A stretch of DNA of 59,414 bases from Myxococcales bacterium (GTDB taxonomy: Bacteria; Myxococcota_A; Polyangia; Polyangiales; Polyangiaceae), in the NCBI GenBank assembly GCA_020430845.1, contig JAGQJA010000102.1, positions 1,061 to 60,474 on the forward strand. The letters are read 5' to 3'. Below are positions 1-59,414 of this stretch, piece after piece (within the stretch, counting starts at the first letter, position 1; the number at the start of each line of letters is the position of its first letter). The notes under the pieces were generated by a model that was not told where the DNA came from, ran no database searches, and saw only the letters and a list, made by a program, of their open reading frames with translations. Made by a program: the position numbers and the translations under genes.

Positions 1-1001
<1,001 letters not shown>

Positions 1002-1082
1002 GGCGGTCGGCGCAGGATAGCGCGGTCCGCCCCCGCTGGGGCTACGACGCGCCCTCCGAGGGCGCGCCGCGGCCGGAGTGGG

Positions 1083-3419
1083 TCAGCGACCCAGCGACTC
1101 TGCGCGGTTGACGATGCGCGGCGTCAAGAAGATGACGAGCTCGTTGCGCGTGTCGCTGGCGCGGCGCCTCTGGAAGAGGATGCCCAGGATCGGGATGTCG
1201 CCGAAGAAGGGCACCTGGTCGAGGTTGCGGCCGGTGTTGCGGGTGTAGATGCCGCCGATGACCGCCGTGTGCCCGTCCATCACGAGCAGATCGGTCTCCG
1301 CCTCGCGCTTGAGGATGGTCGGATCGCCGCGGGCCGAGGTCTGGTTGAAGTCGGGCTCGTCTCGGTTGATCTTCACGTGCATCGCGACGGAGCCGTCGGC
1401 GGTGACGTGGGGACGCACGAGGAGCTGCAGCTTGGCCTCTTGGAACGTCGTCTGGACGCCCTGCGCAGAGATCTGCGAGAACGGGATGAGCGTGCCCTGG
1501 CTGATGCGCGCGTCGCGGTTGTCGAGCGTCAGGATGCGCGGGCTCGAGACGATGCGGAGCAGACCGCTCGCCTCTGCCGCCGAAAGGCGGACGCCGATGT
1601 TGAAGTTGTTGTCGATCGACCCCAGCGTGAAGCCGAGCGCGCCACCTTGGCCGGTACCGGTCGCGGCCGGGAGGTTGACCGCGAAGTTCGGGGTCGTGAC
1701 GATCGGGGTCGTGGGCGACAGACCGCGGGTCGGCGTGTTCTGGTCGTAGTTACCGCCGGCGAGCGTCACGCGGGACGGGAACGCCACGCCGGTGGGGTTG
1801 CCCGTCGCCTCGCTGAAGGTCGCGTCACCGCCCCACTGGATACCGATGTCTCGGATGTAGCGGCTCGTGGCCTCGACGATGCGCGCCTCGACGAGCACCT
1901 GCGGGGTCTGCGTGTCGAGCGACCGGACCAGCTCCTCGATGTTGTTGAGGTTGCCGGGGATGTCGCGCGCGATGAGGATGTTGGTGCGCTCGTCGACGGC
2001 GAGAGAGCCGCGCGGAGAGAGCAGGTCCTTGGCGCGCGCCTGCAGCTCGTCGGCCTGCGCGTAGCTCACCGGGATGAGCCGGGTCTCGAGCGGGGTGAGC
2101 TCGTACTCTTGCTTGGCCGCGGCGAGCTTGAGCTCGCGCTCCTTCTGCAGCGTGGCGAGCGGCGCGACGCGGATCAGGTTTCCGCTGCGGACCATGCCGA
2201 GGCCCTTGGCCTGGAGCACGACGTCGAGCGCCTGGTCCCACGGCACGTTGCGCATGCGGATCGTCACGTTGCCAGACACGTCGTCGGCGGTGACGATGTT
2301 CACCCGCCCGACGTCCGCGAGGAGCCGGAGGATGTTGTGGATGTCGGCGTCCTTGAGGTCGAGGTCGATGCGGCGGCCGGTGTAGCCGCGCCGCGCCTGC
2401 GCGTTGAGCGTCGCCGAGAAGCCCGCGGCCTCGCTGGCGCCCTGCGTCTCGACCTGCACGTCGTCCTCGCCGCCGTGGATCGAGGTCTCGACCTTGGGCA
2501 CGTCGGCCTGCTGCTCGCGGGCCACGGTGATCGCGCGCCGCGCGGGCGTGGCGCCCTTGACGGCAGATCGCGGTGAGGGAGCGTCGAAGGCCCAGACGAT
2601 CTTGTCGCCGTCGACCGTGACCGCCCCCTGCGCGTCACCGGCGCGGTCGATCTCGACGATGGTCGAGGCCGTCTGCGCGTCGAAGTACGTGGACACGCTC
2701 CGCAGCGCGCCGCGGAACGACGAGACGTCGAGCGTGCGCCGGAGCGACTCCGCGACGCGAGCGTTCTTGAGCGCGAGCCGGACGCGGCCGCTCGGCGTCG
2801 TCGACATCGTGTACGCCGGCACGCCGGACATCTCGATGATGACGCGGTCGCACGCCGTCTTGCACGTGCTCGCCGCGCGGTCGAAGCGCACGCTCTTGAC
2901 CGTGGTGGTCGCCGCCGTGCTCGCCGCCGGAGACGCCGCAGGCGCCGGCGTCGGGTCGACCTTGGCGCCCGTGCCCTTCGCCGCGAGCGTGTCGCCCGAC
3001 GGGTGGAGCATGACCTTGAGCGAGGAGCCCTCGGCGCGCACGCGGTACGTCGCCGGTCTGAGCAGGTTGACGCTCAGACGGGTCATCTGCCCCGCGCTGG
3101 TCTTGTACGGCTGCGTGAGGATGCCGCCCACGACGCCCACCGGCTTCGTGATGGCCCCCGGCGCACCGACGACGTCCGAGTTGCTGACGTCGACCAGCAG
3201 TCGCTTTCCTCCGTCCTCCACCCGCACGTTGAACGTCGGAGACTCGGTGCCCAGCACCTCGATCTCCGTACCGCCCGCCGCGTCGGTCGTCCGGACCAAC
3301 ACGTTTCGCACGTGGTTTGGAGCGCCCTCCGCCCAGCTCAAGGACGAGGAAAGGACGATCGCTTGTGCCCCGATCATGGGCACGAGCACTCTCATTCGCT
3401 TCGAGCCTGCTCTACGCAT
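1083..3419 (-). CDS. pilQ: Type IV pilus secretin PilQ
   Basis: Outer-membrane secretin that forms the channel through which the type IV pilus passes. Beginning at the ATG at 3419 the protein has 778 residues and a signal peptide ending near WAEG. AMIN-like beta domains, which bind peptidoglycan, cover roughly residues 40-290. An STN/secretin N domain starts near RRIDLDLKDADIHNILRLL. The C-terminal secretin domain includes VLVEARIVEATSRYIRDIGI and ends with TPRIVN. An ATG at 3434 is possible, but GAGGGAG sits just upstream of the 3419 start. Normally pilQ follows pilP directly; here a 0.5 kb repeat-filled spacer separates them, so pilQ may have its own promoter. In myxobacteria this pilus drives social (S) motility. 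Confidence 0.96.
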   Translation of the reverse strand: MRRAGSKRMRVLVPMIGAQAIVLSSSLSWAEGAPNHVRNVLVRTTDAAGGTEIEVLGTESPTFNVRVEDGGKRLLVDVSNSDVVGAPGAITKPVGVVGGILTQPYKTSAGQMTRLSVNLLRPATYRVRAEGSSLKVMLHPSGDTLAAKGTGAKVDPTPAPAASPAASTAATTTVKSVRFDRAASTCKTACDRVIIEMSGVPAYTMSTTPSGRVRLALKNARVAESLRRTLDVSSFRGALRSVSTYFDAQTASTIVEIDRAGDAQGAVTVDGDKIVWAFDAPSPRSAVKGATPARRAITVAREQQADVPKVETSIHGGEDDVQVETQGASEAAGFSATLNAQARRGYTGRRIDLDLKDADIHNILRLLADVGRVNIVTADDVSGNVTIRMRNVPWDQALDVVLQAKGLGMVRSGNLIRVAPLATLQKERELKLAAAKQEYELTPLETRLIPVSYAQADELQARAKDLLSPRGSLAVDERTNILIARDIPGNLNNIEELVRSLDTQTPQVLVEARIVEATSRYIRDIGIQWGGDATFSEATGNPTGVAFPSRVTLAGGNYDQNTPTRGLSPTTPIVTTPNFAVNLPAATGTGQGGALGFTLGSIDNNFNIGVRLSAAEASGLLRIVSSPRILTLDNRDARISQGTLIPFSQISAQGVQTTFQEAKLQLLVRPHVTADGSVAMHVKINRDEPDFNQTSARGDPTILKREAETDLLVMDGHTAVIGGIYTRNTGRNLDQVPFFGDIPILGILFQRRRASDTRNELVIFLTPRIVNRAESLGR

Positions 3420-3937
3420 GCCTCGCTCCCTCATGGCCCCGCGTGAGTCCGCTGGCCAGCGTTAGAACGGTAGTGCGCTCCGATCACAGATTCCCAGTTT
3501 GTGACGAAAGAAACCTGGAGCGTGCAAGCAAGTCGAGGCCAGATCCGCAGGGAAAATAGGCCATCCACGCGTCCGAGCCCGCGCAAGCGTCTGCGTCTGC
3601 GCAAGCGGAAGCGCCTGCGTCTGCGCACGCGTCTGCGTCTGCGTCTGCGCCTGCGTCTGCGTCTGCGTCTGCGCACGCGTCTGCGTCTGCGCAATCGCAC
3701 ACGCAATCGCAATCGCACGCGCAATCGCACGCGCACGCGCACGCGCACGCGCAATCGCACGCGCACGCGCAATCGCACGCGCACGCGCACGCGCACACGC
3801 GAGCGCACGCGCACGCGCACGCGCACACGCAATCGCCCCCGCCCCCGCCGGCGCAAACGCCCCCGCGCCCCGAAAAGAACTGCACCCCCATCCCCACGGC
3901 ACCAGTCCGTGGGGGGCGGGGCTACACCCTACGAACC
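3420..3937. other. Long pilP-pilQ intergenic spacer
   Basis: This 518-bp stretch between pilP and pilQ has no credible gene. About half of it is the hexanucleotide tract at 3581-3836. The part next to pilQ (3420-3560) is less GC-rich and is the likely site of a pilQ promoter, although no convincing -35/-10 pair could be fixed. All six frames are open through the repeat because the hexamers contain no stop codons. Confidence 0.7.
3581..3836. repeat. Imperfect hexanucleotide repeat tract, potential Z-DNA
   Basis: About 40 head-to-tail six-base units on the plus strand. The left part is dominated by GCGTCT with interspersed GCGCAC and GCGCCT. The right part is dominated by GCACGC, GCAATC and GCACAC. 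The right half contains long runs of alternating purine and pyrimidine (GCACGCGCACGC type), the classic sequence for left-handed Z-DNA. Because the unit is six bases, length changes would alter spacing but not reading frame. Confidence 0.95.
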
Positions 3938-4540
3938 CTAGTTCTCGAGCTCCGCCCGCTTGTCGCCTTCGGGGTGGAGCGAGATGACCCTCGACGCGGG
4001 CGGGATGCCCGGCTGTGCGGGGTCCTCGCGCGAGAGCACGACGTCGCCGTCGCGTACCTTGTCGACGCGCCAGTTGAGCTGGTACTCGGCGCCGTTCGCG
4101 CCGCCGGTGTGCACGAGCTCGGGGCGACCGACGAAATCGCCGCGCTTGATGACCCAGCCCTTGCCCTGCGGGTCGATGACCATCGCGCGCGGGTACTCGC
4201 CGCCGGTGACGATCGCGGCGAGGCGCAGCTCGTCGAGCGAGTACTGCGGGAGCAGGACGAGGCGCTGGTTGCGCGCCACCCGGCGCGTCTGATCGGGCGC
4301 GAACGCCGCGGTGAAGCTCCGGAACGGGTCGCGGTTGCGGTCGTTCTCGACGAAGTCGCTCTCGGCGAACTCCATCTTGGCCGTCGGCGCGATCGCCTCA
4401 CCGGCGTCGGCCGCGAGCCCGCGCGTGGGCGGCGGCGGCGTGCTGCTGCCTCCGGTCGAGATCTTGTCGTCGCACGCGACGAGCGGAACCGCGACCAGCA
4501 GCGCCGCGGCCACGGCGGCGAGCGTTCGGGCGAGCTTCAT
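3938..4540 (-). CDS. pilP: Type IV pilus lipoprotein PilP
   Basis: Inner-membrane lipoprotein that links the PilN/PilO complex to the PilQ secretin. The 200-residue protein starts with a signal peptide and a lipobox (VPLVACDD, Cys about 24), followed by a flexible Gly/Ser/Pro linker. The C-terminal half is the beta-rich PilP domain, with FRSFTAAF and LDELRLAAIV matching the conserved PilP entry strand. The start at 4540 is set by the lipoprotein signal and by a 4-bp ATGA overlap with the end of pilO. An upstream extension of the same frame is antisense/shadow sequence inside pilO. Confidence 0.95.
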   Translation of the reverse strand: MKLARTLAAVAAALLVAVPLVACDDKISTGGSSTPPPPTRGLAADAGEAIAPTAKMEFAESDFVENDRNRDPFRSFTAAFAPDQTRRVARNQRLVLLPQYSLDELRLAAIVTGGEYPRAMVIDPQGKGWVIKRGDFVGRPELVHTGGANGAEYQLNWRVDKVRDGDVVLSREDPAQPGIPPASRVISLHPEGDKRAELEN

Positions 4541-5145
4541 TTGGTACCTCCGGGGGCGGCCGGCTGCCCCGGCGCCGCGGGCTTCTTCTGCAGGAGGTGG
4601 AAGGTCGTCGCCAAGCAGCGCGCCTTCAGCACCACATCGGCCCCTTCGAGCTTGGCCTCGCCGATCTCGAGGTTCTCGATGTTGATGATTCGGTCCTGCT
4701 TGCCGACCTCGAACACGAACTTCGCGATCTGGTGGTAGCGCCCCGTGATCTCGAGGCGCATCGGCACCTTTGCGTAGTACGTCTGCGGCTGCTCCTCGAG
4801 CGGCTGCCACGCCTTGAGGTCGATGCCGCTCACGTTCGAGACCGTCTGGAGCGCCGAGAGGAACGCGGCGGCCTCGGTGTCGGCGGGCAGGACCTTGTTG
4901 AGCTCGCGTTGCTTCTGCTCGCGCATCGTGAGCTCGTCGCGGTCGGCGAGGAAGCTCGCCTGCGCCGTCTTCTGGCGCGTGACCTCCGCCTGCAGCTCGC
5001 CGGTCTGGAACTTGGCGCGGTCGATGCGCGCGCTCAGCTCGGTGTGGAGGATGACGTAGTACGCCACCCCCAAGAGGATGCAGAGGACCGCGCCGACGGC
5101 GATCTTTCCCCCGATGGGGAGCTTGTTGAGGCTGAGCGACGCCAT
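4537..5145 (-). CDS. pilO: Type IV pilus assembly protein PilO
   Basis: Inner-membrane component of the pilus alignment complex; it dimerises with PilN. It has 202 residues, with one transmembrane segment near the N-terminus (about residues 14-33, IAVGAVLCILLGVAYYVIL). A periplasmic coiled coil (about 35-95) and a ferredoxin-like C-terminal domain follow, the latter including FLSALQTVSNVSGIDL and LEITGRYHQIAKFVFEV. The start codon shares one base with the pilN stop (TGATG), so translation is likely coupled. Confidence 0.95.
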   Translation of the reverse strand: MASLSLNKLPIGGKIAVGAVLCILLGVAYYVILHTELSARIDRAKFQTGELQAEVTRQKTAQASFLADRDELTMREQKQRELNKVLPADTEAAAFLSALQTVSNVSGIDLKAWQPLEEQPQTYYAKVPMRLEITGRYHQIAKFVFEVGKQDRIINIENLEIGEAKLEGADVVLKARCLATTFHLLQKKPAAPGQPAAPGGTK

Positions 5146-5822
5146 CAGTACCTCACCTTCGCGCTCATCTCGAAGCGCACGAGCTCGAGCTTCGTCAGCG
5201 CGTCGACGCCCTTGGAGGCGGGGAGCAGGCGAACCTCGTGGAAGTAGTCGCTGAGCGCGAGGCGCCGCAAGAACTCGGAGACGTCCTCACCGTCGCGCGC
5301 GACACCGCTGAAGCGCACCTGGCGATCGTTCTCGTTGTAGTTGCTGAGCCAGAGGCGGCGCGTGTCCCAGTTGGGGTTGGGGACCGCCGTGGGGTTGTCG
5401 CGCTTGAGCTGCTCGAGCTTGTCGCGGTCGACGGTCGGGCCGCGCCCGGGCGTCAGGATGCGCGAGAGCTCGAGCATCGTCGCGGTGGGGCCGGTGCGGG
5501 CCGCCTGGAGCTTCTGGATGGCCTCTTCGCGATCGCGCAGCTCCTTGAGCTGCGCTTTGATGCGCGCGTGGTCGGCGACGTCGCGTTGGATGGCCGCGAT
5601 GCTCGACCGGCTCTCGTCGTTCTTCTTCTCGACCGCCTTGAGATCGTCTTGCTTGGACTTGTAGACGAAGAGCAGGACGATGACCTCGAGCAGGAGCGCT
5701 CCGAGGACGACGGCGAACCACGCCTGGCTCGGCGCGCCATCGCCCGCGTCGGCGCCGGACGACGCGCCGCCGCCGCGACGCTTCAGCTGCTTCTTCTGGG
5801 GAAGTAGGTTGATGCGAATCAT
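5145..5822 (-). CDS. pilN: Type IV pilus assembly protein PilN
   Basis: Bitopic inner-membrane protein that connects cytoplasmic PilM to periplasmic PilO. The N-terminal cytoplasmic tail carries the PilM-binding motif MIRINLLPQ. A basic stretch, one membrane span (about residues 35-54) and a coiled coil follow. The C-terminal periplasmic fold contains VRFSGVARDGEDVSEFLRRL. Its 225 residues are slightly more than the usual 180-210, because of a Gly/Ser/Asp insertion (about 18-30) before the membrane span. It ends by overlapping pilO by one base; pilM lies 22 bp upstream. Confidence 0.95.
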   Translation of the reverse strand: MIRINLLPQKKQLKRRGGGASSGADAGDGAPSQAWFAVVLGALLLEVIVLLFVYKSKQDDLKAVEKKNDESRSSIAAIQRDVADHARIKAQLKELRDREEAIQKLQAARTGPTATMLELSRILTPGRGPTVDRDKLEQLKRDNPTAVPNPNWDTRRLWLSNYNENDRQVRFSGVARDGEDVSEFLRRLALSDYFHEVRLLPASKGVDALTKLELVRFEMSAKVRY

Positions 5823-5844
5823 GTCGCGCTCCTCGGGCGGGCCT

Positions 5845-6903
5845 TCACGACCGACGCTCCTTGTCGCACCGGAGGCTCAGCCCCATCGCGACCGCGAACT
5901 GCGCGGACCGCATGCGCAGCTCCTGCTCGTTCACGTACTTGACGTCGACCGGCAGGCCCTCGAGGGGGTCGAACACGCGCACCGAGACCCGGCTGCGCTT
6001 CTCGATCGCCTGGCAGAGGGGCGCGAGGTACGCGCTGCCGCCCGACACGACGAGCTGTGAGATCTCGGTCTCGCCGCTCGTGGCGAGGTAGAAGTCGAGG
6101 CTGCGCTGGATCTCGCCCGCGAGGCCGTCGCACGCCGACTGGATGATCTGGTGGACCTCCTGCGGGACGATCTCGGTGGGGCCGCCGCCGCACTTGTAGG
6201 CCTCGGCCTGCTCGTACGGCACGTTGCACTGCTTCTGGATCTCTTCGCTGATCGCCGCGCCGGCGTTGGAGATCTCGCGTGTGAAGGCGCTCACGCCTCC
6301 AGACACGATGTTCAGCGACGAGATCGCCGCGCCGACATTGAGGAGCGCGATCGTCGACGCCTCGGGCAGCCCGTAGAGCTGCTCGTACATGTTCTGCACG
6401 GTGAAGGCGTTGATGTCGACGACGACGGGCTTGAGCTTCGCCTCGCGTAGGATCGCCGCGTAGTCGTTGATCTCGTCCTTCTTGGCGGCGACGAGCAACA
6501 GATCCATCTGACCCACGTCGGGTCGACGGCGCAGCACCTCGTAGTCGATCGACATGACCTTGATGTCGAACGGGATGTGCTGCTCGGCTTCCCAGCCGAT
6601 CTGCTCTTCGAGCTCGTCGTTGGTCATCATCGGGACGGTGATCTTCCGCACGATGACCGACTGCCCGTAGACGCCCACCGCGACGTCTTTCTGCGTGATC
6701 TTCTGATCATGGAAGATCCGCATGAGCGTCTCGACGACGGCGCCAGAGTTCATGACGTGGCCATCGATGATGGTCTGCGCCGGCAAGGGACCGTATCCGC
6801 TCCGAATGACCTGCAGCTTCTTGCGGGCCTCTTTGAGCTGGACGACCTTGATGGAGCTCGCACCGATGTCGACGCCGACCAGATTTTTTCCTTCGCCGAG
6901 CAT
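5845..6903 (-). CDS. pilM: Type IV pilus actin-like ATPase PilM
   Basis: Cytoplasmic actin-fold protein that binds ATP and the N-terminal tail of PilN. The phosphate-1 motif LVGVDIGASSIKVVQL starts at residue 8, and the adenosine-side motif VVSGGSAYLAPL lies near residue 290. The start at 6903 (MLGEGKN) gives 352 residues and matches the usual family N-terminus. A GTG at 6942 would add 13 residues of unlikely character. No strong ribosome-binding site is seen at either start. This is the first gene of the pilMNOP operon. It diverges from the LysM gene across about 120 bp that should contain both promoters. Confidence 0.95.
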   Translation of the reverse strand: MLGEGKNLVGVDIGASSIKVVQLKEARKKLQVIRSGYGPLPAQTIIDGHVMNSGAVVETLMRIFHDQKITQKDVAVGVYGQSVIVRKITVPMMTNDELEEQIGWEAEQHIPFDIKVMSIDYEVLRRRPDVGQMDLLLVAAKKDEINDYAAILREAKLKPVVVDINAFTVQNMYEQLYGLPEASTIALLNVGAAISSLNIVSGGVSAFTREISNAGAAISEEIQKQCNVPYEQAEAYKCGGGPTEIVPQEVHQIIQSACDGLAGEIQRSLDFYLATSGETEISQLVVSGGSAYLAPLCQAIEKRSRVSVRVFDPLEGLPVDVKYVNEQELRMRSAQFAVAMGLSLRCDKERRS

Positions 6904-7027
6904 GTGAACGCATACAAAGTGTGGCACCCCGCCAGGGCGCACGTCAAAAAAGGGCAGGAAGTCCCACCTTGACGCACCCCCGTCCGCGGCCCTTGGCAGC
7001 GACCGGGCGTAGGGGTATGAGCGCGCA

Positions 7028-8086
7028 ATGTCCGGTTTCTACGGGGGTATCGCGCGAAAGCTCATCCTGTCTGGCGCGGTGGCGCTGGGCGTCCTCGCCG
7101 GGGCCGCTCCGGCGCGCGCGGACGTGCAGCACGTCGTGGCGAAGGGCCACACGCTCGCGACGATCGCGCATCGGTATCACGTGAGCTCCAAGGCCATCAT
7201 CGAGGCCAACAACCTGAAGAACCCCAAGCGCCTTCGTATCGGCGAGGTGCTGACGATCCCCACGGCGGGCAGCCCTTCGGGCGCCAAGGCATCCAAGGTC
7301 GCCCCCAAAGACGCCGCAAAGGGCGCGAAGCCGGCCAAGGGCGAGCACGCCGACAAGCCCGGCAAGCCGACGAAGCCGATCACGTACAAGGCCCGCCCCA
7401 AGACGCCGTGGGTCGTCCACCTGCGCCGCGCCGGCACCAGCGAGACCGCCGACGTGCGCGTGCGCGACGCCAAGGGCAAGGTCTCGGCGGCCGCCCTGCG
7501 CTCCGTCGAGAAGACGCTGCGATCCGGCGGCGGCGCGACGCACCCGATCGAGGGGCGCCTGCTCACGCTGCTCGGCATCGTCTCCAATCACTTCGGCAGC
7601 CGGCCCATCGAGGTCGTGAGCGGCTTCCGTCCGTTCACCACGACGCAGTACAACCCGCACTCGAACCACAACCACGGCCGCGCGATCGACTTTCGCGTCA
7701 CCGGCGTGCCCAACGAGGTCGTGCGCGACTTCTGCCGCACCCTCAAGAACACCGGGTGCGGCTACTACCCGAACAGCACGTTCGTCCACATGGACACGCG
7801 GGCCAAGTCGGCGTTCTGGGTCGACTACTCGCGCCCCGGCGAGGCGCCGCGCTACAACGCGCCGGGCCTCGAGGCCGACGAGGGCACGAGCGACGTGCAC
7901 AACGACTCGACGGGCGCGAGCGACGTGACGAACGAGGCGCCCGCGGACTCGAAGCCCGAGGCCGCCGCCCCGGACACCAAGCCCGAGGCCGCAAAGCCCG
8001 AGGCCGCAAAGCCCGAGGCCGCAAAGCCCGAGGCCACCGAGCCGCCGGCGAAGAAGACCGCCGGCGACGGCGACACGGCGCGCTGA
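7028..8086 (+). CDS. Secreted LysM and M15/YcbK-type peptidase-like protein
   Basis: Probable cell-wall protein of 352 residues. Residues 1-32 are a signal peptide ending PARAD. A LysM peptidoglycan-binding domain follows (about 33-78, HTLATIAHRY to LRIGEVLTIP), then a Lys/Ala/Pro linker. Residues about 175-275 form a DUF882/M15-type domain with candidate zinc ligands in SNHNHGRAIDF and FVHMDT, the pattern of D-Ala-D-Ala peptidases such as YcbK. The C-terminus is a low-complexity tail containing exact KPEAA repeats. Only 7 bp separate its stop from the convergent gene. Peptidoglycan cleavage or remodelling is inferred from the domains. Confidence 0.9.
   Translation: MSGFYGGIARKLILSGAVALGVLAGAAPARADVQHVVAKGHTLATIAHRYHVSSKAIIEANNLKNPKRLRIGEVLTIPTAGSPSGAKASKVAPKDAAKGAKPAKGEHADKPGKPTKPITYKARPKTPWVVHLRRAGTSETADVRVRDAKGKVSAAALRSVEKTLRSGGGATHPIEGRLLTLLGIVSNHFGSRPIEVVSGFRPFTTTQYNPHSNHNHGRAIDFRVTGVPNEVVRDFCRTLKNTGCGYYPNSTFVHMDTRAKSAFWVDYSRPGEAPRYNAPGLEADEGTSDVHNDSTGASDVTNEAPADSKPEAAAPDTKPEAAKPEAAKPEAAKPEATEPPAKKTAGDGDTAR
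7979..8040 (+). repeat. 15-bp in-frame tandem repeat (KPEAA)
   Basis: AAGCCCGAGGCCGCA is repeated three times head to tail with flanking near-copies, inside the LysM protein gene. It encodes a KPEAA tail. The exact nucleotide identity suggests recent slippage expansion. Confidence 0.9.
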
Positions 8087-8093
8087 ACGCCCG

Positions 8094-10718
8094 CTACTTC
8101 TTGGCGGGCGGCGGCGCCACCGGCTGCGCGGCCTCGAACCGGAAGCCGCGCGGCACCATCGGCTTGGCCATCGCGAACAACACAGTGTCCTCGCTCCGCG
8201 CGCGTGGCGCGTCGGCGGTGGCCGCGCGACGGAGCGTCGCCGGTCCGCCCGCGCCGCGATCGAGCACGACGGCGCGCTCACACCCCGCGTCCTTGAGGCG
8301 CGCCGTCACGTCGCTCGCGTTCGTCCCGCGCGCCACGTAGGTGCGCCCCGCGGCCGTCACGCAAAGCGCCGAGAGCGGTCGCGCGGCAGACGCGCTCACG
8401 GTAGGCGCGTGCCCCTCGCCGAAGAGCAGCGGGAGCTCGGCCACGTCGGCACGACGCGGAGCCCGATCGACCGACATCGCGACGCTGAGCGCGCCCTCTT
8501 CGGTCGCGACGAGCAGCGCGGTGCCGTCGTGCGCGGCGAGCGCGCTCGCGACCTTGCCGTCCGTGACGAGGCCGCGCGGGTGCCGCTCGGTCGCGACGCC
8601 CATCGTGACCGAGAAGAGCACGCGGTGCGCGTCCTCGTCGCCGAGCGTCGTGAGCGGCGCGCTGCCGGTGCGCGCGTCGGGCTCCGACGTGCCGGCGCGG
8701 ATGCGATACGTGGCCCGGGCGGGCTCGACCTCGAGCAGCTCGACGCCGTCGCGCGCGCCGCGCCACACCCCCGGCATGAACGACGGCGCCGGCTGCGCGC
8801 CCGGCGACGGCTCCCACGTGACGCCCTCGAGCGACGGCGGCTCCGGCTCGTGCAGCGTCATGTAGAAGAAGTCCTTGGGGGCGTACTCGATGTACCGATC
8901 GGTACCGATCTCCATGTGCGTGCTCAAGAGCTCGCTCTTGTACTGCTTGCCCTTGAGCTCGGTGATGTTGGTGAAGAGAAAGCCCGTGTGGTGCGGGTTC
9001 ATGTCGAGGTGCATGCCGTAGACGCACCCCGCCATCTTCATGGCGCGCCCCAGCACCGTCGCGCTGACGTCATCGCCCCACGCGTAGAACATGTGACCCG
9101 CCGCGGTGACGCAGATGCCCGTGCGCTCCGTCTGCATGCTGGTGCCGGGGAGCGTGTAGCCCCACTGCGCGCGCCCGAGCGGGTTGACCTTGTCGTTGTC
9201 GACGAGCGGGTCGAGGTTCTGGCGAAAGCTCAGGATGTCGTCGTCGGCGACGTCGACGATGCCGCCGACCTGGCGGTTGCTGCCCCACGAGCCCATGCCC
9301 ACGCGGTGATCCTTGAGCACCACCACTGTGGCGCCGCCCGGCACGGGGGGCAGGAGCACGCGCCTGCGCACCATCATCCCGTAGCTGCCGTGCTCGGTCT
9401 TGAAGCCGCCGTTGAACGCCGCCGCGATGCGCTTGAAGACGGCCGGATCGCGCGGGATGCGCCCCGCCCCCGGGGGACCGGTGAGCGGCTTCGGGTCCTC
9501 GACGCCGGCCTCCATCGACAGGTCGAGCTGTCGCATGTCCATCGCGACGAGCAGCACCTTGGAGTACGGGCGCTCTTGGTCGGGACGCAGGAACGTCGTG
9601 TAGAAGGGCGACGGCGCGACCGGCGCGCCGGCCGGCGTGGGAAAGCGCTTGATCCAGGGCTGCTTGGGGACCGTCCAGACCCCCTCGCCCTCCGCAGGCG
9701 TCTTCCAGATCGAGCGGATCGCGGGCGGCGGCCACTGGCCCAGGTCGGCCGACGCCTGCGACGCGTCGACCACGGCCGGGTCGGCGAGCGCCTCGCCGCT
9801 GCCGCCCACGCGAAACGCCGTCTGCTTGACGCGATCCTTGACCGCGAACACGCGCTCCTCGAGCCACGCGACGGGCGCGGGCCCGATCCAGGGCACGGCG
9901 CGCACAGTGTCGACGGCCCAGAAGACGAAGCGCTTGGGCAGATGGTGGGCCGGCTGCACGTGCATCCCCGGCGCCGCCACCGACAGCTCTCCGCGCTCTG
10001 CGTCGAGGCGCGCGGAGCGTGTCGGCGCGCGCGAACGATCGTCGTCGGCGAGCGCGATGTCGAGCGAGGAGGGCGACAGGGAGAGGCCCACGCGCTGCGT
10101 CGGCTGATCGAGGGTCACGTCGACACGAGACACGCCGCGCGCCGCGCCTGACTGCTGCAGGTTCGTGATGGCCGCCATCCATCGATCTTGTGCGCGCGCG
10201 GTCATGTTCTGCGCGCCCTCGCCCGCCAGGCCGAGCAGCGTCACGCTCTGCTCCTGACCGAAGGCGCGCGTCGCGAACGCGGCGCGATCGCCCGAGACGA
10301 CGAGGGAGTGGTCGTCGCCGATGGGCGTCGAGGTGAGGTTGACGACGCGCCCCACCGAGAGCGGTCGGCCCTCGGGCGTGAGGCGCACGCGCGCGCGCAG
10401 GACGTCACGCGGCGCGCCAGGCCCGTCGCTCCCGAGAAAGAGAGCAAAGCGACCGAGCACGAGATCGCCCACGACCCCATCCGACGCCTCCCACCGCACG
10501 TCCTCGGGTCGAACGCTCAGCCCCGACTCCGCCGAGAGCGCCGCGGCGAGCGCGGTCGCGTCGTTCGAAGGCGCGGGCCCCTCGCGCAGAGAAAGGAGCC
10601 CGGCGAGCAACCCGACCGCGACGACGAGTCGCCCACGCGTCACCAGCCGCGTCACCGCGGCGGACGGCGCGCCCGGGGCGGACCGAGAGACCAGCGCCGG
10701 CGTGGAAGAAGCGACCAT
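8094..10718 (-). CDS. Membrane-anchored protein with phosphodiester glycosidase (NAGPA)-like domains
   Basis: Large protein (874 residues) with one N-terminal membrane segment (GRLVVAVGLLAGLLSL, about 29-44), so most of it should be periplasmic or external. The middle contains FNGGFK (about 435) and GICVTAAGHMFYAWG (about 534), typical of the NAGPA/phosphodiester glycosidase fold. A second, shorter copy near residue 784 reads LCVTAAGRTYVARG and leads to VVLDRGAGG, which resembles the family's LDGGGS motif. The first 380 residues match nothing recognised. NAGPA enzymes remove GlcNAc from phosphodiesters; bacterial members are linked to exopolysaccharide or wall glycans. Substrate unknown. It diverges from the FIST gene. 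Confidence 0.7.
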   Translation of the reverse strand: MVASSTPALVSRSAPGAPSAAVTRLVTRGRLVVAVGLLAGLLSLREGPAPSNDATALAAALSAESGLSVRPEDVRWEASDGVVGDLVLGRFALFLGSDGPGAPRDVLRARVRLTPEGRPLSVGRVVNLTSTPIGDDHSLVVSGDRAAFATRAFGQEQSVTLLGLAGEGAQNMTARAQDRWMAAITNLQQSGAARGVSRVDVTLDQPTQRVGLSLSPSSLDIALADDDRSRAPTRSARLDAERGELSVAAPGMHVQPAHHLPKRFVFWAVDTVRAVPWIGPAPVAWLEERVFAVKDRVKQTAFRVGGSGEALADPAVVDASQASADLGQWPPPAIRSIWKTPAEGEGVWTVPKQPWIKRFPTPAGAPVAPSPFYTTFLRPDQERPYSKVLLVAMDMRQLDLSMEAGVEDPKPLTGPPGAGRIPRDPAVFKRIAAAFNGGFKTEHGSYGMMVRRRVLLPPVPGGATVVVLKDHRVGMGSWGSNRQVGGIVDVADDDILSFRQNLDPLVDNDKVNPLGRAQWGYTLPGTSMQTERTGICVTAAGHMFYAWGDDVSATVLGRAMKMAGCVYGMHLDMNPHHTGFLFTNITELKGKQYKSELLSTHMEIGTDRYIEYAPKDFFYMTLHEPEPPSLEGVTWEPSPGAQPAPSFMPGVWRGARDGVELLEVEPARATYRIRAGTSEPDARTGSAPLTTLGDEDAHRVLFSVTMGVATERHPRGLVTDGKVASALAAHDGTALLVATEEGALSVAMSVDRAPRRADVAELPLLFGEGHAPTVSASAARPLSALCVTAAGRTYVARGTNASDVTARLKDAGCERAVVLDRGAGGPATLRRAATADAPRARSEDTVLFAMAKPMVPRGFRFEAAQPVAPPPAKK

Positions 10719-10869
10719 CGCCCCCCTTTCTCCATTCGCGCGCCTTCGCCGTCAAGCTTTCGCCGCGCCATTTTCCCGGGTGGAGCGCGGCCGTTCGGGC
10801 GCGGTCGCGCGGGAGCCTCGCCCGGTGTATCCTCTGTCGAGGGGCCGGCCGCCGGGCCGGGACGGGACG

Positions 10870-12090
10870 ATGAAGATCGGGTGCGGGGTCAGCTCCGCGC
10901 CGTCGGCAGAGCTGGCGGCGCGCGAGGCAGCGGAGTCGGCTCGACGGGACGTGGCGGACGCCAAGCTCGCGCTGGTGTTCGTCTCGGCCGCATACGACGA
11001 CGCCGAGATCGGCGCTCGGGCAGCGCGGGCGGCGCTCGACTCCGACGTGCCCATCATCGGCGGGACCGCGGGCGGCGCCGTGCACGCGAACGCGGTCGTC
11101 GCCAAGCGCGGCGCATCGGTGCTGCTCGTTGGCGGAGACGACGTCGAGGTCGCCTGCGCGATCGCGCCCGCCAAGACCCCCAGCTTGATCGAGGCCGTCC
11201 CCGCGGCAGAAGAGATCGCGCGCGCCGCCGACGCGGCGTCGCGGCGTGGATTCGCGCACTACGCGTGCCTCGTGTTCGGGCCGGGCGTCTTCGTCGACGG
11301 CGAGGCGCTCGTGGCCGCCGCGCGCAAGGGGGCGGGGGCTCGCGCGCAGCTCGCCGGCGGGCTCACGGGCGACGATCTCACGCTCGACCGGCCACGCATC
11401 TTCGCGGGCGACGAGCTGCGCAACGATCGCGTCGCGTTCGCTGGACTGTTCAGCAAGAAGCCCCTGGGTGTGGCGGCCAAGCACGGCTTCAAGCCCGTGG
11501 GCCCCGAGCGCGTCGTGACCCGCGCCGACGGCGTGCTGCTGCTCGAGCTCGACGGCCGACCGGCGCTCGACGTCTGGATCGAGGACGCCCGCGCGGCCGG
11601 GGCGACGATCCCGGACGATCCGGCGGCGATCGCCCTGTACCTCGCCTCCCACTACGAGCTCGGCTTTGTTCCGGGTGGCGACGACGTGCCGGGGTCGGAG
11701 CGGGCCGCGGGCGCCCGTGAGCTCGTGGCGCGCGCGCCGCTCGCCGTGCGACCCGACGGCGCGATCCAGATGTCGGCGTCGGTGGCGGAGCGGACGGCGT
11801 GTCAGGTGGTCAGCGCGACGAACGCCGACATGATGGCCGCGGCCGAGCGCGCCGCGATCATGGCGGCAAAGCGCGCAGGCGGCGAAATCGCAGGCGCGTT
11901 CCTCTTTCCGTGCTCCGGCCGCCTCGTGGCGCTCGGCGCCGACCTGCAGCGCGAGCACGGGCGCGTCCAAGCCACGCTCGGCGGCGTCCCCACCGCGGGG
12001 GCGTGCGTGTTCGGGGAGATCGTGCGCGCCGCGCGCGAGTCCGACGCCTTCTTCAACACCACGCTGGGGGTCGTCGCGTTCCCGCGCTGA
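10870..12090 (+). CDS. FIST domain sensory protein
   Basis: Soluble 406-residue protein with a FIST_N domain followed by FIST_C. FIST proteins are small-ligand (possibly amino acid) sensors. The N-terminal half has the family pattern of LALVFVSAAYDD and VPIIGGTAGGAV. The C-terminal half ends with ATLGGVPTAGACVFGEI and FFNTTLGVVAF, typical of FIST_C. The ATG at 10870 begins the conserved region; longer upstream frames are not supported. A possible -10 (TATCCT) lies at about 10829. There is no transmitter (kinase or GGDEF) partner next door, so it acts alone or in trans. Confidence 0.88.
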   Translation: MKIGCGVSSAPSAELAAREAAESARRDVADAKLALVFVSAAYDDAEIGARAARAALDSDVPIIGGTAGGAVHANAVVAKRGASVLLVGGDDVEVACAIAPAKTPSLIEAVPAAEEIARAADAASRRGFAHYACLVFGPGVFVDGEALVAAARKGAGARAQLAGGLTGDDLTLDRPRIFAGDELRNDRVAFAGLFSKKPLGVAAKHGFKPVGPERVVTRADGVLLLELDGRPALDVWIEDARAAGATIPDDPAAIALYLASHYELGFVPGGDDVPGSERAAGARELVARAPLAVRPDGAIQMSASVAERTACQVVSATNADMMAAAERAAIMAAKRAGGEIAGAFLFPCSGRLVALGADLQREHGRVQATLGGVPTAGACVFGEIVRAARESDAFFNTTLGVVAFPR

Positions 12091-12094
12091 AGCC

Positions 12095-12469
12095 TCAGCG
12101 GCGGATGGGGGACCTACGTGTACGGGGACGTCGTACCCGACGGGGCGCGGGCTTGGGCTCGCCGGGCCGTGCGCTCTCGAAGGTGGCCCCAGCCTTTGCG
12201 CTCTCGACCGTGGCCCCGGCCTTTGCGCTCGGGGGCTGGGCGGCCGGTGCCGGAGCGGACGCTGGCGTCGCCTTGGCCGAAGGGTCGGGGCGGAACGCGA
12301 GGGAGGGTGCCGGAGCTTCGGCGCTCGCATAGGCCCGCGCGCCGGCCGAAATGGTCACCCCGACCACGATCGCCAGCCCGATGAAGACCACCGGCCCCTC
12401 GAGCAGGACGCAGCGCAGACGGAAGGCGAAGCGGTGGAGGGGCGCCGGAACGGGGAGCTGGAAGGACAT
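12095..12469 (-). CDS. Small single-span membrane protein, unknown
   Basis: A 124-residue protein beginning at the ATG at 12469. One membrane helix (about residues 20-43, LLEGPVVFIGLAIVVGVTIS) is followed by an Ala/Pro-rich segment and a strongly basic C-terminus (PRRVRRPRTRRSPIRR). The linker contains a duplicated AKAGATxES unit encoded by 27-bp repeats. No family is recognised. It is convergent with the FIST gene, and the pseudouridine synthase gene ends 48 bp upstream on the same strand. Coding status rests on a sensible membrane-protein layout and is moderately secure. Confidence 0.55.
   Translation of the reverse strand: MSFQLPVPAPLHRFAFRLRCVLLEGPVVFIGLAIVVGVTISAGARAYASAEAPAPSLAFRPDPSAKATPASAPAPAAQPPSAKAGATVESAKAGATFESARPGEPKPAPRRVRRPRTRRSPIRR
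12173..12226. repeat. 27-bp tandem repeat, two copies
   Basis: Two adjacent 27-bp units (12173-12199 and 12200-12226) starting GCTCTCGA and ending CCTTTGC differ at only three positions. They lie inside the small membrane protein gene, in frame. Confidence 0.85.
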
Positions 12470-12517
12470 CGGGCGCACGTGCGGACACGCGCCCTTCGAA
12501 AAAGTTCCCGGCGCTCG

Positions 12518-13438
12518 TCAGGTGAGCAAGCGCTCGAGATCGTCGGGGAGCGGCGCCGACACGTCGAACGTCGTCTCGGGGCGTCCGGACTGGAGCGCGA
12601 CGCGGGCTGCGTGGAGCGCGTGGCGGGTCAGGCCCTCGACGGCGGGCCCCCCGTAGAGCACGTCTCCGGCCAGCGGGTGGTCGATCGACGCGAAATGCGC
12701 GCGGATCTGGTGTCGCAGCGCCTTGGGGGCCTCTGCGCGCACCAGGGCCCACGGCCCGCTCCGCCGCTCGACCGTGAAGTGCGTCGTGGCGGGGCGCGGG
12801 TCGTTGCGCATGACGTCGCGCGGGTGGGCGCACACGAGCACGCGGCGTTTGTCCTTGGGGTGATTGGCGATCGGGTGCGCGATCGTCCCGACGTCCGGGA
12901 GATCCTCGGACGCGCACACGAGAAGGTAGCTCTTCTCGAGGGTGCCGGCCTGGAGCGCCTCGCGGAGCGCGTCGAGCGTCGCGGCGTCGCGGGCCGCGAC
13001 AAGGAGCCCCGACGTGTCCGTGTCGAGACGATGGATCAGCCCCGGCTCACGCGGCGAGTAGCCGATGCTCGCCATCTCGGGGTACTTGCCGACGAGCGCG
13101 TTCGCGAGCGCGCCGGTCTCTCCGCGCTTGAGCGGCGCCGTGGGCTGCCCGGCGGGCTTGTACACGACCACGACGTGCTCGCTCTCGTACCGGACATCGA
13201 GCGGGGCGTCCTCCGGGATGCACGGCGCGTCGCCGCGCTCGATCTCCACCTCGACGTCGATGACGTCGCCCGCCGCGACGAGCGCGCCCTTCGCGCAGCG
13301 GCGTCCGTTGACGCGAACGCGGCCGTCTTCGATCGCGGCCTTGACCTTGGCCCTCGAGGCGCCCTCGGCGAGCGCGACGAGGGCCTTGTCGAGGCGCTGC
13401 CCCGCGAGCGCCTCCGTGACGGTGTGCTTGGAGCTCAC
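12518..13438 (-). CDS. RluA-family pseudouridine synthase
   Basis: RNA uridine-to-pseudouridine isomerase of 306 residues. An S4-like RNA-binding domain comes first (RLDKALVALAEGASRAKVKAAIEDGRVRV region, about 15-60). The catalytic domain has the RluA signature HRLDTDTSGLL with the catalytic Asp near residue 140. RHQIRAHF and HPLAGDVLYGG follow. The chosen GTG start overlaps the stop of the upstream kinase gene (GTGA), which implies coupled translation. The target could be 23S rRNA or tRNA; the sequence does not decide between RluC/D-like and other members. Confidence 0.93.
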   Translation of the reverse strand: MSSKHTVTEALAGQRLDKALVALAEGASRAKVKAAIEDGRVRVNGRRCAKGALVAAGDVIDVEVEIERGDAPCIPEDAPLDVRYESEHVVVVYKPAGQPTAPLKRGETGALANALVGKYPEMASIGYSPREPGLIHRLDTDTSGLLVAARDAATLDALREALQAGTLEKSYLLVCASEDLPDVGTIAHPIANHPKDKRRVLVCAHPRDVMRNDPRPATTHFTVERRSGPWALVRAEAPKALRHQIRAHFASIDHPLAGDVLYGGPAVEGLTRHALHAARVALQSGRPETTFDVSAPLPDDLERLLT

Positions 13439-14328
13439 GCGGTTCCTTCGGTTGTGGCGTCGACGCCGGCGCTCTGGAGCGCAGCGACGAACGCGTCTCT
13501 CATCTCGACGACCGAGGTCCAGCGCTGGGACTTGTCGTAGGCGAGCGCGCGATCGATGACGTCGCCCACGGCCGCCGGCAACGTCGGCGCGACCGTACCG
13601 ATCTTGCGAGCGGGCTTGCTGGCCGTCGCGAGAAGCCGAGAGTGCGCGTCGCGCTCTTGGTGGACGAACTCGCCCGTGAGCAAGGTGAAGAGCGTGGCGC
13701 CCAGCGACCAGACGTCGGACTGCGCGTCCACCTTGTCGCGTCGGCCGAGCGCCTGCTCGGGAGCCATGAACGACGGCGTCCCGAGCACGAGGCCGCGACG
13801 CGTGAGCTTGGGTGTGCCGGCGTCGTCGAGCACGCGCGCCGTGCCGAAGTCGAGCAGCTTGAGCTCGCCCTGCGGGGTCATGAGCACGTTGCCCGGCTTG
13901 AGGTCGCGGTGGATGATGCCCGCGCCGTGCACCGCCGCGATCGCGTCGAGCAGAGCGCGCGCGATCGGCGCGACGCGCTCGAGCGGGAGCGGGCCGCCCT
14001 TTTCTTTGAGGTCGTCGAGGGTCTCGCCCTCGATGAGCTCGAGGGCGATGTACGCGCAGCCGTCGGCCATGAGCCCGTCGTCGAGCACGCGCACGATGGA
14101 CGCGTGACGCACCGCTGCGGGCAGGTACGCCTCGCGCCGAAAGCGCTCGCACATCGACGCGTCGGCGCACAACGAGGCGTGGAGGACCTTGACGGCCGCG
14201 AGGTCGCCCGCGTCGCTCTTGGCTCGGTACACGGCCGCGGTCGCTCCGGCGCCCAGCAGCGACTCGAGGCGCCATGGCCCCGCGGTCGTCCCGAGGCGGC
14301 CCTCGTACTTGCTCGACGCGCCGGACAT
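13435..14328 (-). CDS. Ser/Thr protein kinase (Hanks type), soluble
   Basis: Compact 297-residue kinase with essentially only a catalytic domain. The glycine loop LLGAGATAAVY, lysine in AAVKVLHA, catalytic loop HRDLKPGNVL, DFGTARVL and FMAPEQ are all intact, so it should be active. No transmembrane segment or sensor domain is present. Its stop codon overlaps the start of the pseudouridine synthase gene. It may phosphorylate cytoplasmic partners; nothing in the sequence names one. Confidence 0.95.
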   Translation of the reverse strand: MSGASSKYEGRLGTTAGPWRLESLLGAGATAAVYRAKSDAGDLAAVKVLHASLCADASMCERFRREAYLPAAVRHASIVRVLDDGLMADGCAYIALELIEGETLDDLKEKGGPLPLERVAPIARALLDAIAAVHGAGIIHRDLKPGNVLMTPQGELKLLDFGTARVLDDAGTPKLTRRGLVLGTPSFMAPEQALGRRDKVDAQSDVWSLGATLFTLLTGEFVHQERDAHSRLLATASKPARKIGTVAPTLPAAVGDVIDRALAYDKSQRWTSVVEMRDAFVAALQSAGVDATTEGTA

Positions 14329-14394
14329 TGTTCGAGAGAGAAGGTACCTCTTTTGCCGCCGTTTCCCCAGACGCGAATCGCCGCGTGGAGTGTG

Positions 14395-15318
14395 CTACGA
14401 GCGCGAGCAGGCGGCCGCGGTCCAGCGTTCGAGCCGCGCGTGGTCGTCCGAGAAGAGAAACGGCGCGACCTCGTCGAGCAACCCCGCGCGCGAGCGGGGC
14501 GCCCCCAGGCGCGACGCCGCTTGGCGCGCCACCCCGGCGACCACCGGGTGAGGGCTCTGCGCGAGCGCGACGAGATCGGGCGCCAGCGACGTCGCCCCGA
14601 GCTCGGCGGCGACGACGGCCGCGAAGGGGCGCACGTCCGACGTCGACTGCCTCCGACCGCGCAAGATGCCGCGGAGCAGCTCCACCGCGCTCGGCGGCGC
14701 GCTCGTGGGTCGTCCCCCGCGGTAGCTCGCGGGCAAGCGCAGGCGCGTGGCCGCGTCGCCCGAGCGGAGCCAGGCCGCCACGGCCGAGAGCACGGCCTCG
14801 CACGACGGCGCCAGCGACTCGCTCGTCGCGCGTCCGTCGAGGTCGAGCGCGCACGGCGTGCACTGCTCACGGGCGTAGGCGTCGAGGTGACGCGGCAGAC
14901 CGTCGAGGCCGCACGTCCCGGAGATCGTGCCCTCGAAGACCTCGTGTCGCGCAAAGACGCGGACGCGCGACGACGCGCCGTCGCTGGCGCGCGCGCGCGT
15001 GGGCTCGACCTCGAGGCGACGCACGGCGGCCCAACGCAGCACGCGCGGAGCCGCGTCGTCGGTCACGAGCACGCCCCACGGGACGATGGCGATCGTCTGT
15101 CGGCGCTCGGGCGCGGCGTCACGCAGCGTGAGCGCCGAGACGACGGCGGCCGCGAGCCCCGCCACGAGCGCCGGGCGCGCGTCGACCCCGCTCGTCGCCA
15201 CGGCGACCGCGGCCCCGAGACCGAAGGCGGTCGCAGGTACGCGCACGCGCCGAGACGGCACGGGCAGCAGCCCGACATAACGAAAGTCGGGGACGGGGGC
15301 GCGGAACACCTCGTCCAC
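14395..15318 (-). CDS. Hypothetical membrane protein with helical C-terminal region
   Basis: No recognised family. The 307-residue product starts with GTG. A hydrophobic pair of helices at about residues 30-62 (ATAFGLGAAVAVATSG and LVAGLAAAVVSALTL) is followed by a PH-like beta segment (IAIVPWGVLVTDD, LRWAAVRRLEVEP). A C-terminal helical part contains HPVVAGVARQAASRL, reminiscent of HEAT-type repeats. It diverges from the zinc-ribbon kinase at 15361 and lies 66 bp upstream of another kinase gene on the same strand, which may link it to signalling. Gene call good, function unknown. Confidence 0.75.
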   Translation of the reverse strand: MDEVFRAPVPDFRYVGLLPVPSRRVRVPATAFGLGAAVAVATSGVDARPALVAGLAAAVVSALTLRDAAPERRQTIAIVPWGVLVTDDAAPRVLRWAAVRRLEVEPTRARASDGASSRVRVFARHEVFEGTISGTCGLDGLPRHLDAYAREQCTPCALDLDGRATSESLAPSCEAVLSAVAAWLRSGDAATRLRLPASYRGGRPTSAPPSAVELLRGILRGRRQSTSDVRPFAAVVAAELGATSLAPDLVALAQSPHPVVAGVARQAASRLGAPRSRAGLLDEVAPFLFSDDHARLERWTAAACSRS

Positions 15319-15360
15319 GCATTACTGTGACGCGACGAAGGGAGCTAAGCTAGCGCGGCC

Positions 15361-16554
15361 GTGCCGTACTGCGTGCAGTGCAAGGAGCCGCTCCAGTACG
15401 GAGTGGCCGTCTGTCCGTCCTGTCGGTGTCTCCAACCGACGAGCGCGCGCGCCGCAGCGCTCGGCCCAGGCGTCCAGATCGATCGCGGCTACGGCAAGAT
15501 CGTCGTCGACAAGAAGCTCGGCTCGGGCGCGATGGGCACGGTGTACCGCGCGTGGCTCTTCCACGACCCGTCTACCGCCAAGGGACGCGAGCCGCCGACC
15601 CCGATCGCCCTCAAGCAGCTCAAGCCGCAGGCGAGCCTCCAGGCAGAGCTTCGCGCGTTTTTCCAGAACGAAGCCGAAGCCTTACGTATGCTCGCGCACC
15701 CCAACGTCGTGCGCTTCCAAGACCTCTTCGTCTGGCAGCCCGGGGCGCCCGCGAGCGGGCCGGCCGCGTCGTCGGGACCGCCGCCCGCGCCCATCCTCGC
15801 GATGGAGTTCGTCGAGGGCGACACGCTCGAGGAGGTGCTCTCACGGAGCGCCGCCCGCGCGCAGCTCTCGGGCGCGCCGCCGGGACTGCCGCTCCCGCGC
15901 GCGTGGTCGTACTTCCAGCAGCTGCTCGGCGCGCTCGCCGCGAGCCACGCGCTCGGCATCATCCACCGCGACGTCAAGCCGTCGAACGTGATGATCCGTC
16001 GCGACGGCATCGTGAAGCTCACGGACTACGGCATCGCGCACCTGACCGGACCGCGCGGCGCGCACGCCCCGTCCCCCATGCAGCTCGCCCCCGGAACGGG
16101 CGCGTACATGTCGCCGGAGCAGGTGCTCGGTCGCCCGCTCGACGGACGGAGCGATCTCTACTCCGCAGGCCTCGTCTTCTACGAGTCGCTGTGCGGTCGG
16201 CCGCCGTTCTTGCCGGCGGAGAAGAGCGAGTTCGCGCTGCGCATGGATCAGGTCGAGACGCCGCCCCCGCTCATCCGCACGTTCGCCCCCCACTTGCCGC
16301 CGGTGACCGACCTGCTCTTCACGCGCATGCTCGCCAAGCACCCCGATCACCGGTACTCGACGGCGATGGAGCTCGGAGAGGCGATCCGCAGCTCGCTCGG
16401 GCTGCCCGACACCCCCGCGTGGCGCGCGCTCGGCGAGATCGCGCAGGTCGCCGACACGGCCGAGACGTCGGGCAAGCGGCAACGCCTCGCGACGCTCCGG
16501 CAGGTCGTGGCGCAGGGCTTCGGACGCACCGCGCCGATGCCCGCGCGCCGGTGA
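15361..16554 (+). CDS. Ser/Thr protein kinase with N-terminal zinc ribbon
   Basis: A 397-residue soluble kinase starting with GTG. Residues 4-21 carry a two-knuckle zinc ribbon (CVQC and CPSC). The kinase domain (about 45-330) has KLGSGAMGTVYRAW, ALKQLKP, HRDVKPSNVM and YMSPEQ. The magnesium-binding DFG is DYG here (VKLTDYGIAHL); this keeps the aspartate, so activity is still expected. The C-terminal 60 residues are helical and unassigned. It is transcribed alone, divergent from the hypothetical membrane protein and convergent with the HD-GYP-like gene. Confidence 0.94.
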   Translation: MPYCVQCKEPLQYGVAVCPSCRCLQPTSARAAALGPGVQIDRGYGKIVVDKKLGSGAMGTVYRAWLFHDPSTAKGREPPTPIALKQLKPQASLQAELRAFFQNEAEALRMLAHPNVVRFQDLFVWQPGAPASGPAASSGPPPAPILAMEFVEGDTLEEVLSRSAARAQLSGAPPGLPLPRAWSYFQQLLGALAASHALGIIHRDVKPSNVMIRRDGIVKLTDYGIAHLTGPRGAHAPSPMQLAPGTGAYMSPEQVLGRPLDGRSDLYSAGLVFYESLCGRPPFLPAEKSEFALRMDQVETPPPLIRTFAPHLPPVTDLLFTRMLAKHPDHRYSTAMELGEAIRSSLGLPDTPAWRALGEIAQVADTAETSGKRQRLATLRQVVAQGFGRTAPMPARR

Positions 16555-16584
16555 CACGCGGCACGTCGACCGGCGCGACGCGGC

Positions 16585-19500
16585 TCAGCCGCCCAGGGAC
16601 CGCAACGCCGCCGACGCCTCGCGGTGGTGCGGGTTCGTCGACAGCAGCTCGTTGAAGTCCGCCGAGGCCTCCGCCGCACGACCGAGCTGCGCGTAGAGCT
16701 TGCCTCGATAGAGGAGCGCGCGCTCGTTCGAGGGATCGTCCTCGAGCACCGTCGTCATCGTGAGCACCGCCGCGTCGGCGCGCACCTTGCCGAGCTGCAC
16801 GCGCACCCAGGCGAGCAGCGTGGAGTAGTCCGACTGCGTCGGGTCCGCCTTGTACGCCTTGAGCGCGAGGGTCTCGGCGCCCTGCAGATCGCCTCGCTGG
16901 AGCGCGGCCTCGGCCATACGAAAGCTCGTCATCGCCTGGAGCGCCGCCTCGGCGTCGGCCATGTCGTCCGAGAGCTCGCCGCCCGACAGGTCGACGTCGA
17001 TCGAGATCTCGGAGCTCTCGGCGGCCGGAGGGGGCTGTTGCGCGGGGATGTGCGAGCGTGAGGAGTGTGGCGGCGGCGGCGCGGCACGAGGCGCGGGAGG
17101 TGAAGCGGCGGGCGGACGCGCGGCGGGCGCAGGCGCGGGTCGGCGAGCGCCGGGCAGCGGCCGACGTCCCGGGATCACCGGAGCAGCGCGCGCGACGGTC
17201 TTCGCGGTGTCGGAGACGTCGTCGTCGGTCTCTTGCGGCGGCACGTGCGGCGTCGCAAGGCGGCGGCTGGGCGCCGGCTGCGAGGGTTGCAGGCCGTGGA
17301 TCGTCGCCTTCTTGGCCGTCTGCACGACCGGCCTCGCTCCACCCTGAGGAGGCGCAGCGGGGCGGATGCGAGGGGCGGGGCGCCCCGCGACGGCCGCAGG
17401 ACGAATCTGCGGGGCAGAGCCCTGGCGCACGGGAGCTGGTCCCGCGATCGGAGCCCGCTGAGGCGGCGGCGCGGCGCGGGGCGTCTGTCCGTGCGGCGTG
17501 TTCACGCGACCGCCGGCGGACGCAGCGACCGCGGGACGCTGAGGGCTGCTCGGCGCGTTGCTCGTCGGCAGGGCGCCCGACGCGGCCGGCACGCGCCCCG
17601 ACGACGACGGCGCGAGCGCAGCGGCGCGCCACTGCTGCGAGTGACGCGGCGCCATCGGACCGCGCTTCTGACCTTTGAACGCGAACTGCCGCGTGACCGC
17701 GAGCACGTAGATGACCGAGCTCACCGCCTCTTCGTCGGCGAGCTGTCGCTTGAAGAGCTGCGGGAGGCTGACGGACTCGGCCTGGACGACGGACACGACC
17801 TCTCGCTCGTGTGGCAGCAGCGCGAGCGCGGTGAGGTCTGCGTCCTCGTGGAGCACCAGCGGGTGCTTGCCGATGCGGTTGAGCGTCGCGCGGACTCGCG
17901 CGCGATCCATCCAGCTGCGGACGCTCGCGAGGATGGGGTTGAGCGGGCTCGAGGCCACAGGCTCGGCGCTACCCCAGCCGTCGAGGAGATCGACGTCGCG
18001 GAAGTACGAGTACGTGATCTCGGGCGCGAGGTTGGCGAGGCTCGCGACCTTTGCGAGCAGCTGCGCCTCGAGCGCCCACGCCAGGCCTTCGCGCGTGATG
18101 ATGTCGTGCCCCGCGAGGTACTCACCGAAGAGGAGCTCGAGCGACTGCGCGTCTGCGACGAGCTGCGGGATCTGCGACGACTCGAGGTAGCCAGCGTGCA
18201 CGAGCGTCTCGCCGAGCAGGGCCACGGGCTCGTGCAGGCGCACCTTCATCGGGACGCCGCGCACGAAGAAGATGGTGTCCTCGCTCCCGTCCTCGAGGTG
18301 GAAGACCACGCTGCCGGTCAGCGTGTGGTCGAGCATGTAGACGAGCACGTGCGGGAGCGGCGTGGCCGCGAGCGTCCCCGTCGCGGTCGCCTGCCCCGAC
18401 GCGGCCGGTCGCTGCGTCTTGCCCGCGTCTTCTGCGCTCCCGCTGCTCCGCGGAGGCGGCGGCCGGAGCGAGTCGTTGATCATGCGGCCCATCGCCTCGG
18501 CGACGGCCGACGGGCTCGAGCCGAGTGAAGGCAGCGAGGAGCTCGACACGCCCGAGTTCTGCTCCGAAGACCCGGAGATGCCCGAGCCCGACGGCGGCGC
18601 GGGCTCGTTCGCGTCGCCCCAGGCAGCGTACTGCTCGGAGTACTGCTCCGAGACGCTGCGCGGCGGCGCCGTGATCGGGTTGGGCGCGAGCGGCGAGAGC
18701 TGCTGGGGCTGCGCGTCGGGGGCCGGCGGCGGATCGCTGTCGTCGGCGTCGTAGCCGCCCTCGACCTCGCTCTCGGCGAGGCCCTTCTTCCAGCCGTCGA
18801 CGCTCAGCACGCGCATGACGGAGTGCTGCGTGTCGGTCGCCAGGTCGAGGTCGTACGGCTGCGCGAGCGGCGCCCCGCGCGCGTCGCAGATCACGCGCAC
18901 GCCAGGCCGGCGTCCCACGCCGTGCGCGCCTCGGGTCACCTCGGCCCACTCGCCCGTGTTGAGCTGAACCGTGGTGCCCAGGGGGACGAGACCGAGCGCC
19001 GACACGAGGAGGCGGAGCACGGCGCGGTCTTGCGGATCCGTGAGCTCCTGCGCCAGCGTCGCGACGCCGTGGTCGGGCGTGGGCGGCAAGAGACCGGGCT
19101 CGGGGGTGAGCAAGTCGTTGTACCGACGGGCGACGTGGATGATGCGCGCGTGGAGCGTGGCCTCACGGCCGCCTTGGTAGAGGGGGCCGAGCCAGGTCTG
19201 ACGGCGTAGCCACAGCGACTCGAAGGTGAGCACCGTGCGCGTGATCGACGGCTCGTTGACGCGCCCGAGCGCCGTCAGGACGGCCGCGGCGCCGGCCGCG
19301 AGGCGATCCTCTTGGTCTTCGGAGAGCGAGACCGCCGCGGCCATGCCGGGCATCGAGGGACCGCTCGCCGCCATCAAGGCGAGCGCGCGTGGACGCGCGA
19401 CGTCGAACATCATCGCGGCCATGGCGATCTGCGCGAGCGTGCCGCGGTCGTCGGTCGTCTCGCGCGCCATGGCGACCGCGATGACCGCCGAGTTGATCGC

Positions 19501-20205
19501 GCGCCCCGCTTCGTCGAAGTTCGCGTTGCGCACGTCGGTCACGCCGAGGAACGAGACCGTGGAGCCCTCGGAGAGGTCGACGAGGCTCTGCGCGATGCGC
19601 TTGATGCGGCGCGGGAGGATGTACTTGCTGGCGTGCAGGTCCTCGAAGAACCGCCGCATGATGACGACGGCGTTGGCGTACATGCGCACGATGCGCTGCT
19701 CGTCGGTGAGCGTCTCGAGCTCGAGGCCGCGCAGGCGCGCCGCTTCGTTGACGGGGCGCAGGCGCACCTTGTTCGTCGAGCGGAACGCGCCGCGACCCGT
19801 GCGGAAGCCAGCCGAGATCTGCTCGGCGACGCCGAAGAGCTCGTCGCGCGTGATGTCACGCGAGATCGACAGCTCGGAGCCGCCGAGGCGCTCGAAGATC
19901 TCACCGAGCTCCGACGCCATCTCGTAGGTGCCACGCGAGCCCTTGAGCAGCTGGCCGGCGACGAAGACCGCCTTGTGAGCGAACAGGACGTTGACGTTGG
20001 CGCCGGCGCGCAAGCAGTAGTCGCCGATGATCTGGTGCGTCTGCTCGAGCTGGCGCAAGAACGCCTGGTTCTGCAGGTCGTGCACCTGCGCGAGCTTGGC
20101 GAGGCGGTAGATCGCGACGACGACACCCGCGCCGAGATCGCGCGCGTGCTCGCGGCGGACGAGCTCGCCCGAGTCGTTCGTGACGATGTCGAGCCGCATC
20201 GTCAT
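16585..20205 (-). CDS. Degenerate HD-GYP / DUF4388 / TPR protein
   Basis: A 1206-residue multidomain cytoplasmic protein. Residues about 20-450 resemble an HD-GYP-type phosphohydrolase: MAAMMFDVARPR (265-) aligns with the usual LLHDIGK segment, and ARIIHVARRYNDLL with the later RIVAVADVYDAL segment. The His of HD and the HHE..GYP residues are missing, so c-di-GMP hydrolysis is unlikely. After a Pro/Ser-rich linker a DUF4388 domain follows (about 635-770, VLVYMLDHTLTGSVVF onward). A long Pro/Ala linker (about 860-1080) leads to a C-terminal TPR region (AEAALQRGDLQGAETLALKA onward). The ATG at 20205 overlaps the upstream kinase stop (ATGA). It probably works as a scaffold or receiver for that kinase. 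Confidence 0.85.
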   Translation of the reverse strand: MTMRLDIVTNDSGELVRREHARDLGAGVVVAIYRLAKLAQVHDLQNQAFLRQLEQTHQIIGDYCLRAGANVNVLFAHKAVFVAGQLLKGSRGTYEMASELGEIFERLGGSELSISRDITRDELFGVAEQISAGFRTGRGAFRSTNKVRLRPVNEAARLRGLELETLTDEQRIVRMYANAVVIMRRFFEDLHASKYILPRRIKRIAQSLVDLSEGSTVSFLGVTDVRNANFDEAGRAINSAVIAVAMARETTDDRGTLAQIAMAAMMFDVARPRALALMAASGPSMPGMAAAVSLSEDQEDRLAAGAAAVLTALGRVNEPSITRTVLTFESLWLRRQTWLGPLYQGGREATLHARIIHVARRYNDLLTPEPGLLPPTPDHGVATLAQELTDPQDRAVLRLLVSALGLVPLGTTVQLNTGEWAEVTRGAHGVGRRPGVRVICDARGAPLAQPYDLDLATDTQHSVMRVLSVDGWKKGLAESEVEGGYDADDSDPPPAPDAQPQQLSPLAPNPITAPPRSVSEQYSEQYAAWGDANEPAPPSGSGISGSSEQNSGVSSSSLPSLGSSPSAVAEAMGRMINDSLRPPPPRSSGSAEDAGKTQRPAASGQATATGTLAATPLPHVLVYMLDHTLTGSVVFHLEDGSEDTIFFVRGVPMKVRLHEPVALLGETLVHAGYLESSQIPQLVADAQSLELLFGEYLAGHDIITREGLAWALEAQLLAKVASLANLAPEITYSYFRDVDLLDGWGSAEPVASSPLNPILASVRSWMDRARVRATLNRIGKHPLVLHEDADLTALALLPHEREVVSVVQAESVSLPQLFKRQLADEEAVSSVIYVLAVTRQFAFKGQKRGPMAPRHSQQWRAAALAPSSSGRVPAASGALPTSNAPSSPQRPAVAASAGGRVNTPHGQTPRAAPPPQRAPIAGPAPVRQGSAPQIRPAAVAGRPAPRIRPAAPPQGGARPVVQTAKKATIHGLQPSQPAPSRRLATPHVPPQETDDDVSDTAKTVARAAPVIPGRRPLPGARRPAPAPAARPPAASPPAPRAAPPPPHSSRSHIPAQQPPPAAESSEISIDVDLSGGELSDDMADAEAALQAMTSFRMAEAALQRGDLQGAETLALKAYKADPTQSDYSTLLAWVRVQLGKVRADAAVLTMTTVLEDDPSNERALLYRGKLYAQLGRAAEASADFNELLSTNPHHREASAALRSLGG

Positions 20206-23180
20206 GGGCTGACCCCTGGCGCCTGCGCGGCGCGCTCGGCGATGCGCTTCGCGGCGTGCGCGGCGGCCGTCCGGGTCTCGTCGGACACGCCCCACCTCAC
20301 CTGCGACAGCTCGGAGAGCCCTTGCGCGATCTGACGCGAGCGAGAGAACTCACCGAGCAGCTCCGCCGCCGCGGCGCGGGTCGTCTCGCGCTCCTCGCTC
20401 ATGAGGACGCCGCCCTTCTTGGCGATGTCGAGGGCCATGCCCTCGCCGCGATCGGGCGAGAGCACGATGAGCGCGCGGAGCAGCTCGCGGCGCTCGTCGC
20501 TGCCGAGATCGTTGAAGGACTTGGCCGATGCCAGCCTCGAGACCGTCGGCCAGGCCGAGATCATGCGGTAGCGGACGGCCACGCGGAGCGCCGCCATGCG
20601 CACGATGGCCATGGGCCCCTCGAGCTGCGACGCCACCTCTTGCTGCGCCTGCTCCTTGGACTGCGCGACGAGCACGCGCGCCTCGATGCGAACGTTGGGG
20701 TCCTCGATCTGGGTGAGCTGACCCAGTGCCTGGCGCGCCGTGGGCGACTGCGAGCGGGCGAGCAGGTTGAGCAGGCCGGAGATCGCGTCGGGGTCTGCCC
20801 CCGCCATGACGGGGACGAGCTCGCTCTCGCGGGTGACGATGTTGCGCTCCACGTACTGGAGGAGCAGCGCGCGCGCCGCGGGGCCGAGCCTCGTGCGGAG
20901 CGTGTTGAGCACGGGCCCGAGCTCGTTGGGCGAGAGCGACGCGAACACCGACCGCACCGACTCGACCTGACTGTCGTCGTCCTGCAACCTGCGCAGGACG
21001 AGCTCGAGGGTCTCGCCGCCGAAGAGCGAGTTGGTCAGGGCGGCGACGAGCTTGGTGACGTGGTCGGGGTTCTGCACGCGCGTGCGCAGCGCCGTGCACA
21101 TCGCGTCGTTGATCTGTACGACGACGTCGAGGCGCCCGGCCACGACGAGGTCTGCCGCAGACTTTCGCAGCGACGCAAGGACGAGCGCCGCGTCGCGGTT
21201 GGCGGCGGCGTCGAGGTAGCCCTCCACGAGGGCGTCGACGTAGCGCGTCGCCCACAGCTCGCGCGTCAACGAGAGCTGGGCGCCGAGGGCCTGCTTCATC
21301 GCGTCGTCGAGCGCAAAGGGCGAGCGCTCCTTCTTCTTTCCGAGCGCCTCGTCGTCGGTCGACAAGGCCATCGCGCGGGCTTCGAGCGCCGCCGACTGGT
21401 TCTCGATGGCCGCTTGCGCCGCCAGGTTCTCGATCTCGTCGGCCTCACCGAAGAACTGCTCGCGCTCGGCGGCGTCACCCTCGGCGAACGCGTCGACACA
21501 TTCCCAGGTCACGTGCGGCAGGTTCTTCTCCCACAGCGCGGCGGCGAGGTCGTCCTCGGGCGGGAGGTCGCGCCCCGGGTCGAGCGAGAGGATGGCCACC
21601 AGATCGCGCAGCTCGTCGAGCCCGAGGCCCGCGCCGACGCGCAGCAACCGCACGCCGCAGGCGAAGAGGTTGTACGGGATGGCGTCGTACGGCGCGCCCG
21701 GCTCCCAGACCGAGTGCCCGAGGGTCATGAACGAATACGGGCGGATGGTGAAGTCGACGATCGTCGGCTGCTGACGGAGCGCCTCGGCCCACGCGTCGTA
21801 CGCGGTCTTGAGCGTGCGCTCCGTCGCGGGGTGCTGCCAACCGAACTGGCGCGCGCTCGGCAAGATGCGATCGAAGTGCTTCATCAGGTCGCGCAGCGTC
21901 TGCACGCGCGGATCGCTCTCGGGCACCTCGGGCGCGGCGGGCGCGGCCGGTGGTTGTTGGGGCGCGGGCGCGGGCGCGGGCGCGACGCCCGGTTGCGGGG
22001 GCGCGAAGCCGAAGAGCGGATCGAACGCGGGCGCTGCGGCCGAGACGGGCGGCGCGGCCGCCGGGGGACGCCCGATCGACGGTGGCGCGGGCATGTGCGG
22101 GACGTGCACGCCCTGGGGCAGCTGCTGTTGGTGCGCGGCCGCGTGGGCGGGCTCGGCGGGCTGCGCCACGGGCGCGGGAGGCGGGGCCGGCGCGGTCACG
22201 GGGACGGCGGGCGCCGCGGGCGCCGCGGGCGCAGACACGACGTGATGCTCGAGGGGCGCGACGAGCACCTCGTTGGGGCGCGGCGGCGGCCTGTTGGGCA
22301 GCGGCGTGACGTTGTTCGCCGGCATCTGGTCGAGCAACGCACGCTGCATGTCGCGCGCGTCCGAGAAGCGGTTGCGGCGATCCCAGGCCAGGGACTTGTC
22401 GACGAGCTTGATGAGATCGATGGGCAGCTGCGGCGCGATACGCGCCACCGACGGCACCGGCTTGGTGGCCGCCATGACGAGCGCCTCTTGCTCGGTGCGG
22501 CCGTTGTTGATGCGGTGCCCCGTGATGAGCGCGTGCATCATGGCGCCCACCGAGAACAGGTCGGCGCGGCCGTCGAGCTGATCGACGAGGCCCATCGCCT
22601 GCTCGGGAGACATGTACGCCGGCGTGCCGAGCGCGGTGCCGGTGGCCGTGCGCTCCGACGTGGCGTCTCGCATCTGCGCGACGCCGAAGTCGAGCACCTT
22701 GATCTCGCCGTCGTTCGTGATGAACACGTTCGCCGGCTTGAGGTCGCGGTGGATGACGTTGATCGCGTGACACGAGACGAGGCAGTCGACCACGCGCTCG
22801 CAGATCTGCAGCACACGCCCCACGGGCATCGTGCGCCCCGCCTTCTTCCAGGCGTCGCGCACGGTCTCGCCCTCGAGGAGCTCCATGATGAGGAACGGCT
22901 CGCCCTGCTCGGTGACGTCGTCGTCGACGACCTGCACGGTGCCGCTGTGATTGACCTTGTTGGAGACGTACGCCTCACGGAGGAAGCGCTCGCAGATCGT
23001 CTTCTCTCGCGCGAAGTCCGCGTGCAGGATCTTGAGCGCCGCGCGCGTGCCGTTGCGGTGTTGGCCTGCATACACGGCGGCCATGCCGCCGACGCCGAGC
23101 AACGACTCGACCTTCCACTTGCCCTTGATGACGGCTCCGACCCTCGCTTGGGGCCCTTGATCTTTGGAAGCCTTCGACAT
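20202..23180 (-). CDS. Ser/Thr protein kinase with C-terminal HEAT-like repeats
   Basis: A 992-residue protein. The kinase domain comes first (LLGVGGMAAVYAG, ALKILHA, HRDLKPANVF, DFGVAQM, YMSPEQA) and appears catalytically complete. A Pro/Ala-rich linker (about 300-430) follows. The C-terminal half is helical with HEAT-like repeats (TARQALGQLTQIEDPNVRIEA is one unit), a protein-binding platform. No transmembrane segment is seen. The start MSKASKD at 23180 is preceded by CGAGGCGG; longer versions of the frame add no kinase sequence. The downstream pseudo-HD-GYP gene overlaps by 4 bp, so the two are made together and probably form a complex. Confidence 0.9.
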   Translation of the reverse strand: MSKASKDQGPQARVGAVIKGKWKVESLLGVGGMAAVYAGQHRNGTRAALKILHADFAREKTICERFLREAYVSNKVNHSGTVQVVDDDVTEQGEPFLIMELLEGETVRDAWKKAGRTMPVGRVLQICERVVDCLVSCHAINVIHRDLKPANVFITNDGEIKVLDFGVAQMRDATSERTATGTALGTPAYMSPEQAMGLVDQLDGRADLFSVGAMMHALITGHRINNGRTEQEALVMAATKPVPSVARIAPQLPIDLIKLVDKSLAWDRRNRFSDARDMQRALLDQMPANNVTPLPNRPPPRPNEVLVAPLEHHVVSAPAAPAAPAVPVTAPAPPPAPVAQPAEPAHAAAHQQQLPQGVHVPHMPAPPSIGRPPAAAPPVSAAAPAFDPLFGFAPPQPGVAPAPAPAPQQPPAAPAAPEVPESDPRVQTLRDLMKHFDRILPSARQFGWQHPATERTLKTAYDAWAEALRQQPTIVDFTIRPYSFMTLGHSVWEPGAPYDAIPYNLFACGVRLLRVGAGLGLDELRDLVAILSLDPGRDLPPEDDLAAALWEKNLPHVTWECVDAFAEGDAAEREQFFGEADEIENLAAQAAIENQSAALEARAMALSTDDEALGKKKERSPFALDDAMKQALGAQLSLTRELWATRYVDALVEGYLDAAANRDAALVLASLRKSAADLVVAGRLDVVVQINDAMCTALRTRVQNPDHVTKLVAALTNSLFGGETLELVLRRLQDDDSQVESVRSVFASLSPNELGPVLNTLRTRLGPAARALLLQYVERNIVTRESELVPVMAGADPDAISGLLNLLARSQSPTARQALGQLTQIEDPNVRIEARVLVAQSKEQAQQEVASQLEGPMAIVRMAALRVAVRYRMISAWPTVSRLASAKSFNDLGSDERRELLRALIVLSPDRGEGMALDIAKKGGVLMSEERETTRAAAAELLGEFSRSRQIAQGLSELSQVRWGVSDETRTAAAHAAKRIAERAAQAPGVSP

Positions 23181-23336
23181 CCGCCTCGGGAAGCACGGCG
23201 TGCGGGCGCGCCGTGAGTCAGGTAAACCCGGGTGCTCCGGGCAATATGGAAAGGATATCGAGTGGAGCGGCGAGAGGACACTCCATTGCGCTCGCACCAC
23301 ATCCGGAGATGTAGGCTCCTCTGCGACACGCTCGAT

Positions 23337-23354
23337 TCAGCCTCAACAGGCTGA
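23337..23354 (-). terminator. Short hairpin downstream of the ATPase-like gene
   Basis: TCAGCCT and AGGCTGA form a perfect 7-bp stem with a CAAC loop, 9 bp beyond the stop codon of the P-type ATPase-like gene. There is no T-run, so a termination role is weakly supported. Confidence 0.35.
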
Positions 23355-23363
23355 CTTCATTGC

Positions 23364-25877
23364 CTAAATCGTCTCGGCAGGCGAGCGCGACACCACGAAG
23401 GCGGCGACGGCACCCGCGGCGCTGACGAGCGGAACCAGCACGGCCGGGCCCACGCCGAAGCCGACGACGAGCGCCGGGCCCACGGTGGACGCTGCACCGA
23501 CCACCAGCGCCAGGCGCGCGCGGTCTCGCGCCGAGCGCGCGAGCGTGAGCGCGATCGACGCGTCGCGGATGTCGTCGGACGCGAGCTGCACGCCCCACTC
23601 CCCCACCCCTCCGGCCGCGCGCATCGCCACCGCGACGTTGGCCGAGCCGAGCGCCGCCTCGTCTGCGGGCGGGTGCCCGATCGCGGCGACGAGCCTGCCG
23701 CCGTCGGAGAGGGCGCGGACCTCGTTGCCTCGCTCGGCCGCCGGGATCTCCGGACGAATGTGCTCGATGTCGAGCGCCTGCGCGGTGGCCTCACACGTCT
23801 GCCGCGAGTCGCCACTCAGGAGCACCGGCTCGATGTGTGCATCATGCATCTTTTGGACGGCCGCACGCGCGCCTCTCCGCACGCCGTCTTGCAGCGCCAT
23901 GAGGCCCGCGAGCTTTCCGCCAACCGCGAGCAGCAGCACGGTCTTGCCGCGTGCCTCGAGCGAGGCGATCTTGGACTCGGCGGCGGCGATGCTCACGCCC
24001 TCGCGCAGCAGGAAGGCCCGGCTGCCGAGGGCCATGCGCTTGCCCGACGGCGTCAGCGCGGTGACGCCCAGGCCCGGGTAGCTCGTCGCGCTCCTCACCG
24101 CGTCGGGCTCGACGCGACGCGCGCGCGCCGACCGATGGATCGCGGCCGCGATGGGGTGCGACGACGCCGTCTCGGCGCCCGCGGAGAGCGAGAGCATCTC
24201 GAGCTCGCCGATCGTGCCGAACGTCTCCATGCCGACGACCTCGGGCTCGCCGACGAGCACCGTGCCGCGCGAGCAGAGCACCGCGACGTCGACGCGGCCC
24301 GCGTCCTCGAGCGACGCCGCGCCACGATAGACGATGCCGCGGCCGAGCGCGGAGACGCGGGCGTGCGCGTGCACCGACGCGGCAGCGCCGACGGCGGCGG
24401 CCACACCCGCGGCGAACGCACCGGCGGAGACGGACGCGAGGACGTCGAGCCAGCGCGCGCCCGTCGCCCAGACGGCCACGCCCACCAGGACGGCCGCGAT
24501 AGGGGCCCCACGCTCGACGACGCGACGCGCGAGCTCGATCATGGGCGCCGCTTCGACGGCCGCGCCGGTCACCGACGCGGCCCACGCACGATCGTCTCCG
24601 GCGCTCGTGGTCGCGACGCGCAGCGTCCCAGAGACGACGCGAGCCCCCGCGACGATCGGGTGACCTTCGGCGAGGTGCGCAGAGGCGCGCGCGTCGAGCC
24701 ACGGCGTCACGTCGGCGGTGCCCGCGGCGACCACGCCGTCGACGGGACACGTCTCGCCCGCAGCGACGACGACCTGCTCGCCTGGCTTGAGCTCGCTCGC
24801 GCGCACCTCGATCGTGGCCTGACCGTCGACGCGGGCAGCGCTCACGTCGAGCGCGGCGCGCACGCGGGCGCGACCGGTCTCGACGGCACGCGACGCTCGG
24901 CCCAGGAGGAGCAAGCACACGAGCGTCGCCGCGGCGGTCACGCTCGCGTGCACCTCGTAGCGCGCAGCCGGCACGCGCGCGACGTGGGCCGCGACCGCGG
25001 CGGCCCCCGCGAGCACGGCAGGCGCGTACACCAACGCGCGGGTCACGCGACCGAGCATCAGCGCGCGCGACGAGGCGCCGTGCGCGACCACACAGGCGAC
25101 AGCCGCGAGCGACACGGCCAGGCGCGCCGAAGCCGCCGCCGGCCCCGCGAGCCCGACGACCGCGCCGAGGGCACCCGCGGAGATCCCCGCGATGGCGATC
25201 CCCGCGCGGACGTCGCGCGGAGCGCGAGCGACCTCTTCGACGTCGGCGGCGTCGTCCAGGCGCGCGCGCTCGTCGGCAGGCGCCGGCTCCGCGTCGCGCT
25301 CGGCGGCGACCGCGTCTCGTTCGACGACGACGGCCTCGTCTGCCGTCCTCTGCTCCTCGGCCGCGCGCGCGGCCTCGGCGTCGGCGCGCGCTCGGGAGCG
25401 CAGCGTGGCCGGAGGAGGCTCGACCGCGGGGAGCGCGGCCGCCGCGTCGAAGCTCGGGAAGTAGGGAGCGTCTTCGGGGTCGTCGTGGTCGTCGGCGTGC
25501 GCATCCTCGTCGCGCACATCCGCGTCGCGCGCATCCGCGTCGGCGCGCGCGGCGTCTGCCGGCGCGTGCTCGGTCGCCTCCGCACGCGCGTCGTCGGTCG
25601 AGCGACGACCCGAGGCGAGCGGCGGCTCGTCGGTGATGGAGAGCGCGCGCGTCGTCGACACGATGGGAGGCGCGGACGTCTCCGCGTCGAGCGCGGCGCG
25701 CCGCGAGGTCGCGTCGACGAAGGCGGCCTTGCACTCGGCGCCGCAGAAGTACTGGAAGCCGCCGTCGAGGATCGCCACGTGGCCCGCGCGCAGCACGTCC
25801 ACCTCCCCGCCGCATCCGGGGCAGGGGGTCGAGGACGACGGCGGCATCGAGGCCGTGCGCGAGCGAGCGGGGCCCAT
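23364..25877 (-). CDS. P1B-type ATPase-like pseudoenzyme with TRASH/YHS-like cysteine domain
   Basis: An 837-residue membrane protein with the order of a heavy-metal P1B ATPase but without its catalytic residues. Residues 19-49 form a Cys4 TRASH/YHS-like metal site (CPGC and CGAEC). Residues 94-137 are Asp/His/Ala-rich. Membrane helices start near 225. The actuator is recognisable (GEQVVVAAGETCPVDGVV), but TGES is DARAS (395-399). The CPC helix has no Cys or Pro (about 484-502). The phosphorylation loop DKTGT is CSRGT (535-539). GDGIND is GHPPAD (734-739). The SxHP motif (573-575) is kept, as is LSGDSRQTC. It cannot form the phosphoaspartate, so a metal-sensing or regulatory role is more likely than pumping. 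Confidence 0.85.
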   Translation of the reverse strand: MGPARSRTASMPPSSSTPCPGCGGEVDVLRAGHVAILDGGFQYFCGAECKAAFVDATSRRAALDAETSAPPIVSTTRALSITDEPPLASGRRSTDDARAEATEHAPADAARADADARDADVRDEDAHADDHDDPEDAPYFPSFDAAAALPAVEPPPATLRSRARADAEAARAAEEQRTADEAVVVERDAVAAERDAEPAPADERARLDDAADVEEVARAPRDVRAGIAIAGISAGALGAVVGLAGPAAASARLAVSLAAVACVVAHGASSRALMLGRVTRALVYAPAVLAGAAAVAAHVARVPAARYEVHASVTAAATLVCLLLLGRASRAVETGRARVRAALDVSAARVDGQATIEVRASELKPGEQVVVAAGETCPVDGVVAAGTADVTPWLDARASAHLAEGHPIVAGARVVSGTLRVATTSAGDDRAWAASVTGAAVEAAPMIELARRVVERGAPIAAVLVGVAVWATGARWLDVLASVSAGAFAAGVAAAVGAAASVHAHARVSALGRGIVYRGAASLEDAGRVDVAVLCSRGTVLVGEPEVVGMETFGTIGELEMLSLSAGAETASSHPIAAAIHRSARARRVEPDAVRSATSYPGLGVTALTPSGKRMALGSRAFLLREGVSIAAAESKIASLEARGKTVLLLAVGGKLAGLMALQDGVRRGARAAVQKMHDAHIEPVLLSGDSRQTCEATAQALDIEHIRPEIPAAERGNEVRALSDGGRLVAAIGHPPADEAALGSANVAVAMRAAGGVGEWGVQLASDDIRDASIALTLARSARDRARLALVVGAASTVGPALVVGFGVGPAVLVPLVSAAGAVAAFVVSRSPAETI

Positions 25878-26008
25878 GGGTGCATGGCGATGGCCTCCGC
25901 CGGGCGGGGAGTCAAGGACTTATGCGGTGGCCCCTCCGCGCCGGCCGCCTCGACCGTCGAAACCACAATGGATTCCATCGGATGGCAAACCGGCTCTCGA
26001 GCGGTCGG

Positions 26009-27304
26009 TCAGGGCGGCGGGACGTCGGCGAGCACCTTGCGCACGGCCGCGACGCCCTCGCTCAGCTCGGCCTCGGAGACGACGAGCGGCGGCGAGAAAC
26101 GGAGCACGCGCTCGCCCGCGGCGGTGAGGAGCACGCCGTTCTCGGCCAGCTTGGGGAGGAGATCGCGGACGACAAGGCCCTTCTTGAGCACGAGGCCGCG
26201 CAGGAGCCCCTCTCCGCGCTCGCCCTCGCACACGTTCGGCAGGGCCTCGGCGACGGCGCGCAGCTCGGCCGACAGGTGCTCGCCCTTCTTCTTGGCGGCG
26301 GCGACGAGGCCCTCTTCGTCGATGATGCGAAGCACCGCGCGCGCCGCGGCGCTCGCGAGCGGATTTCCGCCGAACGTCGTGCCGTGCGTGCCCGGAGGCA
26401 GCGCGCCGGCGAGCGCCTCGGTGCAGAGCATGGCCCCCACGGGGAAGCCTCCACCGAGCCCCTTGGCCACCGCGATGGCGTCGGGTCGCATGCCCGACTC
26501 GTGGAAGCCGAACCACCGGCCGAGCCGCCCCACGCCGGTCTGCACCTCGTCGAGGAGCAGGAGGGCCCCGGCCGCGTCGCACGCCTCACGCAGCGCGAGC
26601 AGAAAGCCCTTCGGCGCCGGGAGCACGCCGCCCTCGCCCTGCACGGGCTCGGCGATCACCGCCGCGACGTCGGGGCCGAGCTCGCGCTTGACCGCGTCGA
26701 TGTCGCCGTAGGCCACGTGGGTGACGCCCGCCACCTCGCCGAAGCCCTCGCGGTACTTGGGCGTGCCGGTGAGCGAAACCGCGCCCATCGTCCGACCGTG
26801 GAACGCGTTGTCGAACGCGATGAAGCGAGTGCGCCCCTTGTCGCCGCGCCCGTAGTGGTGGCGCCGCGCGAGCTTGAAGAGCGCCTCGTTCGCCTCTGCG
26901 CCCGAGTTGCAGAACATCGCCCGGTCGAGCTCGGCGCGCGCGCAGAGCTCGTCGGCGAGCCGGATGTTCTCTTCGTTGTAGAAGTAGTTGGACACGTGCA
27001 TGAGCTTCGCGGCCTGCTCCGTGATCGTGCGCACGAGCTCGGGGTGCCCGTGTCCGACCGAGCACACGGCGACGCCCGCGGCGAGGTCGAGCCAGCGCCG
27101 CCCGTCGACGTCGAAGAGCTCGCAGCCCTGTCCGCGCGCCAGCACCATCGGGGCGGGGCGGTAGTTCGGGTAGAGGCGGCGCGCTGCGGTGTCGAGCAGG
27201 TCCTTTTGGCTCATGTCGGGCGAGACTACCACGCGGCTGGGGCCGCGCGAGCGGGTGGCCGACGCGGTCGAGGTGGCGGTCGTGAGGGGGGCGGCGGTGC
27301 TCAT
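26009..27304 (-). CDS. argD: Acetylornithine aminotransferase family (class III, PLP)
   Basis: PLP-dependent class-III aminotransferase, closest by motif to ArgD, which converts N-acetylglutamate semialdehyde to N-acetylornithine in arginine synthesis. Visible features are FCNSGAEANEALFKLARR (phosphate-binding), AFHGRTMGAVSLTG, LLLDEVQTGVGRLG and the PLP-lysine segment AIAVAKGLGGGFPVGA. GTTFGGNPLASAA is also present. The 431-residue version begins at 27304; an ATG at 27214 (MSQKDLL) would remove a low-complexity Thr/Ser/Ala leader and fits the usual 400-residue length better. No other arginine genes are adjacent, so a related role (ornithine or succinylornithine aminotransferase) remains possible. 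Confidence 0.88.
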   Translation of the reverse strand: MSTAAPLTTATSTASATRSRGPSRVVVSPDMSQKDLLDTAARRLYPNYRPAPMVLARGQGCELFDVDGRRWLDLAAGVAVCSVGHGHPELVRTITEQAAKLMHVSNYFYNEENIRLADELCARAELDRAMFCNSGAEANEALFKLARRHHYGRGDKGRTRFIAFDNAFHGRTMGAVSLTGTPKYREGFGEVAGVTHVAYGDIDAVKRELGPDVAAVIAEPVQGEGGVLPAPKGFLLALREACDAAGALLLLDEVQTGVGRLGRWFGFHESGMRPDAIAVAKGLGGGFPVGAMLCTEALAGALPPGTHGTTFGGNPLASAAARAVLRIIDEEGLVAAAKKKGEHLSAELRAVAEALPNVCEGERGEGLLRGLVLKKGLVVRDLLPKLAENGVLLTAAGERVLRFSPPLVVSEAELSEGVAAVRKVLADVPPP

Positions 27305-27394
27305 GGGCGAGAGCGTCGGCCCGGAATGGTCCAGCGAAAAGATCCAGATCTCAGAAACGCCGGGTACCAGCTGGCGGGGCCGGCGCGCCGCTCC

Positions 27395-28204
27395 TCAGGC
27401 GCCCGAAGGGACCGGACCGCCGCGGGCGCGCACGAGGGCGTCGGCGATCTCCGCGAAGCCCGCGCCGCGCTCGCGCGAGGCCACCCAGCGCGGGGGCACC
27501 GACAGGCGGGCGACGGCCCCTCGCACGTTGGCGACGCCGAACGTGGAGCGGAACGCAGAGAAGCACGGCGCGTCGTTGGCGCTGTCCCCCACGTACGCCC
27601 ACCGATGGCGGGCGGCGGTCGCGTCCTCGTGCTGCGTCTCGCAGAGCATGCGCGTCACGCCCGTCGCCTTGTCGTCGACCTCGAACGTGGCGTGCACGTG
27701 GACCGAGCTGCGCGTGGTGCGCGCGCCGTGCCGTTGGATGAGCGCCATGAGCGCGCTCACCTGCGCCTCGGGCACGGTGACGTGCTCGCCGATGTCCCAC
27801 GTGACGTCGGTGAGCCGCCCGGCCACGTCGTCGGCGAGCCCCACCTCGGGCAGCTCGCGGCTCGCGGCGGCGACGATCTCCTTCAGCCGGGCCGAGCGCT
27901 CGCCCCGCTCGGTCGCGGAGGCGCGCTCGGTGACCACGACGCGCCCCGACTCGCGGACGATGGCGACCGCGCCGTTCTCGGCGATCGCCGCGTCGACGGG
28001 CCACGTGCGCGCCACGACGTCGGCCCAGGAGTACGGGCGCCCTGTCACCGCGACGAGCCGCAGGCCCGCGTCCCGCAGCTTCCAGAGCGCCCCGTAGGCG
28101 GCGAGCGTGAGCTGCCCGTGATCCAGCACGGTGTCGTCGAGATCGAACAGGACGCCCACGAGCGCGCGCGCCTCCGCGGCGTCGAGCGACGCGACCGACC
28201 TCAA
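27395..28204 (-). CDS. HAD-family phosphatase (Cof/sucrose-phosphatase-like)
   Basis: Haloacid dehalogenase superfamily hydrolase of about 269 residues. Motif I is VLFDLDDTVLDHG, motif II is in LVAVTGRPYSW, and motif IV is YVGDSANDAPCF. The spacing between motifs I and IV fits the type-II-capped Cof/MPGP/sucrose-phosphatase group, which act on sugar phosphates. The proposed start is a TTG at 28204 that overlaps the stop of the RlmI-like gene (TTGA). A longer frame upstream is only the shadow of that gene. The substrate is unknown. Confidence 0.88.
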   Translation of the reverse strand: MRSVASLDAAEARALVGVLFDLDDTVLDHGQLTLAAYGALWKLRDAGLRLVAVTGRPYSWADVVARTWPVDAAIAENGAVAIVRESGRVVVTERASATERGERSARLKEIVAAASRELPEVGLADDVAGRLTDVTWDIGEHVTVPEAQVSALMALIQRHGARTTRSSVHVHATFEVDDKATGVTRMLCETQHEDATAARHRWAYVGDSANDAPCFSAFRSTFGVANVRGAVARLSVPPRWVASRERGAGFAEIADALVRARGGPVPSGA

Positions 28205-29475
28205 CGCGGCACCACCCAGGCCACGAGCGCCTTGAGGTAGAGGCCCTCGCCGAACGCGGCGCCCACCGGGTGGTCGGGCCCTTGGAACCATCGCTCGAAC
28301 ACACGCGCCTGCACGTTCGCGCGGAGGGCGCCCGTCGCGAGCGCGCGGGTCAGCGCGGTGAGATCGACCGCGGCCGAGCACGAACAGAAGACGACGATGC
28401 CGCCCGGGCGCGTGGCGCGGCAGCCCAGCTCGGCGAGCTTGGTGTACTCGACCAGCGCGGCGTCGCGTGAGCTGCGCTTGGGCGCGAGGCGCGGCGGGTC
28501 GACGATGGTGAGATCGAACGAGCCCTTGGCCGCGCGCATCACGTCGCGCGCGTCGCCGCGTTGGAACGACACACGATCGGACAAGCCGGCGCGCAGCGCG
28601 TGCTCGGCGCCGATCTCGATCGCGGTGGCGCTCTCGTCGACGCTGACGACCTCGGTCGCGCCGCCGCGCGCACACGCCAGGCCGAACGCACCGATGTATG
28701 CATATGCATCGAGCACGCGGCGTCCCTTGGCGAGCTGCGCCACGCGCGCGCGGAGCTCGCGCTGGTCGAAGTAGAAGCCCGTCTTCTGGCCCAGCTCGAG
28801 CGGCACCTCCCACGCCAGCCCGTGCTCGCGGAACGAGAGGACGTTCGTCTTCTCGTCACCACGCACGACGCCCTCGTCGGGCGTGAACGCCTCGATCTTG
28901 GCGACGCGCGCGGGCGTGCGGTCGACGATGGCGCGCGGTGAGAACACCGCCTCGAGCGCGTCGAGGATCATGCGCTCGCGGAGCTTCATGCCCGCGGTCA
29001 AGAACTGCACGCAGAGCACGTCGCCGAAGCGGTCGACGACGAGCCCCGGCACGCCGTCGCCCTCGGCGTGCACGAGGCGGTAGCCGGTCGTGGGTGCACC
29101 GGACGACGCCGCGAGGGCGAGGTCGGGCCGCGCGCCGTGGCCCATCGTGCGACCTCGAATCGCGCTGGGCTCCTCGGACGTCTCACCGAGCCCGAGCTCT
29201 GCGCGCAGGCGCGCGGCGTCCTCGAAGCGTGAACGGAAGAGCTCACCGTCGATCGGCGCCTTCTCGTCGCGGACCAAGATGCGGACGACGATCGCAGAGC
29301 CCGGCGTGTAGAACCCCCGACCGAGGAAGTTGCCGCGCGGATCGCGCACCTCGACCTCGTCGCCACGCGTCGCGCCGCCCTCGATGCGATCGACGGCCTG
29401 CGCATAGACCCAGGGGTGCCCCGCCCAGACGGGCTGCACATGGCCGGGCTTGAGGCGGACGGTGGGGACCGACAC
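28201..29475 (-). CDS. RlmI-type class I SAM-dependent RNA methyltransferase
   Basis: A 424-residue methyltransferase resembling E. coli RlmI, which makes m5C in 23S rRNA. It has an N-terminal PUA-type RNA-binding domain (VRLKPGHVQPVWAGHPWVYAQAV) and an EEHAD-like middle region. The Rossmann SAM motif is RRVLDAYAYIGAFGLACA. The catalytic loop is IVDPPRLAPKR with CSCS further on. The GTG start at 29475 matches the family N-terminus; a GTG at 29526 is also open. Codons for DAYAYI contain an AT-rich palindrome at 28698-28709. The exact methylated base is inferred from family similarity only. Confidence 0.9.
   Translation of the reverse strand: MSVPTVRLKPGHVQPVWAGHPWVYAQAVDRIEGGATRGDEVEVRDPRGNFLGRGFYTPGSAIVVRILVRDEKAPIDGELFRSRFEDAARLRAELGLGETSEEPSAIRGRTMGHGARPDLALAASSGAPTTGYRLVHAEGDGVPGLVVDRFGDVLCVQFLTAGMKLRERMILDALEAVFSPRAIVDRTPARVAKIEAFTPDEGVVRGDEKTNVLSFREHGLAWEVPLELGQKTGFYFDQRELRARVAQLAKGRRVLDAYAYIGAFGLACARGGATEVVSVDESATAIEIGAEHALRAGLSDRVSFQRGDARDVMRAAKGSFDLTIVDPPRLAPKRSSRDAALVEYTKLAELGCRATRPGGIVVFCSCSAAVDLTALTRALATGALRANVQARVFERWFQGPDHPVGAAFGEGLYLKALVAWVVPR
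28698..28709. other. 12-bp perfect AT-rich palindrome inside RlmI-like gene
   Basis: ATGCATATGCAT is its own reverse complement. On the coding strand the 14-mer GATGCATATGCATA is identical to the one in the alcohol dehydrogenase-like gene at 40738-40751. It uses GCA and TAT codons that are rare in this window. Confidence 0.95.
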
Positions 29476-29686
29476 GACGAACTCGCATACCACGCCACAC
29501 ACCGGCGGCCCCGATCGATCGCGCACCCACGCGAGGCAAGGTTGGACACTCGTGGCGCCCCCGACGTGAACTGTCGGCTACACCCGGGACGGGGGCCTAT
29601 GGAATTCCCGGAAGGGAGGGTTATTCTGGATGGCACCCCCATTGCTTCGAAGACACAGTGATGTGCGCTTTGGAGGCCCGAACCCC

Positions 29687-30532
29687 ATGTCGATGACGTC
29701 CCGACGGCCCGCCCTGCGGCTCCTCTTCCCCCTCGCGATCGCCGCCATGGTCGCCGCTCCCGCGGTGGCCCGGGCCGACGACGCCAAGGACTGTCCGCCG
29801 GGCAGCTGGTTCTGCGGTGAGACCAAGCCGCCCGAGAAGGGCGGCGATCCGCCCGAGCTGCCGCCGGCCCAGCCCGAGAAGGCCGCCCCGGCCACGCAGC
29901 CCGCGCCGCCTCCGCCGCCCGTCGTCGTCTACCAGCCGCCCCCGCCCGCGGTCATCGTGCAGCCGCGCGAGGCGCCGCCCGCGTACTACTACGTGCCGCG
30001 CACCCCCCGCCCCAAGAAGGAGTGGGGTCTCAACCTGCACCTCGGCGGCGCGATGATGGGCAAGGGTCGCGACGGCGACGCCGGCATGGCGCTGCTCGGG
30101 CTCGGCCTCCGCTACCGCCCGCTGCCCGCCGCGGCCATCGAGGCCAACCTCGATTTCGCCGGCGGCCGTGACTACAACGGCTACCGGCGCAGCGAGACGG
30201 CCATCACGTTCAACGGCCTCATCTACCTCAACCCCAAGAGCAAGACGCAGGTGTACCTGCTCGGTGGCTTCGGCTGGTCCGGCGCCAAGGCCGTCGACGA
30301 TCGCGGCGACGACCAGACGTACCGCTACGGCTACTTCGGCGCGCAGGCCGGCGCGGGCCTCGAGTTCCGCCTGTCGAAGGTCGTCGCGCTGAACATCGAC
30401 ATGCGCGGCTTCGTCCGCGGGCGCGTCGACGACAGCCGCCGCACCAACCCCGAGTTCACCGACGGCACCGGTCGCTCGTCCAACACGTCGGGCGGCGGTC
30501 TGCTCCAGGGCGGCATCACGTTCTACTGGTGA
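29687..30532 (+). CDS. Outer-membrane beta-barrel protein with Pro-rich N-terminal linker
   Basis: A 281-residue secreted protein. The ATG at 29687 follows GGAGG by about 10 bp and opens a clear signal peptide ending VARADD. A Cys pair (CPPGSWFC) and a Pro-rich stretch (about 45-95) follow. The last 180 residues alternate like barrel strands (GLNLHLGGAMMGKG, LLGLGLRYRPL, VYLLGGFGWSGA). The final residue is Trp after an aromatic (FYW), typical of outer-membrane proteins. The specific function is not known. The lnt-like gene starts 16 bp downstream and is probably co-transcribed. Confidence 0.85.
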   Translation: MSMTSRRPALRLLFPLAIAAMVAAPAVARADDAKDCPPGSWFCGETKPPEKGGDPPELPPAQPEKAAPATQPAPPPPPVVVYQPPPPAVIVQPREAPPAYYYVPRTPRPKKEWGLNLHLGGAMMGKGRDGDAGMALLGLGLRYRPLPAAAIEANLDFAGGRDYNGYRRSETAITFNGLIYLNPKSKTQVYLLGGFGWSGAKAVDDRGDDQTYRYGYFGAQAGAGLEFRLSKVVALNIDMRGFVRGRVDDSRRTNPEFTDGTGRSSNTSGGGLLQGGITFYW

Positions 30533-30548
30533 GGATGATCCCTCCGCC

Positions 30549-32114
30549 GTGACGCGAGCGGCGCCGCGGGACCGAGCCGGTACCGCTCGAGCTGCGCTGG
30601 GCGCGCTCGTGAGCGGGATCGTGTTCGCGCTCACCGCCCCGCCGACCGACGCGCCGCTCGGGCTGCTCGCGGGCCTCGTGGGCTTCGCGCTGTGCATGCC
30701 GCCGGCCGAGGGCGAGCCACGCGCGCGACGCGCCGTGCTGGTGGGGCTCATGTTCGGGCTCGGCGCCAACCTAGTCGCGCTCCGGTTCGTGCCCGAGGTC
30801 ATCACGCGCTTCACCCCGCTCGGCCAGGCGCCCGCGACGCTCGCGCTGGTGCTCCTGTCGCTCGCGCAGGCGATCCCGTGGCTGCTCGGCGCGCTCTCGG
30901 CGCACGTGCTGGCGCGCAGGGGCGTCGCGCGTTGGCTCGCGTTCGCGTGCGGCGTCTACGTGGCCACGTTCGTCCCGGCCATCTTCCCCTGGACACCGGC
31001 GGGCGGCCTCGCGACGTGGCCGTGGATGATCCAGCTCGCCGACGTCGTCGGTGAGCGCGGCGTGAGCCTGCTGATCGCAGCCGCGACGGGGCTCTTCGCC
31101 GACGCGGTGACCACGCTCCGCCGCGGCGGGACGGCCCCGCGCGCGTCCGTCGTCCCCATGGCGATCGGCGTCGCGCTGCTCGTCGGCATGGCGCTCCACG
31201 GCGCCGCCCGCAGCGCCTCGGTCGAGCGCGCGCGCCGAGAGGCTCCCCACGCGCGCGTCGCCGTGGTGCAGCCGCTCTTCGAGGCGTTCGACCGGTGGGA
31301 GGCCGAGCGCTCGGCGATGATGATGGAGCGCCTCACCTCGCTCACGCTCGCGGCAGAGAAGCGCGGCGCCGAGCTCGTGGTGTGGCCCGAGTCGGCCTAT
31401 CCCTACCCCATCCCGCACGCGCTGCGGCGCTCGCCGGTCGGACCGCGCGCCGTCCTCGGCTACGGCGTGCGCGGCCCCGTCCTCACCGGCGCGTACACCA
31501 CGGGCGCGGGCGGGGCTTCGTACAACGCCGCCATCCTCGCCCGCTCCGACGGCTCGATCGCGCGGCCCTACGCCAAGCGCCACCTCTTGTGGTTCGGCGA
31601 GACGGTCCCGCTCTCGGACACGTTCCCGTGGCTGAGGCGCGTCTTCGCGCGGGGCACGGGCATCTTGCCCGGTGATCACCAGGTGCTCTTCGAGGCGGGG
31701 GCCGTCCGCGCGGCGGTGCTCAACTGCTACGAGGACACGCTGCCCGTGGCCGGACGCGAGGCGATGGAGGTCGAGCCCAACCTGCTCGTCAACGTCACCA
31801 ACGACGCGTGGTTCGCCGGCAGCGCCGAGGGCGAGCTCCACCTGCGGCTCGCGGTCCTGCGCGCCGTCGAGGCGCGGCGCGACATGGTGCGCGCGGTCAA
31901 CGCAGGCCCCACGAGCTGGGTCGACGCGGCGGGGGTGGTCCGGCTGCGGTACGTGGGCCCGGTGCCGGCGGCGCCGCTCACGAGCCCTGCGCTGCTCGAG
32001 GGCAAGACGTTCTACAGCCGGCACGGTGACGGCCCCTTCGCCGCGCTCGTGGCGCTCGCGGCGGTGACCGGCGCCCTCCGCGCGCGCCGGCGACGCGAGG
32101 CCGCGGCGGGCTGA
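30549..32114 (+). CDS. lnt: Apolipoprotein N-acyltransferase
   Basis: Inner-membrane enzyme that adds the third acyl chain to lipoproteins so that the Lol system can export them. The 521-residue protein starts with GTG and has about six N-terminal membrane helices plus a C-terminal one. The nitrilase-type periplasmic domain shows all three catalytic residues: Glu near 281 (VVWPESAYPYP), Lys near 342 (YAKRHLLWFGE) and Cys near 393 (VLNCYEDT). Many lipoproteins in this window would be its substrates, and a LolA-like carrier is encoded 4 kb away. Confidence 0.95.
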   Translation: MTRAAPRDRAGTARAALGALVSGIVFALTAPPTDAPLGLLAGLVGFALCMPPAEGEPRARRAVLVGLMFGLGANLVALRFVPEVITRFTPLGQAPATLALVLLSLAQAIPWLLGALSAHVLARRGVARWLAFACGVYVATFVPAIFPWTPAGGLATWPWMIQLADVVGERGVSLLIAAATGLFADAVTTLRRGGTAPRASVVPMAIGVALLVGMALHGAARSASVERARREAPHARVAVVQPLFEAFDRWEAERSAMMMERLTSLTLAAEKRGAELVVWPESAYPYPIPHALRRSPVGPRAVLGYGVRGPVLTGAYTTGAGGASYNAAILARSDGSIARPYAKRHLLWFGETVPLSDTFPWLRRVFARGTGILPGDHQVLFEAGAVRAAVLNCYEDTLPVAGREAMEVEPNLLVNVTNDAWFAGSAEGELHLRLAVLRAVEARRDMVRAVNAGPTSWVDAAGVVRLRYVGPVPAAPLTSPALLEGKTFYSRHGDGPFAALVALAAVTGALRARRRREAAAG

Positions 32115-32116
32115 CA

Positions 32117-32156
32117 AAAAAGAAAACGGGCGCCCCCGCAAAGGAGCGCCCGCGTT
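32117..32156 (-). terminator. Rho-independent terminator of the HU gene
   Basis: Read on the minus strand, a GC-rich stem (AACGCGGGCGC pairing with GCGCCCGTT, with a 2-base bulge) is followed by TTTTCTTTTTT. It lies just past the HU stop codon. On the plus strand it begins just after the lnt stop, so it could also terminate lnt weakly. Confidence 0.85.
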
Positions 32157-32185
32157 CTCGTTGGCGGCGCGTCACGCCGCCGGCG

Positions 32186-32500
32186 TCACTGGACCAGGTC
32201 CTTGAGCGCCTTCAGCGCCGTCGCGCGGACCTTCTTGGAGGCCGGCTTGGCGGGGAAGTGCTGCATCTGGCCCGTGAACGGGTTGCGACGCTCACCGGCG
32301 GGGACCGCCTTCTTCTTCACGGTCTTCAGCTTGAGAAGGCCGGGGATCACGAACTCGCCCGGGCCACGCGGGCCGAGCTGCTTCTTGATCAGATCCGTGA
32401 GGCCATCAAACACCTTGACGACGCTCTTCTTGTCCAACTCGCTCATGTCGGCGATCTCGCTGATCACCTGAGCTTTAGTCATGCGCTTCGCAGCAGCCAT
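32186..32500 (-). CDS. HU-family DNA-binding protein
   Basis: Small nucleoid protein (104 residues) that bends and compacts DNA. The HU fold is visible as an N-terminal helical pair (TKAQVISEIADMSELDKKSVV) and the beta-arm region GEFVIPGLLKLKTVKKKAVP. GERRNPFTGQ matches the HU arm tip, followed by a short Lys-rich C-terminal tail. The start at 32500 is fixed by a strong AGGAGGAA 6 bp upstream. It is about 10 residues longer than E. coli HU. It is a single gene with its own promoter region and terminator. Confidence 0.95.
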   Translation of the reverse strand: MAAAKRMTKAQVISEIADMSELDKKSVVKVFDGLTDLIKKQLGPRGPGEFVIPGLLKLKTVKKKAVPAGERRNPFTGQMQHFPAKPASKKVRATALKALKDLVQ

Positions 32501-32506
32501 TTGCAA

Positions 32507-32514
32507 TTCCTCCT
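32507..32514 (-). promoter_or_regulatory. Strong ribosome-binding site of HU gene
   Basis: AGGAGGAA on the minus strand, 6 bp before the ATG at 32500. This is among the best Shine-Dalgarno matches in the window and settles the HU start. Confidence 0.9.
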
Positions 32515-32654
32515 GTCGAACTCCACGACGATGATCGTCTTTGTCGCGCCAATCACTCGACCCATCCGAGGTTCCCCCGAGAGGGGCGAAGAAGCCCGAG
32601 CACCCCTGCCGCTGCCCCGAGCAAAGCGCTCGAAAACCGCGGCACGCCGACATG

Positions 32655-32682
32655 GCTAGCATCGTGATCTTCGTCCCTGCAA
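32655..32682 (-). promoter_or_regulatory. Possible sigma-70-type promoter of HU gene
   Basis: On the minus strand TTGCAG (32677-32682) and GCTAGC (32655-32660) are separated by 16 bp, with an A-rich stretch upstream (around 32697). The -10 match is weak, so this is tentative. Confidence 0.3.
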
Positions 32683-32733
32683 GGGGAATTCACCTATTTT
32701 TTCGTTTTCGAACGCACATGGAACGACATCCCC

Positions 32734-33312
32734 TCAGCGCGAGGGGCGTCGCGGCGAGGCCCCCGCCCGGGCCCGGGACGCGACTTTCTTTCGTCGCTGC
32801 GCGGGTCTGGGCGCGCTCGGGTTCTCGGTTAGGGGGGGTGCACCTGCCCGCTTTGACGCCCGGGCACGCGGCCGGGCCGGGGCCGCCGCCGCGCACAGCC
32901 GCGCGGTCTCGGCGCGCATCTTCCGGTCCTCCGCGGCCGTCTGGTGGTCCCACCCGAGCAGGTGGAGCAGCCCGTGCGCCAGGAGCATCGTCACCTCGTC
33001 GAGCAGCTCCACCCCCCGCCCTCGGGCCTGCCGCTCCGCCGTCTCGAGGCTCACGATGACGTCGCCCAAGAGCGCGCCTGCGAGCGCTCCGTGAGCGCCT
33101 TCGCGCATGGAAAACGCGAGCACGTCTGTGGGTCGGTCCTTGCCGCGATAAGTGCGGTTCAATTCATGTATTTGATTGTCGCGCGTTAGTACGATTGAAA
33201 GCTCCTCTTCTTTCAATTGAAGAAGCTTCATCATCGCGCGCACGCGGCGCGTCACCTCTCGGCGATCGACGCCGCGGCACGGCCCACCTTCGACGGTCAA
33301 CGAGACGCTCAC
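32734..33312 (-). CDS. ybeY: Endoribonuclease YbeY with basic C-terminal extension
   Basis: Zinc-dependent endoribonuclease for 16S rRNA 3'-end maturation and ribosome quality control. The UPF0054 signature HGLLHLLGWDHQ supplies the three zinc-binding histidines. IHELNRTYRGKDRPTDVLAF and LLGDVIVSLETA are also conserved. The GTG at 33312 gives 192 residues; a TTG at 33354 is possible. After the YbeY domain (about 155 residues) there is an extra tail of roughly 50 residues, rich in Arg, Ala and Pro, perhaps for RNA binding. Codons at 33150-33235 are unusually AT-rich. The gene diverges from the GT2 gene only about 50 bp away. Confidence 0.93.
   Translation of the reverse strand: MSVSLTVEGGPCRGVDRREVTRRVRAMMKLLQLKEEELSIVLTRDNQIHELNRTYRGKDRPTDVLAFSMREGAHGALAGALLGDVIVSLETAERQARGRGVELLDEVTMLLAHGLLHLLGWDHQTAAEDRKMRAETARLCAAAAPARPRARASKRAGAPPLTENPSAPRPAQRRKKVASRARAGASPRRPSR
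33200..33230. other. AT-rich imperfect palindrome inside ybeY
   Basis: The plus strand reads CTTCTTTCAATTGAAGAAGC here, with the perfect core TTCAATTGAA. It lies in the middle of an approximately 85-bp AT-rich island (33150-33235) of codons not otherwise favoured in this window. Confidence 0.8.
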
Positions 33313-33365
33313 GACTCCGCGGTACCCTTTGCGCCCGAGACCGTCAACGTGCAACGATCCGCGCC

Positions 33366-34127
33366 GTGCCAGCGGACGGAGAGCACGGAGTCGCGACGGA
33401 CGAGCTCACGCGCGCGGTCGCGTGGACGGCGAGCGCGTGCGTCCTCGTCCCCGCGTTCGACGCAGGGCGCAGCGTCGGCGCCGTGATCGACGCCGTGCGG
33501 GCCCAGCTCCCGGAGCTCGGAGAACGCTTGCTGGTGATCGACGACGGCTCGCGCGACGACACCGCGGCCCGCGCGCGAGAGTCGGGGTGCGAGGTGCTCG
33601 CGCACGGACAAAACCGCGGAAAAGGCGCTGCGCTCAAGACCGGCCTCGCGACCGCGCACGCGCGCGGGTGGACGGTGGCGCTCACGATCGACGCCGACGG
33701 GCAACACCCGGCGGACGAGGCCCGCCGCGTTCTGTACGCCGCATCCGATCCCGCGGCGCTCGTGCTCGGCGTGCGCGACCTGTCACGCGACGGGGCGCCC
33801 TCGAAGAACCAGGCGTCGAACGCGATCTCCAACTACTTCCTCTCGCGATTCGCGGGGCGCCCGCTGCGCGACACGCAGTGCGGCCTCCGGCGCTATCCCG
33901 TTGCGGCCACGCTCGCGCTCGACGCGCGCGGAGATCGCTACGACTTCGAGGCCGAGGCGCTGCTGCTCGCGAGCCGCGCCGGCGTGCCGATCGTGGAGAT
34001 CGACGTCCGGGTCTTCTATCCGCCCGAGCACGAGCGGCAGACGCACTTTCACGTCGTGCGCGACCCCGCGCGCATCATCCGGAGCGTCGTCCGCGCGGCC
34101 ACGCGCGGCGCGCGGACGAGGCGTTGA
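33366..34127 (+). CDS. Family 2 glycosyltransferase (polyprenyl/dolichyl-phosphate type)
   Basis: A 253-residue GT-A glycosyltransferase resembling dolichyl-phosphate mannose/glucose synthases. The nucleotide-sugar motifs are VLVPAFDAGRSVGAVIDAV, LLVIDDGSRDDT, NRGKGAALKTGL and TIDADGQHPAD (DxD-type). RDTQCGLRRYP is conserved in this subgroup. There is no membrane helix. The GTG at 33366 is the likely start. Its stop overlaps a TTG start of the next gene (TTGA). With the C45-like and LolA-like genes it forms a coupled operon that probably makes or moves an envelope lipid or glycan. Confidence 0.88.
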   Translation: MPADGEHGVATDELTRAVAWTASACVLVPAFDAGRSVGAVIDAVRAQLPELGERLLVIDDGSRDDTAARARESGCEVLAHGQNRGKGAALKTGLATAHARGWTVALTIDADGQHPADEARRVLYAASDPAALVLGVRDLSRDGAPSKNQASNAISNYFLSRFAGRPLRDTQCGLRRYPVAATLALDARGDRYDFEAEALLLASRAGVPIVEIDVRVFYPPEHERQTHFHVVRDPARIIRSVVRAATRGARTRR

Positions 34128-35581
34128 CGCCGCGCCGCAAGAGAAGGCTGGGCGCGGTCTTGGCGATGCTCGCCGTGCCCGTGGTCGCGCACCTCGTCAT
34201 CGACCGCGCGACCCGGATCCGGGCCGTCGCCGTCGACACACCGGCGCTCGAGGTCCGCGAGCAAGGCGAGCTGCGGCGTGCCGGCCCGAGCTGGACGCGC
34301 ACCGTCGGCGGGCTGCGCGTCACCTACCTGGCCGGCACGCCCGAGGAGATCGGCACGGCGCACTCCCGCCTGCTCTACGATCGCATGGTCGCCGACGAGG
34401 CCATCATGTGGGACGGCCTCGACCACGTGGTGCCCTTCCCGCCGGCGCGCTGGCTCTTGATGGACGTCGCGCGGGTGAAGTACCGAGGCGTCGCCGCGGG
34501 CTTCCCCGAGCCACGCGCGCGGGAGCTGGCCGCCGAGGCCGCCGCATTCACGCCCGACCCGTACACCGCTCACCTGCCGACGTACCAGCGGATGAGCTAC
34601 CTGCACGCGCTCTACGACATCGCGCTCGGCTTCGAGGGCTCCCCGCTCGTGGGGTGCACGAGCTTCGCGCTCGGCCCCACGCGTACGCGCGACGGTCACG
34701 TGCTGGTGGCGCGGGCCTTCGACTTCGAGGCGGCCGACGTCTTCGACATCGACAAGACGGTGTTCGTCGTACGCGAAGCGGGTCGCATCCCGTTCTTGAG
34801 CGTCTCGTGGCCCGGCCTCGTGGGGGTCGTCACCGGGATGAATGCCGAGGGCGTCTCGCTCGTCGTACACGGTGCGCGGGCGGGCGAGCCGTCGAGCGAC
34901 GGCATGGCCATCGTGTTCTCCATCCGCGAGGCGCTGTCGCAAGCGCGCGACGCCGACGAGGCCGCGCGCATCCTCTCGGAGCAGAAGACGATGGTCTCGC
35001 ACATGGTGCTGGCGACAGACGCGGCGGGGCGCTTCGTGGTGGTGGAGCGCGCGCCCGGGAGCGCCGCCTTCGTGCGCAGCGCCGGCACCGACACGGCCGC
35101 GCTCACCAACCACCTCGAGGGCCCCCTCTCGGGCGATCCCAAGAACCTCCGCGTGCGCGACAAGACGACGACGCTCGCCCGGCGCGCACGCATCGACGAG
35201 CTGCTCTCGGGCGTCGCGCCCAAGAGCGCCGACGTCGAGCGCGCCGTGGCGATGCTGCGAGACCACGTGTGCGCGGGGGGCGAGGCTTGTCCGCCGGGCG
35301 ATCGACGCACCATCGACGCGTTCATCGCGACGCACGGCTTCGTCGCCGACCTCACCGACCGCGTGGCGTGGGTGTCGTCGGGGCCTCACCTCTCGGGAAA
35401 GTTCACGCGCATCGACCTGCGCGCGACGCTCGAGCACGCCGCGGACGGCGGAGACCCGGCTGCGCCGTCGGAGATCGCCGCCGACCCGGCACTCGTCGAC
35501 GGGCGTTACGAGCAGGGACGCGAGCGCGCCGGCGCACCGCTCTTCGGCGGTGATCGACAGAAGCTCGGAGGCCCGCGATGA
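34124..35581 (+). CDS. C45/Ntn-type acyltransferase-peptidase-like protein, membrane-anchored
   Basis: A 485-residue protein of the acyl-CoA:6-aminopenicillanic acid acyltransferase (peptidase C45) type. An N-terminal signal-anchor (AVLAMLAVPVVAHLVI) puts it outside the cytoplasmic membrane. The Ntn nucleophile is Cys178 in LVGCTSFALG, preceded by Gly as in self-cleaving relatives. LVARAFDFE, VGVVTGMNAEGVSLVVHGAR and ALTNHL match the C45 core. Family members transfer or remove acyl groups on amides. The TTG start is chosen because it overlaps the GT2 stop; an ATG 40 bases further on is the alternative. The substrate is unknown. Confidence 0.82.
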   Translation: MTPRRKRRLGAVLAMLAVPVVAHLVIDRATRIRAVAVDTPALEVREQGELRRAGPSWTRTVGGLRVTYLAGTPEEIGTAHSRLLYDRMVADEAIMWDGLDHVVPFPPARWLLMDVARVKYRGVAAGFPEPRARELAAEAAAFTPDPYTAHLPTYQRMSYLHALYDIALGFEGSPLVGCTSFALGPTRTRDGHVLVARAFDFEAADVFDIDKTVFVVREAGRIPFLSVSWPGLVGVVTGMNAEGVSLVVHGARAGEPSSDGMAIVFSIREALSQARDADEAARILSEQKTMVSHMVLATDAAGRFVVVERAPGSAAFVRSAGTDTAALTNHLEGPLSGDPKNLRVRDKTTTLARRARIDELLSGVAPKSADVERAVAMLRDHVCAGGEACPPGDRRTIDAFIATHGFVADLTDRVAWVSSGPHLSGKFTRIDLRATLEHAADGGDPAAPSEIAADPALVDGRYEQGRERAGAPLFGGDRQKLGGPR

Positions 35582-36249
35582 GCGTCACGCGCCGAGCGGC
35601 CATCGCCGGTGCCGTGAGCGTGCTCGCCGCGCCGCGCCTGGCTCGTGCAGACGCAGACGCCGGCGCCGCACGCGAGCCCCACGTCGAGGTCGACGCGGCC
35701 GCGCTCGCCGCGCTGCTCACCGAGGTGGCCAAGGCGCGACGCGCGGTCAAGACGCTCACGGCCTCGTTCACGCAGGAGCGCGTCATCGCGCTGCTCGCCA
35801 CGCGCGTCCGATCGACGGGCAAGCTCGTGATGGTCGGCCCCGATCGCCTGCGGTGGGAGCTCGCCCCGCCCGACCGCATCATCTACTGGATCACGCCCGA
35901 CGGCATCGCGTACCGCACGCCCCGCTCGAGCGCGGCGCTGCCCCCCTCGGGTCAGAGCGCCAAGGTGCAGGCGCTCGCCGACGTGCGCGCGATGATCGGC
36001 GGGGACCTGCACACGCTCGAGAAGCGCTACACGCTCTCTGCCTCTCGCGGCGCGACGGAGGTGACGTTCAAGGGCGCGGCGCGCGAGCCCGCGACGCGGG
36101 TGCGCTCGTTCGAGGTCACGACGGCGAAGGACCTGGTTCGCCCCGTGCGCGCGCGGATCGTCGAGGGCAAGCGCGACGCGACCGAGATCGTCTTCGAGGG
36201 CGTCAAGATCAACGAGACCGTCGACCCCGCGCTGGTTCGACCGAGCTGA
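35578..36249 (+). CDS. LolA-like outer-membrane lipoprotein carrier
   Basis: A 223-residue periplasmic protein. The signal peptide ends at about RLARADA. The half-barrel LolA fold is recognisable from VKTLTASFTQER, STGKLVMVGPDRLRWELAPPDRIIYWITPDG and RIVEGKRDATEIVFEGVKIN. LolA carries lipoproteins from the inner membrane to the outer membrane. LolA-like relatives in biosynthetic clusters are thought to carry other lipids, and the coupled GT2 and C45 genes favour that here. The ATG overlaps the C45 gene stop (ATGA). The gene ends inside the first copy of a 23-bp tandem duplication. Confidence 0.87.
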   Translation: MSVTRRAAIAGAVSVLAAPRLARADADAGAAREPHVEVDAAALAALLTEVAKARRAVKTLTASFTQERVIALLATRVRSTGKLVMVGPDRLRWELAPPDRIIYWITPDGIAYRTPRSSAALPPSGQSAKVQALADVRAMIGGDLHTLEKRYTLSASRGATEVTFKGAAREPATRVRSFEVTTAKDLVRPVRARIVEGKRDATEIVFEGVKINETVDPALVRPS

Positions 36250-36278
36250 TCGGCGTGGTTCGACCGAGCTGATCGGCG
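36233..36278. repeat. Exact 23-bp tandem duplication across the LolA-like stop codon
   Basis: TGGTTCGACCGAGCTGATCG plus GCG occurs at 36233-36255 and again, without change, at 36256-36278. The first copy holds the last codons and the TGA of the LolA-like gene. The second is downstream. Confidence 0.97.
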
Positions 36279-36383
36279 CGGCGCACGGCGCCGCGGGCCG
36301 GGTGCCAAAACTTGGCCACTCGCGGGCGTCACCACCACACTGCTCGAACCCGCCAGAAGTAGGTGCGGGGAGGACGGTGTGTG

Positions 36384-36758
36384 ATGGCTGAAGCAGCGAA
36401 GAAGCTCGACGGACCCGATCGACGACGCCACCGCGTCTATGTGACGCGGAACACCGAGTACCACTTCCGCGACGGCTTCTGCATCGCCGTGCGCGATCGG
36501 CGCACCGGTGACTTCCTCGCGGGGCACCTCGCGATCCGCAGGCGCCTGCACGGCGGCCTCAAGTTCTACGTCAACGGCGCGATCGTCCCCAACCCGGGCG
36601 ATCCCAGCCCCGGCGAGGCGCTCTATTTCGCCGCCGGCGGGCGCGATCTGGTCACGAGCCCCCTCGAGCGCGTCGAGCGCCCCGCCAAGGCCCTCGTCGC
36701 CGCGTACCCCGCGGGCACCCCCGACGTGGCCGAGCCCGACACGTTCTGCGACGACTGA
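36384..36758 (+). CDS. Small conserved-looking protein of unknown function
   Basis: A 124-residue soluble protein starting at the ATG at 36384, 9 bp after GGGGAGGA. It has mixed alpha/beta character, with HRVYVTRNTEYHFRDGFCIA, GHLAIRRRLHGGLKFYVN and GEALYFAAGGRDLVTSPLERV as the most structured segments. A C-terminal acidic tail follows (EPDTFCDD). No known domain, signal peptide or membrane helix is seen. The codon pattern matches its neighbours, so the gene is probably real. It lies between the LolA-like gene and the acetyltransferase on the same strand. Confidence 0.75.
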   Translation: MAEAAKKLDGPDRRRHRVYVTRNTEYHFRDGFCIAVRDRRTGDFLAGHLAIRRRLHGGLKFYVNGAIVPNPGDPSPGEALYFAAGGRDLVTSPLERVERPAKALVAAYPAGTPDVAEPDTFCDD

Positions 36759-36804
36759 GCCGGTCCGTCTTTACCGCTCCCCAAGGCCGAAGGATACTCG
36801 GCCC

Positions 36805-37380
36805 GTGCTCGCCGTCCCCCCGCGCTCCGAGGTCCGAGCTCGTCCCCTGACGACGCAGCGGCTGCTGCTCGCCCCACTCGACGCCTCCGACGCCCGCGAC
36901 CTATGGACCGCGGTCGAGGCGTCGCGCCCCGAGCTCGAGCCGTGGCTGCCGTGGGTCCCGTTCAACATCGACGTCGACTCGAGCGCTCGCTACGCCGACG
37001 CCAGCGCCGCCGACTGGGACGGCGCGCGCGCGTGTCGCTTCTCGATCCGCGATCGCGGCACGCACCGACTGCTCGGCGTCATCGGCCTCGAGCAGTTCGC
37101 GCACCTGCACGAGAACGTCGAGCTGGGCTACTGGCTGCGCACCGACAGCACACGTCGCGGGCTCATGACCGAGGCGGCGCGCGCGTGCCTCGACTTCGCG
37201 TTCGGTCCCGTCAACGCCCACCGCGTGCGCGTGGCGGCCGCGACCAACAACCACGCGTCGCTCGCCGTCATCCGTCGGCTGGGCTTTCGTTTCGAGGGGA
37301 TCGCGCGTGAGGCCGAGCGGTGCCACGGCCGATGGCTCGATCACGCCATCTTCGCGCTGCTCGCAAAGGACGCGCGGTAG
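36805..37380 (+). CDS. GNAT acetyltransferase (RimJ/RimL type)
   Basis: A 191-residue N-acetyltransferase of the Acetyltransf_3 group. TQRLLLAPLDASDARDLWTA is the typical N-terminal strand-helix, GVIGLEQFAHLHENVELGYWL the core, and DSTRRGLMTEAARACLDFAF the acetyl-CoA binding pyrophosphate loop in variant form. NHASLAVIRRLGFRFEG is the conserved C-terminal segment. The GTG at 36805 is the chosen start. Substrates in this group include ribosomal-protein N-termini and small amines; the real one is not evident. Confidence 0.9.
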   Translation: MLAVPPRSEVRARPLTTQRLLLAPLDASDARDLWTAVEASRPELEPWLPWVPFNIDVDSSARYADASAADWDGARACRFSIRDRGTHRLLGVIGLEQFAHLHENVELGYWLRTDSTRRGLMTEAARACLDFAFGPVNAHRVRVAAATNNHASLAVIRRLGFRFEGIAREAERCHGRWLDHAIFALLAKDAR

Positions 37381-38264
37381 CGCCCCACGAGCGCCCGCAG
37401 GCGCGGCAAGCCGTCGACCGCCCACGCGCCGTACCAGCAGATGTCCTTGCCGGGCATTCGAACGACGGCGTCATGAGCTGCCGCGGGGATCGCGAGCGCG
37501 CGGAAGACCTCGGCGTCGGCGTCGGTGAACGGGTGCGGCTCGTCGGGGAGGAGCACGAGCTCGGGCGCGCGGGCCACGACCTCGTCGACGGACACGCGCG
37601 GGTATCGTACGTCGCGATCGGCCACGCGCTCCGGCGGCAAGGGCTTGGCGTCGCCCACGTCGGCCGCGAGCGGGTAGCGGCGCTCGCGGTCGGCGAAGAC
37701 GTTCTGCGCGCCGGCGAGGTCGAGCATGTCGCTGATGAACGTCGCGCCGTGGATCGTCATGAGCGGATCCATCCAGATGGGGCAGAAGGTGCGGAGCGGC
37801 GCCTCGACGGCGCGTGCTGCCTCGGCCTCGCGCATGCCCGCATAGCCGCGCGCGAGCAGATCCCGTGCGGACGCGTCGCGCTCGACGCGAAAGATGCGCG
37901 CGAGTCGCGCCATGTGCGCGAGGCCGTCGGCGGCGCGCTTGGGGAACGCGACGAAGACGCGGATGCCCTGCTGCGCGAGCGCCTCGAGGTCCGAGCGCGT
38001 GTTCTCTTCTTGGTTGGCGAGCACGAGGTCGGGCGAGAGCGCGACGATGTCGTCGACGCGCGGGTTCTTGGTGCCGCCCACGCTCGGGACGCGTGCGTTC
38101 ACGTCGGCAGGCAGCTCGCAGTAGTCCGTGCGCCCCACGATCGCGTCGCCGCAGCCGAGCGCCGCCACAGTGAACGTGTCGCTCGGCACGAGGGACACGA
38201 CGCGCTTGGGCGCCGCGCCGAACGTCAGCTCGCGCTTGCGGTCGTCGTGGACGCGGACGATCAC
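37341..38264 (-). CDS. BtuF/helical-backbone metal-receptor-like binding protein without signal peptide
   Basis: A 307-residue protein of the periplasmic-binding-protein type III fold used by vitamin B12 and iron-chelate ABC transporters. KRVVSLVPSDTFTVAALGCGDAIVGRTD is the characteristic start of this family. VGGTKNPRVDDIVALSPDLVL is the next conserved block. The frame starts with GTG overlapping the upstream lipoprotein stop (GTGA), and no signal peptide precedes the fold, so the protein seems cytoplasmic. No permease or ATPase gene is nearby. It is the last gene of a thyA-folA operon. It overlaps the end of the GNAT gene by 40 bp, tail to tail. Confidence 0.82.
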   Translation of the reverse strand: MIVRVHDDRKRELTFGAAPKRVVSLVPSDTFTVAALGCGDAIVGRTDYCELPADVNARVPSVGGTKNPRVDDIVALSPDLVLANQEENTRSDLEALAQQGIRVFVAFPKRAADGLAHMARLARIFRVERDASARDLLARGYAGMREAEAARAVEAPLRTFCPIWMDPLMTIHGATFISDMLDLAGAQNVFADRERRYPLAADVGDAKPLPPERVADRDVRYPRVSVDEVVARAPELVLLPDEPHPFTDADAEVFRALAIPAAAHDAVVRMPGKDICWYGAWAVDGLPRLRALVGRYRASFASSAKMA

Positions 38265-38644
38265 TCTTCGTCCTCCATCGGCAGCGGCTCGGGTGCCGGC
38301 GGTCCGCCGTCGGCGTGGGGGCCCACGCGCGCCGCGCAGATGGCCCATATCGCGTCGCCGCAACGCCGCGCGACGCTCGCCACGCACTGGATGACGGTGT
38401 CGGCCTCGCGCTCGACGATTCGGTCGAGGATGAGCTCGCAGCCGCGCGCGCACTCGTCGGAGCTGCACTGGCGCTCTGCGCGGATCTCGCACGCCCTCGT
38501 GCACGTCTCGATGGGCTTGCCGGGCGAACGAGAGTGACAGCCCGTAGGCCCCGCGAGCGCCGCCGTCGCGGCGACGAACGACGCGGCGATGACCCACGCC
38601 GCCGCGCCGCGCTCGGGGCGCCTGGACTCGCCGGGTCGCATCAT
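38261..38644 (-). CDS. Cysteine-rich lipoprotein-like protein, unknown
   Basis: A 127-residue exported protein. The N-terminal hydrophobic segment WVIAASFVAATAALAG ends in a lipobox-like GPTGC. The mature part holds Cys-rich helices (CTRACEIRAERQC, CARGCELILDRI, CVASVARRCGDAIWAIC), a pattern seen in small myxobacterial secreted proteins. The C-terminus is acidic and Pro-rich (PEPLPMEDEE). It sits between folA and the BtuF-like gene with 4-bp overlaps on both sides. It is therefore certainly translated with them, although no link in function is visible. Confidence 0.78.
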   Translation of the reverse strand: MMRPGESRRPERGAAAWVIAASFVAATAALAGPTGCHSRSPGKPIETCTRACEIRAERQCSSDECARGCELILDRIVEREADTVIQCVASVARRCGDAIWAICAARVGPHADGGPPAPEPLPMEDEE

Positions 38645-39168
38645 CGCTCCAACGTGACGAAGCTCACGCCCGCCGTCTCGCCCGCGCGTCGCGCCGTCTC
38701 GCGCCACGCCGCACGATCGAGCTCCGGAAAGAACGTATCGCCGTCGACCTCGTGCGAGATCTCGGTGAGCTCGACCCGCGTGGCCAGGGGCAGCGCGGCA
38801 CGGTAGATCTCGGCGCCGCCGATGACGCACGGCTCGGGGTCCGTCTCGCGCGCCGCGCGGAGCGCCTCGTCGAGGCCGCGCGCCACCGTCACGCCGTCGA
38901 AGGCGAAGTCGGGGTTGCGCGTCACGACGACGAAGCGGCGCCCCGGCAGCACCCGCCCGATCGACTCGAACGTCTTGCGCCCCATGATGACGGCGTGGCC
39001 CATCGTCGTGGCCTTGAAGTGCTTGAGGTCCTCGGGCACGTGCCACGGCAGCCCGCCGCCCACGCCGATCACGTTGCGAGGCCCGACCGCGACGACGAGC
39101 GTGAGCGGGAGGCGAGCGGCCGGCGCGGGCTGGGGCGCGGGCGTGAGCGCGGGAGAGGCTTCTGCCAA
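38641..39168 (-). CDS. folA: Dihydrofolate reductase
   Basis: Reduces dihydrofolate to tetrahydrofolate with NADPH. In this 175-residue protein LTLVVAVGPRNVIGVGGGLPWHVPEDLKHF is the conserved start, with the catalytic acid in the WHVPEDL segment. VIMGRKTFESIG and CVIGGAEIYRAAL follow (NADPH site). The first 20 residues are an Ala/Pro leader longer than usual. It lies 7 bp after thyA, the standard pairing: thymidylate synthase makes the dihydrofolate that this enzyme recycles. Confidence 0.97.
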   Translation of the reverse strand: MAEASPALTPAPQPAPAARLPLTLVVAVGPRNVIGVGGGLPWHVPEDLKHFKATTMGHAVIMGRKTFESIGRVLPGRRFVVVTRNPDFAFDGVTVARGLDEALRAARETDPEPCVIGGAEIYRAALPLATRVELTEISHEVDGDTFFPELDRAAWRETARRAGETAGVSFVTLER

Positions 39169-39175
39169 GGGGTCC

Positions 39176-40018
39176 TCAGACCGCGACGGGCGCGGCGATG
39201 TGCGGGTGGGGATCGTAGCCCTCGAGCGTGAAGTGCTCGTAGGCGAACGAGAAGATGTCCTTCACCGAGGGGTCGAGCTTCATCTGGGGGAGCGGCTTGG
39301 GCGAGCGCGCGAGCTGGGTGCGCGCCTGCTCGAAGTGGTTCTTGTAGAGGTGCGCGTCGCCGAGCGTGTGGATGAACTCACCGGGGCGCAGACCGGAGAC
39401 GTGCGCGAGCATCATGGTGAGCAGCGCGTAGCTCGCGATGTTGAAGGGCACGCCGAGGAAGATGTCCCCGCTGCGTTGATAGAGCTGACACGACAGCTCA
39501 CCGCCCTGCACGTAGAGCTGGAAGAGCGTGTGGCACGGGGGCAGCGCGACCTGGTCGGCCTCCTTGGGGTTCCACCCCGTGACGATGAGCCGTCGGCTCG
39601 ACGGGTTGGAGCGCAGCTCGCGCGCGACGTGGGCGATCTGGTCGACGCCGTCGTCGGCGTAGGTGCCGTCTGGCTTGCGCGTCGCGCCGAAGTTTCGCCA
39701 CTGGTGTCCGTACACCGGACCGAGCTCGCCCTCCGGTCGCCCGAACTTCGCCGTCTGTTCCTCGGTGGCCCACTCGTTCCAGATGCGCACGCCGTCGCGC
39801 TGCAAGGACTGCACGTGCGTCTCGCCGCGCAGGAACCACAGCAGCTCGTGGATGACCGACTTGACGTGGATCTTCTTGGTGGTGACCAGCGGAAAGCCTT
39901 CGCGCAGGTCGAAGCGCATCTGCCAGCCGAACACGCTGCGGGTGCCCGTGCCGGTGCGGTCCTCGCGGTCTCTGCCGCGCTCGAGGACATGCTGGAGCAG
40001 CTCGAGGTACGCCTTCAT
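39176..40018 (-). CDS. thyA: Thymidylate synthase
   Basis: Folate-dependent dUMP methylation to dTMP. The 280-residue protein shows [22 protein letters not shown] at the start, the catalytic cysteine in [12 protein letters not shown], and [25 protein letters not shown] (dUMP and folate site). [12 protein letters not shown] lies near the end. All catalytic positions appear present. It is the first gene of the thyA-folA-lipoprotein-BtuF-like operon, with a 0.5 kb upstream region. Confidence 0.98.
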
Positions 40019-40566
40019 GGGAGAGCGGACTTAGCAGGCCCATGCGCAGACGAGAAGCCGCGACGCCCTCGAGGCCCGTGCGGTGCCGCGTCACGCCGGC
40101 AGAAGCTGGGCCTGCGCGCGCGGCGGTCGGCCGAGCGCCTCTGTAGCGGCGATCCCCCACGGCCCGACGTGGAGCGGGGGGCGGAGGCCCGTGTGGGCAG
40201 GTGTCCGCACGCGCCGATCGCGCACGCCGAGAGCGTGAGAGGAGGGCAAGCACCTGGCGCGCGGCATGCAAGGAGGCGGGAGCCCGGAGGTCCTGTATGT
40301 CATCGATGCCGCCTCGTCGCCCCTCGTGCTCGATGCCCGCGCTCGCCCTCCGACCTCCCGCCTCGCTCGCCACGCGCGACGACGAGCCACCCCCGTCGAT
40401 CCGCGCGGCGCTCGCGTCGAGCCCTCCCGCGTCTGGCCCGCGCGCGCGCCGATCGACCGACGAGCTCGCGGCCGTCCCGGCCCCTGCGGTCGCCGCCTCT
40501 GGCGAGTGAGCCTCGGCGCGGCGGCGGCTCGCACCGCCCCGCACGAGATCGCGTAGCATCGGGGCC
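40019..40566. other. Intergenic region between divergent thyA and transhydrogenase genes
   Basis: No gene is supported in these 548 bp. Open frames on both strands give only Arg/Ala-rich nonsense without a conserved feature. It must hold the promoters of the thyA operon and of the gene at 40567, but no clear motif was identified. Confidence 0.6.
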
Positions 40567-41892
40567 ATGAGCTGCGCGCACGGATACGCGCCCGCAGAGG
40601 GCGGCGAGGGGATCTTCGCCGTCGACGCGTCGAGCCTCACCTTCGGGCGGGGCGCGCTCCGCGAGGCGGGTGCCGTCGTCCGTGGCCTCGGGTGCAAGCG
40701 CGTGGCGCTCTTCACCGACGCGCGCGTGCGACAGATAGATGCATATGCATATTTAACGCGATCGCTCGCGGAGGCCGGGGTCGACGTCGTGACCTACGCG
40801 GACGTACGCGTCGAGCCCACCGACGCGTCGTTCGAGGCGGCGGCGACCTTCGCACGCGACGGGCGCTTCGACGGGTACGTGTCGCTCGGCGGCGGCTCCG
40901 TGATCGACACGTGCAAGGCGGCCGCCCTCTACGCCGCCTACCCCGCGGACTTCTTCGCCTACGTGAACGCGCCAGTCGGTCGCGCCGAGGCCGTGCCGGG
41001 CCCGCTCCCTCCGCACGTGGCGTGCCCGACGACCGCGGGCACGGGCAGCGAGCTCACCGGGATCGCCGTCTGTGACGTGGTGAGCCTCGGGGCCAAGACC
41101 GGTATCGCGTCTCGGCGCCTCCGGCCTACGCACGCGATCATCGACCCCGACGCGACGCGCACCCTTCCGCCCGCGGTCGTCGCGGCCGGCGGGTTCGACG
41201 TGCTGTGTCACGCCATCGAGTCCTACACCGCGCGCCCCTTCACCGCGCGCGCGCGCCCCGACTCGCCGGCGGCGCGGCCGATGAGTCAGGGTCGAAACCC
41301 CTGGAGCGATCACGGCAGCTTCGCGGCGCTCGAGCTGGGCGCGACGCACCTGGTGCGCGCGGTGCGCGACGCCTCCGACGACGAGGCGCGTGAGCAGCTC
41401 ATGTGGGCCGCGACGCTCGCGGGGCTCGCGTTCGGAAACGCCGGCGTGCACATCCCACACGCGATGGCCTACGCGGTGGCCGGGCTCGTGCGCGACTTTC
41501 GCATGCCGGACTACCCCGACGACGAGGCGATGGTGCCGCACGGAGTGTCCGTCGTGGTCAACGCGCCTGCCGCGGTCCGATTCACCGCGTCGGCATCTCC
41601 CGAGAGGCACCTCGCGTGCGCGCGTGCGCTCGGGGCAGACACGCGAGGCGCCGCCCCGGACGACGCGGGCGCGCTGCTCGCGGCGGCGCTCGAACGTATG
41701 ATGCGCGACGCGAGCGTGCCGGTGGGTCTGGCGGCGCTGGGCTACGTCGACGCGGACGTCGAGGCCCTCACGCGGGGAACCGTCGCGCAGGCGCGCCTGC
41801 TCGGCAACGCACCGCGGCCCGTCGGCGACGTCGACGTCGCCGCGCTGTTTCGCGCGAGCCTCGCGCCCACGACGACCGCCCGAGGAGAGTGA
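40567..41892 (+). CDS. Iron-containing alcohol dehydrogenase, hydroxyacid-oxoacid transhydrogenase type
   Basis: A 441-residue group-III dehydrogenase. It resembles the ADHFE1/HOT enzyme, which oxidises 4-hydroxybutyrate while reducing 2-oxoglutarate. It has [14 protein letters not shown] (nucleotide site) and [12 protein letters not shown]. Metal-binding histidines lie in [11 protein letters not shown] and [10 protein letters not shown], and [14 protein letters not shown] is characteristic of the HOT branch. It ends 4 bp before the thioesterase gene, suggesting a short operon for a hydroxyacid or acyl-CoA. The 14-bp AT-rich palindrome element lies at codons 58-62. Confidence 0.88.
40739..40750. 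other. 12-bp perfect AT-rich palindrome inside transhydrogenase gene
   Basis: ATGCATATGCAT, part of GATGCATATGCATA (40738-40751), identical to the element in the RlmI-like gene. It is followed by TTTAACG, giving an AT-rich island of about 25 bp in a very GC-rich gene. Confidence 0.95.
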
Positions 41893-41896
41893 CGAG

Positions 41897-42337
<441 letters not shown>

Positions 42338-42599
42338 GCGCCGCGAGCACGGAGCCGAGCCGACTCCGCGCGGCGCGGAGCGAGCGGCATCGGCGCCCGA
42401 CGCGCACCGGATCACCCATTCGGGTGACGTGCGAGAGGCGCTCCGGAGGCCCAGTCGAGCCGCTCCGCTGTCACCCGCGCGAGTGACACCGCACCCGTAA
42501 GTGCTCGGATTCACGGCCCTGTTCGCCCCGAAGCGGGCCGTGTCCCCCCGTTGGACGACTGGTTTGTCTCCGAGCTTCGGCTTACATCTTTGACCTCAC

Positions 42600-42606
42600 A
42601 AGGAGG
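42600..42606 (+). promoter_or_regulatory. Strong ribosome-binding site before a TTG start
   Basis: AAGGAGG lies 6 bp before TTG at 42613, showing that the FGE-fold lipoprotein starts with TTG. The upstream leader (around 42570-42600) is relatively AT-rich. Confidence 0.88.
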
Positions 42607-42612
42607 TTCGTT

Positions 42613-44205
42613 TTGAAGCTTGGTCGCATCGTGGGTTCGTCGTTCGTTCTTGGCACCGTCGTGGCGCTCGCCGCTGCGTGCTCCAGTGACCCGGGGGCCG
42701 ACGCGGCCATCGAGGTCGCGCCGCCCGAAGCGCGGCCTGGGGCGCTCAAGGAGGTCCCGCGTTGCGACGACAGCATTCCGAACGGCGAAGAGACCGACAC
42801 GGACTGCGGCGGCCCGACGTGCGGCAAGTGCGGCATGAAGATGGGCTGCAAGGACGGCGCCGACTGCCAGTCGGGCGTCTGCATCCACGGCCTCTGCGAG
42901 GGCTCGCTGAGCGCCAACGGGCAGAAGGACGGCCAGGAGACCGACGTCGACTGCGGCGGCCCCGAGGCCGTGGCGTGCGCGACGGGCAAGGCGTGCCGCG
43001 AGGACGGCGACTGCGAGGGCAGCCTCTGTGAGGCCGGCGTGTGCGGAGACCGCGCGCCCGAGCCGCCCGCGCCCGCGTCCGACGACGTGATCGACACCGA
43101 CTCGACGCCCAAGGCCCTCCCCGGCCTCGGTCAGGCGGTCAACAAGGCGCTCCCCGTCCCCGGCCAGCAGTTCGTCGCGTTCACCACCAAGAGCTGCGCG
43201 ACCAACGGCGCCGGCCGGAACACCTGCGGCGCCAACGGCAACGAGAGCTGCTGCCGCACCATCCAGGTGCCCGGCGGCACGTTCAAGCGCTTCAACAACA
43301 ACTCGCTCCCCGCGACCATCAGCTCGTTCAAGCTCGACAAGTACGAGGTGACGCAGGGCCGTCTCCGCAAGTTCTTCCAGTCCAAGGGCGGCAACCTCAA
43401 GGGCAGCCCCCCCGCCGCGGGCGCCGGCGCGCACCCGAAGATCGCCAACAGCGGCTGGCGCAGCGCGTGGAACAAGCGCTTGCCGGGCAGCAACGCCGAG
43501 ATCGACGGCCGGCTCACCTGGGGCTGCGCGTTCGGCAGCGACAACAACAACTACGGCTCGACGACCTGGAGCTCGTCGGCGAACGACAACAAGCCCGTCA
43601 CGTGCGTCGACTGGTACACGGCCTTCGCGTTCTGCGCGTGGGACGGCGGGCGCCTGCCCACCGCGGCCGAGTGGAGCTACGCCGCCGAGGGCGGCAGCTA
43701 CCAGCGCGCGTACGCGTGGGGCGGCTCGGCGCCCAAGTACGCCGACGCGAACAACCAGGGCTACCAGCGCACCGTCTGGTACCTCAAGGAGAACGGCGGC
43801 GGCTTCGACGGCTGGCAGATGACCTGGCCCTCCAACAAGTTCTGGTGGGACGGCAACGACGGCCCGCTCCACATCGCTCCCCCGGGCTCCAAGCCCGCCG
43901 GCGCCGCGCGCTGGGGTCACATGGATATGAGCGGCAACCTGCTCGAGTGGGTCCTCGACCGCAACGACACCCCCGCGGGCACGTGCAGCGACTGCGCGAA
44001 CGTCAGCTTCCCCAACCTCAGCGCGAGCGAGAACTCGGCGTACCCGCTCAAGGCCGACGGCACGGCCGCGTGGGCGAGCGACGGCAACCGCGTGCTCGTC
44101 GACGGGTCGTGGGAGGGTCACGCGATCCAGAACTCGCACCGCTACGCCAACTACCCGGTGTGGCGCACGTACGCCCGCGCCGGCTTCCGCTGCGCGCGCA
44201 ACTAG
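42613..44205 (+). CDS. Secreted FGE/SUMF1-fold lipoprotein with Cys-rich repeats
   Basis: A 530-residue lipoprotein: signal peptide with lipobox LAAACSS, then two Cys-rich repeats (about 50-145; NGEETDTDCGG and GQETDVDCGG each followed by GxCxxGxxC-type knots). The formylglycine-generating-enzyme-like domain covers about 215-530. Typical signatures are FKLDKYEVTQGRLRKF, PVTCVDWYTAFAFCAWDGG, RLPTAAEWSYAAEGG and MSGNLLEWVLDRNDTPAG, ending GFRCARN. The two active-site cysteines expected after the GSW motif are absent (GSWEGHAIQNSHRYANY), so it is probably a binding or structural member. A hairpin terminator follows. Confidence 0.87.
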   Translation: MKLGRIVGSSFVLGTVVALAAACSSDPGADAAIEVAPPEARPGALKEVPRCDDSIPNGEETDTDCGGPTCGKCGMKMGCKDGADCQSGVCIHGLCEGSLSANGQKDGQETDVDCGGPEAVACATGKACREDGDCEGSLCEAGVCGDRAPEPPAPASDDVIDTDSTPKALPGLGQAVNKALPVPGQQFVAFTTKSCATNGAGRNTCGANGNESCCRTIQVPGGTFKRFNNNSLPATISSFKLDKYEVTQGRLRKFFQSKGGNLKGSPPAAGAGAHPKIANSGWRSAWNKRLPGSNAEIDGRLTWGCAFGSDNNNYGSTTWSSSANDNKPVTCVDWYTAFAFCAWDGGRLPTAAEWSYAAEGGSYQRAYAWGGSAPKYADANNQGYQRTVWYLKENGGGFDGWQMTWPSNKFWWDGNDGPLHIAPPGSKPAGAARWGHMDMSGNLLEWVLDRNDTPAGTCSDCANVSFPNLSASENSAYPLKADGTAAWASDGNRVLVDGSWEGHAIQNSHRYANYPVWRTYARAGFRCARN

Positions 44206-44283
44206 GGCGCAATCGCCGAACCGGGCGGGGCGAGTCGGAGGTTCGACTCGACCGGTCTCGGTGTCAGCCGGATCGCGATCGCT

Positions 44284-44313
44284 CGGACGGGCTCGGCCCC
44301 GTCCGGGCGTTTT
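44284..44313 (+). terminator. Hairpin terminator after FGE-fold lipoprotein
   Basis: CGGACGGG and CCCGTCCG form an 8-bp perfect stem, followed by GGCGTTTT. A second hairpin (CGAGTCG/CGACTCG, about 44230-44249) lies just before it. Confidence 0.7.
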
Positions 44314-44317
44314 CGCG

Positions 44318-46063
<1,746 letters not shown>

Positions 46064-46121
46064 CCCGGCGCTAGTATCTCACTCCGCACGCCTACGCTCC
46101 ACGGGCGCGAGCGGCCCGGCG

Positions 46122-46829
46122 CTACTTCTTGGCGAGCGCCGCGTCGATCTGCGTGAGGACGGCGCTCTTGGCGAGGCCGTGCTCCTTGAACGTGATCACG
46201 CGGTTCGCGTCGAGGAACGCGCTCGGCGCCGTGAAGTTCGACGTCTTGAGCTTGGCCCACGCGTCGCCCGTCGGGTCTTCGTACACGCGCACGTTGGCGA
46301 CGCCCGCGAGCTTGTACGCGGCCTTCCACTTGGCGCAGCTGGTGCCGTTGTCGTTGTAGACGATGTGCGCGATGGCGACGTTCTTGGACGCGACGGCCGC
46401 GGCGACGTCGTCGGTGAAGCCCGCCGTCGCCTGGCACGTGGGGCAGTGCGTGTGCGCCGCGAAGATCCACGTGGCCGACGCGCCGCACAGCTCGTCGAGC
46501 TTGGCCGGCGCGCCGGTGTCACAGTCTTTGAGCTCCAGATCCCCGAGCGACTCGCCGACGGCGAACCCCTTGGCGCCCGACGCGGCGGGGCACGCTTGCG
46601 CGCCCCAGGTCGCCGGGAGCGGCGCGTCGGGAGGAGGGGCAGTGCCACCGCTCGACGTGGCGCCGCTGCTCGAGCCCGTGGCGGGCGGCGCGGGCACCGG
46701 ATCGCCGGGCGTCGGGTCGGGATCGCTCGGCCCGGCGGGCGGGACGACGGTGGTGTTGCTGCTGCACGCAGCGAGACCGAAGGCTAGGAGCGGGAGGACG
46801 AGCCAGGGGGAGGTGGGGCGCCGGGTCAT
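46122..46829 (-). CDS. Thioredoxin-fold (redoxin) lipoprotein
   Basis: A 235-residue exported protein. The lipobox is FGLAACSS. A Pro/Gly/Ser linker covers about 25-75. The redoxin domain has GESLGDLELKDCDTGAPAKL and TWIFAAHTHCPTCQATAGF, where CPTC is an active-site CxxC. A resolving or structural pair elsewhere (TSCAKWKAAY) and VITFKEHGLAKSAVL at the end follow. It probably maintains thiol state in the periplasm. The ATG at 46829 is set by the signal peptide. Upstream extensions of the frame are not supported. Confidence 0.88.
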   Translation of the reverse strand: MTRRPTSPWLVLPLLAFGLAACSSNTTVVPPAGPSDPDPTPGDPVPAPPATGSSSGATSSGGTAPPPDAPLPATWGAQACPAASGAKGFAVGESLGDLELKDCDTGAPAKLDELCGASATWIFAAHTHCPTCQATAGFTDDVAAAVASKNVAIAHIVYNDNGTSCAKWKAAYKLAGVANVRVYEDPTGDAWAKLKTSNFTAPSAFLDANRVITFKEHGLAKSAVLTQIDAALAKK

Positions 46830-46965
46830 GATCTTCGCTATACGCCCCGCGCGCGCGAGCGGTATCGAGGGACACCGATTTTCTCGCTCGCGGGGTGTAA
46901 GTATCCAATAACGCTGAAATGTTCGGGCGAAACCGGCCGCGCTGATCCAGCGTAAGAAGAGGTCG

Positions 46966-47859
46966 ATGCGCAAGCTCCTTCCCCTGCTCGCTCTCTGCGC
47001 CGCGTGCTCGACGGCCGCGCCGGCCTCCGGCCCCGTCGACGCCGGCGCGACCGGGGACGCGGGCGACGGAGGGGCCGTCGAGTGCTCACCCCCGCCCGGC
47101 GGACAGTGGCAAGAGGGCCGTGACGCGCCGGCGCACTGCGTGAGAGAAGTCACCGGCCGTGTGGCGGCGGCGGGCGGCGCGGCCTTGTCGGGTCTCAACA
47201 TCACGCTCTGCGGCGTCGTGTGCTTCGGCGCCGTGACCGACGCCGCCGGCGCCTTCAAGGTCGACGTGAACGCGCGCTTGCCCAACGGGGGGTACGCCGT
47301 CTTCTTCCACGGCCGCCCGAACCACGCGAGCCTCTTCGTGAGACTGCCCGACGCGCCCCCCGAGCGCTTCGACCTCGGGGCTGCGATCGAGCTCGCGCCG
47401 CTGGCCGCAGGCGGCGCGCTGCCCCCCGACGAAGCGCCGGCCACCACCGTCACAGCGGGCCCCGTGTCGCTGCGCGTCGAGGCGGGCACCACGTGGGAGC
47501 TGTCCTTCGAAGATCTCGCCGACGACGCCGAGGGCCGCAAGCTGCGCTACGCCAAGGTGCCGGTCGACAAGGCGCCCGCCTTCGCCGCGGGCGCGTCGCT
47601 CGTCTACGCGCTCGGGCCGTTCGACGCCAAGCCGTCGAAGAAGGTCGGCCTCACCCTGACCGACACAGGCGGGCTCGCGGCGGGCGCGCCGGTAGAAATC
47701 ATCACCATGGGCGGAACGAGCCTCGAGCTCGTGAACACGAGCGGCCTCCCTGTGGTGGCGGCCAAGGGCCGCGTCTCGGCAGACGGAACGAAGATCGAGA
47801 CAGACGCGGGCGAAGGCATCGGCGTCGTCACGTGGATCGCGGTGCGCCCCGCGCGCTGA
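46966..47859 (+). CDS. Lipoprotein with carboxypeptidase-regulatory-like domain, unknown
   Basis: A 297-residue lipoprotein (lipobox LALCAACST). After an Asp/Gly/Ala linker, REVTGRVAAAGGAALSGLNITLCGVVCFGAVTDAAGAFKVDV resembles a CarboxypepD_reg-like beta-sandwich. The rest is beta-rich with no known family (SLFVRLPDAP, VGLTLTDTGGLAAG, VEIITMGGTSLELV). AAGAAGAGG precedes the ATG. It diverges from the redoxin gene and is probably on the cell surface or in the outer membrane. The gene call is strong; the function is not known. Confidence 0.8.
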   Translation: MRKLLPLLALCAACSTAAPASGPVDAGATGDAGDGGAVECSPPPGGQWQEGRDAPAHCVREVTGRVAAAGGAALSGLNITLCGVVCFGAVTDAAGAFKVDVNARLPNGGYAVFFHGRPNHASLFVRLPDAPPERFDLGAAIELAPLAAGGALPPDEAPATTVTAGPVSLRVEAGTTWELSFEDLADDAEGRKLRYAKVPVDKAPAFAAGASLVYALGPFDAKPSKKVGLTLTDTGGLAAGAPVEIITMGGTSLELVNTSGLPVVAAKGRVSADGTKIETDAGEGIGVVTWIAVRPAR

Positions 47860-48089
47860 GGCGATGAGCCGCGCAGGAGACGCCCGCGATGCTCGCGCTG
47901 CCTGACGCGGCGGGCGCCTCGTGCTACGGAGGCGCCCATGTTTCGGGCCGGAGCACACGAGCGCAGCGCGGCAGTCGTCGCTGTGCCCGTGCGCGAAGGG
48001 GCAAGAGGGGTCTTGTCGAGTCCACCGTCGCGGCAGCGCGACGTGTCTCAACGCGCGCCTCGCGGCGTGTGACAGATCGGAGAAATCTC

Positions 48090-48650
48090 ATGAGCGCAAA
48101 CTTCATCAAGCTTTCCCTCGTCGGCTCCTTCATCGCGGCCGCCATGGCCGCCGCCGCGTGCAGCAGCACGACCACCGAGACCGTCACGGTCCCGTCCGAC
48201 GCGGGCAAGGACGGCGCGTCGTCGTCGTCTTCCGGCGACGGCGGCTCGAGCGGCTCGTCGGGCTCGAGCGGCTCGTCGGGTGACGCGGGCTCGAGCGGCT
48301 CGTCGGGCTCGAGCGGCGGCACCGACTGCTCGCAGACGAGCTCGCTCGCCGCGTGCGCGCAGTGCTGCCTCCAGGGCAAGGGCACGGCGTACCAAGACTT
48401 CGTCGCCGACGGCATCGACTGCGCGTGCAACGGCCCGGGCGGCGGTGACGCGGGCGCCGGTCCGTGCGCCACCGAGTGCGCGGCCACCGCCTGCGCGCAG
48501 CAGAACCCGAACGCGGCGTGCCAGACCTGCCTCAACACGTCGATCAACCAGGGCGGCGCGTGCGCGGCCGTCGGCGCGGCGTGCGCGGCCAACGCCAACT
48601 GCGCGGCGGCCAACCAGTGCCTGACCACCAGCTGCCAGGGCAAGAACTGA
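48090..48650 (+). CDS. Small Cys-rich lipoprotein with Ser/Gly linker
   Basis: A 186-residue lipoprotein. The lipobox is AAAACSS and is followed by a linker of GSSGSSGSSG type repeats (about 45-80) encoded by near-identical short DNA units. The mature C-terminal domain has about 14 cysteines in spaced pairs (ACAQCCLQG, CATECAATAC, ACQTCLNTSI, CLTTSCQG). Such Cys-rich tails are common in myxobacterial surface proteins. No function can be named. The ATG at 48090 follows GGAGA. Longer upstream frames are rejected because of the signal peptide. Confidence 0.82.
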   Translation: MSANFIKLSLVGSFIAAAMAAAACSSTTTETVTVPSDAGKDGASSSSSGDGGSSGSSGSSGSSGDAGSSGSSGSSGGTDCSQTSSLAACAQCCLQGKGTAYQDFVADGIDCACNGPGGGDAGAGPCATECAATACAQQNPNAACQTCLNTSINQGGACAAVGAACAANANCAAANQCLTTSCQGKN

Positions 48651-48700
48651 GGCGCGTCGCCCCGCGCCCGCGCTGACGGCGCGGTGCCCACCCGAGAGAG

Positions 48701-48740
48701 CGCCCGGTCCGCACGTCGCGGCCGGGCGTTCGTCTCTTTG
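48701..48740 (+). terminator. Hairpin terminator between convergent genes
   Basis: CGCCCGG...CCGGGCG with inner CCGC/GCGG pairing forms a long GC stem, followed by TTCGTCTCTTT. It serves the Cys-rich lipoprotein gene on the plus strand. Confidence 0.7.
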
Positions 48741-48763
48741 TCGATCGGCCGCGCGCGCCGCGA

Positions 48764-50284
48764 TCAGTTGCAGACCGCGCGCATGCCTCGCCACGCCTGC
48801 TGGAACGCCGCGCGAAAGATGAAGACCGCGGCGAGATCCGGCGCCGACGCGAAGCGCACCGCCGAGTTCGCCATGCTGCCGGCCTTCCACATCTCGTTGG
48901 CGTTGGGCGAGTTGCGCATGCGCTCGTAGTTGCCGCGATGCCTGCCCGCCGCGCCGGCCCCGTCGAAGGCGACGCGGCCGTACTCGTCGTCGAACACGTT
49001 GACCCACCCCTGCGTGATGCCGCGCAGACGACGCGTGCCCACGTCGATGGGGACGATCTGTCCGACGGTGGCGTTGGCCTCGAACGGCGTGCCACCGATG
49101 CCGAACGTCGCCGACACCTCGAGCGTCCACGGGTGCGCCGCCGGGATGGCCGCCGCGATCTGCATGCCCACGCCGACCTTGGCGAAGGGTGTCGAGACGC
49201 TCCCGTTGACGCCCCCGTACTCGCCGCCGAAGAAGTTGTGGATGCTGCTGTAGCGCGCGTTCGCGCCCCCGAGCGCGATGCCGCGCGCGGCCGTGAGCGC
49301 GATGCTCGCGTTGAAGCCGATGTTGACGCCCGCGTCGAAGTACGCCGACGACTCGTAGTTGCGGAGGTCGTACGCGTACGCGGCGTCGAAGCGCAGCGCG
49401 CCGCCGGCGCCCCCTGCCGCGCCGTACGACGCGTACACGCCCCATCGGTTGTCGATGCGCGCGATGAGCCGATCGAACGCGTTGAAGGCGCGGCACGGCC
49501 CCTCGGTGATGTGCGCGACGATGCGCCGGCCCCACCAGTTGCGCGGCGCGTGGGCGTTGGGGTCCCAATCGAGCGTCCGCACCGCGCCGGGCGCGCGGAT
49601 CGTCTGCTCGATGCTGCGCTCGACCCAGTCGGCCCCCTGGGCGAACGAGCTCGAGCCGTCGGCCGTGGCCGTCACCGCCGAGAGGGCGGCGTCACTGGAG
49701 ATATCCGTGTATGCACATGCACCTGCGGCCACGCACTCCCGCTCGAAGTACGACTGCACGTCCTCGTCGGCGGCCGGCGGCGCGTTCTGACCGTTCTTCA
49801 GCATGTACCCGTCGGCGAGGCACGCGTAGCGGTACGCGCCGACCACGACCGACGACATGTCCCCGTCTGCGTCTGGCGTGCCCACGCCGCTGTCGGAGCT
49901 GAACGTCGGGATGGGCCCGGGCCGCGGAGGGGCGCTCGTGATCTTGTCGCGCAGCTTGGCGGGGACGGCGTCGGGCACGCACCCCGCGCCGGCCTTCATC
50001 GTGCCCGGTGCGCCCACGAAGCCGCCCGCGGCCATCATCGACGCGAACGCCCGCGGCGCGCCCGATCCCTGCCCGAGCCCGTAGGTGTCCCACGCGGAGC
50101 AGTCGAAGACACACGCCTCGCCCGCGGCGCCTCCGTTGGGATCGCCGGACGTGATGCCGCTCTGCGTCCCGGCCGACTCGTCGGGGGCGTGAGAGGCGCA
50201 GGCGGCGCCCAGAGCGCCGACGGAGACGACGCCGAGGGCGCCCAAGAGAGAGGAGAGTGAGGATCGTGACGGGCGGTGCTGCAT
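48764..50284 (-). CDS. Exported protein of unknown function
   Basis: A 506-residue protein with a lipoprotein-type signal (about 1-28, ALGVVSVGALGAACASH). Residues about 60-150 contain FASMMAAGGFVGAPGTM and an Asp-rich SSDSGVGTPDADGDMSS. The central and C-terminal parts alternate like beta strands (LRFDAAYAYDLRNYESSAYFD, VNIGFNASIALTAARG, GMQIAAAIPAAHPWTLEV), which could be a barrel or large beta-sandwich. It ends MRAVCN. No known family is recognised. The codons for ACAYTDI include one of the AT-rich TGCATGTGCA elements. Start MQHRPS at 50284 is chosen from the signal sequence. Confidence 0.75.
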   Translation of the reverse strand: MQHRPSRSSLSSLLGALGVVSVGALGAACASHAPDESAGTQSGITSGDPNGGAAGEACVFDCSAWDTYGLGQGSGAPRAFASMMAAGGFVGAPGTMKAGAGCVPDAVPAKLRDKITSAPPRPGPIPTFSSDSGVGTPDADGDMSSVVVGAYRYACLADGYMLKNGQNAPPAADEDVQSYFERECVAAGACAYTDISSDAALSAVTATADGSSSFAQGADWVERSIEQTIRAPGAVRTLDWDPNAHAPRNWWGRRIVAHITEGPCRAFNAFDRLIARIDNRWGVYASYGAAGGAGGALRFDAAYAYDLRNYESSAYFDAGVNIGFNASIALTAARGIALGGANARYSSIHNFFGGEYGGVNGSVSTPFAKVGVGMQIAAAIPAAHPWTLEVSATFGIGGTPFEANATVGQIVPIDVGTRRLRGITQGWVNVFDDEYGRVAFDGAGAAGRHRGNYERMRNSPNANEMWKAGSMANSAVRFASAPDLAAVFIFRAAFQQAWRGMRAVCN

Positions 50285-50575
50285 GAGCTGCAGACTGCAC
50301 GGCGAGTGCCACCTCCCCGTCGTGGGACGGGCGAGCGACGACGGCGCGGATTCGGCCCCTTTCTCCGGCGCGCGCGCACGGCGCGGGCCGCGATGGTCCA
50401 CGGGGGCATCGGACGCGGGAGATCCCCCCGCACCAGTGAGCCGCGCGCCCTACGACGCGAGGCGCGTTTGTATACGACGGCCGGCCCGAGGCCCGGATCT
50501 GCAGCCCGTGGCCCTCGGTGAACCGCCCGTCCGGCGCCGACTGCGGCCTGCGCACCGACGGCGTGGGCGGAAAGA

Positions 50576-51970
50576 TCAGCGCAGCGCCATGAGCGACACC
50601 ACGGCCCACCCGCCCGGCTTGATGTCGAGCTCTTGGCTGCGGTTCCACCCGCGGGCGTCGAGCGCGACGCGGTGGCGCCCGGCCGGCACGCGCACGCGAG
50701 CGATGGCGATGCGGGCGGGCAAGGTCTCCCAGCTGCGCGTGTCTGGCGTGTCGAGCGCCGTGAGCGTGGCTTGCGCGCCGAGCGACGCGATGACGCCGAC
50801 GAGGCTGTCTCGCCCCGCCGCCGCGCGCACGCCCTGCCCCACGAGGATGCGCGAGATGGTGCGTGTGATCGCGCTGACGATGATCTTGCCCTCGATCTTC
50901 TTCCACTGAGCGCGGACCTCGCGGTCGACGTCGACGGCCTCCTCGAGCTGCACGTACCCGCCGTCGAGCTGGCACGAGGGGATGGCCCACTTGCCCTGGC
51001 CCTTCTCGAGCGAGGGGAAGTTGACCCACGTGACGAGCCCCTGCGCGGCGAGCTCGTTGGCCTGCACGCGGTCTTGCGGGGAGATGGCGTCGGCGTAGAG
51101 CGTGAGCGCGAGGCCGATGGGGATGCGGTTGGCGACCTTGTGCGCCACCCGCCCGTAGCCCACGACGAACATGATCTCGCCGGTGCTCGGGTCAGGCGGC
51201 GGATCGGCGGCGTGCTCCTCGACGAGCTTGGTGATGCGGGGGCTCTTGTACGCGCCCGAGCGCGCTAGCGCCGCCACCGAGGGGCCCAGCGTGTGGAAGC
51301 CCGTGAACGCGAGCGCCTCGTCGTAGTAGCGGAGCGCCTCGTCGGCCTCACCGCTCTTCTCGTACGTGAAGCCGGCGAGCGAGCTGCCGAGCCCGAGGAC
51401 GGCGTTGTCTTCTTCTTTGAGCTGATCGCGGAAGTACTTGTGCATCACGCTCAAGCGCCGCGCCTCGACGCGCGCGCCGTTGAGGTCGCGCGTCTCGAGG
51501 TAGTTCAGCATGTTGAGCGTGTTGATCAGGAGCTTCTCGTACGGAGGCGCCTGGTACTTTCCCGCCGAGTCGCTGAAGACGTACTGGCCGATCGTGTCGC
51601 CCGCGTTGTGCGCGAGGTCGAGCATGTCGATCGCCTTGTCGGCCGCCTCGAAGTCGCGCTTGCTGTTCTTGAACGACGCGAGGCCTTGCTGGATCGACGC
51701 GCGATCGAGCACGAGGAGCGCGTTGTCGCCCTGGATCGTCTTGGGGAGATCCTCGTCGTGCGACACGTCGAGCTCGTCGTTGATCGCCGCGATGGCGCCG
51801 CGCGCGTTGCCCTCGTCGAGCGCCGTCCGCATCTTGAGCGTGCGCGCCTCGTGGCCGCCGCAACCGACGAGCAGCGGAGAGACCGCGAGCGTGACCGAGA
51901 GCGCGAGCGCCGCCGGGCTTCGCGCGACGAACGACGCGAGCCTCGCCGTCGCGCGTGAGGGACGCGCCAT
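50576..51970 (-). CDS. COG3014-like lipoprotein paired with LpoB
   Basis: A 464-residue lipoprotein. The signal peptide ends at the lipobox VGCGGHE. Helical, TPR-like repeats follow, with NMLNYLETRDLNGARVEARRL and GLGSSLAGFTYEKSGEADEALRYYDEAL as clear examples. GEIMFVVGYGRVAHKVANRIPIG and the C-terminal RVRVPAGRHRV segment are typical of the COG3014 group. In gamma-proteobacteria this family is encoded next to LpoB-type penicillin-binding-protein activators, as here (8 bp downstream). A shared role in peptidoglycan synthesis is inferred. The start at 51970 gives the signal peptide its usual length. Confidence 0.84.
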   Translation of the reverse strand: MARPSRATARLASFVARSPAALALSVTLAVSPLLVGCGGHEARTLKMRTALDEGNARGAIAAINDELDVSHDEDLPKTIQGDNALLVLDRASIQQGLASFKNSKRDFEAADKAIDMLDLAHNAGDTIGQYVFSDSAGKYQAPPYEKLLINTLNMLNYLETRDLNGARVEARRLSVMHKYFRDQLKEEDNAVLGLGSSLAGFTYEKSGEADEALRYYDEALAFTGFHTLGPSVAALARSGAYKSPRITKLVEEHAADPPPDPSTGEIMFVVGYGRVAHKVANRIPIGLALTLYADAISPQDRVQANELAAQGLVTWVNFPSLEKGQGKWAIPSCQLDGGYVQLEEAVDVDREVRAQWKKIEGKIIVSAITRTISRILVGQGVRAAAGRDSLVGVIASLGAQATLTALDTPDTRSWETLPARIAIARVRVPAGRHRVALDARGWNRSQELDIKPGGWAVVSLMALR

Positions 51971-51978
51971 GACGCGGG

Positions 51979-52578
51979 CTACTTGATGGCCTTGGTGACG
52001 TACGTCTTGCGCTGCCACTTGATCGCGCTCGTCTCGACCTCGATCACCTGGAGGAAGATGAAGTACTGCACGCGGCGCATGTCGTCGTTGCGCTCGTCGG
52101 CGCCCTGCACCTTGCCCGTGATGTAGTACTTGGCGCCCAGCTGCTGGCCGTACTTGGCCACGTTCGCCTGGTTGAACACCGGGTTGGCCTGCCCCTCGAC
52201 CTCACGGATCATCTGGTGCTGGCGCTCGCGGCTGATCACCGTGACGACCTGCGCGTCGACGAGCCAGCTCTCGGTCTCGCTGAGCATCGCGTCGAGCATC
52301 GAGTCGATGTGCTCGCTCGTGGAGTTCTGGAACGGGAACACGGCGACCGTGGGCGGCGGGTTGGTGGTGCGCCACTGGTTCATGATCGGGGCCGCGCGGA
52401 GGTTGTCGAGCGTCTCTTTGAGCGCGCGCTGGATGTCCTCCTTGTCGAGGCCGGTCGACACGGCGTACGCGTCGATCGACGGATCGTTCGCGCCGCGCAC
52501 GACCTCCTTGCCGCAGCCCGTGGACGCGACGGCCGACGTGAGCGCGACCGTGAAGACGAGAGAAGAAGCGAGCCTCAT
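51979..52578 (-). CDS. LpoB-like penicillin-binding protein activator lipoprotein
   Basis: A 199-residue outer-membrane lipoprotein resembling LpoB, which activates the bifunctional peptidoglycan synthase PBP1B. The lipobox is VASTGCGKE, followed by a short linker. TVAVFPFQNSTSEHIDSMLDAML, VVTVISRERQHQMIREVEGQ and LGAKYYITGKVQG are the LpoB core motifs. GAGGTG precedes the ATG at 52578. It is the first gene of a two-gene operon with the COG3014-like lipoprotein. Which synthase it activates is unknown. Confidence 0.88.
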   Translation of the reverse strand: MRLASSLVFTVALTSAVASTGCGKEVVRGANDPSIDAYAVSTGLDKEDIQRALKETLDNLRAAPIMNQWRTTNPPPTVAVFPFQNSTSEHIDSMLDAMLSETESWLVDAQVVTVISRERQHQMIREVEGQANPVFNQANVAKYGQQLGAKYYITGKVQGADERNDDMRRVQYFIFLQVIEVETSAIKWQRKTYVTKAIK

Positions 52579-52762
52579 CGAAGCACCTCGGAGCCCTTTC
52601 AGGTGGGTGGATGGAGCATGGACTGGTCGAGGGCGCGGTTCAATCGAATCTGCGGCGAAGCTCCGCAGATGCGCCTGACAAATCCGCGAGATCTCACGAG
52701 GTCGCGGCGCCGCCTGCAAGCGCGAGCGTAGAGCGACGCGCGGTGGTAGCCTCGCGTGCTCC

Positions 52763-54274
52763 GTGGGTTCGCTGCTCGCCGACGCGCTGAAGGGTGGACA
52801 CTACGCGGAGCTCCTCGTGCTCGTGGGGGCCGCCGCGTTGCTCCTGCTCGCGCGCACGCTCCTGCCCATCGAGAGCCGCTCGCGCATCAAGATCGCGGCC
52901 GTCTACCTCACGCTCGCCGTGGCGTTCGAGCTGCTCGGGCTGCTGCTGCCCGCCGGCGCGGCGACGCGCATGGTCGCGTTCCTCTTCTACTTCTTCGCGC
53001 TCGCGTCGTCGGGGCGCAGCCTGGTGCTGCTCGGGGTCGACGTCGTCTTCGGGCGCAAGACGCAGCGCGCGCCGCCGCGCATCTTCCGCGACCTGACGCA
53101 GGCCGTCGTCTACGTCGTCGTCCTGATGCTCACGCTCCGCGCGATCGGCGTCGAGCCCGGCTCGCTGCTCACGACGTCCGCGCTGCTCACGGCCGTCGTC
53201 GGTCTGTCGCTCCAGGACACGCTGGGCAACATGGTGAGCGGCCTCGCCCTCCAGATGCAGGCGCCCTTCGTGGTGGGCGACTTCGTGCAGTTCGACGACG
53301 ACCCGCTCCACGTCGGCCGCGTCACCGAGGTCAACTGGCGCGCGACCACCATCGTCAATGACGACCTCGTCGAGGTCATCGTCCCCAACGGGCACCTCGC
53401 CAAGGTGCTCATCCGCAACTACTCGCGCCCGTCGAAGATCTCCCGCAGGAGCGTCTCGGTGCAGACCCCGTACGAGGTGTCACCCGATCGCGTGCGCCAG
53501 GCGCTCCTGGGCGCGCTGCGCGACGTGCCCAGCGTGTTGACCGAGCCGGCCCCGTGGGTGCGCAACACCAAGTTCGCCGACAGCGGCATCGAGTTCACCG
53601 TCTACTTCTTCACCGACGACTTCGAGCGCAGGGTCAAGACCGACAGCGACGTCGCCGACCGCGTCTGGTACGCGCTCTCGCGCGCCGGCATCAGCATCCC
53701 CTTCCCCATCCGCACCGTGCACATGCACCAGGTCTCGGAGGAGAGCGAGAGGCGAGCGCGAGACCTCGAGCTCTCGCGCCGTCATCGCGCGCTCCGCAGC
53801 GTCGACCTCTTCGACGTGCTGTCACCCGACAAGCACCGCGCGCTGGCCGACAAGATCGTCGTCCGTTGTTTCGCGCCCGGCGAGGTCATCGTCTCGCAGG
53901 GAGAGACCTCGAACGAGCTGTCGATCATCGACCGCGGCGAGGTGAGCGTCGAGATCGAGCGCAGGGGCAAGAACGCGCACGTCGCCAGCCTCGGGGCGGG
54001 ACAGTTCTTCGGCGAGATGGCGCTGATGACCGGCGAGGCCCGCAAGGCCTCCGTCCGGGCGAAGACCGAGGTCGAGCTGTTCGTCGTCGACCACGCCGCC
54101 TTCCAGGAGGCGATCGCCGACGCCCCCGACGTGATGGCGCGCCTCGCCGAGCTGCTCGCCGATCGACAAGCCGAGCTCGAGGTCGTGGCGTCGGAGCGAG
54201 GCAACGACTCCGAGCCGCGCCTCGACCGGTCCAAGCGCCTCTTCGAGCAGATCAAGGCGCTCTTCCACGCCTGA
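52763..54274 (+). CDS. MscS-type channel with C-terminal cyclic nucleotide-binding domain
   Basis: A 503-residue inner-membrane channel. Three or four helices span about residues 15-160. The pore-lining helix and the MscS beta domain include LLTAVVGLSLQDTLGNMVSGL, PFVVGDFVQF and VNWRATTIV...VIVPNGHL. The mixed alpha/beta cage follows. The last part (about 345-475) is a cNMP-binding domain with the phosphate-binding cassette FFGEMALMTGEARKASVRA, where Glu and Arg are both present, so it should bind cAMP or cGMP. This design matches the small group of cyclic nucleotide-gated MscS homologues. Starts with GTG at 52763. Confidence 0.92.
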   Translation: MGSLLADALKGGHYAELLVLVGAAALLLLARTLLPIESRSRIKIAAVYLTLAVAFELLGLLLPAGAATRMVAFLFYFFALASSGRSLVLLGVDVVFGRKTQRAPPRIFRDLTQAVVYVVVLMLTLRAIGVEPGSLLTTSALLTAVVGLSLQDTLGNMVSGLALQMQAPFVVGDFVQFDDDPLHVGRVTEVNWRATTIVNDDLVEVIVPNGHLAKVLIRNYSRPSKISRRSVSVQTPYEVSPDRVRQALLGALRDVPSVLTEPAPWVRNTKFADSGIEFTVYFFTDDFERRVKTDSDVADRVWYALSRAGISIPFPIRTVHMHQVSEESERRARDLELSRRHRALRSVDLFDVLSPDKHRALADKIVVRCFAPGEVIVSQGETSNELSIIDRGEVSVEIERRGKNAHVASLGAGQFFGEMALMTGEARKASVRAKTEVELFVVDHAAFQEAIADAPDVMARLAELLADRQAELEVVASERGNDSEPRLDRSKRLFEQIKALFHA

Positions 54275-54325
54275 GCGGCGCGCGGCTCACCCGCCGAGCC
54301 CGTGCACGACGACGGGCCCCTTCCG

Positions 54326-55633
54326 TCAACGCGCGCGGACGAACGCCCGCGCCGACGCGATGTCTGCGAGCCGCTCGCGCGCGCGCCCCGACGCTCCTTC
54401 GTACTCGGCGTGACCGCGCGCCTTCTCGAGGAAGGTGCCCAGCTGCGCTTCTGCGCGCCCGTACGCCGCGAGCAGCTCGGGCTCGGGTGCCCCCACCGGC
54501 GCGCCCAGCTCGTGCTCGAGAACGCCCATGTTGAAGTACGCCTCCGGCCTCTCGCGGTCGATCTTCTGGGCGCTCGAGAGCACGGCCTTGACCGCCGCGA
54601 TGCGCGACGCGAGATCGGCCTCGGAGCCCGTGACCGGACCGCGGAGCGCGACGGCGAGGCCGATGTGCGCGTCGTAGTCGTCGGGGCGCAGCGCGAGGGC
54701 GCGTCGGTACGCCCGCTCGGCGTGGTCGAAGCCGCGGAACGAGAGGTTGAGCGCAGCCAGGTTCATGTGCGCCTCGAAGAGCCGCGGGTCGAGGCGCGTC
54801 GCCGTGGCAAAGCTCTCCACGGCGGCGTTCGTCTGCCCCAGCTCGACCATCACGAGGCCGGCGGTGTTGTGGATGGGCGCGTAGGTCGGGTCCTTGCGCG
54901 CGGCCTGCGAGCACACCAGCGCCGCGAGCTCGAGCTGCTGCACGTGCCCCGACGTACGCGTCACGCCGCTGCTCACCCGGCGCACGTGTGGCGTGCCCTG
55001 CGCGTCGTGGCGCGCGATCTTCAGGTAGAGCAGCGCGAGCTGGTTGAGGGCGGGCATGTACGTGTCGTCGATCGCGAGCGCGCGCTGGAGGTTGAGCCGC
55101 GCGCAGTCGCGATCGTCCTTGCACGGCCCCGACGGCGCGCCCCCGTCGCGCGTCATCTGCAGCGTCGCGAGCTCGACGAGCGACGCCGGGTCCCAGAACG
55201 CGTGACGCGTGATCACGCGCTCGACCGACGCGATCGCGCGATCGATGTCCCCTCCCGTTTTGTACGCGAGCACCGCGGCCTTGACGTGTGCGGCCGGCAT
55301 CGCAGGCTCGACGCGCGCGGCCCTCTCGTATCGATCCCGCGCCTGCGCGTGGTCACCGCAGCGCTCGAACGTCCGGCCCGCGTTGAACGCCGCCGACGCG
55401 AGCCTACGTCCGTGCGCTTCGAACGCGACGTCGAACGCCGCGGCGACGTCGCGGCAGACCGCGGGCGTCCAGTCTCCGGCGCGATCGTGCGCCAGGAACG
55501 CGGCGAGCGCTTCACCGAACGCGGCGCGCGCGCCCGGCGGGATCTCGCCGTGCGGAGGCGGAGGCGGTGGCGGTGGCCTGACCGCGCCGCATCCGGTGAC
55601 CAGCGCGAAGACGAGGACGGACATGAGCCGCAT
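54326..55633 (-). CDS. TPR lipoprotein, possibly GltE/AglT-like
   Basis: A 435-residue lipoprotein: lipobox LVTGCGAV, a run of eight prolines, then at least seven TPR units. Clear units include FNAGRTFERCGDHAQARDRY, APIHNTAGLVMVELGQTNAA and AHMNLAALNLSFRGFDHAE. Architecture and length resemble the outer-membrane TPR lipoproteins of the myxobacterial gliding machinery (GltE/AglT), but no other gliding gene is adjacent, so this is only a suggestion. The ATG at 55633 (MRLMSVL) begins the signal peptide; an ATG at 55675 is also open. Divergent from the kinase at 55777. Confidence 0.85.
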   Translation of the reverse strand: MRLMSVLVFALVTGCGAVRPPPPPPPPHGEIPPGARAAFGEALAAFLAHDRAGDWTPAVCRDVAAAFDVAFEAHGRRLASAAFNAGRTFERCGDHAQARDRYERAARVEPAMPAAHVKAAVLAYKTGGDIDRAIASVERVITRHAFWDPASLVELATLQMTRDGGAPSGPCKDDRDCARLNLQRALAIDDTYMPALNQLALLYLKIARHDAQGTPHVRRVSSGVTRTSGHVQQLELAALVCSQAARKDPTYAPIHNTAGLVMVELGQTNAAVESFATATRLDPRLFEAHMNLAALNLSFRGFDHAERAYRRALALRPDDYDAHIGLAVALRGPVTGSEADLASRIAAVKAVLSSAQKIDRERPEAYFNMGVLEHELGAPVGAPEPELLAAYGRAEAQLGTFLEKARGHAEYEGASGRARERLADIASARAFVRAR

Positions 55634-55776
55634 GCCGCTCCGACCCGAAGGCACCGCCGAGCTTGGGTCGAACATGAGCCTCTCCGCACCCGTCGGGTCC
55701 CGCCATCGTGCCGCAGGGCGCGCCAGTGTGCGCCGCCGCGTTGACCACGTCTCGGCGTCCGTCCCAGAATCGATCC

Positions 55777-58701
55777 ATGGACGCAGGGGGGGCGGCGCCG
55801 CAAGAGCGCTACGAGATCATCCGCGAGCTGGGCAAGGGCGCGGGCGGCACGACCTACGAGGCCATCGACCGGCGTGACGGCTCGCGCGTCGCGCTCAAGT
55901 GCCTCGAGATCGGGCGCGCGCAGGACTGGAAGTCGGTGGAGCTGTTCGAGCGCGAGGCGAAGGTGCTCGCGGGGTTGTCTCACCCAGGCATCCCCAGGCA
56001 CCGAGACGCGTTCGCGGTCGAGGGGCCGTCGGGCACGACGCTGTACCTGGCGCGCGAGCTCGCGCCCGGGTCGACGCTCCGCGAATGGCTCGCGCAGCGC
56101 GGCCCCGTCTCCGAAGAGGACATCGTGCACGTCGTCGACGCCGTCCTCGACGTCTTGATGTACCTACATGCATTCTCTCCGCCCATCGTCCACCGAGACG
56201 TCAAGCCAGAGAACGTGATCCGGGCGGACGACGGCCGCGTCTGGCTCGTCGACTTCGGCGCGGTGCGAGACGCAGCGACGACGACGACGGGAGGCAGCAC
56301 GGTCGTCGGGACCTACGGCTACATGGCGCCCGAGCAGTTCCGCGGGCACGCCGCGCCGTCGAGCGACATCTACGGGCTCGCCGCGACCGCGCTCTTCTTG
56401 CTGACGGGGCTCGGACCGACGGACCTCCCGCAGCGTGAGCTCGCCGTCGACTTCGCGCGTGTGCCGGGCGGCTCGCCGCGCCTACGCGCGTGGCTCGCGC
56501 GCGCCATGGAGCCCATCCCCGAGAAGCGCTTCCGCACGGCGCTCGAGGCGCGGCGCGCGCTGCACGGTCCCATGCCCGCGCCGCCGTCGGCGCCAGAGAA
56601 GAAGAGCGGACGCGGGCGACTCGTCGCGCTCGCGGTCGTGCTCGTCGGCCTGTGCGGGGTCGTCGGCGGCGTCGCCGTCTACGAGACGCTCGCCGCGCGC
56701 GCCGTCCACGCCAAGAAGTCGAAGGGCCCCAAGAAGACGCGCGTGTCGTCCGACGAGCTCCCGCCCCAGCCACCCGGCCCGCTGAGCACCCTCGTGCTCG
56801 ACAAGCACCGCGTCGTGCACACGAACGTCGTCACGGCCATGGAGGCCACACCCGACGGCGCGACGCTCGTCACGGCGTGTGACAACGTCGCGCGGCTCGT
56901 CGACGCCAAGACGCTCGAGGTGGTGCGGACGTTCGGACCGGAGCCGCTGCGCGTGGCGGCGGTGGCCGTGTCGCCCGACGGGCGAGAGCTCTACACCGTG
57001 GGCGCTCGCATCGCGGCGTGGGACCTCGCGACCGGAAAGCAGCTCCGGACGAGCGGCGCGGCGCACGGCGGCGGCGGCTACGCGCTGCGCGTGTCGAAGG
57101 ACGGACGCACGCTCTACACAGCCGGCGGAGACGGCGCCGTCAAGGCGTGGGACGCCGCGACCCTCGCGCACAAGAAGACGATGCAGCACGGGTCGCAGCG
57201 TCTGTCGGAGCTCGCGCTCTCGCCCGACGGCAAGGTCTTGGCCAGCGCGGGTAAGGCCGGCGAGCTCGAGCTGTGGGACACAGACACCGGCGCGCTCTTG
57301 TCGACCACGCACGCGCACGACGCCGACGTCGACGACATCGCGTTCAGCCCCGACGGCACGCTCATCGCGACCTCGGGCGACGACCGCCTCGTGCGGACGT
57401 GGGTCCTGCGAGATCGCGGCGTCGTCCTCGAGGGACACACGCTGCGCTTCCACACCGACGAGGCGTGGGGCGTCACGTTCAGCCCCGACGGACGGTCGCT
57501 CGTGAGCGTCGGCAAGGACAAGATGCTCGCCTTGTGGGACCCGCGCAGCGGTCAGCTGCTCGAAGAGCAGTCCACGGGCACGATGACGGCGAAGGCCGCA
57601 TACGTCGAGGGCGGCACCCGGCTCGTCGTCGCGGCCGGTGTCGAGCTCGCGCTGCTCCGCGCATCGCGACGGGGCCTCGGCCGGGAGGTGCCAGAGATTC
57701 CGGCGGCGGCGAACGTCGCGCGCGTGATCCCGAGCGGCCGCGTCGCGGCGCTGATCGAAGAAGCCGTCCTCGAGCTCGAGAAGCTCCCGCTGGCCTCACT
57801 GGACCTGGCGAGCGCCAAGCTCGCAGAGGCGCTGCGCATCGAGCCCGAGAGCGCGGACGCGCGCGCGTTGACGGGGCTCGTCCACTTTCATCGCGGCTAC
57901 GTGTCCGGCCGCACCTACAAAGACAGCGCCATCACCGCCGCGCGAGCCGAGCTCGACCGTGTGCCAGAACGCGCACGCACGCCCCTCTGGTGGATGATCG
58001 ACGCGCGCATCGCGGCCGGCGCGAAGGACTTTGCGCGAGCGCGCACCTCAGCCGAGCGCGCCGAGAAGCTGGCGCCGGGCGACGGCCGCGTGCTGATCGT
58101 GCGCGCGATGATCGACGTGGACGACGAACAGTACGCGCTCGCGGAGCAGAGGCTCACGCGCGCCATCGCCTCGGCGAAAGACCCTGCCACAGTGCGCAGG
58201 GCGTTCTGGACCCTACCCTCCGTCTACAGAGGCCTCGGCGACCTCGACGCCGAGGAGACCGCGCACAAGCGGGTCGTCGCGCTCTTCCCCGACAATCCGT
58301 GGGCCCACGGCAACTACGCGCACTTCTTGGTCCACCGCGCCAACGATCCCGATCGCGCCATCGATGTCGCGCGCCACGCGCTGTCGCTCATGGAGTACGG
58401 CCACGCGCGGTCGGTGCTGGCGGCGGCCTACGCGACCCGCGGTGAGCGCGAGCTCTGGCGCCACAAGCCAGACGCTACCGCCGCCCGCGCCTCGTTCGAC
58501 GAGTCCCTCGCGGCCAAGCCCGACAACAAGCGCGCGCTCTACGGCAGGGCCGCCGCGCTGAGGTACCTCGGCGTCACGACGAAGAACCGCGCGCTCCTCG
58601 ACGCAGCCACGAAAGACCTCGACCGCCTCGCGAAGGTCGACCCCAAAGACAGCCGCTTGCGCCAGGCACAGACAGAGCTCGAGGCCCTCCGCGCGCGCTG
58701 A
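55777..58701 (+). CDS. Ser/Thr protein kinase with WD40 and TPR domains
   Basis: A 974-residue protein. The kinase domain (about 12-270) has ELGKGAGGTTYEA, ALKCLEI, HRDVKPENVI, DFGAVRD and YMAPEQF. A membrane span follows (about 287-308, LVALAVVLVGLCGVVGGVAVY). WD40-like repeats cover about 340-640, with repeated GRxLxxxGxDxxVxxWD patterns such as DGAVKAWDAATLAHKK and DRLVRTWVLRD, forming an extracytoplasmic propeller. The last third (about 660-974) is TPR-like. It is a single gene; codons for LMYLHAF are AT-rich (56156-56176). It looks like a receptor kinase that binds a periplasmic partner. Confidence 0.92.
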   Translation: MDAGGAAPQERYEIIRELGKGAGGTTYEAIDRRDGSRVALKCLEIGRAQDWKSVELFEREAKVLAGLSHPGIPRHRDAFAVEGPSGTTLYLARELAPGSTLREWLAQRGPVSEEDIVHVVDAVLDVLMYLHAFSPPIVHRDVKPENVIRADDGRVWLVDFGAVRDAATTTTGGSTVVGTYGYMAPEQFRGHAAPSSDIYGLAATALFLLTGLGPTDLPQRELAVDFARVPGGSPRLRAWLARAMEPIPEKRFRTALEARRALHGPMPAPPSAPEKKSGRGRLVALAVVLVGLCGVVGGVAVYETLAARAVHAKKSKGPKKTRVSSDELPPQPPGPLSTLVLDKHRVVHTNVVTAMEATPDGATLVTACDNVARLVDAKTLEVVRTFGPEPLRVAAVAVSPDGRELYTVGARIAAWDLATGKQLRTSGAAHGGGGYALRVSKDGRTLYTAGGDGAVKAWDAATLAHKKTMQHGSQRLSELALSPDGKVLASAGKAGELELWDTDTGALLSTTHAHDADVDDIAFSPDGTLIATSGDDRLVRTWVLRDRGVVLEGHTLRFHTDEAWGVTFSPDGRSLVSVGKDKMLALWDPRSGQLLEEQSTGTMTAKAAYVEGGTRLVVAAGVELALLRASRRGLGREVPEIPAAANVARVIPSGRVAALIEEAVLELEKLPLASLDLASAKLAEALRIEPESADARALTGLVHFHRGYVSGRTYKDSAITAARAELDRVPERARTPLWWMIDARIAAGAKDFARARTSAERAEKLAPGDGRVLIVRAMIDVDDEQYALAEQRLTRAIASAKDPATVRRAFWTLPSVYRGLGDLDAEETAHKRVVALFPDNPWAHGNYAHFLVHRANDPDRAIDVARHALSLMEYGHARSVLAAAYATRGERELWRHKPDATAARASFDESLAAKPDNKRALYGRAAALRYLGVTTKNRALLDAATKDLDRLAKVDPKDSRLRQAQTELEALRAR

Positions 58702-58713
58702 CGCGGCCGCGCG

Positions 58714-58992
58714 TCAGTTGAGCATCGAGCTGATCTTCGCGTTCACTGCCTCGACGGCGGCGTCCTTGTCGGGCGTGGCGCCGCGCGACTCGTCGGCCGC
58801 CGTGCGGGCGCACTCGGCCTTGTCGCTGTACTCGGTCTTGCGCTTGTCGTCCGTCTCGCGGTCGGCGGCGCGATCCCACTGCCGCGCGGCCTCGCGCCAC
58901 GCCTGCTCGCACGCGGCCGCGTCCTTGCTGCACTGCGCCTTCTGCTCGGCGGCCTCGGCCTTCGCGACGTGGGGGTTTCGTCCAAAGCTCAT
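58714..58992 (-). CDS. Small charged helical protein, unknown
   Basis: A 92-residue protein with GAGGTGA 8 bp before the ATG. It is almost entirely helical and highly charged (KAEAAEQKAQCSKDAAACEQ, REAARQWDRAADRETDDKRK). No signal peptide or membrane segment is present, and no family is recognised. Placed after the WD40 kinase on the opposite strand. The good ribosome-binding site and neighbour-like codon use support it. Confidence 0.7.
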   Translation of the reverse strand: MSFGRNPHVAKAEAAEQKAQCSKDAAACEQAWREAARQWDRAADRETDDKRKTEYSDKAECARTAADESRGATPDKDAAVEAVNAKISSMLN

Positions 58993-59058
58993 CGGGGGTT
59001 CACCTCGCGAGCTTCATAGCACGACGCGCCCGCGCTCACAGCGCAGGCGAGCGGACCG

Positions 59059-59414
59059 TCACTTCAAGAACTCGACGCACTCGAACGGGTCGAAGCGGCA
59101 CGCGCCCACGTTGCCGTTCTCGATGCAGTCGGTGAAGTGACCTCGCCCCGCGGGCGTGAGCGCGCGCGCCAGCTTCTCGCAGTCGGCCTGCGTGAGCGGG
59201 CGTCCGCCCGGGTTGGCGTTGGTGCAGCGCGTGACGAGCCCTTGGCAGAAGGTCGTCGCGGTCGGGTCGGCGCACGCCTGGCCCACCGCCTTGTCGGCGC
59301 ACGCGAGGGTCATCCCGTTGTCGCACTGCGTGGTGTCCTTGAGGAGGCAGTCGACCGTCGCCTTGGCCGGGCCCGACTTGTAGTCGCCGAGGTAGCTCCG
59401 GCAGATGTCGCCGC
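59059..59414 (-). CDS. Cys-rich protein, unknown (partial, N-terminus beyond window)
   Basis: The frame is open from the right edge to the stop at 59059, so only the last 117 codons are present. The visible part has regularly spaced cysteines (CRSYLGDY, CLLKDTTQCDNG, ACADKAVGQACAD, CQGLVTRC, CEKLARAL, DCIENGNVGACRFDPFEC). This is the layout of small secreted myxobacterial proteins. The start and any signal peptide lie outside the window. Confidence 0.75.
   Translation of the reverse strand, partial: GDICRSYLGDYKSGPAKATVDCLLKDTTQCDNGMTLACADKAVGQACADPTATTFCQGLVTRCTNANPGGRPLTQADCEKLARALTPAGRGHFTDCIENGNVGACRFDPFECVEFLK

Follow-up and report, generated by a model that had tools for sequence, protein, structure and literature searches.

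The window, by which we mean the whole 59,414-nucleotide stretch of DNA that was analysed, encodes an 837-residue protein that we interpret, with a rough probability of 0.6, as an ancient pseudo-ATPase, derived from a P1B heavy-metal pump, that has been retained as a regulator or scaffold anchored in the membrane and connected with arginine synthesis. Its descent from a P1B pump and its standing as something other than a pseudogene are firm and, judging from sequence, it is almost certainly a conserved protein that does not pump. The sequence-only reading had named no strand for this open reading frame (ORF); the coding strand is the minus strand (Table 1), and the orthologues suggest that the true start is possibly Met11, 10 codons downstream of the ATG.

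Table 1. Position and supporting evidence of the pseudo-P1B-ATPase gene, its parts and its immediate neighbours in the window.
Feature	Position	Strand	Evidence
Pseudo-P1B-ATPase gene	23364..25877	-	837 aa, ATG start; ORF and translation, Pfam, orthologues, AlphaFold
Cys4 TRASH-type treble-clef domain (C19, C22, C45, C49; near-invariant R30)	25701..25835	-	Family Cys counts, Pfam
Disordered, acidic, low-complexity linker	25284..25700	-	Mostly pLDDT < 50; no column conserved at 90%
Membrane helices MA, MB, M1, M2	24855..25277	-	Helices in model; no residue conserved at 90%
A-domain TGE site, here DARAS	24681..24695	-	GE in 0/119 members vs 26/26 canonical
M4 CPC site, here AVGAAAS	24375..24395	-	Kept in 0/121 members
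P-domain DKTGT site, here CSRGT	24261..24275	-	Asp in 0/121; DKTGT in 26/26 canonical
N domain, nucleotide-pocket residues kept (E569, H574, G602, G604, G618) and invariant R620	23889..24215	-	Per-site counts; dN/dS 0.06
P-domain GDGxND site, here GHPPAD	23661..23678	-	Motif kept in 0/121
Class-III aminotransferase, argD-like, directly upstream	26009..27304	-	Aminotran_3 4e-109
Ser/Thr kinase with HEAT-like repeats, directly downstream	20202..23300	-	Pkinase 7.8e-37; conserved mainly within genus

The motifs were read by alignment to intact P1B pumps, three of them encoded in the same genome. As had been proposed from the sequence, DKTGT is replaced by CSRGT (residues 535–539), TGE by DARAS (395–399), GDGxND by GHPPAD (734–739) and the CPC site by AVGAAAS (495–501), all within a frame that is open from its ATG over the full 837 residues. 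The HP motif, also said to remain, is indeed present in this protein (574–575), but as a family signature it fails, being found in only 80 of 122 relatives. The protein matches the Pfam profiles E1-E2_ATPase (1.3e-8) and HAD (8.7e-11), both above the curated cut-offs; it also matches the NCBIfam profile ATPase-IB_hvy (2e-53), yet at 182 bits it falls far below the cut-off of 346. Its AlphaFold model (pLDDT 86.3, pTM 0.77) is a confident P1B fold apart from the linker, with the copper P1B structure 7r0g as the best fold match (E 4e-33). The P1B fold, with its membrane helices and its A, P and N domains, is present, while the DKTGT, TGE, GDGxND and CPC/M5–M6 ligand residues of a functional pump are missing.

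The same holds for the family. Motifs were counted in 121 aligned members, a few of which are two cuts of one gene, and in 26 canonical pumps. While the canonical pumps retain nearly all of the phosphorylated Asp, TGE, CPC and GDGxND, none of the four is kept by any aligned member (0/121; 0/119 for TGE). The sequence-only reading had left it to relatives to show whether the losses are shared; all 121 aligned members share them, and orthologues with intact motifs, whose presence in close relatives it would have taken as the sign of a decaying pseudogene, were found among neither close nor distant relatives. Remnants of GDGxND persist, namely the first Gly (118/121) and the last Asp (117/121), and the conserved Lys that is nearly universal in canonical pumps is Arg in 111 of 122 members and Lys in two of 122. 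The canonical M5/M6 motifs YN and MxxSS were seen in none of the members shown. Residues predicted to serve phosphorylation, dephosphorylation, Mg binding and the metal path are thus absent from every aligned member.

A protein search of 29 genomes (its own and 28 relatives) recovered long orthologues throughout the genus and the family, and in most of the order's other families. Strong profile matches were obtained in approximately 115 of the 145 genomes of the order, a count read off tables; family scores mostly lie between 365 and 980 bits, and canonical pumps form a separate group at no more than about 314 bits. Among 284 genomes drawn across the phylum, none outside the order exceeded 310 bits, and no orthologue was found in other orders. 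Many of the remaining genomes of the order, including those of families f2, f7 and f12, contain divergent copies or fragments at contig ends, and a few may truly be without the gene. A genome-contig scan with P0002 gave only two matches, both to distant canonical P1B genes.

In a tree obtained by a quick search and containing some long branches, the dead sequences fall on one side of a single branch (SH-aLRT 100), so that the tree proposed by the sequence-only reading yields one clade. Pairwise NG86 dN/dS ranged from 0.05 to 0.25 in 24 pairs, single values being rough because of high G+C content and large dS in some pairs; this is purifying selection, not the value near 1 that had been named as the mark of decay. 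By domain, dN/dS is lowest in the P domain (0.034 and 0.039), followed by the N domain (0.060), M3–M4 (0.073) and M5–M6 (0.079), and higher in the TRASH domain (0.115), the A domain (0.119), MA–M2 (0.156) and the linker (0.217), so the domain with the ruined active site is the most constrained part of the protein. Catalytic loss common to orthologues together with purifying selection, by which we recognise a pseudoenzyme, is what the family displays. The proposal that the gene evolved from a pump and is no recent pseudogene is borne out by the fold, the common losses, the single clade and the dN/dS values alike.

Two additions had been described at the N-terminus. The Cys4 TRASH-like domain is real: the first pair, CxxC, is present in 113 of 113 members and the second Cys pair in 109 of 114. 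In Pfam searches of this domain, TRASH_HVO_1752_C matched 23 of 40 members (best 2.7e-7) and DUF7576 matched 36 of 40; the window's own copy has the Cys4 pattern and a profile match, the latter at 20 bits, below the curated cut-off of 27. The "Asp/His-rich stretch", on the other hand, is a linker of low complexity in which His makes up only 2% (family median 1.7%); since it is disordered and unconserved in the family, we discarded it as an Asp/His metal site.

The neighbourhood suggests a link with arginine biosynthesis rather than with metal genes. In most lineages the gene lies close to arginine-biosynthesis genes and is read from their strand. Names of neighbouring genes were assigned by sequence similarity and from what is known of the families concerned. 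Of 42 loci in the window's family, 37 have argD or argF immediately upstream in the same orientation, and the gene is often followed by one for a Fur-type regulator; in the window's genus, the kinase/HEAT gene and a gene for a TPR protein take that place. Conservation of the TPR gene (16585–20295, minus strand), which comes after the kinase/HEAT gene, is likewise found mainly within the genus. In families f5, f9 and f10, argH lies directly downstream in 18 of 21 loci, usually followed by lysA, with open-frame gaps between the gene and argH of -43 to +45 nt; the order gene-argH-lysA was also seen in family f2. Families f6 and f8 and part of f3 show no arginine link. Two genomes from other orders of the same class (L256 and L257) have the argH-lysA pair without the dead pump, suggesting that the pair is older and that the gene was inserted before it. 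The arginine link could be an inherited neighbourhood only. Farther upstream in the window, a gene for a HAD-like hydrolase (27395–28813, minus strand) has argD on one side and an rRNA methyltransferase-like gene on the other; relatives show this hydrolase to be the true gene there, and the shorter listed ORF at 27351–28304, for which there was no Pfam match, is in another frame.

Since the residues of the pump are gone, selection is strong and the gene recurs in arginine clusters, the protein probably senses or organises something rather than transporting metal. We propose that, in the ancestor of the window's order, a P1B pump lost every step of transport and phosphoryl transfer, and that the protein would have been retained as a membrane-anchored regulator or scaffold. 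Its TRASH finger may bind zinc, and its N domain probably binds nucleotide without hydrolysing it; binding of ligand would shift the cytoplasmic head, which in turn would act through a protein partner, plausibly an enzyme or regulator of the arginine pathway from the same cluster. The fuller version of this proposal, that a stand-alone pseudo-P-type-ATPase family became fixed across the order and turned the pump scaffold into a membrane regulator that responds to nucleotide and zinc and controls arginine biosynthesis, is possible, and we put it forward tentatively.

The sequence-only reading had suggested a "metal sensor or partner subunit". Such a partner would associate with an intact P1B pump, as a regulatory or dominant-negative subunit, and tune metal efflux. 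The same genome does encode intact P1B pumps, the Cys4 finger suggests metal, and several loci have a Fur-type regulator downstream; however, in the loci examined no intact pump adjoins the gene, arginine genes being there instead, and P1B pumps are not known to depend on a partner of this kind. We therefore regard such pairing as unlikely.

What is retained within the cytoplasmic and membrane parts bears on whether a regulator linked to arginine synthesis, as we prefer, would respond to a ligand. In the residue numbering of ATP7B, the equivalents of E1064 (102/122), G1099 (120/122), G1101 (119/122) and G1149 (122/122) are kept in the N domain, and R620 of the window's protein is invariant (122/122); the equivalents of H1069 (83/122, 68%) and N1150 are not strictly kept in the family. 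The predicted pocket thus points to nucleotide as much as to metal, and the kept residues, mostly glycines, could be structural rather than nucleotide-binding. In the membrane segments, almost no column is conserved at 90%; unlike most of the N-domain pocket residues, the putative membrane ion path is not retained in the family. In a few relatives (L253:7804-9936, L267:4322-7927, L284 and L275), the A domain is partly or wholly absent from the profile match. A membrane scaffold that has no ligand and merely holds enzymes of the arginine pathway, or others, at the membrane would suit the membrane helices without a conserved path, the constrained P domain and the close spacing of argD, argF or argH. 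Yet the kept pocket residues and the four Cys suggest at least one ligand, and the set of partners shifts, from argD/argF in one group to argH in others; to this scaffold we give slightly less credence than to a pump partner.

That the protein is still an active enzyme but works by a changed chemistry, such as one with a phosphorylated Cys of CSRGT as its intermediate, is very improbable. The position of the phosphorylated Asp is occupied by Cys in 75 of 121 members, and constraint on the P domain is strong, but Ser (19), Leu (13) and, in the rest, others such as Ala, Asn, Val or Pro stand there instead, so a catalytic Cys is unlikely; moreover, hardly any member retains the first Asp of GDGxND, the conserved Lys or the TGE loop. 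A decaying pseudogene, which the loss of every catalytic motif would fit, has next to no chance of being correct and was rejected, since the losses are common to the whole order, frames are open in nearly all listed orthologues and dN/dS is well below 1; a sequencing or frameshift error was likewise ruled out by the open frame and its presence in orthologues.

Pseudokinases and pseudophosphatases are well known. For P-type ATPases, we found in the open-licence full-text literature no clear precedent for an inactive or degenerate form beyond guanylyl cyclase beta of Plasmodium, which carries a P4-ATPase domain termed a degenerated ATPase domain (PMC6592433). That domain resembles the dead family in being a P-type ATPase module that has lost most signature residues (PMC6592433), but it is a eukaryotic domain, of P4 type, joined to a guanylyl cyclase, whereas the protein described here is a stand-alone bacterial P1B derivative with a zinc-finger-like domain. 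With P1B-type heavy-metal ATPases (CopA/ZntA; PDB 7r0g, 3rfu, 4umv), which provide the best fold match and the best PDB profile matches, the family shares the whole fold, the domain order and the GxG pocket of the N domain; unlike them, it lacks the phosphorylated Asp, TGE, GDGxND and CPC as well as a conserved metal path through the membrane, and its gene sits in arginine clusters. Annotation by similarity is likely to mislabel such genes as "heavy metal translocating ATPase". A bacterial family of more than 100 members, with clear constraint and a consistent neighbourhood, makes a non-pumping role of a pump scaffold directly testable.

The finger has relatives of its own in the TRASH/YHS/zf-FCS treble-clef domains (TRASH_HVO_1752_C), with which it has the Cys4 pattern CxxC...CxxxC in common. 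PF04945 (YHS) matches the N-terminal domain in only one of 40 members, so a derivation of the finger from the YHS domain that pumps such as L001 carry is no more than a possibility. Unlike known TRASH domains, the finger of this family is fused to a dead pump and carries its own near-invariant signature, D-x-LRA-x-x-V.

Follow-up and report, generated by a model that had tools for sequence, protein, structure and literature searches.

A GT2-C45-LolA operon of Polyangiales as the candidate linked half of a dispersed module for lipid assembly and export, related to aryl-polyene and flexirubin clusters

INTRODUCTION

What is the joint task of a glycosyltransferase, a putatively self-cleaving acyltransferase and a LolA-like carrier that are encoded by three overlapping genes in a Myxococcales bacterium? 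The operon is located in a stretch of 59,414 nucleotides that was analyzed as a whole and is designated the window here. A preliminary description of this DNA had connected the three genes with the synthesis and outer-membrane delivery of an unusual (glyco)lipid. The question extends beyond the Polyangiales, as the attachment of aryl polyenes and flexirubins to a lipid anchor and their transport to the outer membrane are still a matter of proposals in excerpts of PMC8253772 and PMC11885536. The features of the operon are as follows.

33366-36249, + strand: three-gene operon (GT2, C45, LolA), coordinates and overlaps checked on the sequence
33366..34127, + strand: GT2 glycosyltransferase, 253 aa, GTG start (PF00535, 5e-20)
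33540..33551, + strand: GT2 motif DDGS (D59-S62), invariant in 22/22 orthologues
33690..33698, + strand: GT2 DxD motif (D109-A-D111), invariant in 22/22 orthologues
34124..34127, + strand: TTGA shared by the end of GT2 and the start of C45, from the sequence
34124..35581, + strand: C45 (Ntn) autoproteolytic acyltransferase/hydrolase, 485 aa, TTG start (NF040521, 2.5e-42)
34148..34204, + strand: predicted membrane anchor near the N-terminus of C45, residues 9-27 (hydropathy peak of 2.16 after LTPRRKRR; helix 3-29 in the model)
34652..34657, + strand: predicted self-cleavage site Gly177-Cys178 of C45 (Cys178 codon 34655-34657), both residues invariant in 51/51 sequences
35578..35581, + strand: ATGA shared by the end of C45 and the start of LolA, from the sequence
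35578..36249, + strand: LolA-fold periplasmic carrier, 223 aa, flexirubin-LolA2-like (PF03548, 1e-8)

RESULTS

Conservation of the operon. The three overlapping genes of the preliminary description were confirmed on the sequence, and their arrangement recurs. In a hand-made list of 26 trio loci, C45 and LolA overlap by -4 or -1 in 22 and GT2 and C45 in 13, with the GT2/C45 junction staying within 20 bases in 24; genes of the compared loci were called with a purpose-written GC-position script instead of a standard gene finder. The recurrence of the overlaps indicates that the arrangement is not accidental, and a chance neighborhood was ruled out by the overlaps together with synteny. A search of other genomes, as proposed earlier, found the trio conserved in 11 of the 12 genomes of the genus and in 30 of the 63 C45 loci detected across GTDB. 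LolA is not obligatory, because it is absent beside C45 in 30 of the 63 loci and was not found at 1e-6 anywhere in seven sampled GT2-C45 genomes; a whole GT2-C45 sub-clade is devoid of it. Of 22 sampled genomes of the family, 15 encode both a strong C45 and a strong GT2 and seven encode neither, and an LpxL-like protein is present in 14 of the former versus none of the latter (raw counts that ignore phylogeny). In G111, GT2 and C45 occur without an LpxL-like match. Two family members have GT2 but no C45: G013 (98% complete), with an LpxL-like gene and no LolA, and G012, with GT2-LolA. Alternative pairings, namely, LpxL-C45 with GT2-LolA elsewhere, were found in G033 and G026.

The glycosyltransferase. 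Profile A2 of the GT2 scored 167 to 184 bits against the GT2s of aryl-polyene-type clusters, and its best PDB match, ArnC, reached just 65 bits. The earlier designation as a polyprenyl-phosphate-type enzyme holds as a resemblance but not as an assignment, since the cut-offs of all respective NCBIfam equivalogs were missed (AglJ, 71.5 of 325 bits; PpgS, 70.5 of 370; ArnC, 42.9 of 529).

Relation to aryl-polyene and flexirubin clusters. The trio had been regarded as a combination without a known pathway, but all three families occur in aryl-polyene/flexirubin clusters. In Flavobacteriia, according to the figure 5 legend of PMC5932025, the genes for producing and transporting aryl polyenes include those for an acyl-CoA 6-aminopenicillanic acid acyltransferase, a GT2, a LolA and a lipid A acyltransferase. 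A complete cluster on the Persicobacter (Bacteroidota) plasmid pPP6 comprises LpxL, LolA, GT2-DUF2062, an MMPL-acyltransferase-methyltransferase, C45, ketosynthases and a dehydratase with weak resemblance to ApeI (28.1 bits against a cut-off of 28.5), and its C45, GT2 and LolA are matched by those of the window at 7e-52, 1e-39 and 1e-7, respectively. We rejected a complete aryl-polyene cluster for the window, as no ketosynthase, ACP or dehydratase was detected among the nine window proteins scanned. All attachment and export families of these clusters (GT2, LpxL-like, MMPL and LolA) are present in the window's genome, two of them unlinked to the trio.

G000:C397:3229-4086: orthologous LpxL-like acyltransferase
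G000:C449:2991-5357: MMPL exporter

An MMPL match at 1e-42 or better was obtained in all 12 genomes with a trio-type LolA. No further module part was recognized in the neighborhoods of the LpxL-like genes or, with the exception of G033, of the MMPL orthologues. The methyltransferase adjoining the MMPL orthologue of G033 resembles a cluster methyltransferase. In a single case (L083), MMPL adjoins C45-LolA, on the opposite strand. In G017, from the same family, MMPL and LolA belong to an aryl-polyene-like cluster, and a strong C45 is lacking.

Fusion of C45 with exporters. In at least 10 other Myxococcota loci (L120-L128 and L135), C45 is fused to the C-terminus of an MMPL-type exporter, and the eight complete fusions comprise 1,231 to 1,315 aa with an MMPL-like N-terminal part. 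Pfam detects both domains in L120 (MMPL, 24.9 bits; AAT, 62.8 bits), and at 0.01 it finds AAT and TPR but no MMPL in L127, whose exporter assignment is based on the alignment to L120 (33% identity) and on hydropathy. In a crude scan of the eight complete fusions, hydropathy peaked behind the final exporter helix in all of them, which would locate the C45 domain outside the cytoplasm. Nine of the 10 listed loci encode a GT2::LpxL-like fusion and six a LolA; the L120 locus additionally harbors two ketosynthases and a FabA-type dehydratase, and DUF3261, equated with ApeN in an excerpt of PMC8253772, is present in L121 and L127.

The C45 enzyme. Family assignment is well above the cut-offs of NF040521 (C45_proenzyme; 145.4 versus 85 bits; E value, 2.5e-42) and PF03417 (50.9 versus 23.2 bits; 2e-13). 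The AlphaFold model (pLDDT, 93.8) is closest to isopenicillin N acyltransferase (IAT; 2x1c; Z, 36.9), followed by acid ceramidase (Z, 30.6) and NAAA (Z, 28.9). In the structure comparison, the mature chains of acid ceramidase, bile salt hydrolase and NAAA begin at the residue aligned with Cys178 (Cys143 in acid ceramidase, Cys126 in NAAA), and the protein has the Ntn fold, with the predicted nucleophilic cysteine where the beta subunit would begin. The proposed role of Cys178 as the nucleophile agrees with this alignment and with the invariance of Gly177 and Cys178, and the proposed membrane anchor is in accordance with the basic N-terminus and the hydropathy peak that follows it. A C45 profile scored 235 to 329 bits on aryl-polyene-type C45s versus 42 to 104 bits on seven other C45s, and a weakly supported branch (79/91) unites the former with those of Polyangiales against other C45s.

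The second- and third-best folds belong to enzymes that hydrolyze N-acyl lipids, and Cys178 aligns with their nucleophiles; this would also suit a periplasmic lipid amidase of the acid ceramidase/NAAA type, in which case the operon would remodel or salvage N-acyl lipids instead of building a new lipid. We regard this as unlikely, given the biosynthetic context of C45 in other phyla, with its exporter fusion and linkage to GT2, LpxL and LolA. The closest fold is moreover that of an acyltransferase, although the fold cannot tell transfer from hydrolysis.

The LolA homologue. The designation as a LolA-like carrier is borne out by PF03548 (35.6 bits; cut-off, 23.6; E value, 1e-8) and by a LolA fold match (Z, 19.6; 2.8 A across 178 residues). 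Its similarity to the cluster LolAs is low (21 to 25% identity), and it stays below the cut-offs of NF053544 (LolA2_flexi; 53.5 of 125 bits) and of the equivalog TIGR00547 (lolA; 32.4 of 112 bits). The latter result and a separate canonical LolA in the window's genome (G000:C429; 83.7 bits versus 35.2 for the trio protein) led us to reject a second canonical LolA.

These data also bear on a role of the operon in lipoprotein modification or routing, with GT2 providing a lipid-linked sugar, C45 (de)acylating lipoprotein N-termini and LolA acting as a second lipoprotein carrier. Such a role would be compatible with the canonical fold and with the Lnt gene (30549-32114) located 1.2 kb upstream, and according to an excerpt of PMC11885536, flexirubin LolA2 might transport the lipoproteins of its own locus. 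However, the genome has the better-scoring LolA mentioned above, the trio protein is closer to the flexirubin LolA2 model, and gliding of Flavobacterium johnsoniae was unaffected by lolA2 deletion according to the same excerpt. Genes for an IHF-like protein and YbeY intervene between Lnt and the trio, which occupies other neighborhoods in more distant family members, and we consider this role distinctly improbable.

Least probable is an independent acylase, e.g., for acyl homoserine lactones or antibiotics, with GT2 and LolA as functionally unrelated neighbors: the fold matches include the Ntn acylases MacQ and cephalosporin acylase (Z, 22 to 24), and C45 lacks both partners in nine of the 63 loci, several of which adjoin an isopropylmalate-type dehydrogenase, but gene overlaps are kept across wide divergence, GT2 adjoins C45 in 51 of the 63 loci, and a strong GT2 is retained even where it is unlinked (G042, G049, G055, G033 and G026).

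DISCUSSION

We give an about even chance to the conclusion that the trio represents the linked half of a dispersed module for lipid assembly and export, which Polyangiales have in common with aryl-polyene/flexirubin clusters but retain without adjacent polyene synthase genes. The sequences themselves show the families, the operon and its conservation, the catalytic residues, the MMPL::C45 fusion, and that each of the five parts has homologues in aryl-polyene-type clusters; the order of steps, the glycolipid product and the acyl transfer are what we infer. The cytosolic GT2 would add a sugar to a membrane lipid, the LpxL-like acyltransferase encoded elsewhere would acylate the sugar-bearing lipid, and the MMPL exporter would bring it to the periplasmic side of the membrane. 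Membrane-anchored C45, predicted to cut itself before Cys178, may then accept an acyl group on this residue and transfer or, less likely, release it, whereupon the LolA homologue would ferry the finished lipid to the outer membrane. The outer-membrane delivery of a (glyco)lipid envisaged earlier fits the conserved trio, the separate canonical LolA and the homologues of all three parts in clusters that presumably make and export outer-membrane pigment lipids.

With more reservation, we suggest that Polyangiales might use the detached module for an undescribed, polyene-free outer-membrane glycolipid, and that C45 might represent an unrecognized acyl-transfer step that finishes lipids outside the cytoplasm, also in aryl-polyene and flexirubin producers. 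No function is assigned to the C45 of these clusters in the accessible parts of PMC3992019, PMC8253772, PMC5932025, PMC7807042, PMC11885536, PMC3949708, PMC9177418 and PMC11547657. The MMPL::C45 fusion points to acyl transfer at the periplasmic face and offers a concrete candidate enzyme, and a reduced machinery that a bacterial family keeps without adjacent polyene genes separates lipid finishing from pigment synthesis.

Among known systems, IAT, acid ceramidase and NAAA resemble the window C45 in fold and nucleophile position, but these fungal and animal enzymes share just 14 to 17% identity with it and have no bacterial periplasmic anchoring. To our knowledge, Chp2 of Mycobacterium tuberculosis is not a C45 protein. 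The Chp2-MmpL10 acyltrehalose pathway, with a cytosolic glycolipid, an MmpL transporter and acyl transfer at the periplasmic face, works like the proposed module, and the abstract describing it does not mention a LolA. LolA2 of F. johnsoniae (NF053544) is the best-scoring LolA subfamily model for the trio protein, and each is a second LolA beside a canonical one; LolA2 is located in the flexirubin operon, whereas the trio LolA misses the curated cut-off of this model. A pathway-specific LolA/LolB is called a possible first example in PMC11885536.

For aryl polyenes, the excerpt of PMC8253772 proposes attachment by ApeD/ApeJ and Lol-like transport, and the attachment and export genes encode ApeJ (glycosyltransferase/acyltransferase), ApeL (LolA-like), ApeM (RND) and ApeN (DUF3261); the aryl-polyene proteins of Escherichia coli were compared via the published gene table. 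GT2, LpxL-like acyltransferase, MMPL/RND and LolA are families common to these clusters and Polyangiales, and C45 is likewise found in the aryl-polyene-type clusters of Flavobacteriia (PMC5932025, figure legend) and Persicobacter, but in Polyangiales the parts are dispersed and C45 stands alone. The MMPL::C45 fusions of other Myxococcota, unlike the trio, lie in a polyketide-type cluster wherever the surrounding genes were identified, and they differ from the stand-alone C45 family at residues 171, 250 and 309. Their homologous C45 domain has 35 to 36% identity to that of the window (three compared), retains the cysteine, Arg197, Asp200, Asn240 and Asn329, and is accompanied by the same GT2 and LolA families as in the trio.

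Conservation of the GT2-C45-LolA operon

The GT2, C45 and LolA genes of the window constitute a real and conserved operon, whose parts are known and whose arrangement is new. The overlapping three-gene structure anticipated in the preliminary description was borne out by the coordinates, and its family calls were upheld for all three products:

33366-34127: GT2 glycosyltransferase, first gene of the head-to-tail overlapping trio; passes the Pfam cut-off
34124-35581: C45, an Ntn acyltransferase/hydrolase, middle gene; passes the Pfam and NCBIfam C45_proenzyme cut-offs
35578-36249: LolA-fold carrier, last gene; passes the Pfam cut-off

A GGAGG-like stretch is located upstream of the LolA ATG. 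The assembly comprises 8.6 Mb in 806 contigs (the window is part of C706), and the named genomes closest to it are Labilithrix and other Polyangiaceae MAGs. Directly downstream of the trio lies the gene of a small protein (36381-36758), which most loci of the genus and of near relatives share at 73 to 84% identity and which has no match in Pfam or NCBIfam. The apolipoprotein N-acyltransferase Lnt (30549-32114) is encoded 1.2 kb upstream, and the order Lnt, IHF-like, YbeY, GT2 recurs in genome G030 (L047), there with one extra gene before GT2.

A C45 query matched 38 of the 58 genomes searched at 1e-3, the window's own included, and 27 of these matches were strong (1e-80 or better). The recurrence of the trio elsewhere, which the preliminary description had left to a search, was found in 11 of the 12 genomes of the genus (exception, G009) and in 30 of 63 C45 loci from a scan of GTDB contigs. 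Since some of these contigs end early, partner counts are lower bounds: GT2 adjoins C45 in at least 51 loci and window-type LolA in at least 33, and the loci without the full trio comprised 21 with GT2-C45 only, 3 with C45-LolA only and 9 with C45 alone. Overlaps of -4 or -1 occur at 22/26 C45/LolA junctions and 13/26 GT2/C45 junctions of the listed trio loci. Insertions between C45 and LolA were observed in three Sorangium loci (L076, L085, and L103; an 817- to 871-aa gene, Ser/Thr kinase-like by eye) and, as small genes, at L115:9430-10002 (PF03692, CxxCxxCC), L068:9416-9895 (no family in a Pfam scan) and L069:1680-2183.

Properties of the encoded proteins

Among solved structures, the AlphaFold model of C45 (pLDDT, 93.8; pTM, 0.92) most resembles precursor isopenicillin N acyltransferase (Z, 36.9; 2.8 Å over 336 residues), followed by acid ceramidase (Z, 30.6), NAAA (Z, 28.9) and the lysosomal 66.3-kDa protein (Z, 25.5). 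Gly177, Cys178, Arg197, Asp200, Asn240, Asn329 and Arg353 are invariant in an alignment of 51 sequences, the last five being what we take to be known Ntn catalytic positions. In the structure comparison, Cys178 falls on the residue with which NAAA, acid ceramidase and bile salt hydrolase each begin their mature chain, which together with its invariance agrees with its proposed role as the Ntn nucleophile and, given the equally invariant Gly177, makes the predicted self-cleavage at Gly177-Cys178 likely. The postulated membrane anchor corresponds to hydrophobic residues 9 to 27 behind a basic start, so C45 should face the periplasm. In class-level relatives (L131, L132, L136, L137, and L139), the Cys178 position is occupied by Gly, Phe or Arg; these proteins are probably inactive as Ntn hydrolases.

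The GT2 motifs DDGS and DxD are kept in all 22 orthologues; among solved structures ArnC matches best (65 bits), and GT2s of aryl-polyene-type clusters score 167 to 184 bits with the window GT2 profile. The third product adopts the LolA fold (Z, 19.6 against Pseudomonas aeruginosa LolA) and scores higher with the flexirubin LolA2 model than with the canonical LolA model, both scores lying below cut-off; a second LolA elsewhere in the genome scores better.

In a tree of 36 C45 sequences, which contains long branches, one clade (100/99) unites the stand-alone Polyangiales proteins and another (100/100) the fusions with MMPL exporters. Both clades, together with four further Myxococcota sequences and two C45s from Bacteroidota clusters, are separated from seven other C45s with only 79/91; profile scores (235 to 329 versus 42 to 104 bits) set the cluster-type C45s apart better than the tree branch. 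The trio label requires six changes on a 73-sequence quick tree, where 15 GT2-C45 sequences form one clade (98); LolA was thus lost or gained repeatedly. Since this whole clade retains GT2-C45 without window-type LolA, either a canonical LolA can serve there or delivery of the lipid to the outer membrane is not required.

Unlinked candidate partner genes

At L088 and L101, an LpxL-like acyltransferase gene (PF03279) precedes C45, and GT2 and LolA lie side by side elsewhere in these genomes (G033 and G026). Orthologues of this acyltransferase were present in 17 of 18 genomes tried (absent from G012); leaving aside the genome of the query itself, the remaining 16 gave 37 to 48% identity:

G000:C397:3229-4086: LpxL-like acyltransferase of the window's genome, from the orthologue search

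Among 22 family genomes of the phylum sample, C45 (1e-150 or better) and GT2 (1e-80 or better) occurred in the same 15 and neither in the other 7; the acyltransferase was present in 14/15 versus 0/7 and LolA (1e-50 or better) in 8/15 versus 0/7. In G042, from another family, all four are present on four different contigs. Counter-examples are G013 (GT2 and acyltransferase without C45 and LolA) and G012 (GT2-LolA without C45). An MMPL profile derived from the fusion proteins plus two plasmid-encoded ones matched, fully or partially, all 12 genomes with window-type LolA at 1e-42 or better and neither G031 (GT2-C45 without LolA) nor G015 and G021, in a small test made after the fact; it also matched G017, a genome with a polyene-type cluster of its own. 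G017 belongs to the same family but lacks a strong C45, and its cluster (L210, G017:C73:137500-149471) encodes ketosynthase-like proteins, MMPL, LolA_3 and an aromatic amino acid lyase, together with a GT2 fused to a strictosidine-synthase-like domain.

Relationship to aryl-polyene/flexirubin clusters

Beyond the order, several C45 relatives from a 282-genome sample of the phylum sit in open frames of about 1,250 to 1,510 aa because C45 is joined behind an MMPL-like part, as found in 10 of 20 stretches fetched (L120 to L128 and L135; two start at a contig end). The L120 fusion has MMPL at 210-399 and AAT at 975-1167 (Pfam), with HpnN as best NCBIfam exporter model, and the locus also encodes ketosynthases, a FabA-type dehydratase and a CrtD-like oxidoreductase; DUF3261 was found at L121 and L127. 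GT2 is joined to an LpxL-like acyltransferase in nine of the ten fusion loci, an arrangement matching that of ApeJ, described as "glycosyltransferase / acyltransferase" in PMC8253772. A complete aryl-polyene/flexirubin-type cluster is located on plasmid pPP6 of Persicobacter psychrovividus (L166, NZ_AP025298.1 58780-96027), with ketosynthases, ACPs, LpxL, thioesterase, LolA, GT2-DUF2062, MMPL-acyltransferase-methyltransferase, oxidoreductase, C45 and AMP ligase, and the figure 5 legend of PMC5932025 lists the same families, exporter excepted, for Flavobacteriia. The trio combination is therefore already known from such clusters, and the earlier view that it belongs to no known pathway has to be abandoned. 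No function assigned to C45 in these clusters was found in the literature excerpts consulted. The trio is read as a detached variant of their lipid part, which makes the C45 step of these clusters testable.

In the best reading of the whole system, which we consider equally apt to be right or wrong, GT2 would glycosylate and the LpxL-like enzyme acylate a membrane lipid in the cytosol, MMPL would export the product, C45 would transfer an acyl group in the periplasm, and LolA would shuttle the lipid. The nearest working parallel known to us is the acyltrehalose pathway of Mycobacterium tuberculosis, in which, according to the abstract of PMC4183827, synthesis is divided between the two sides of the membrane and requires MmpL10.
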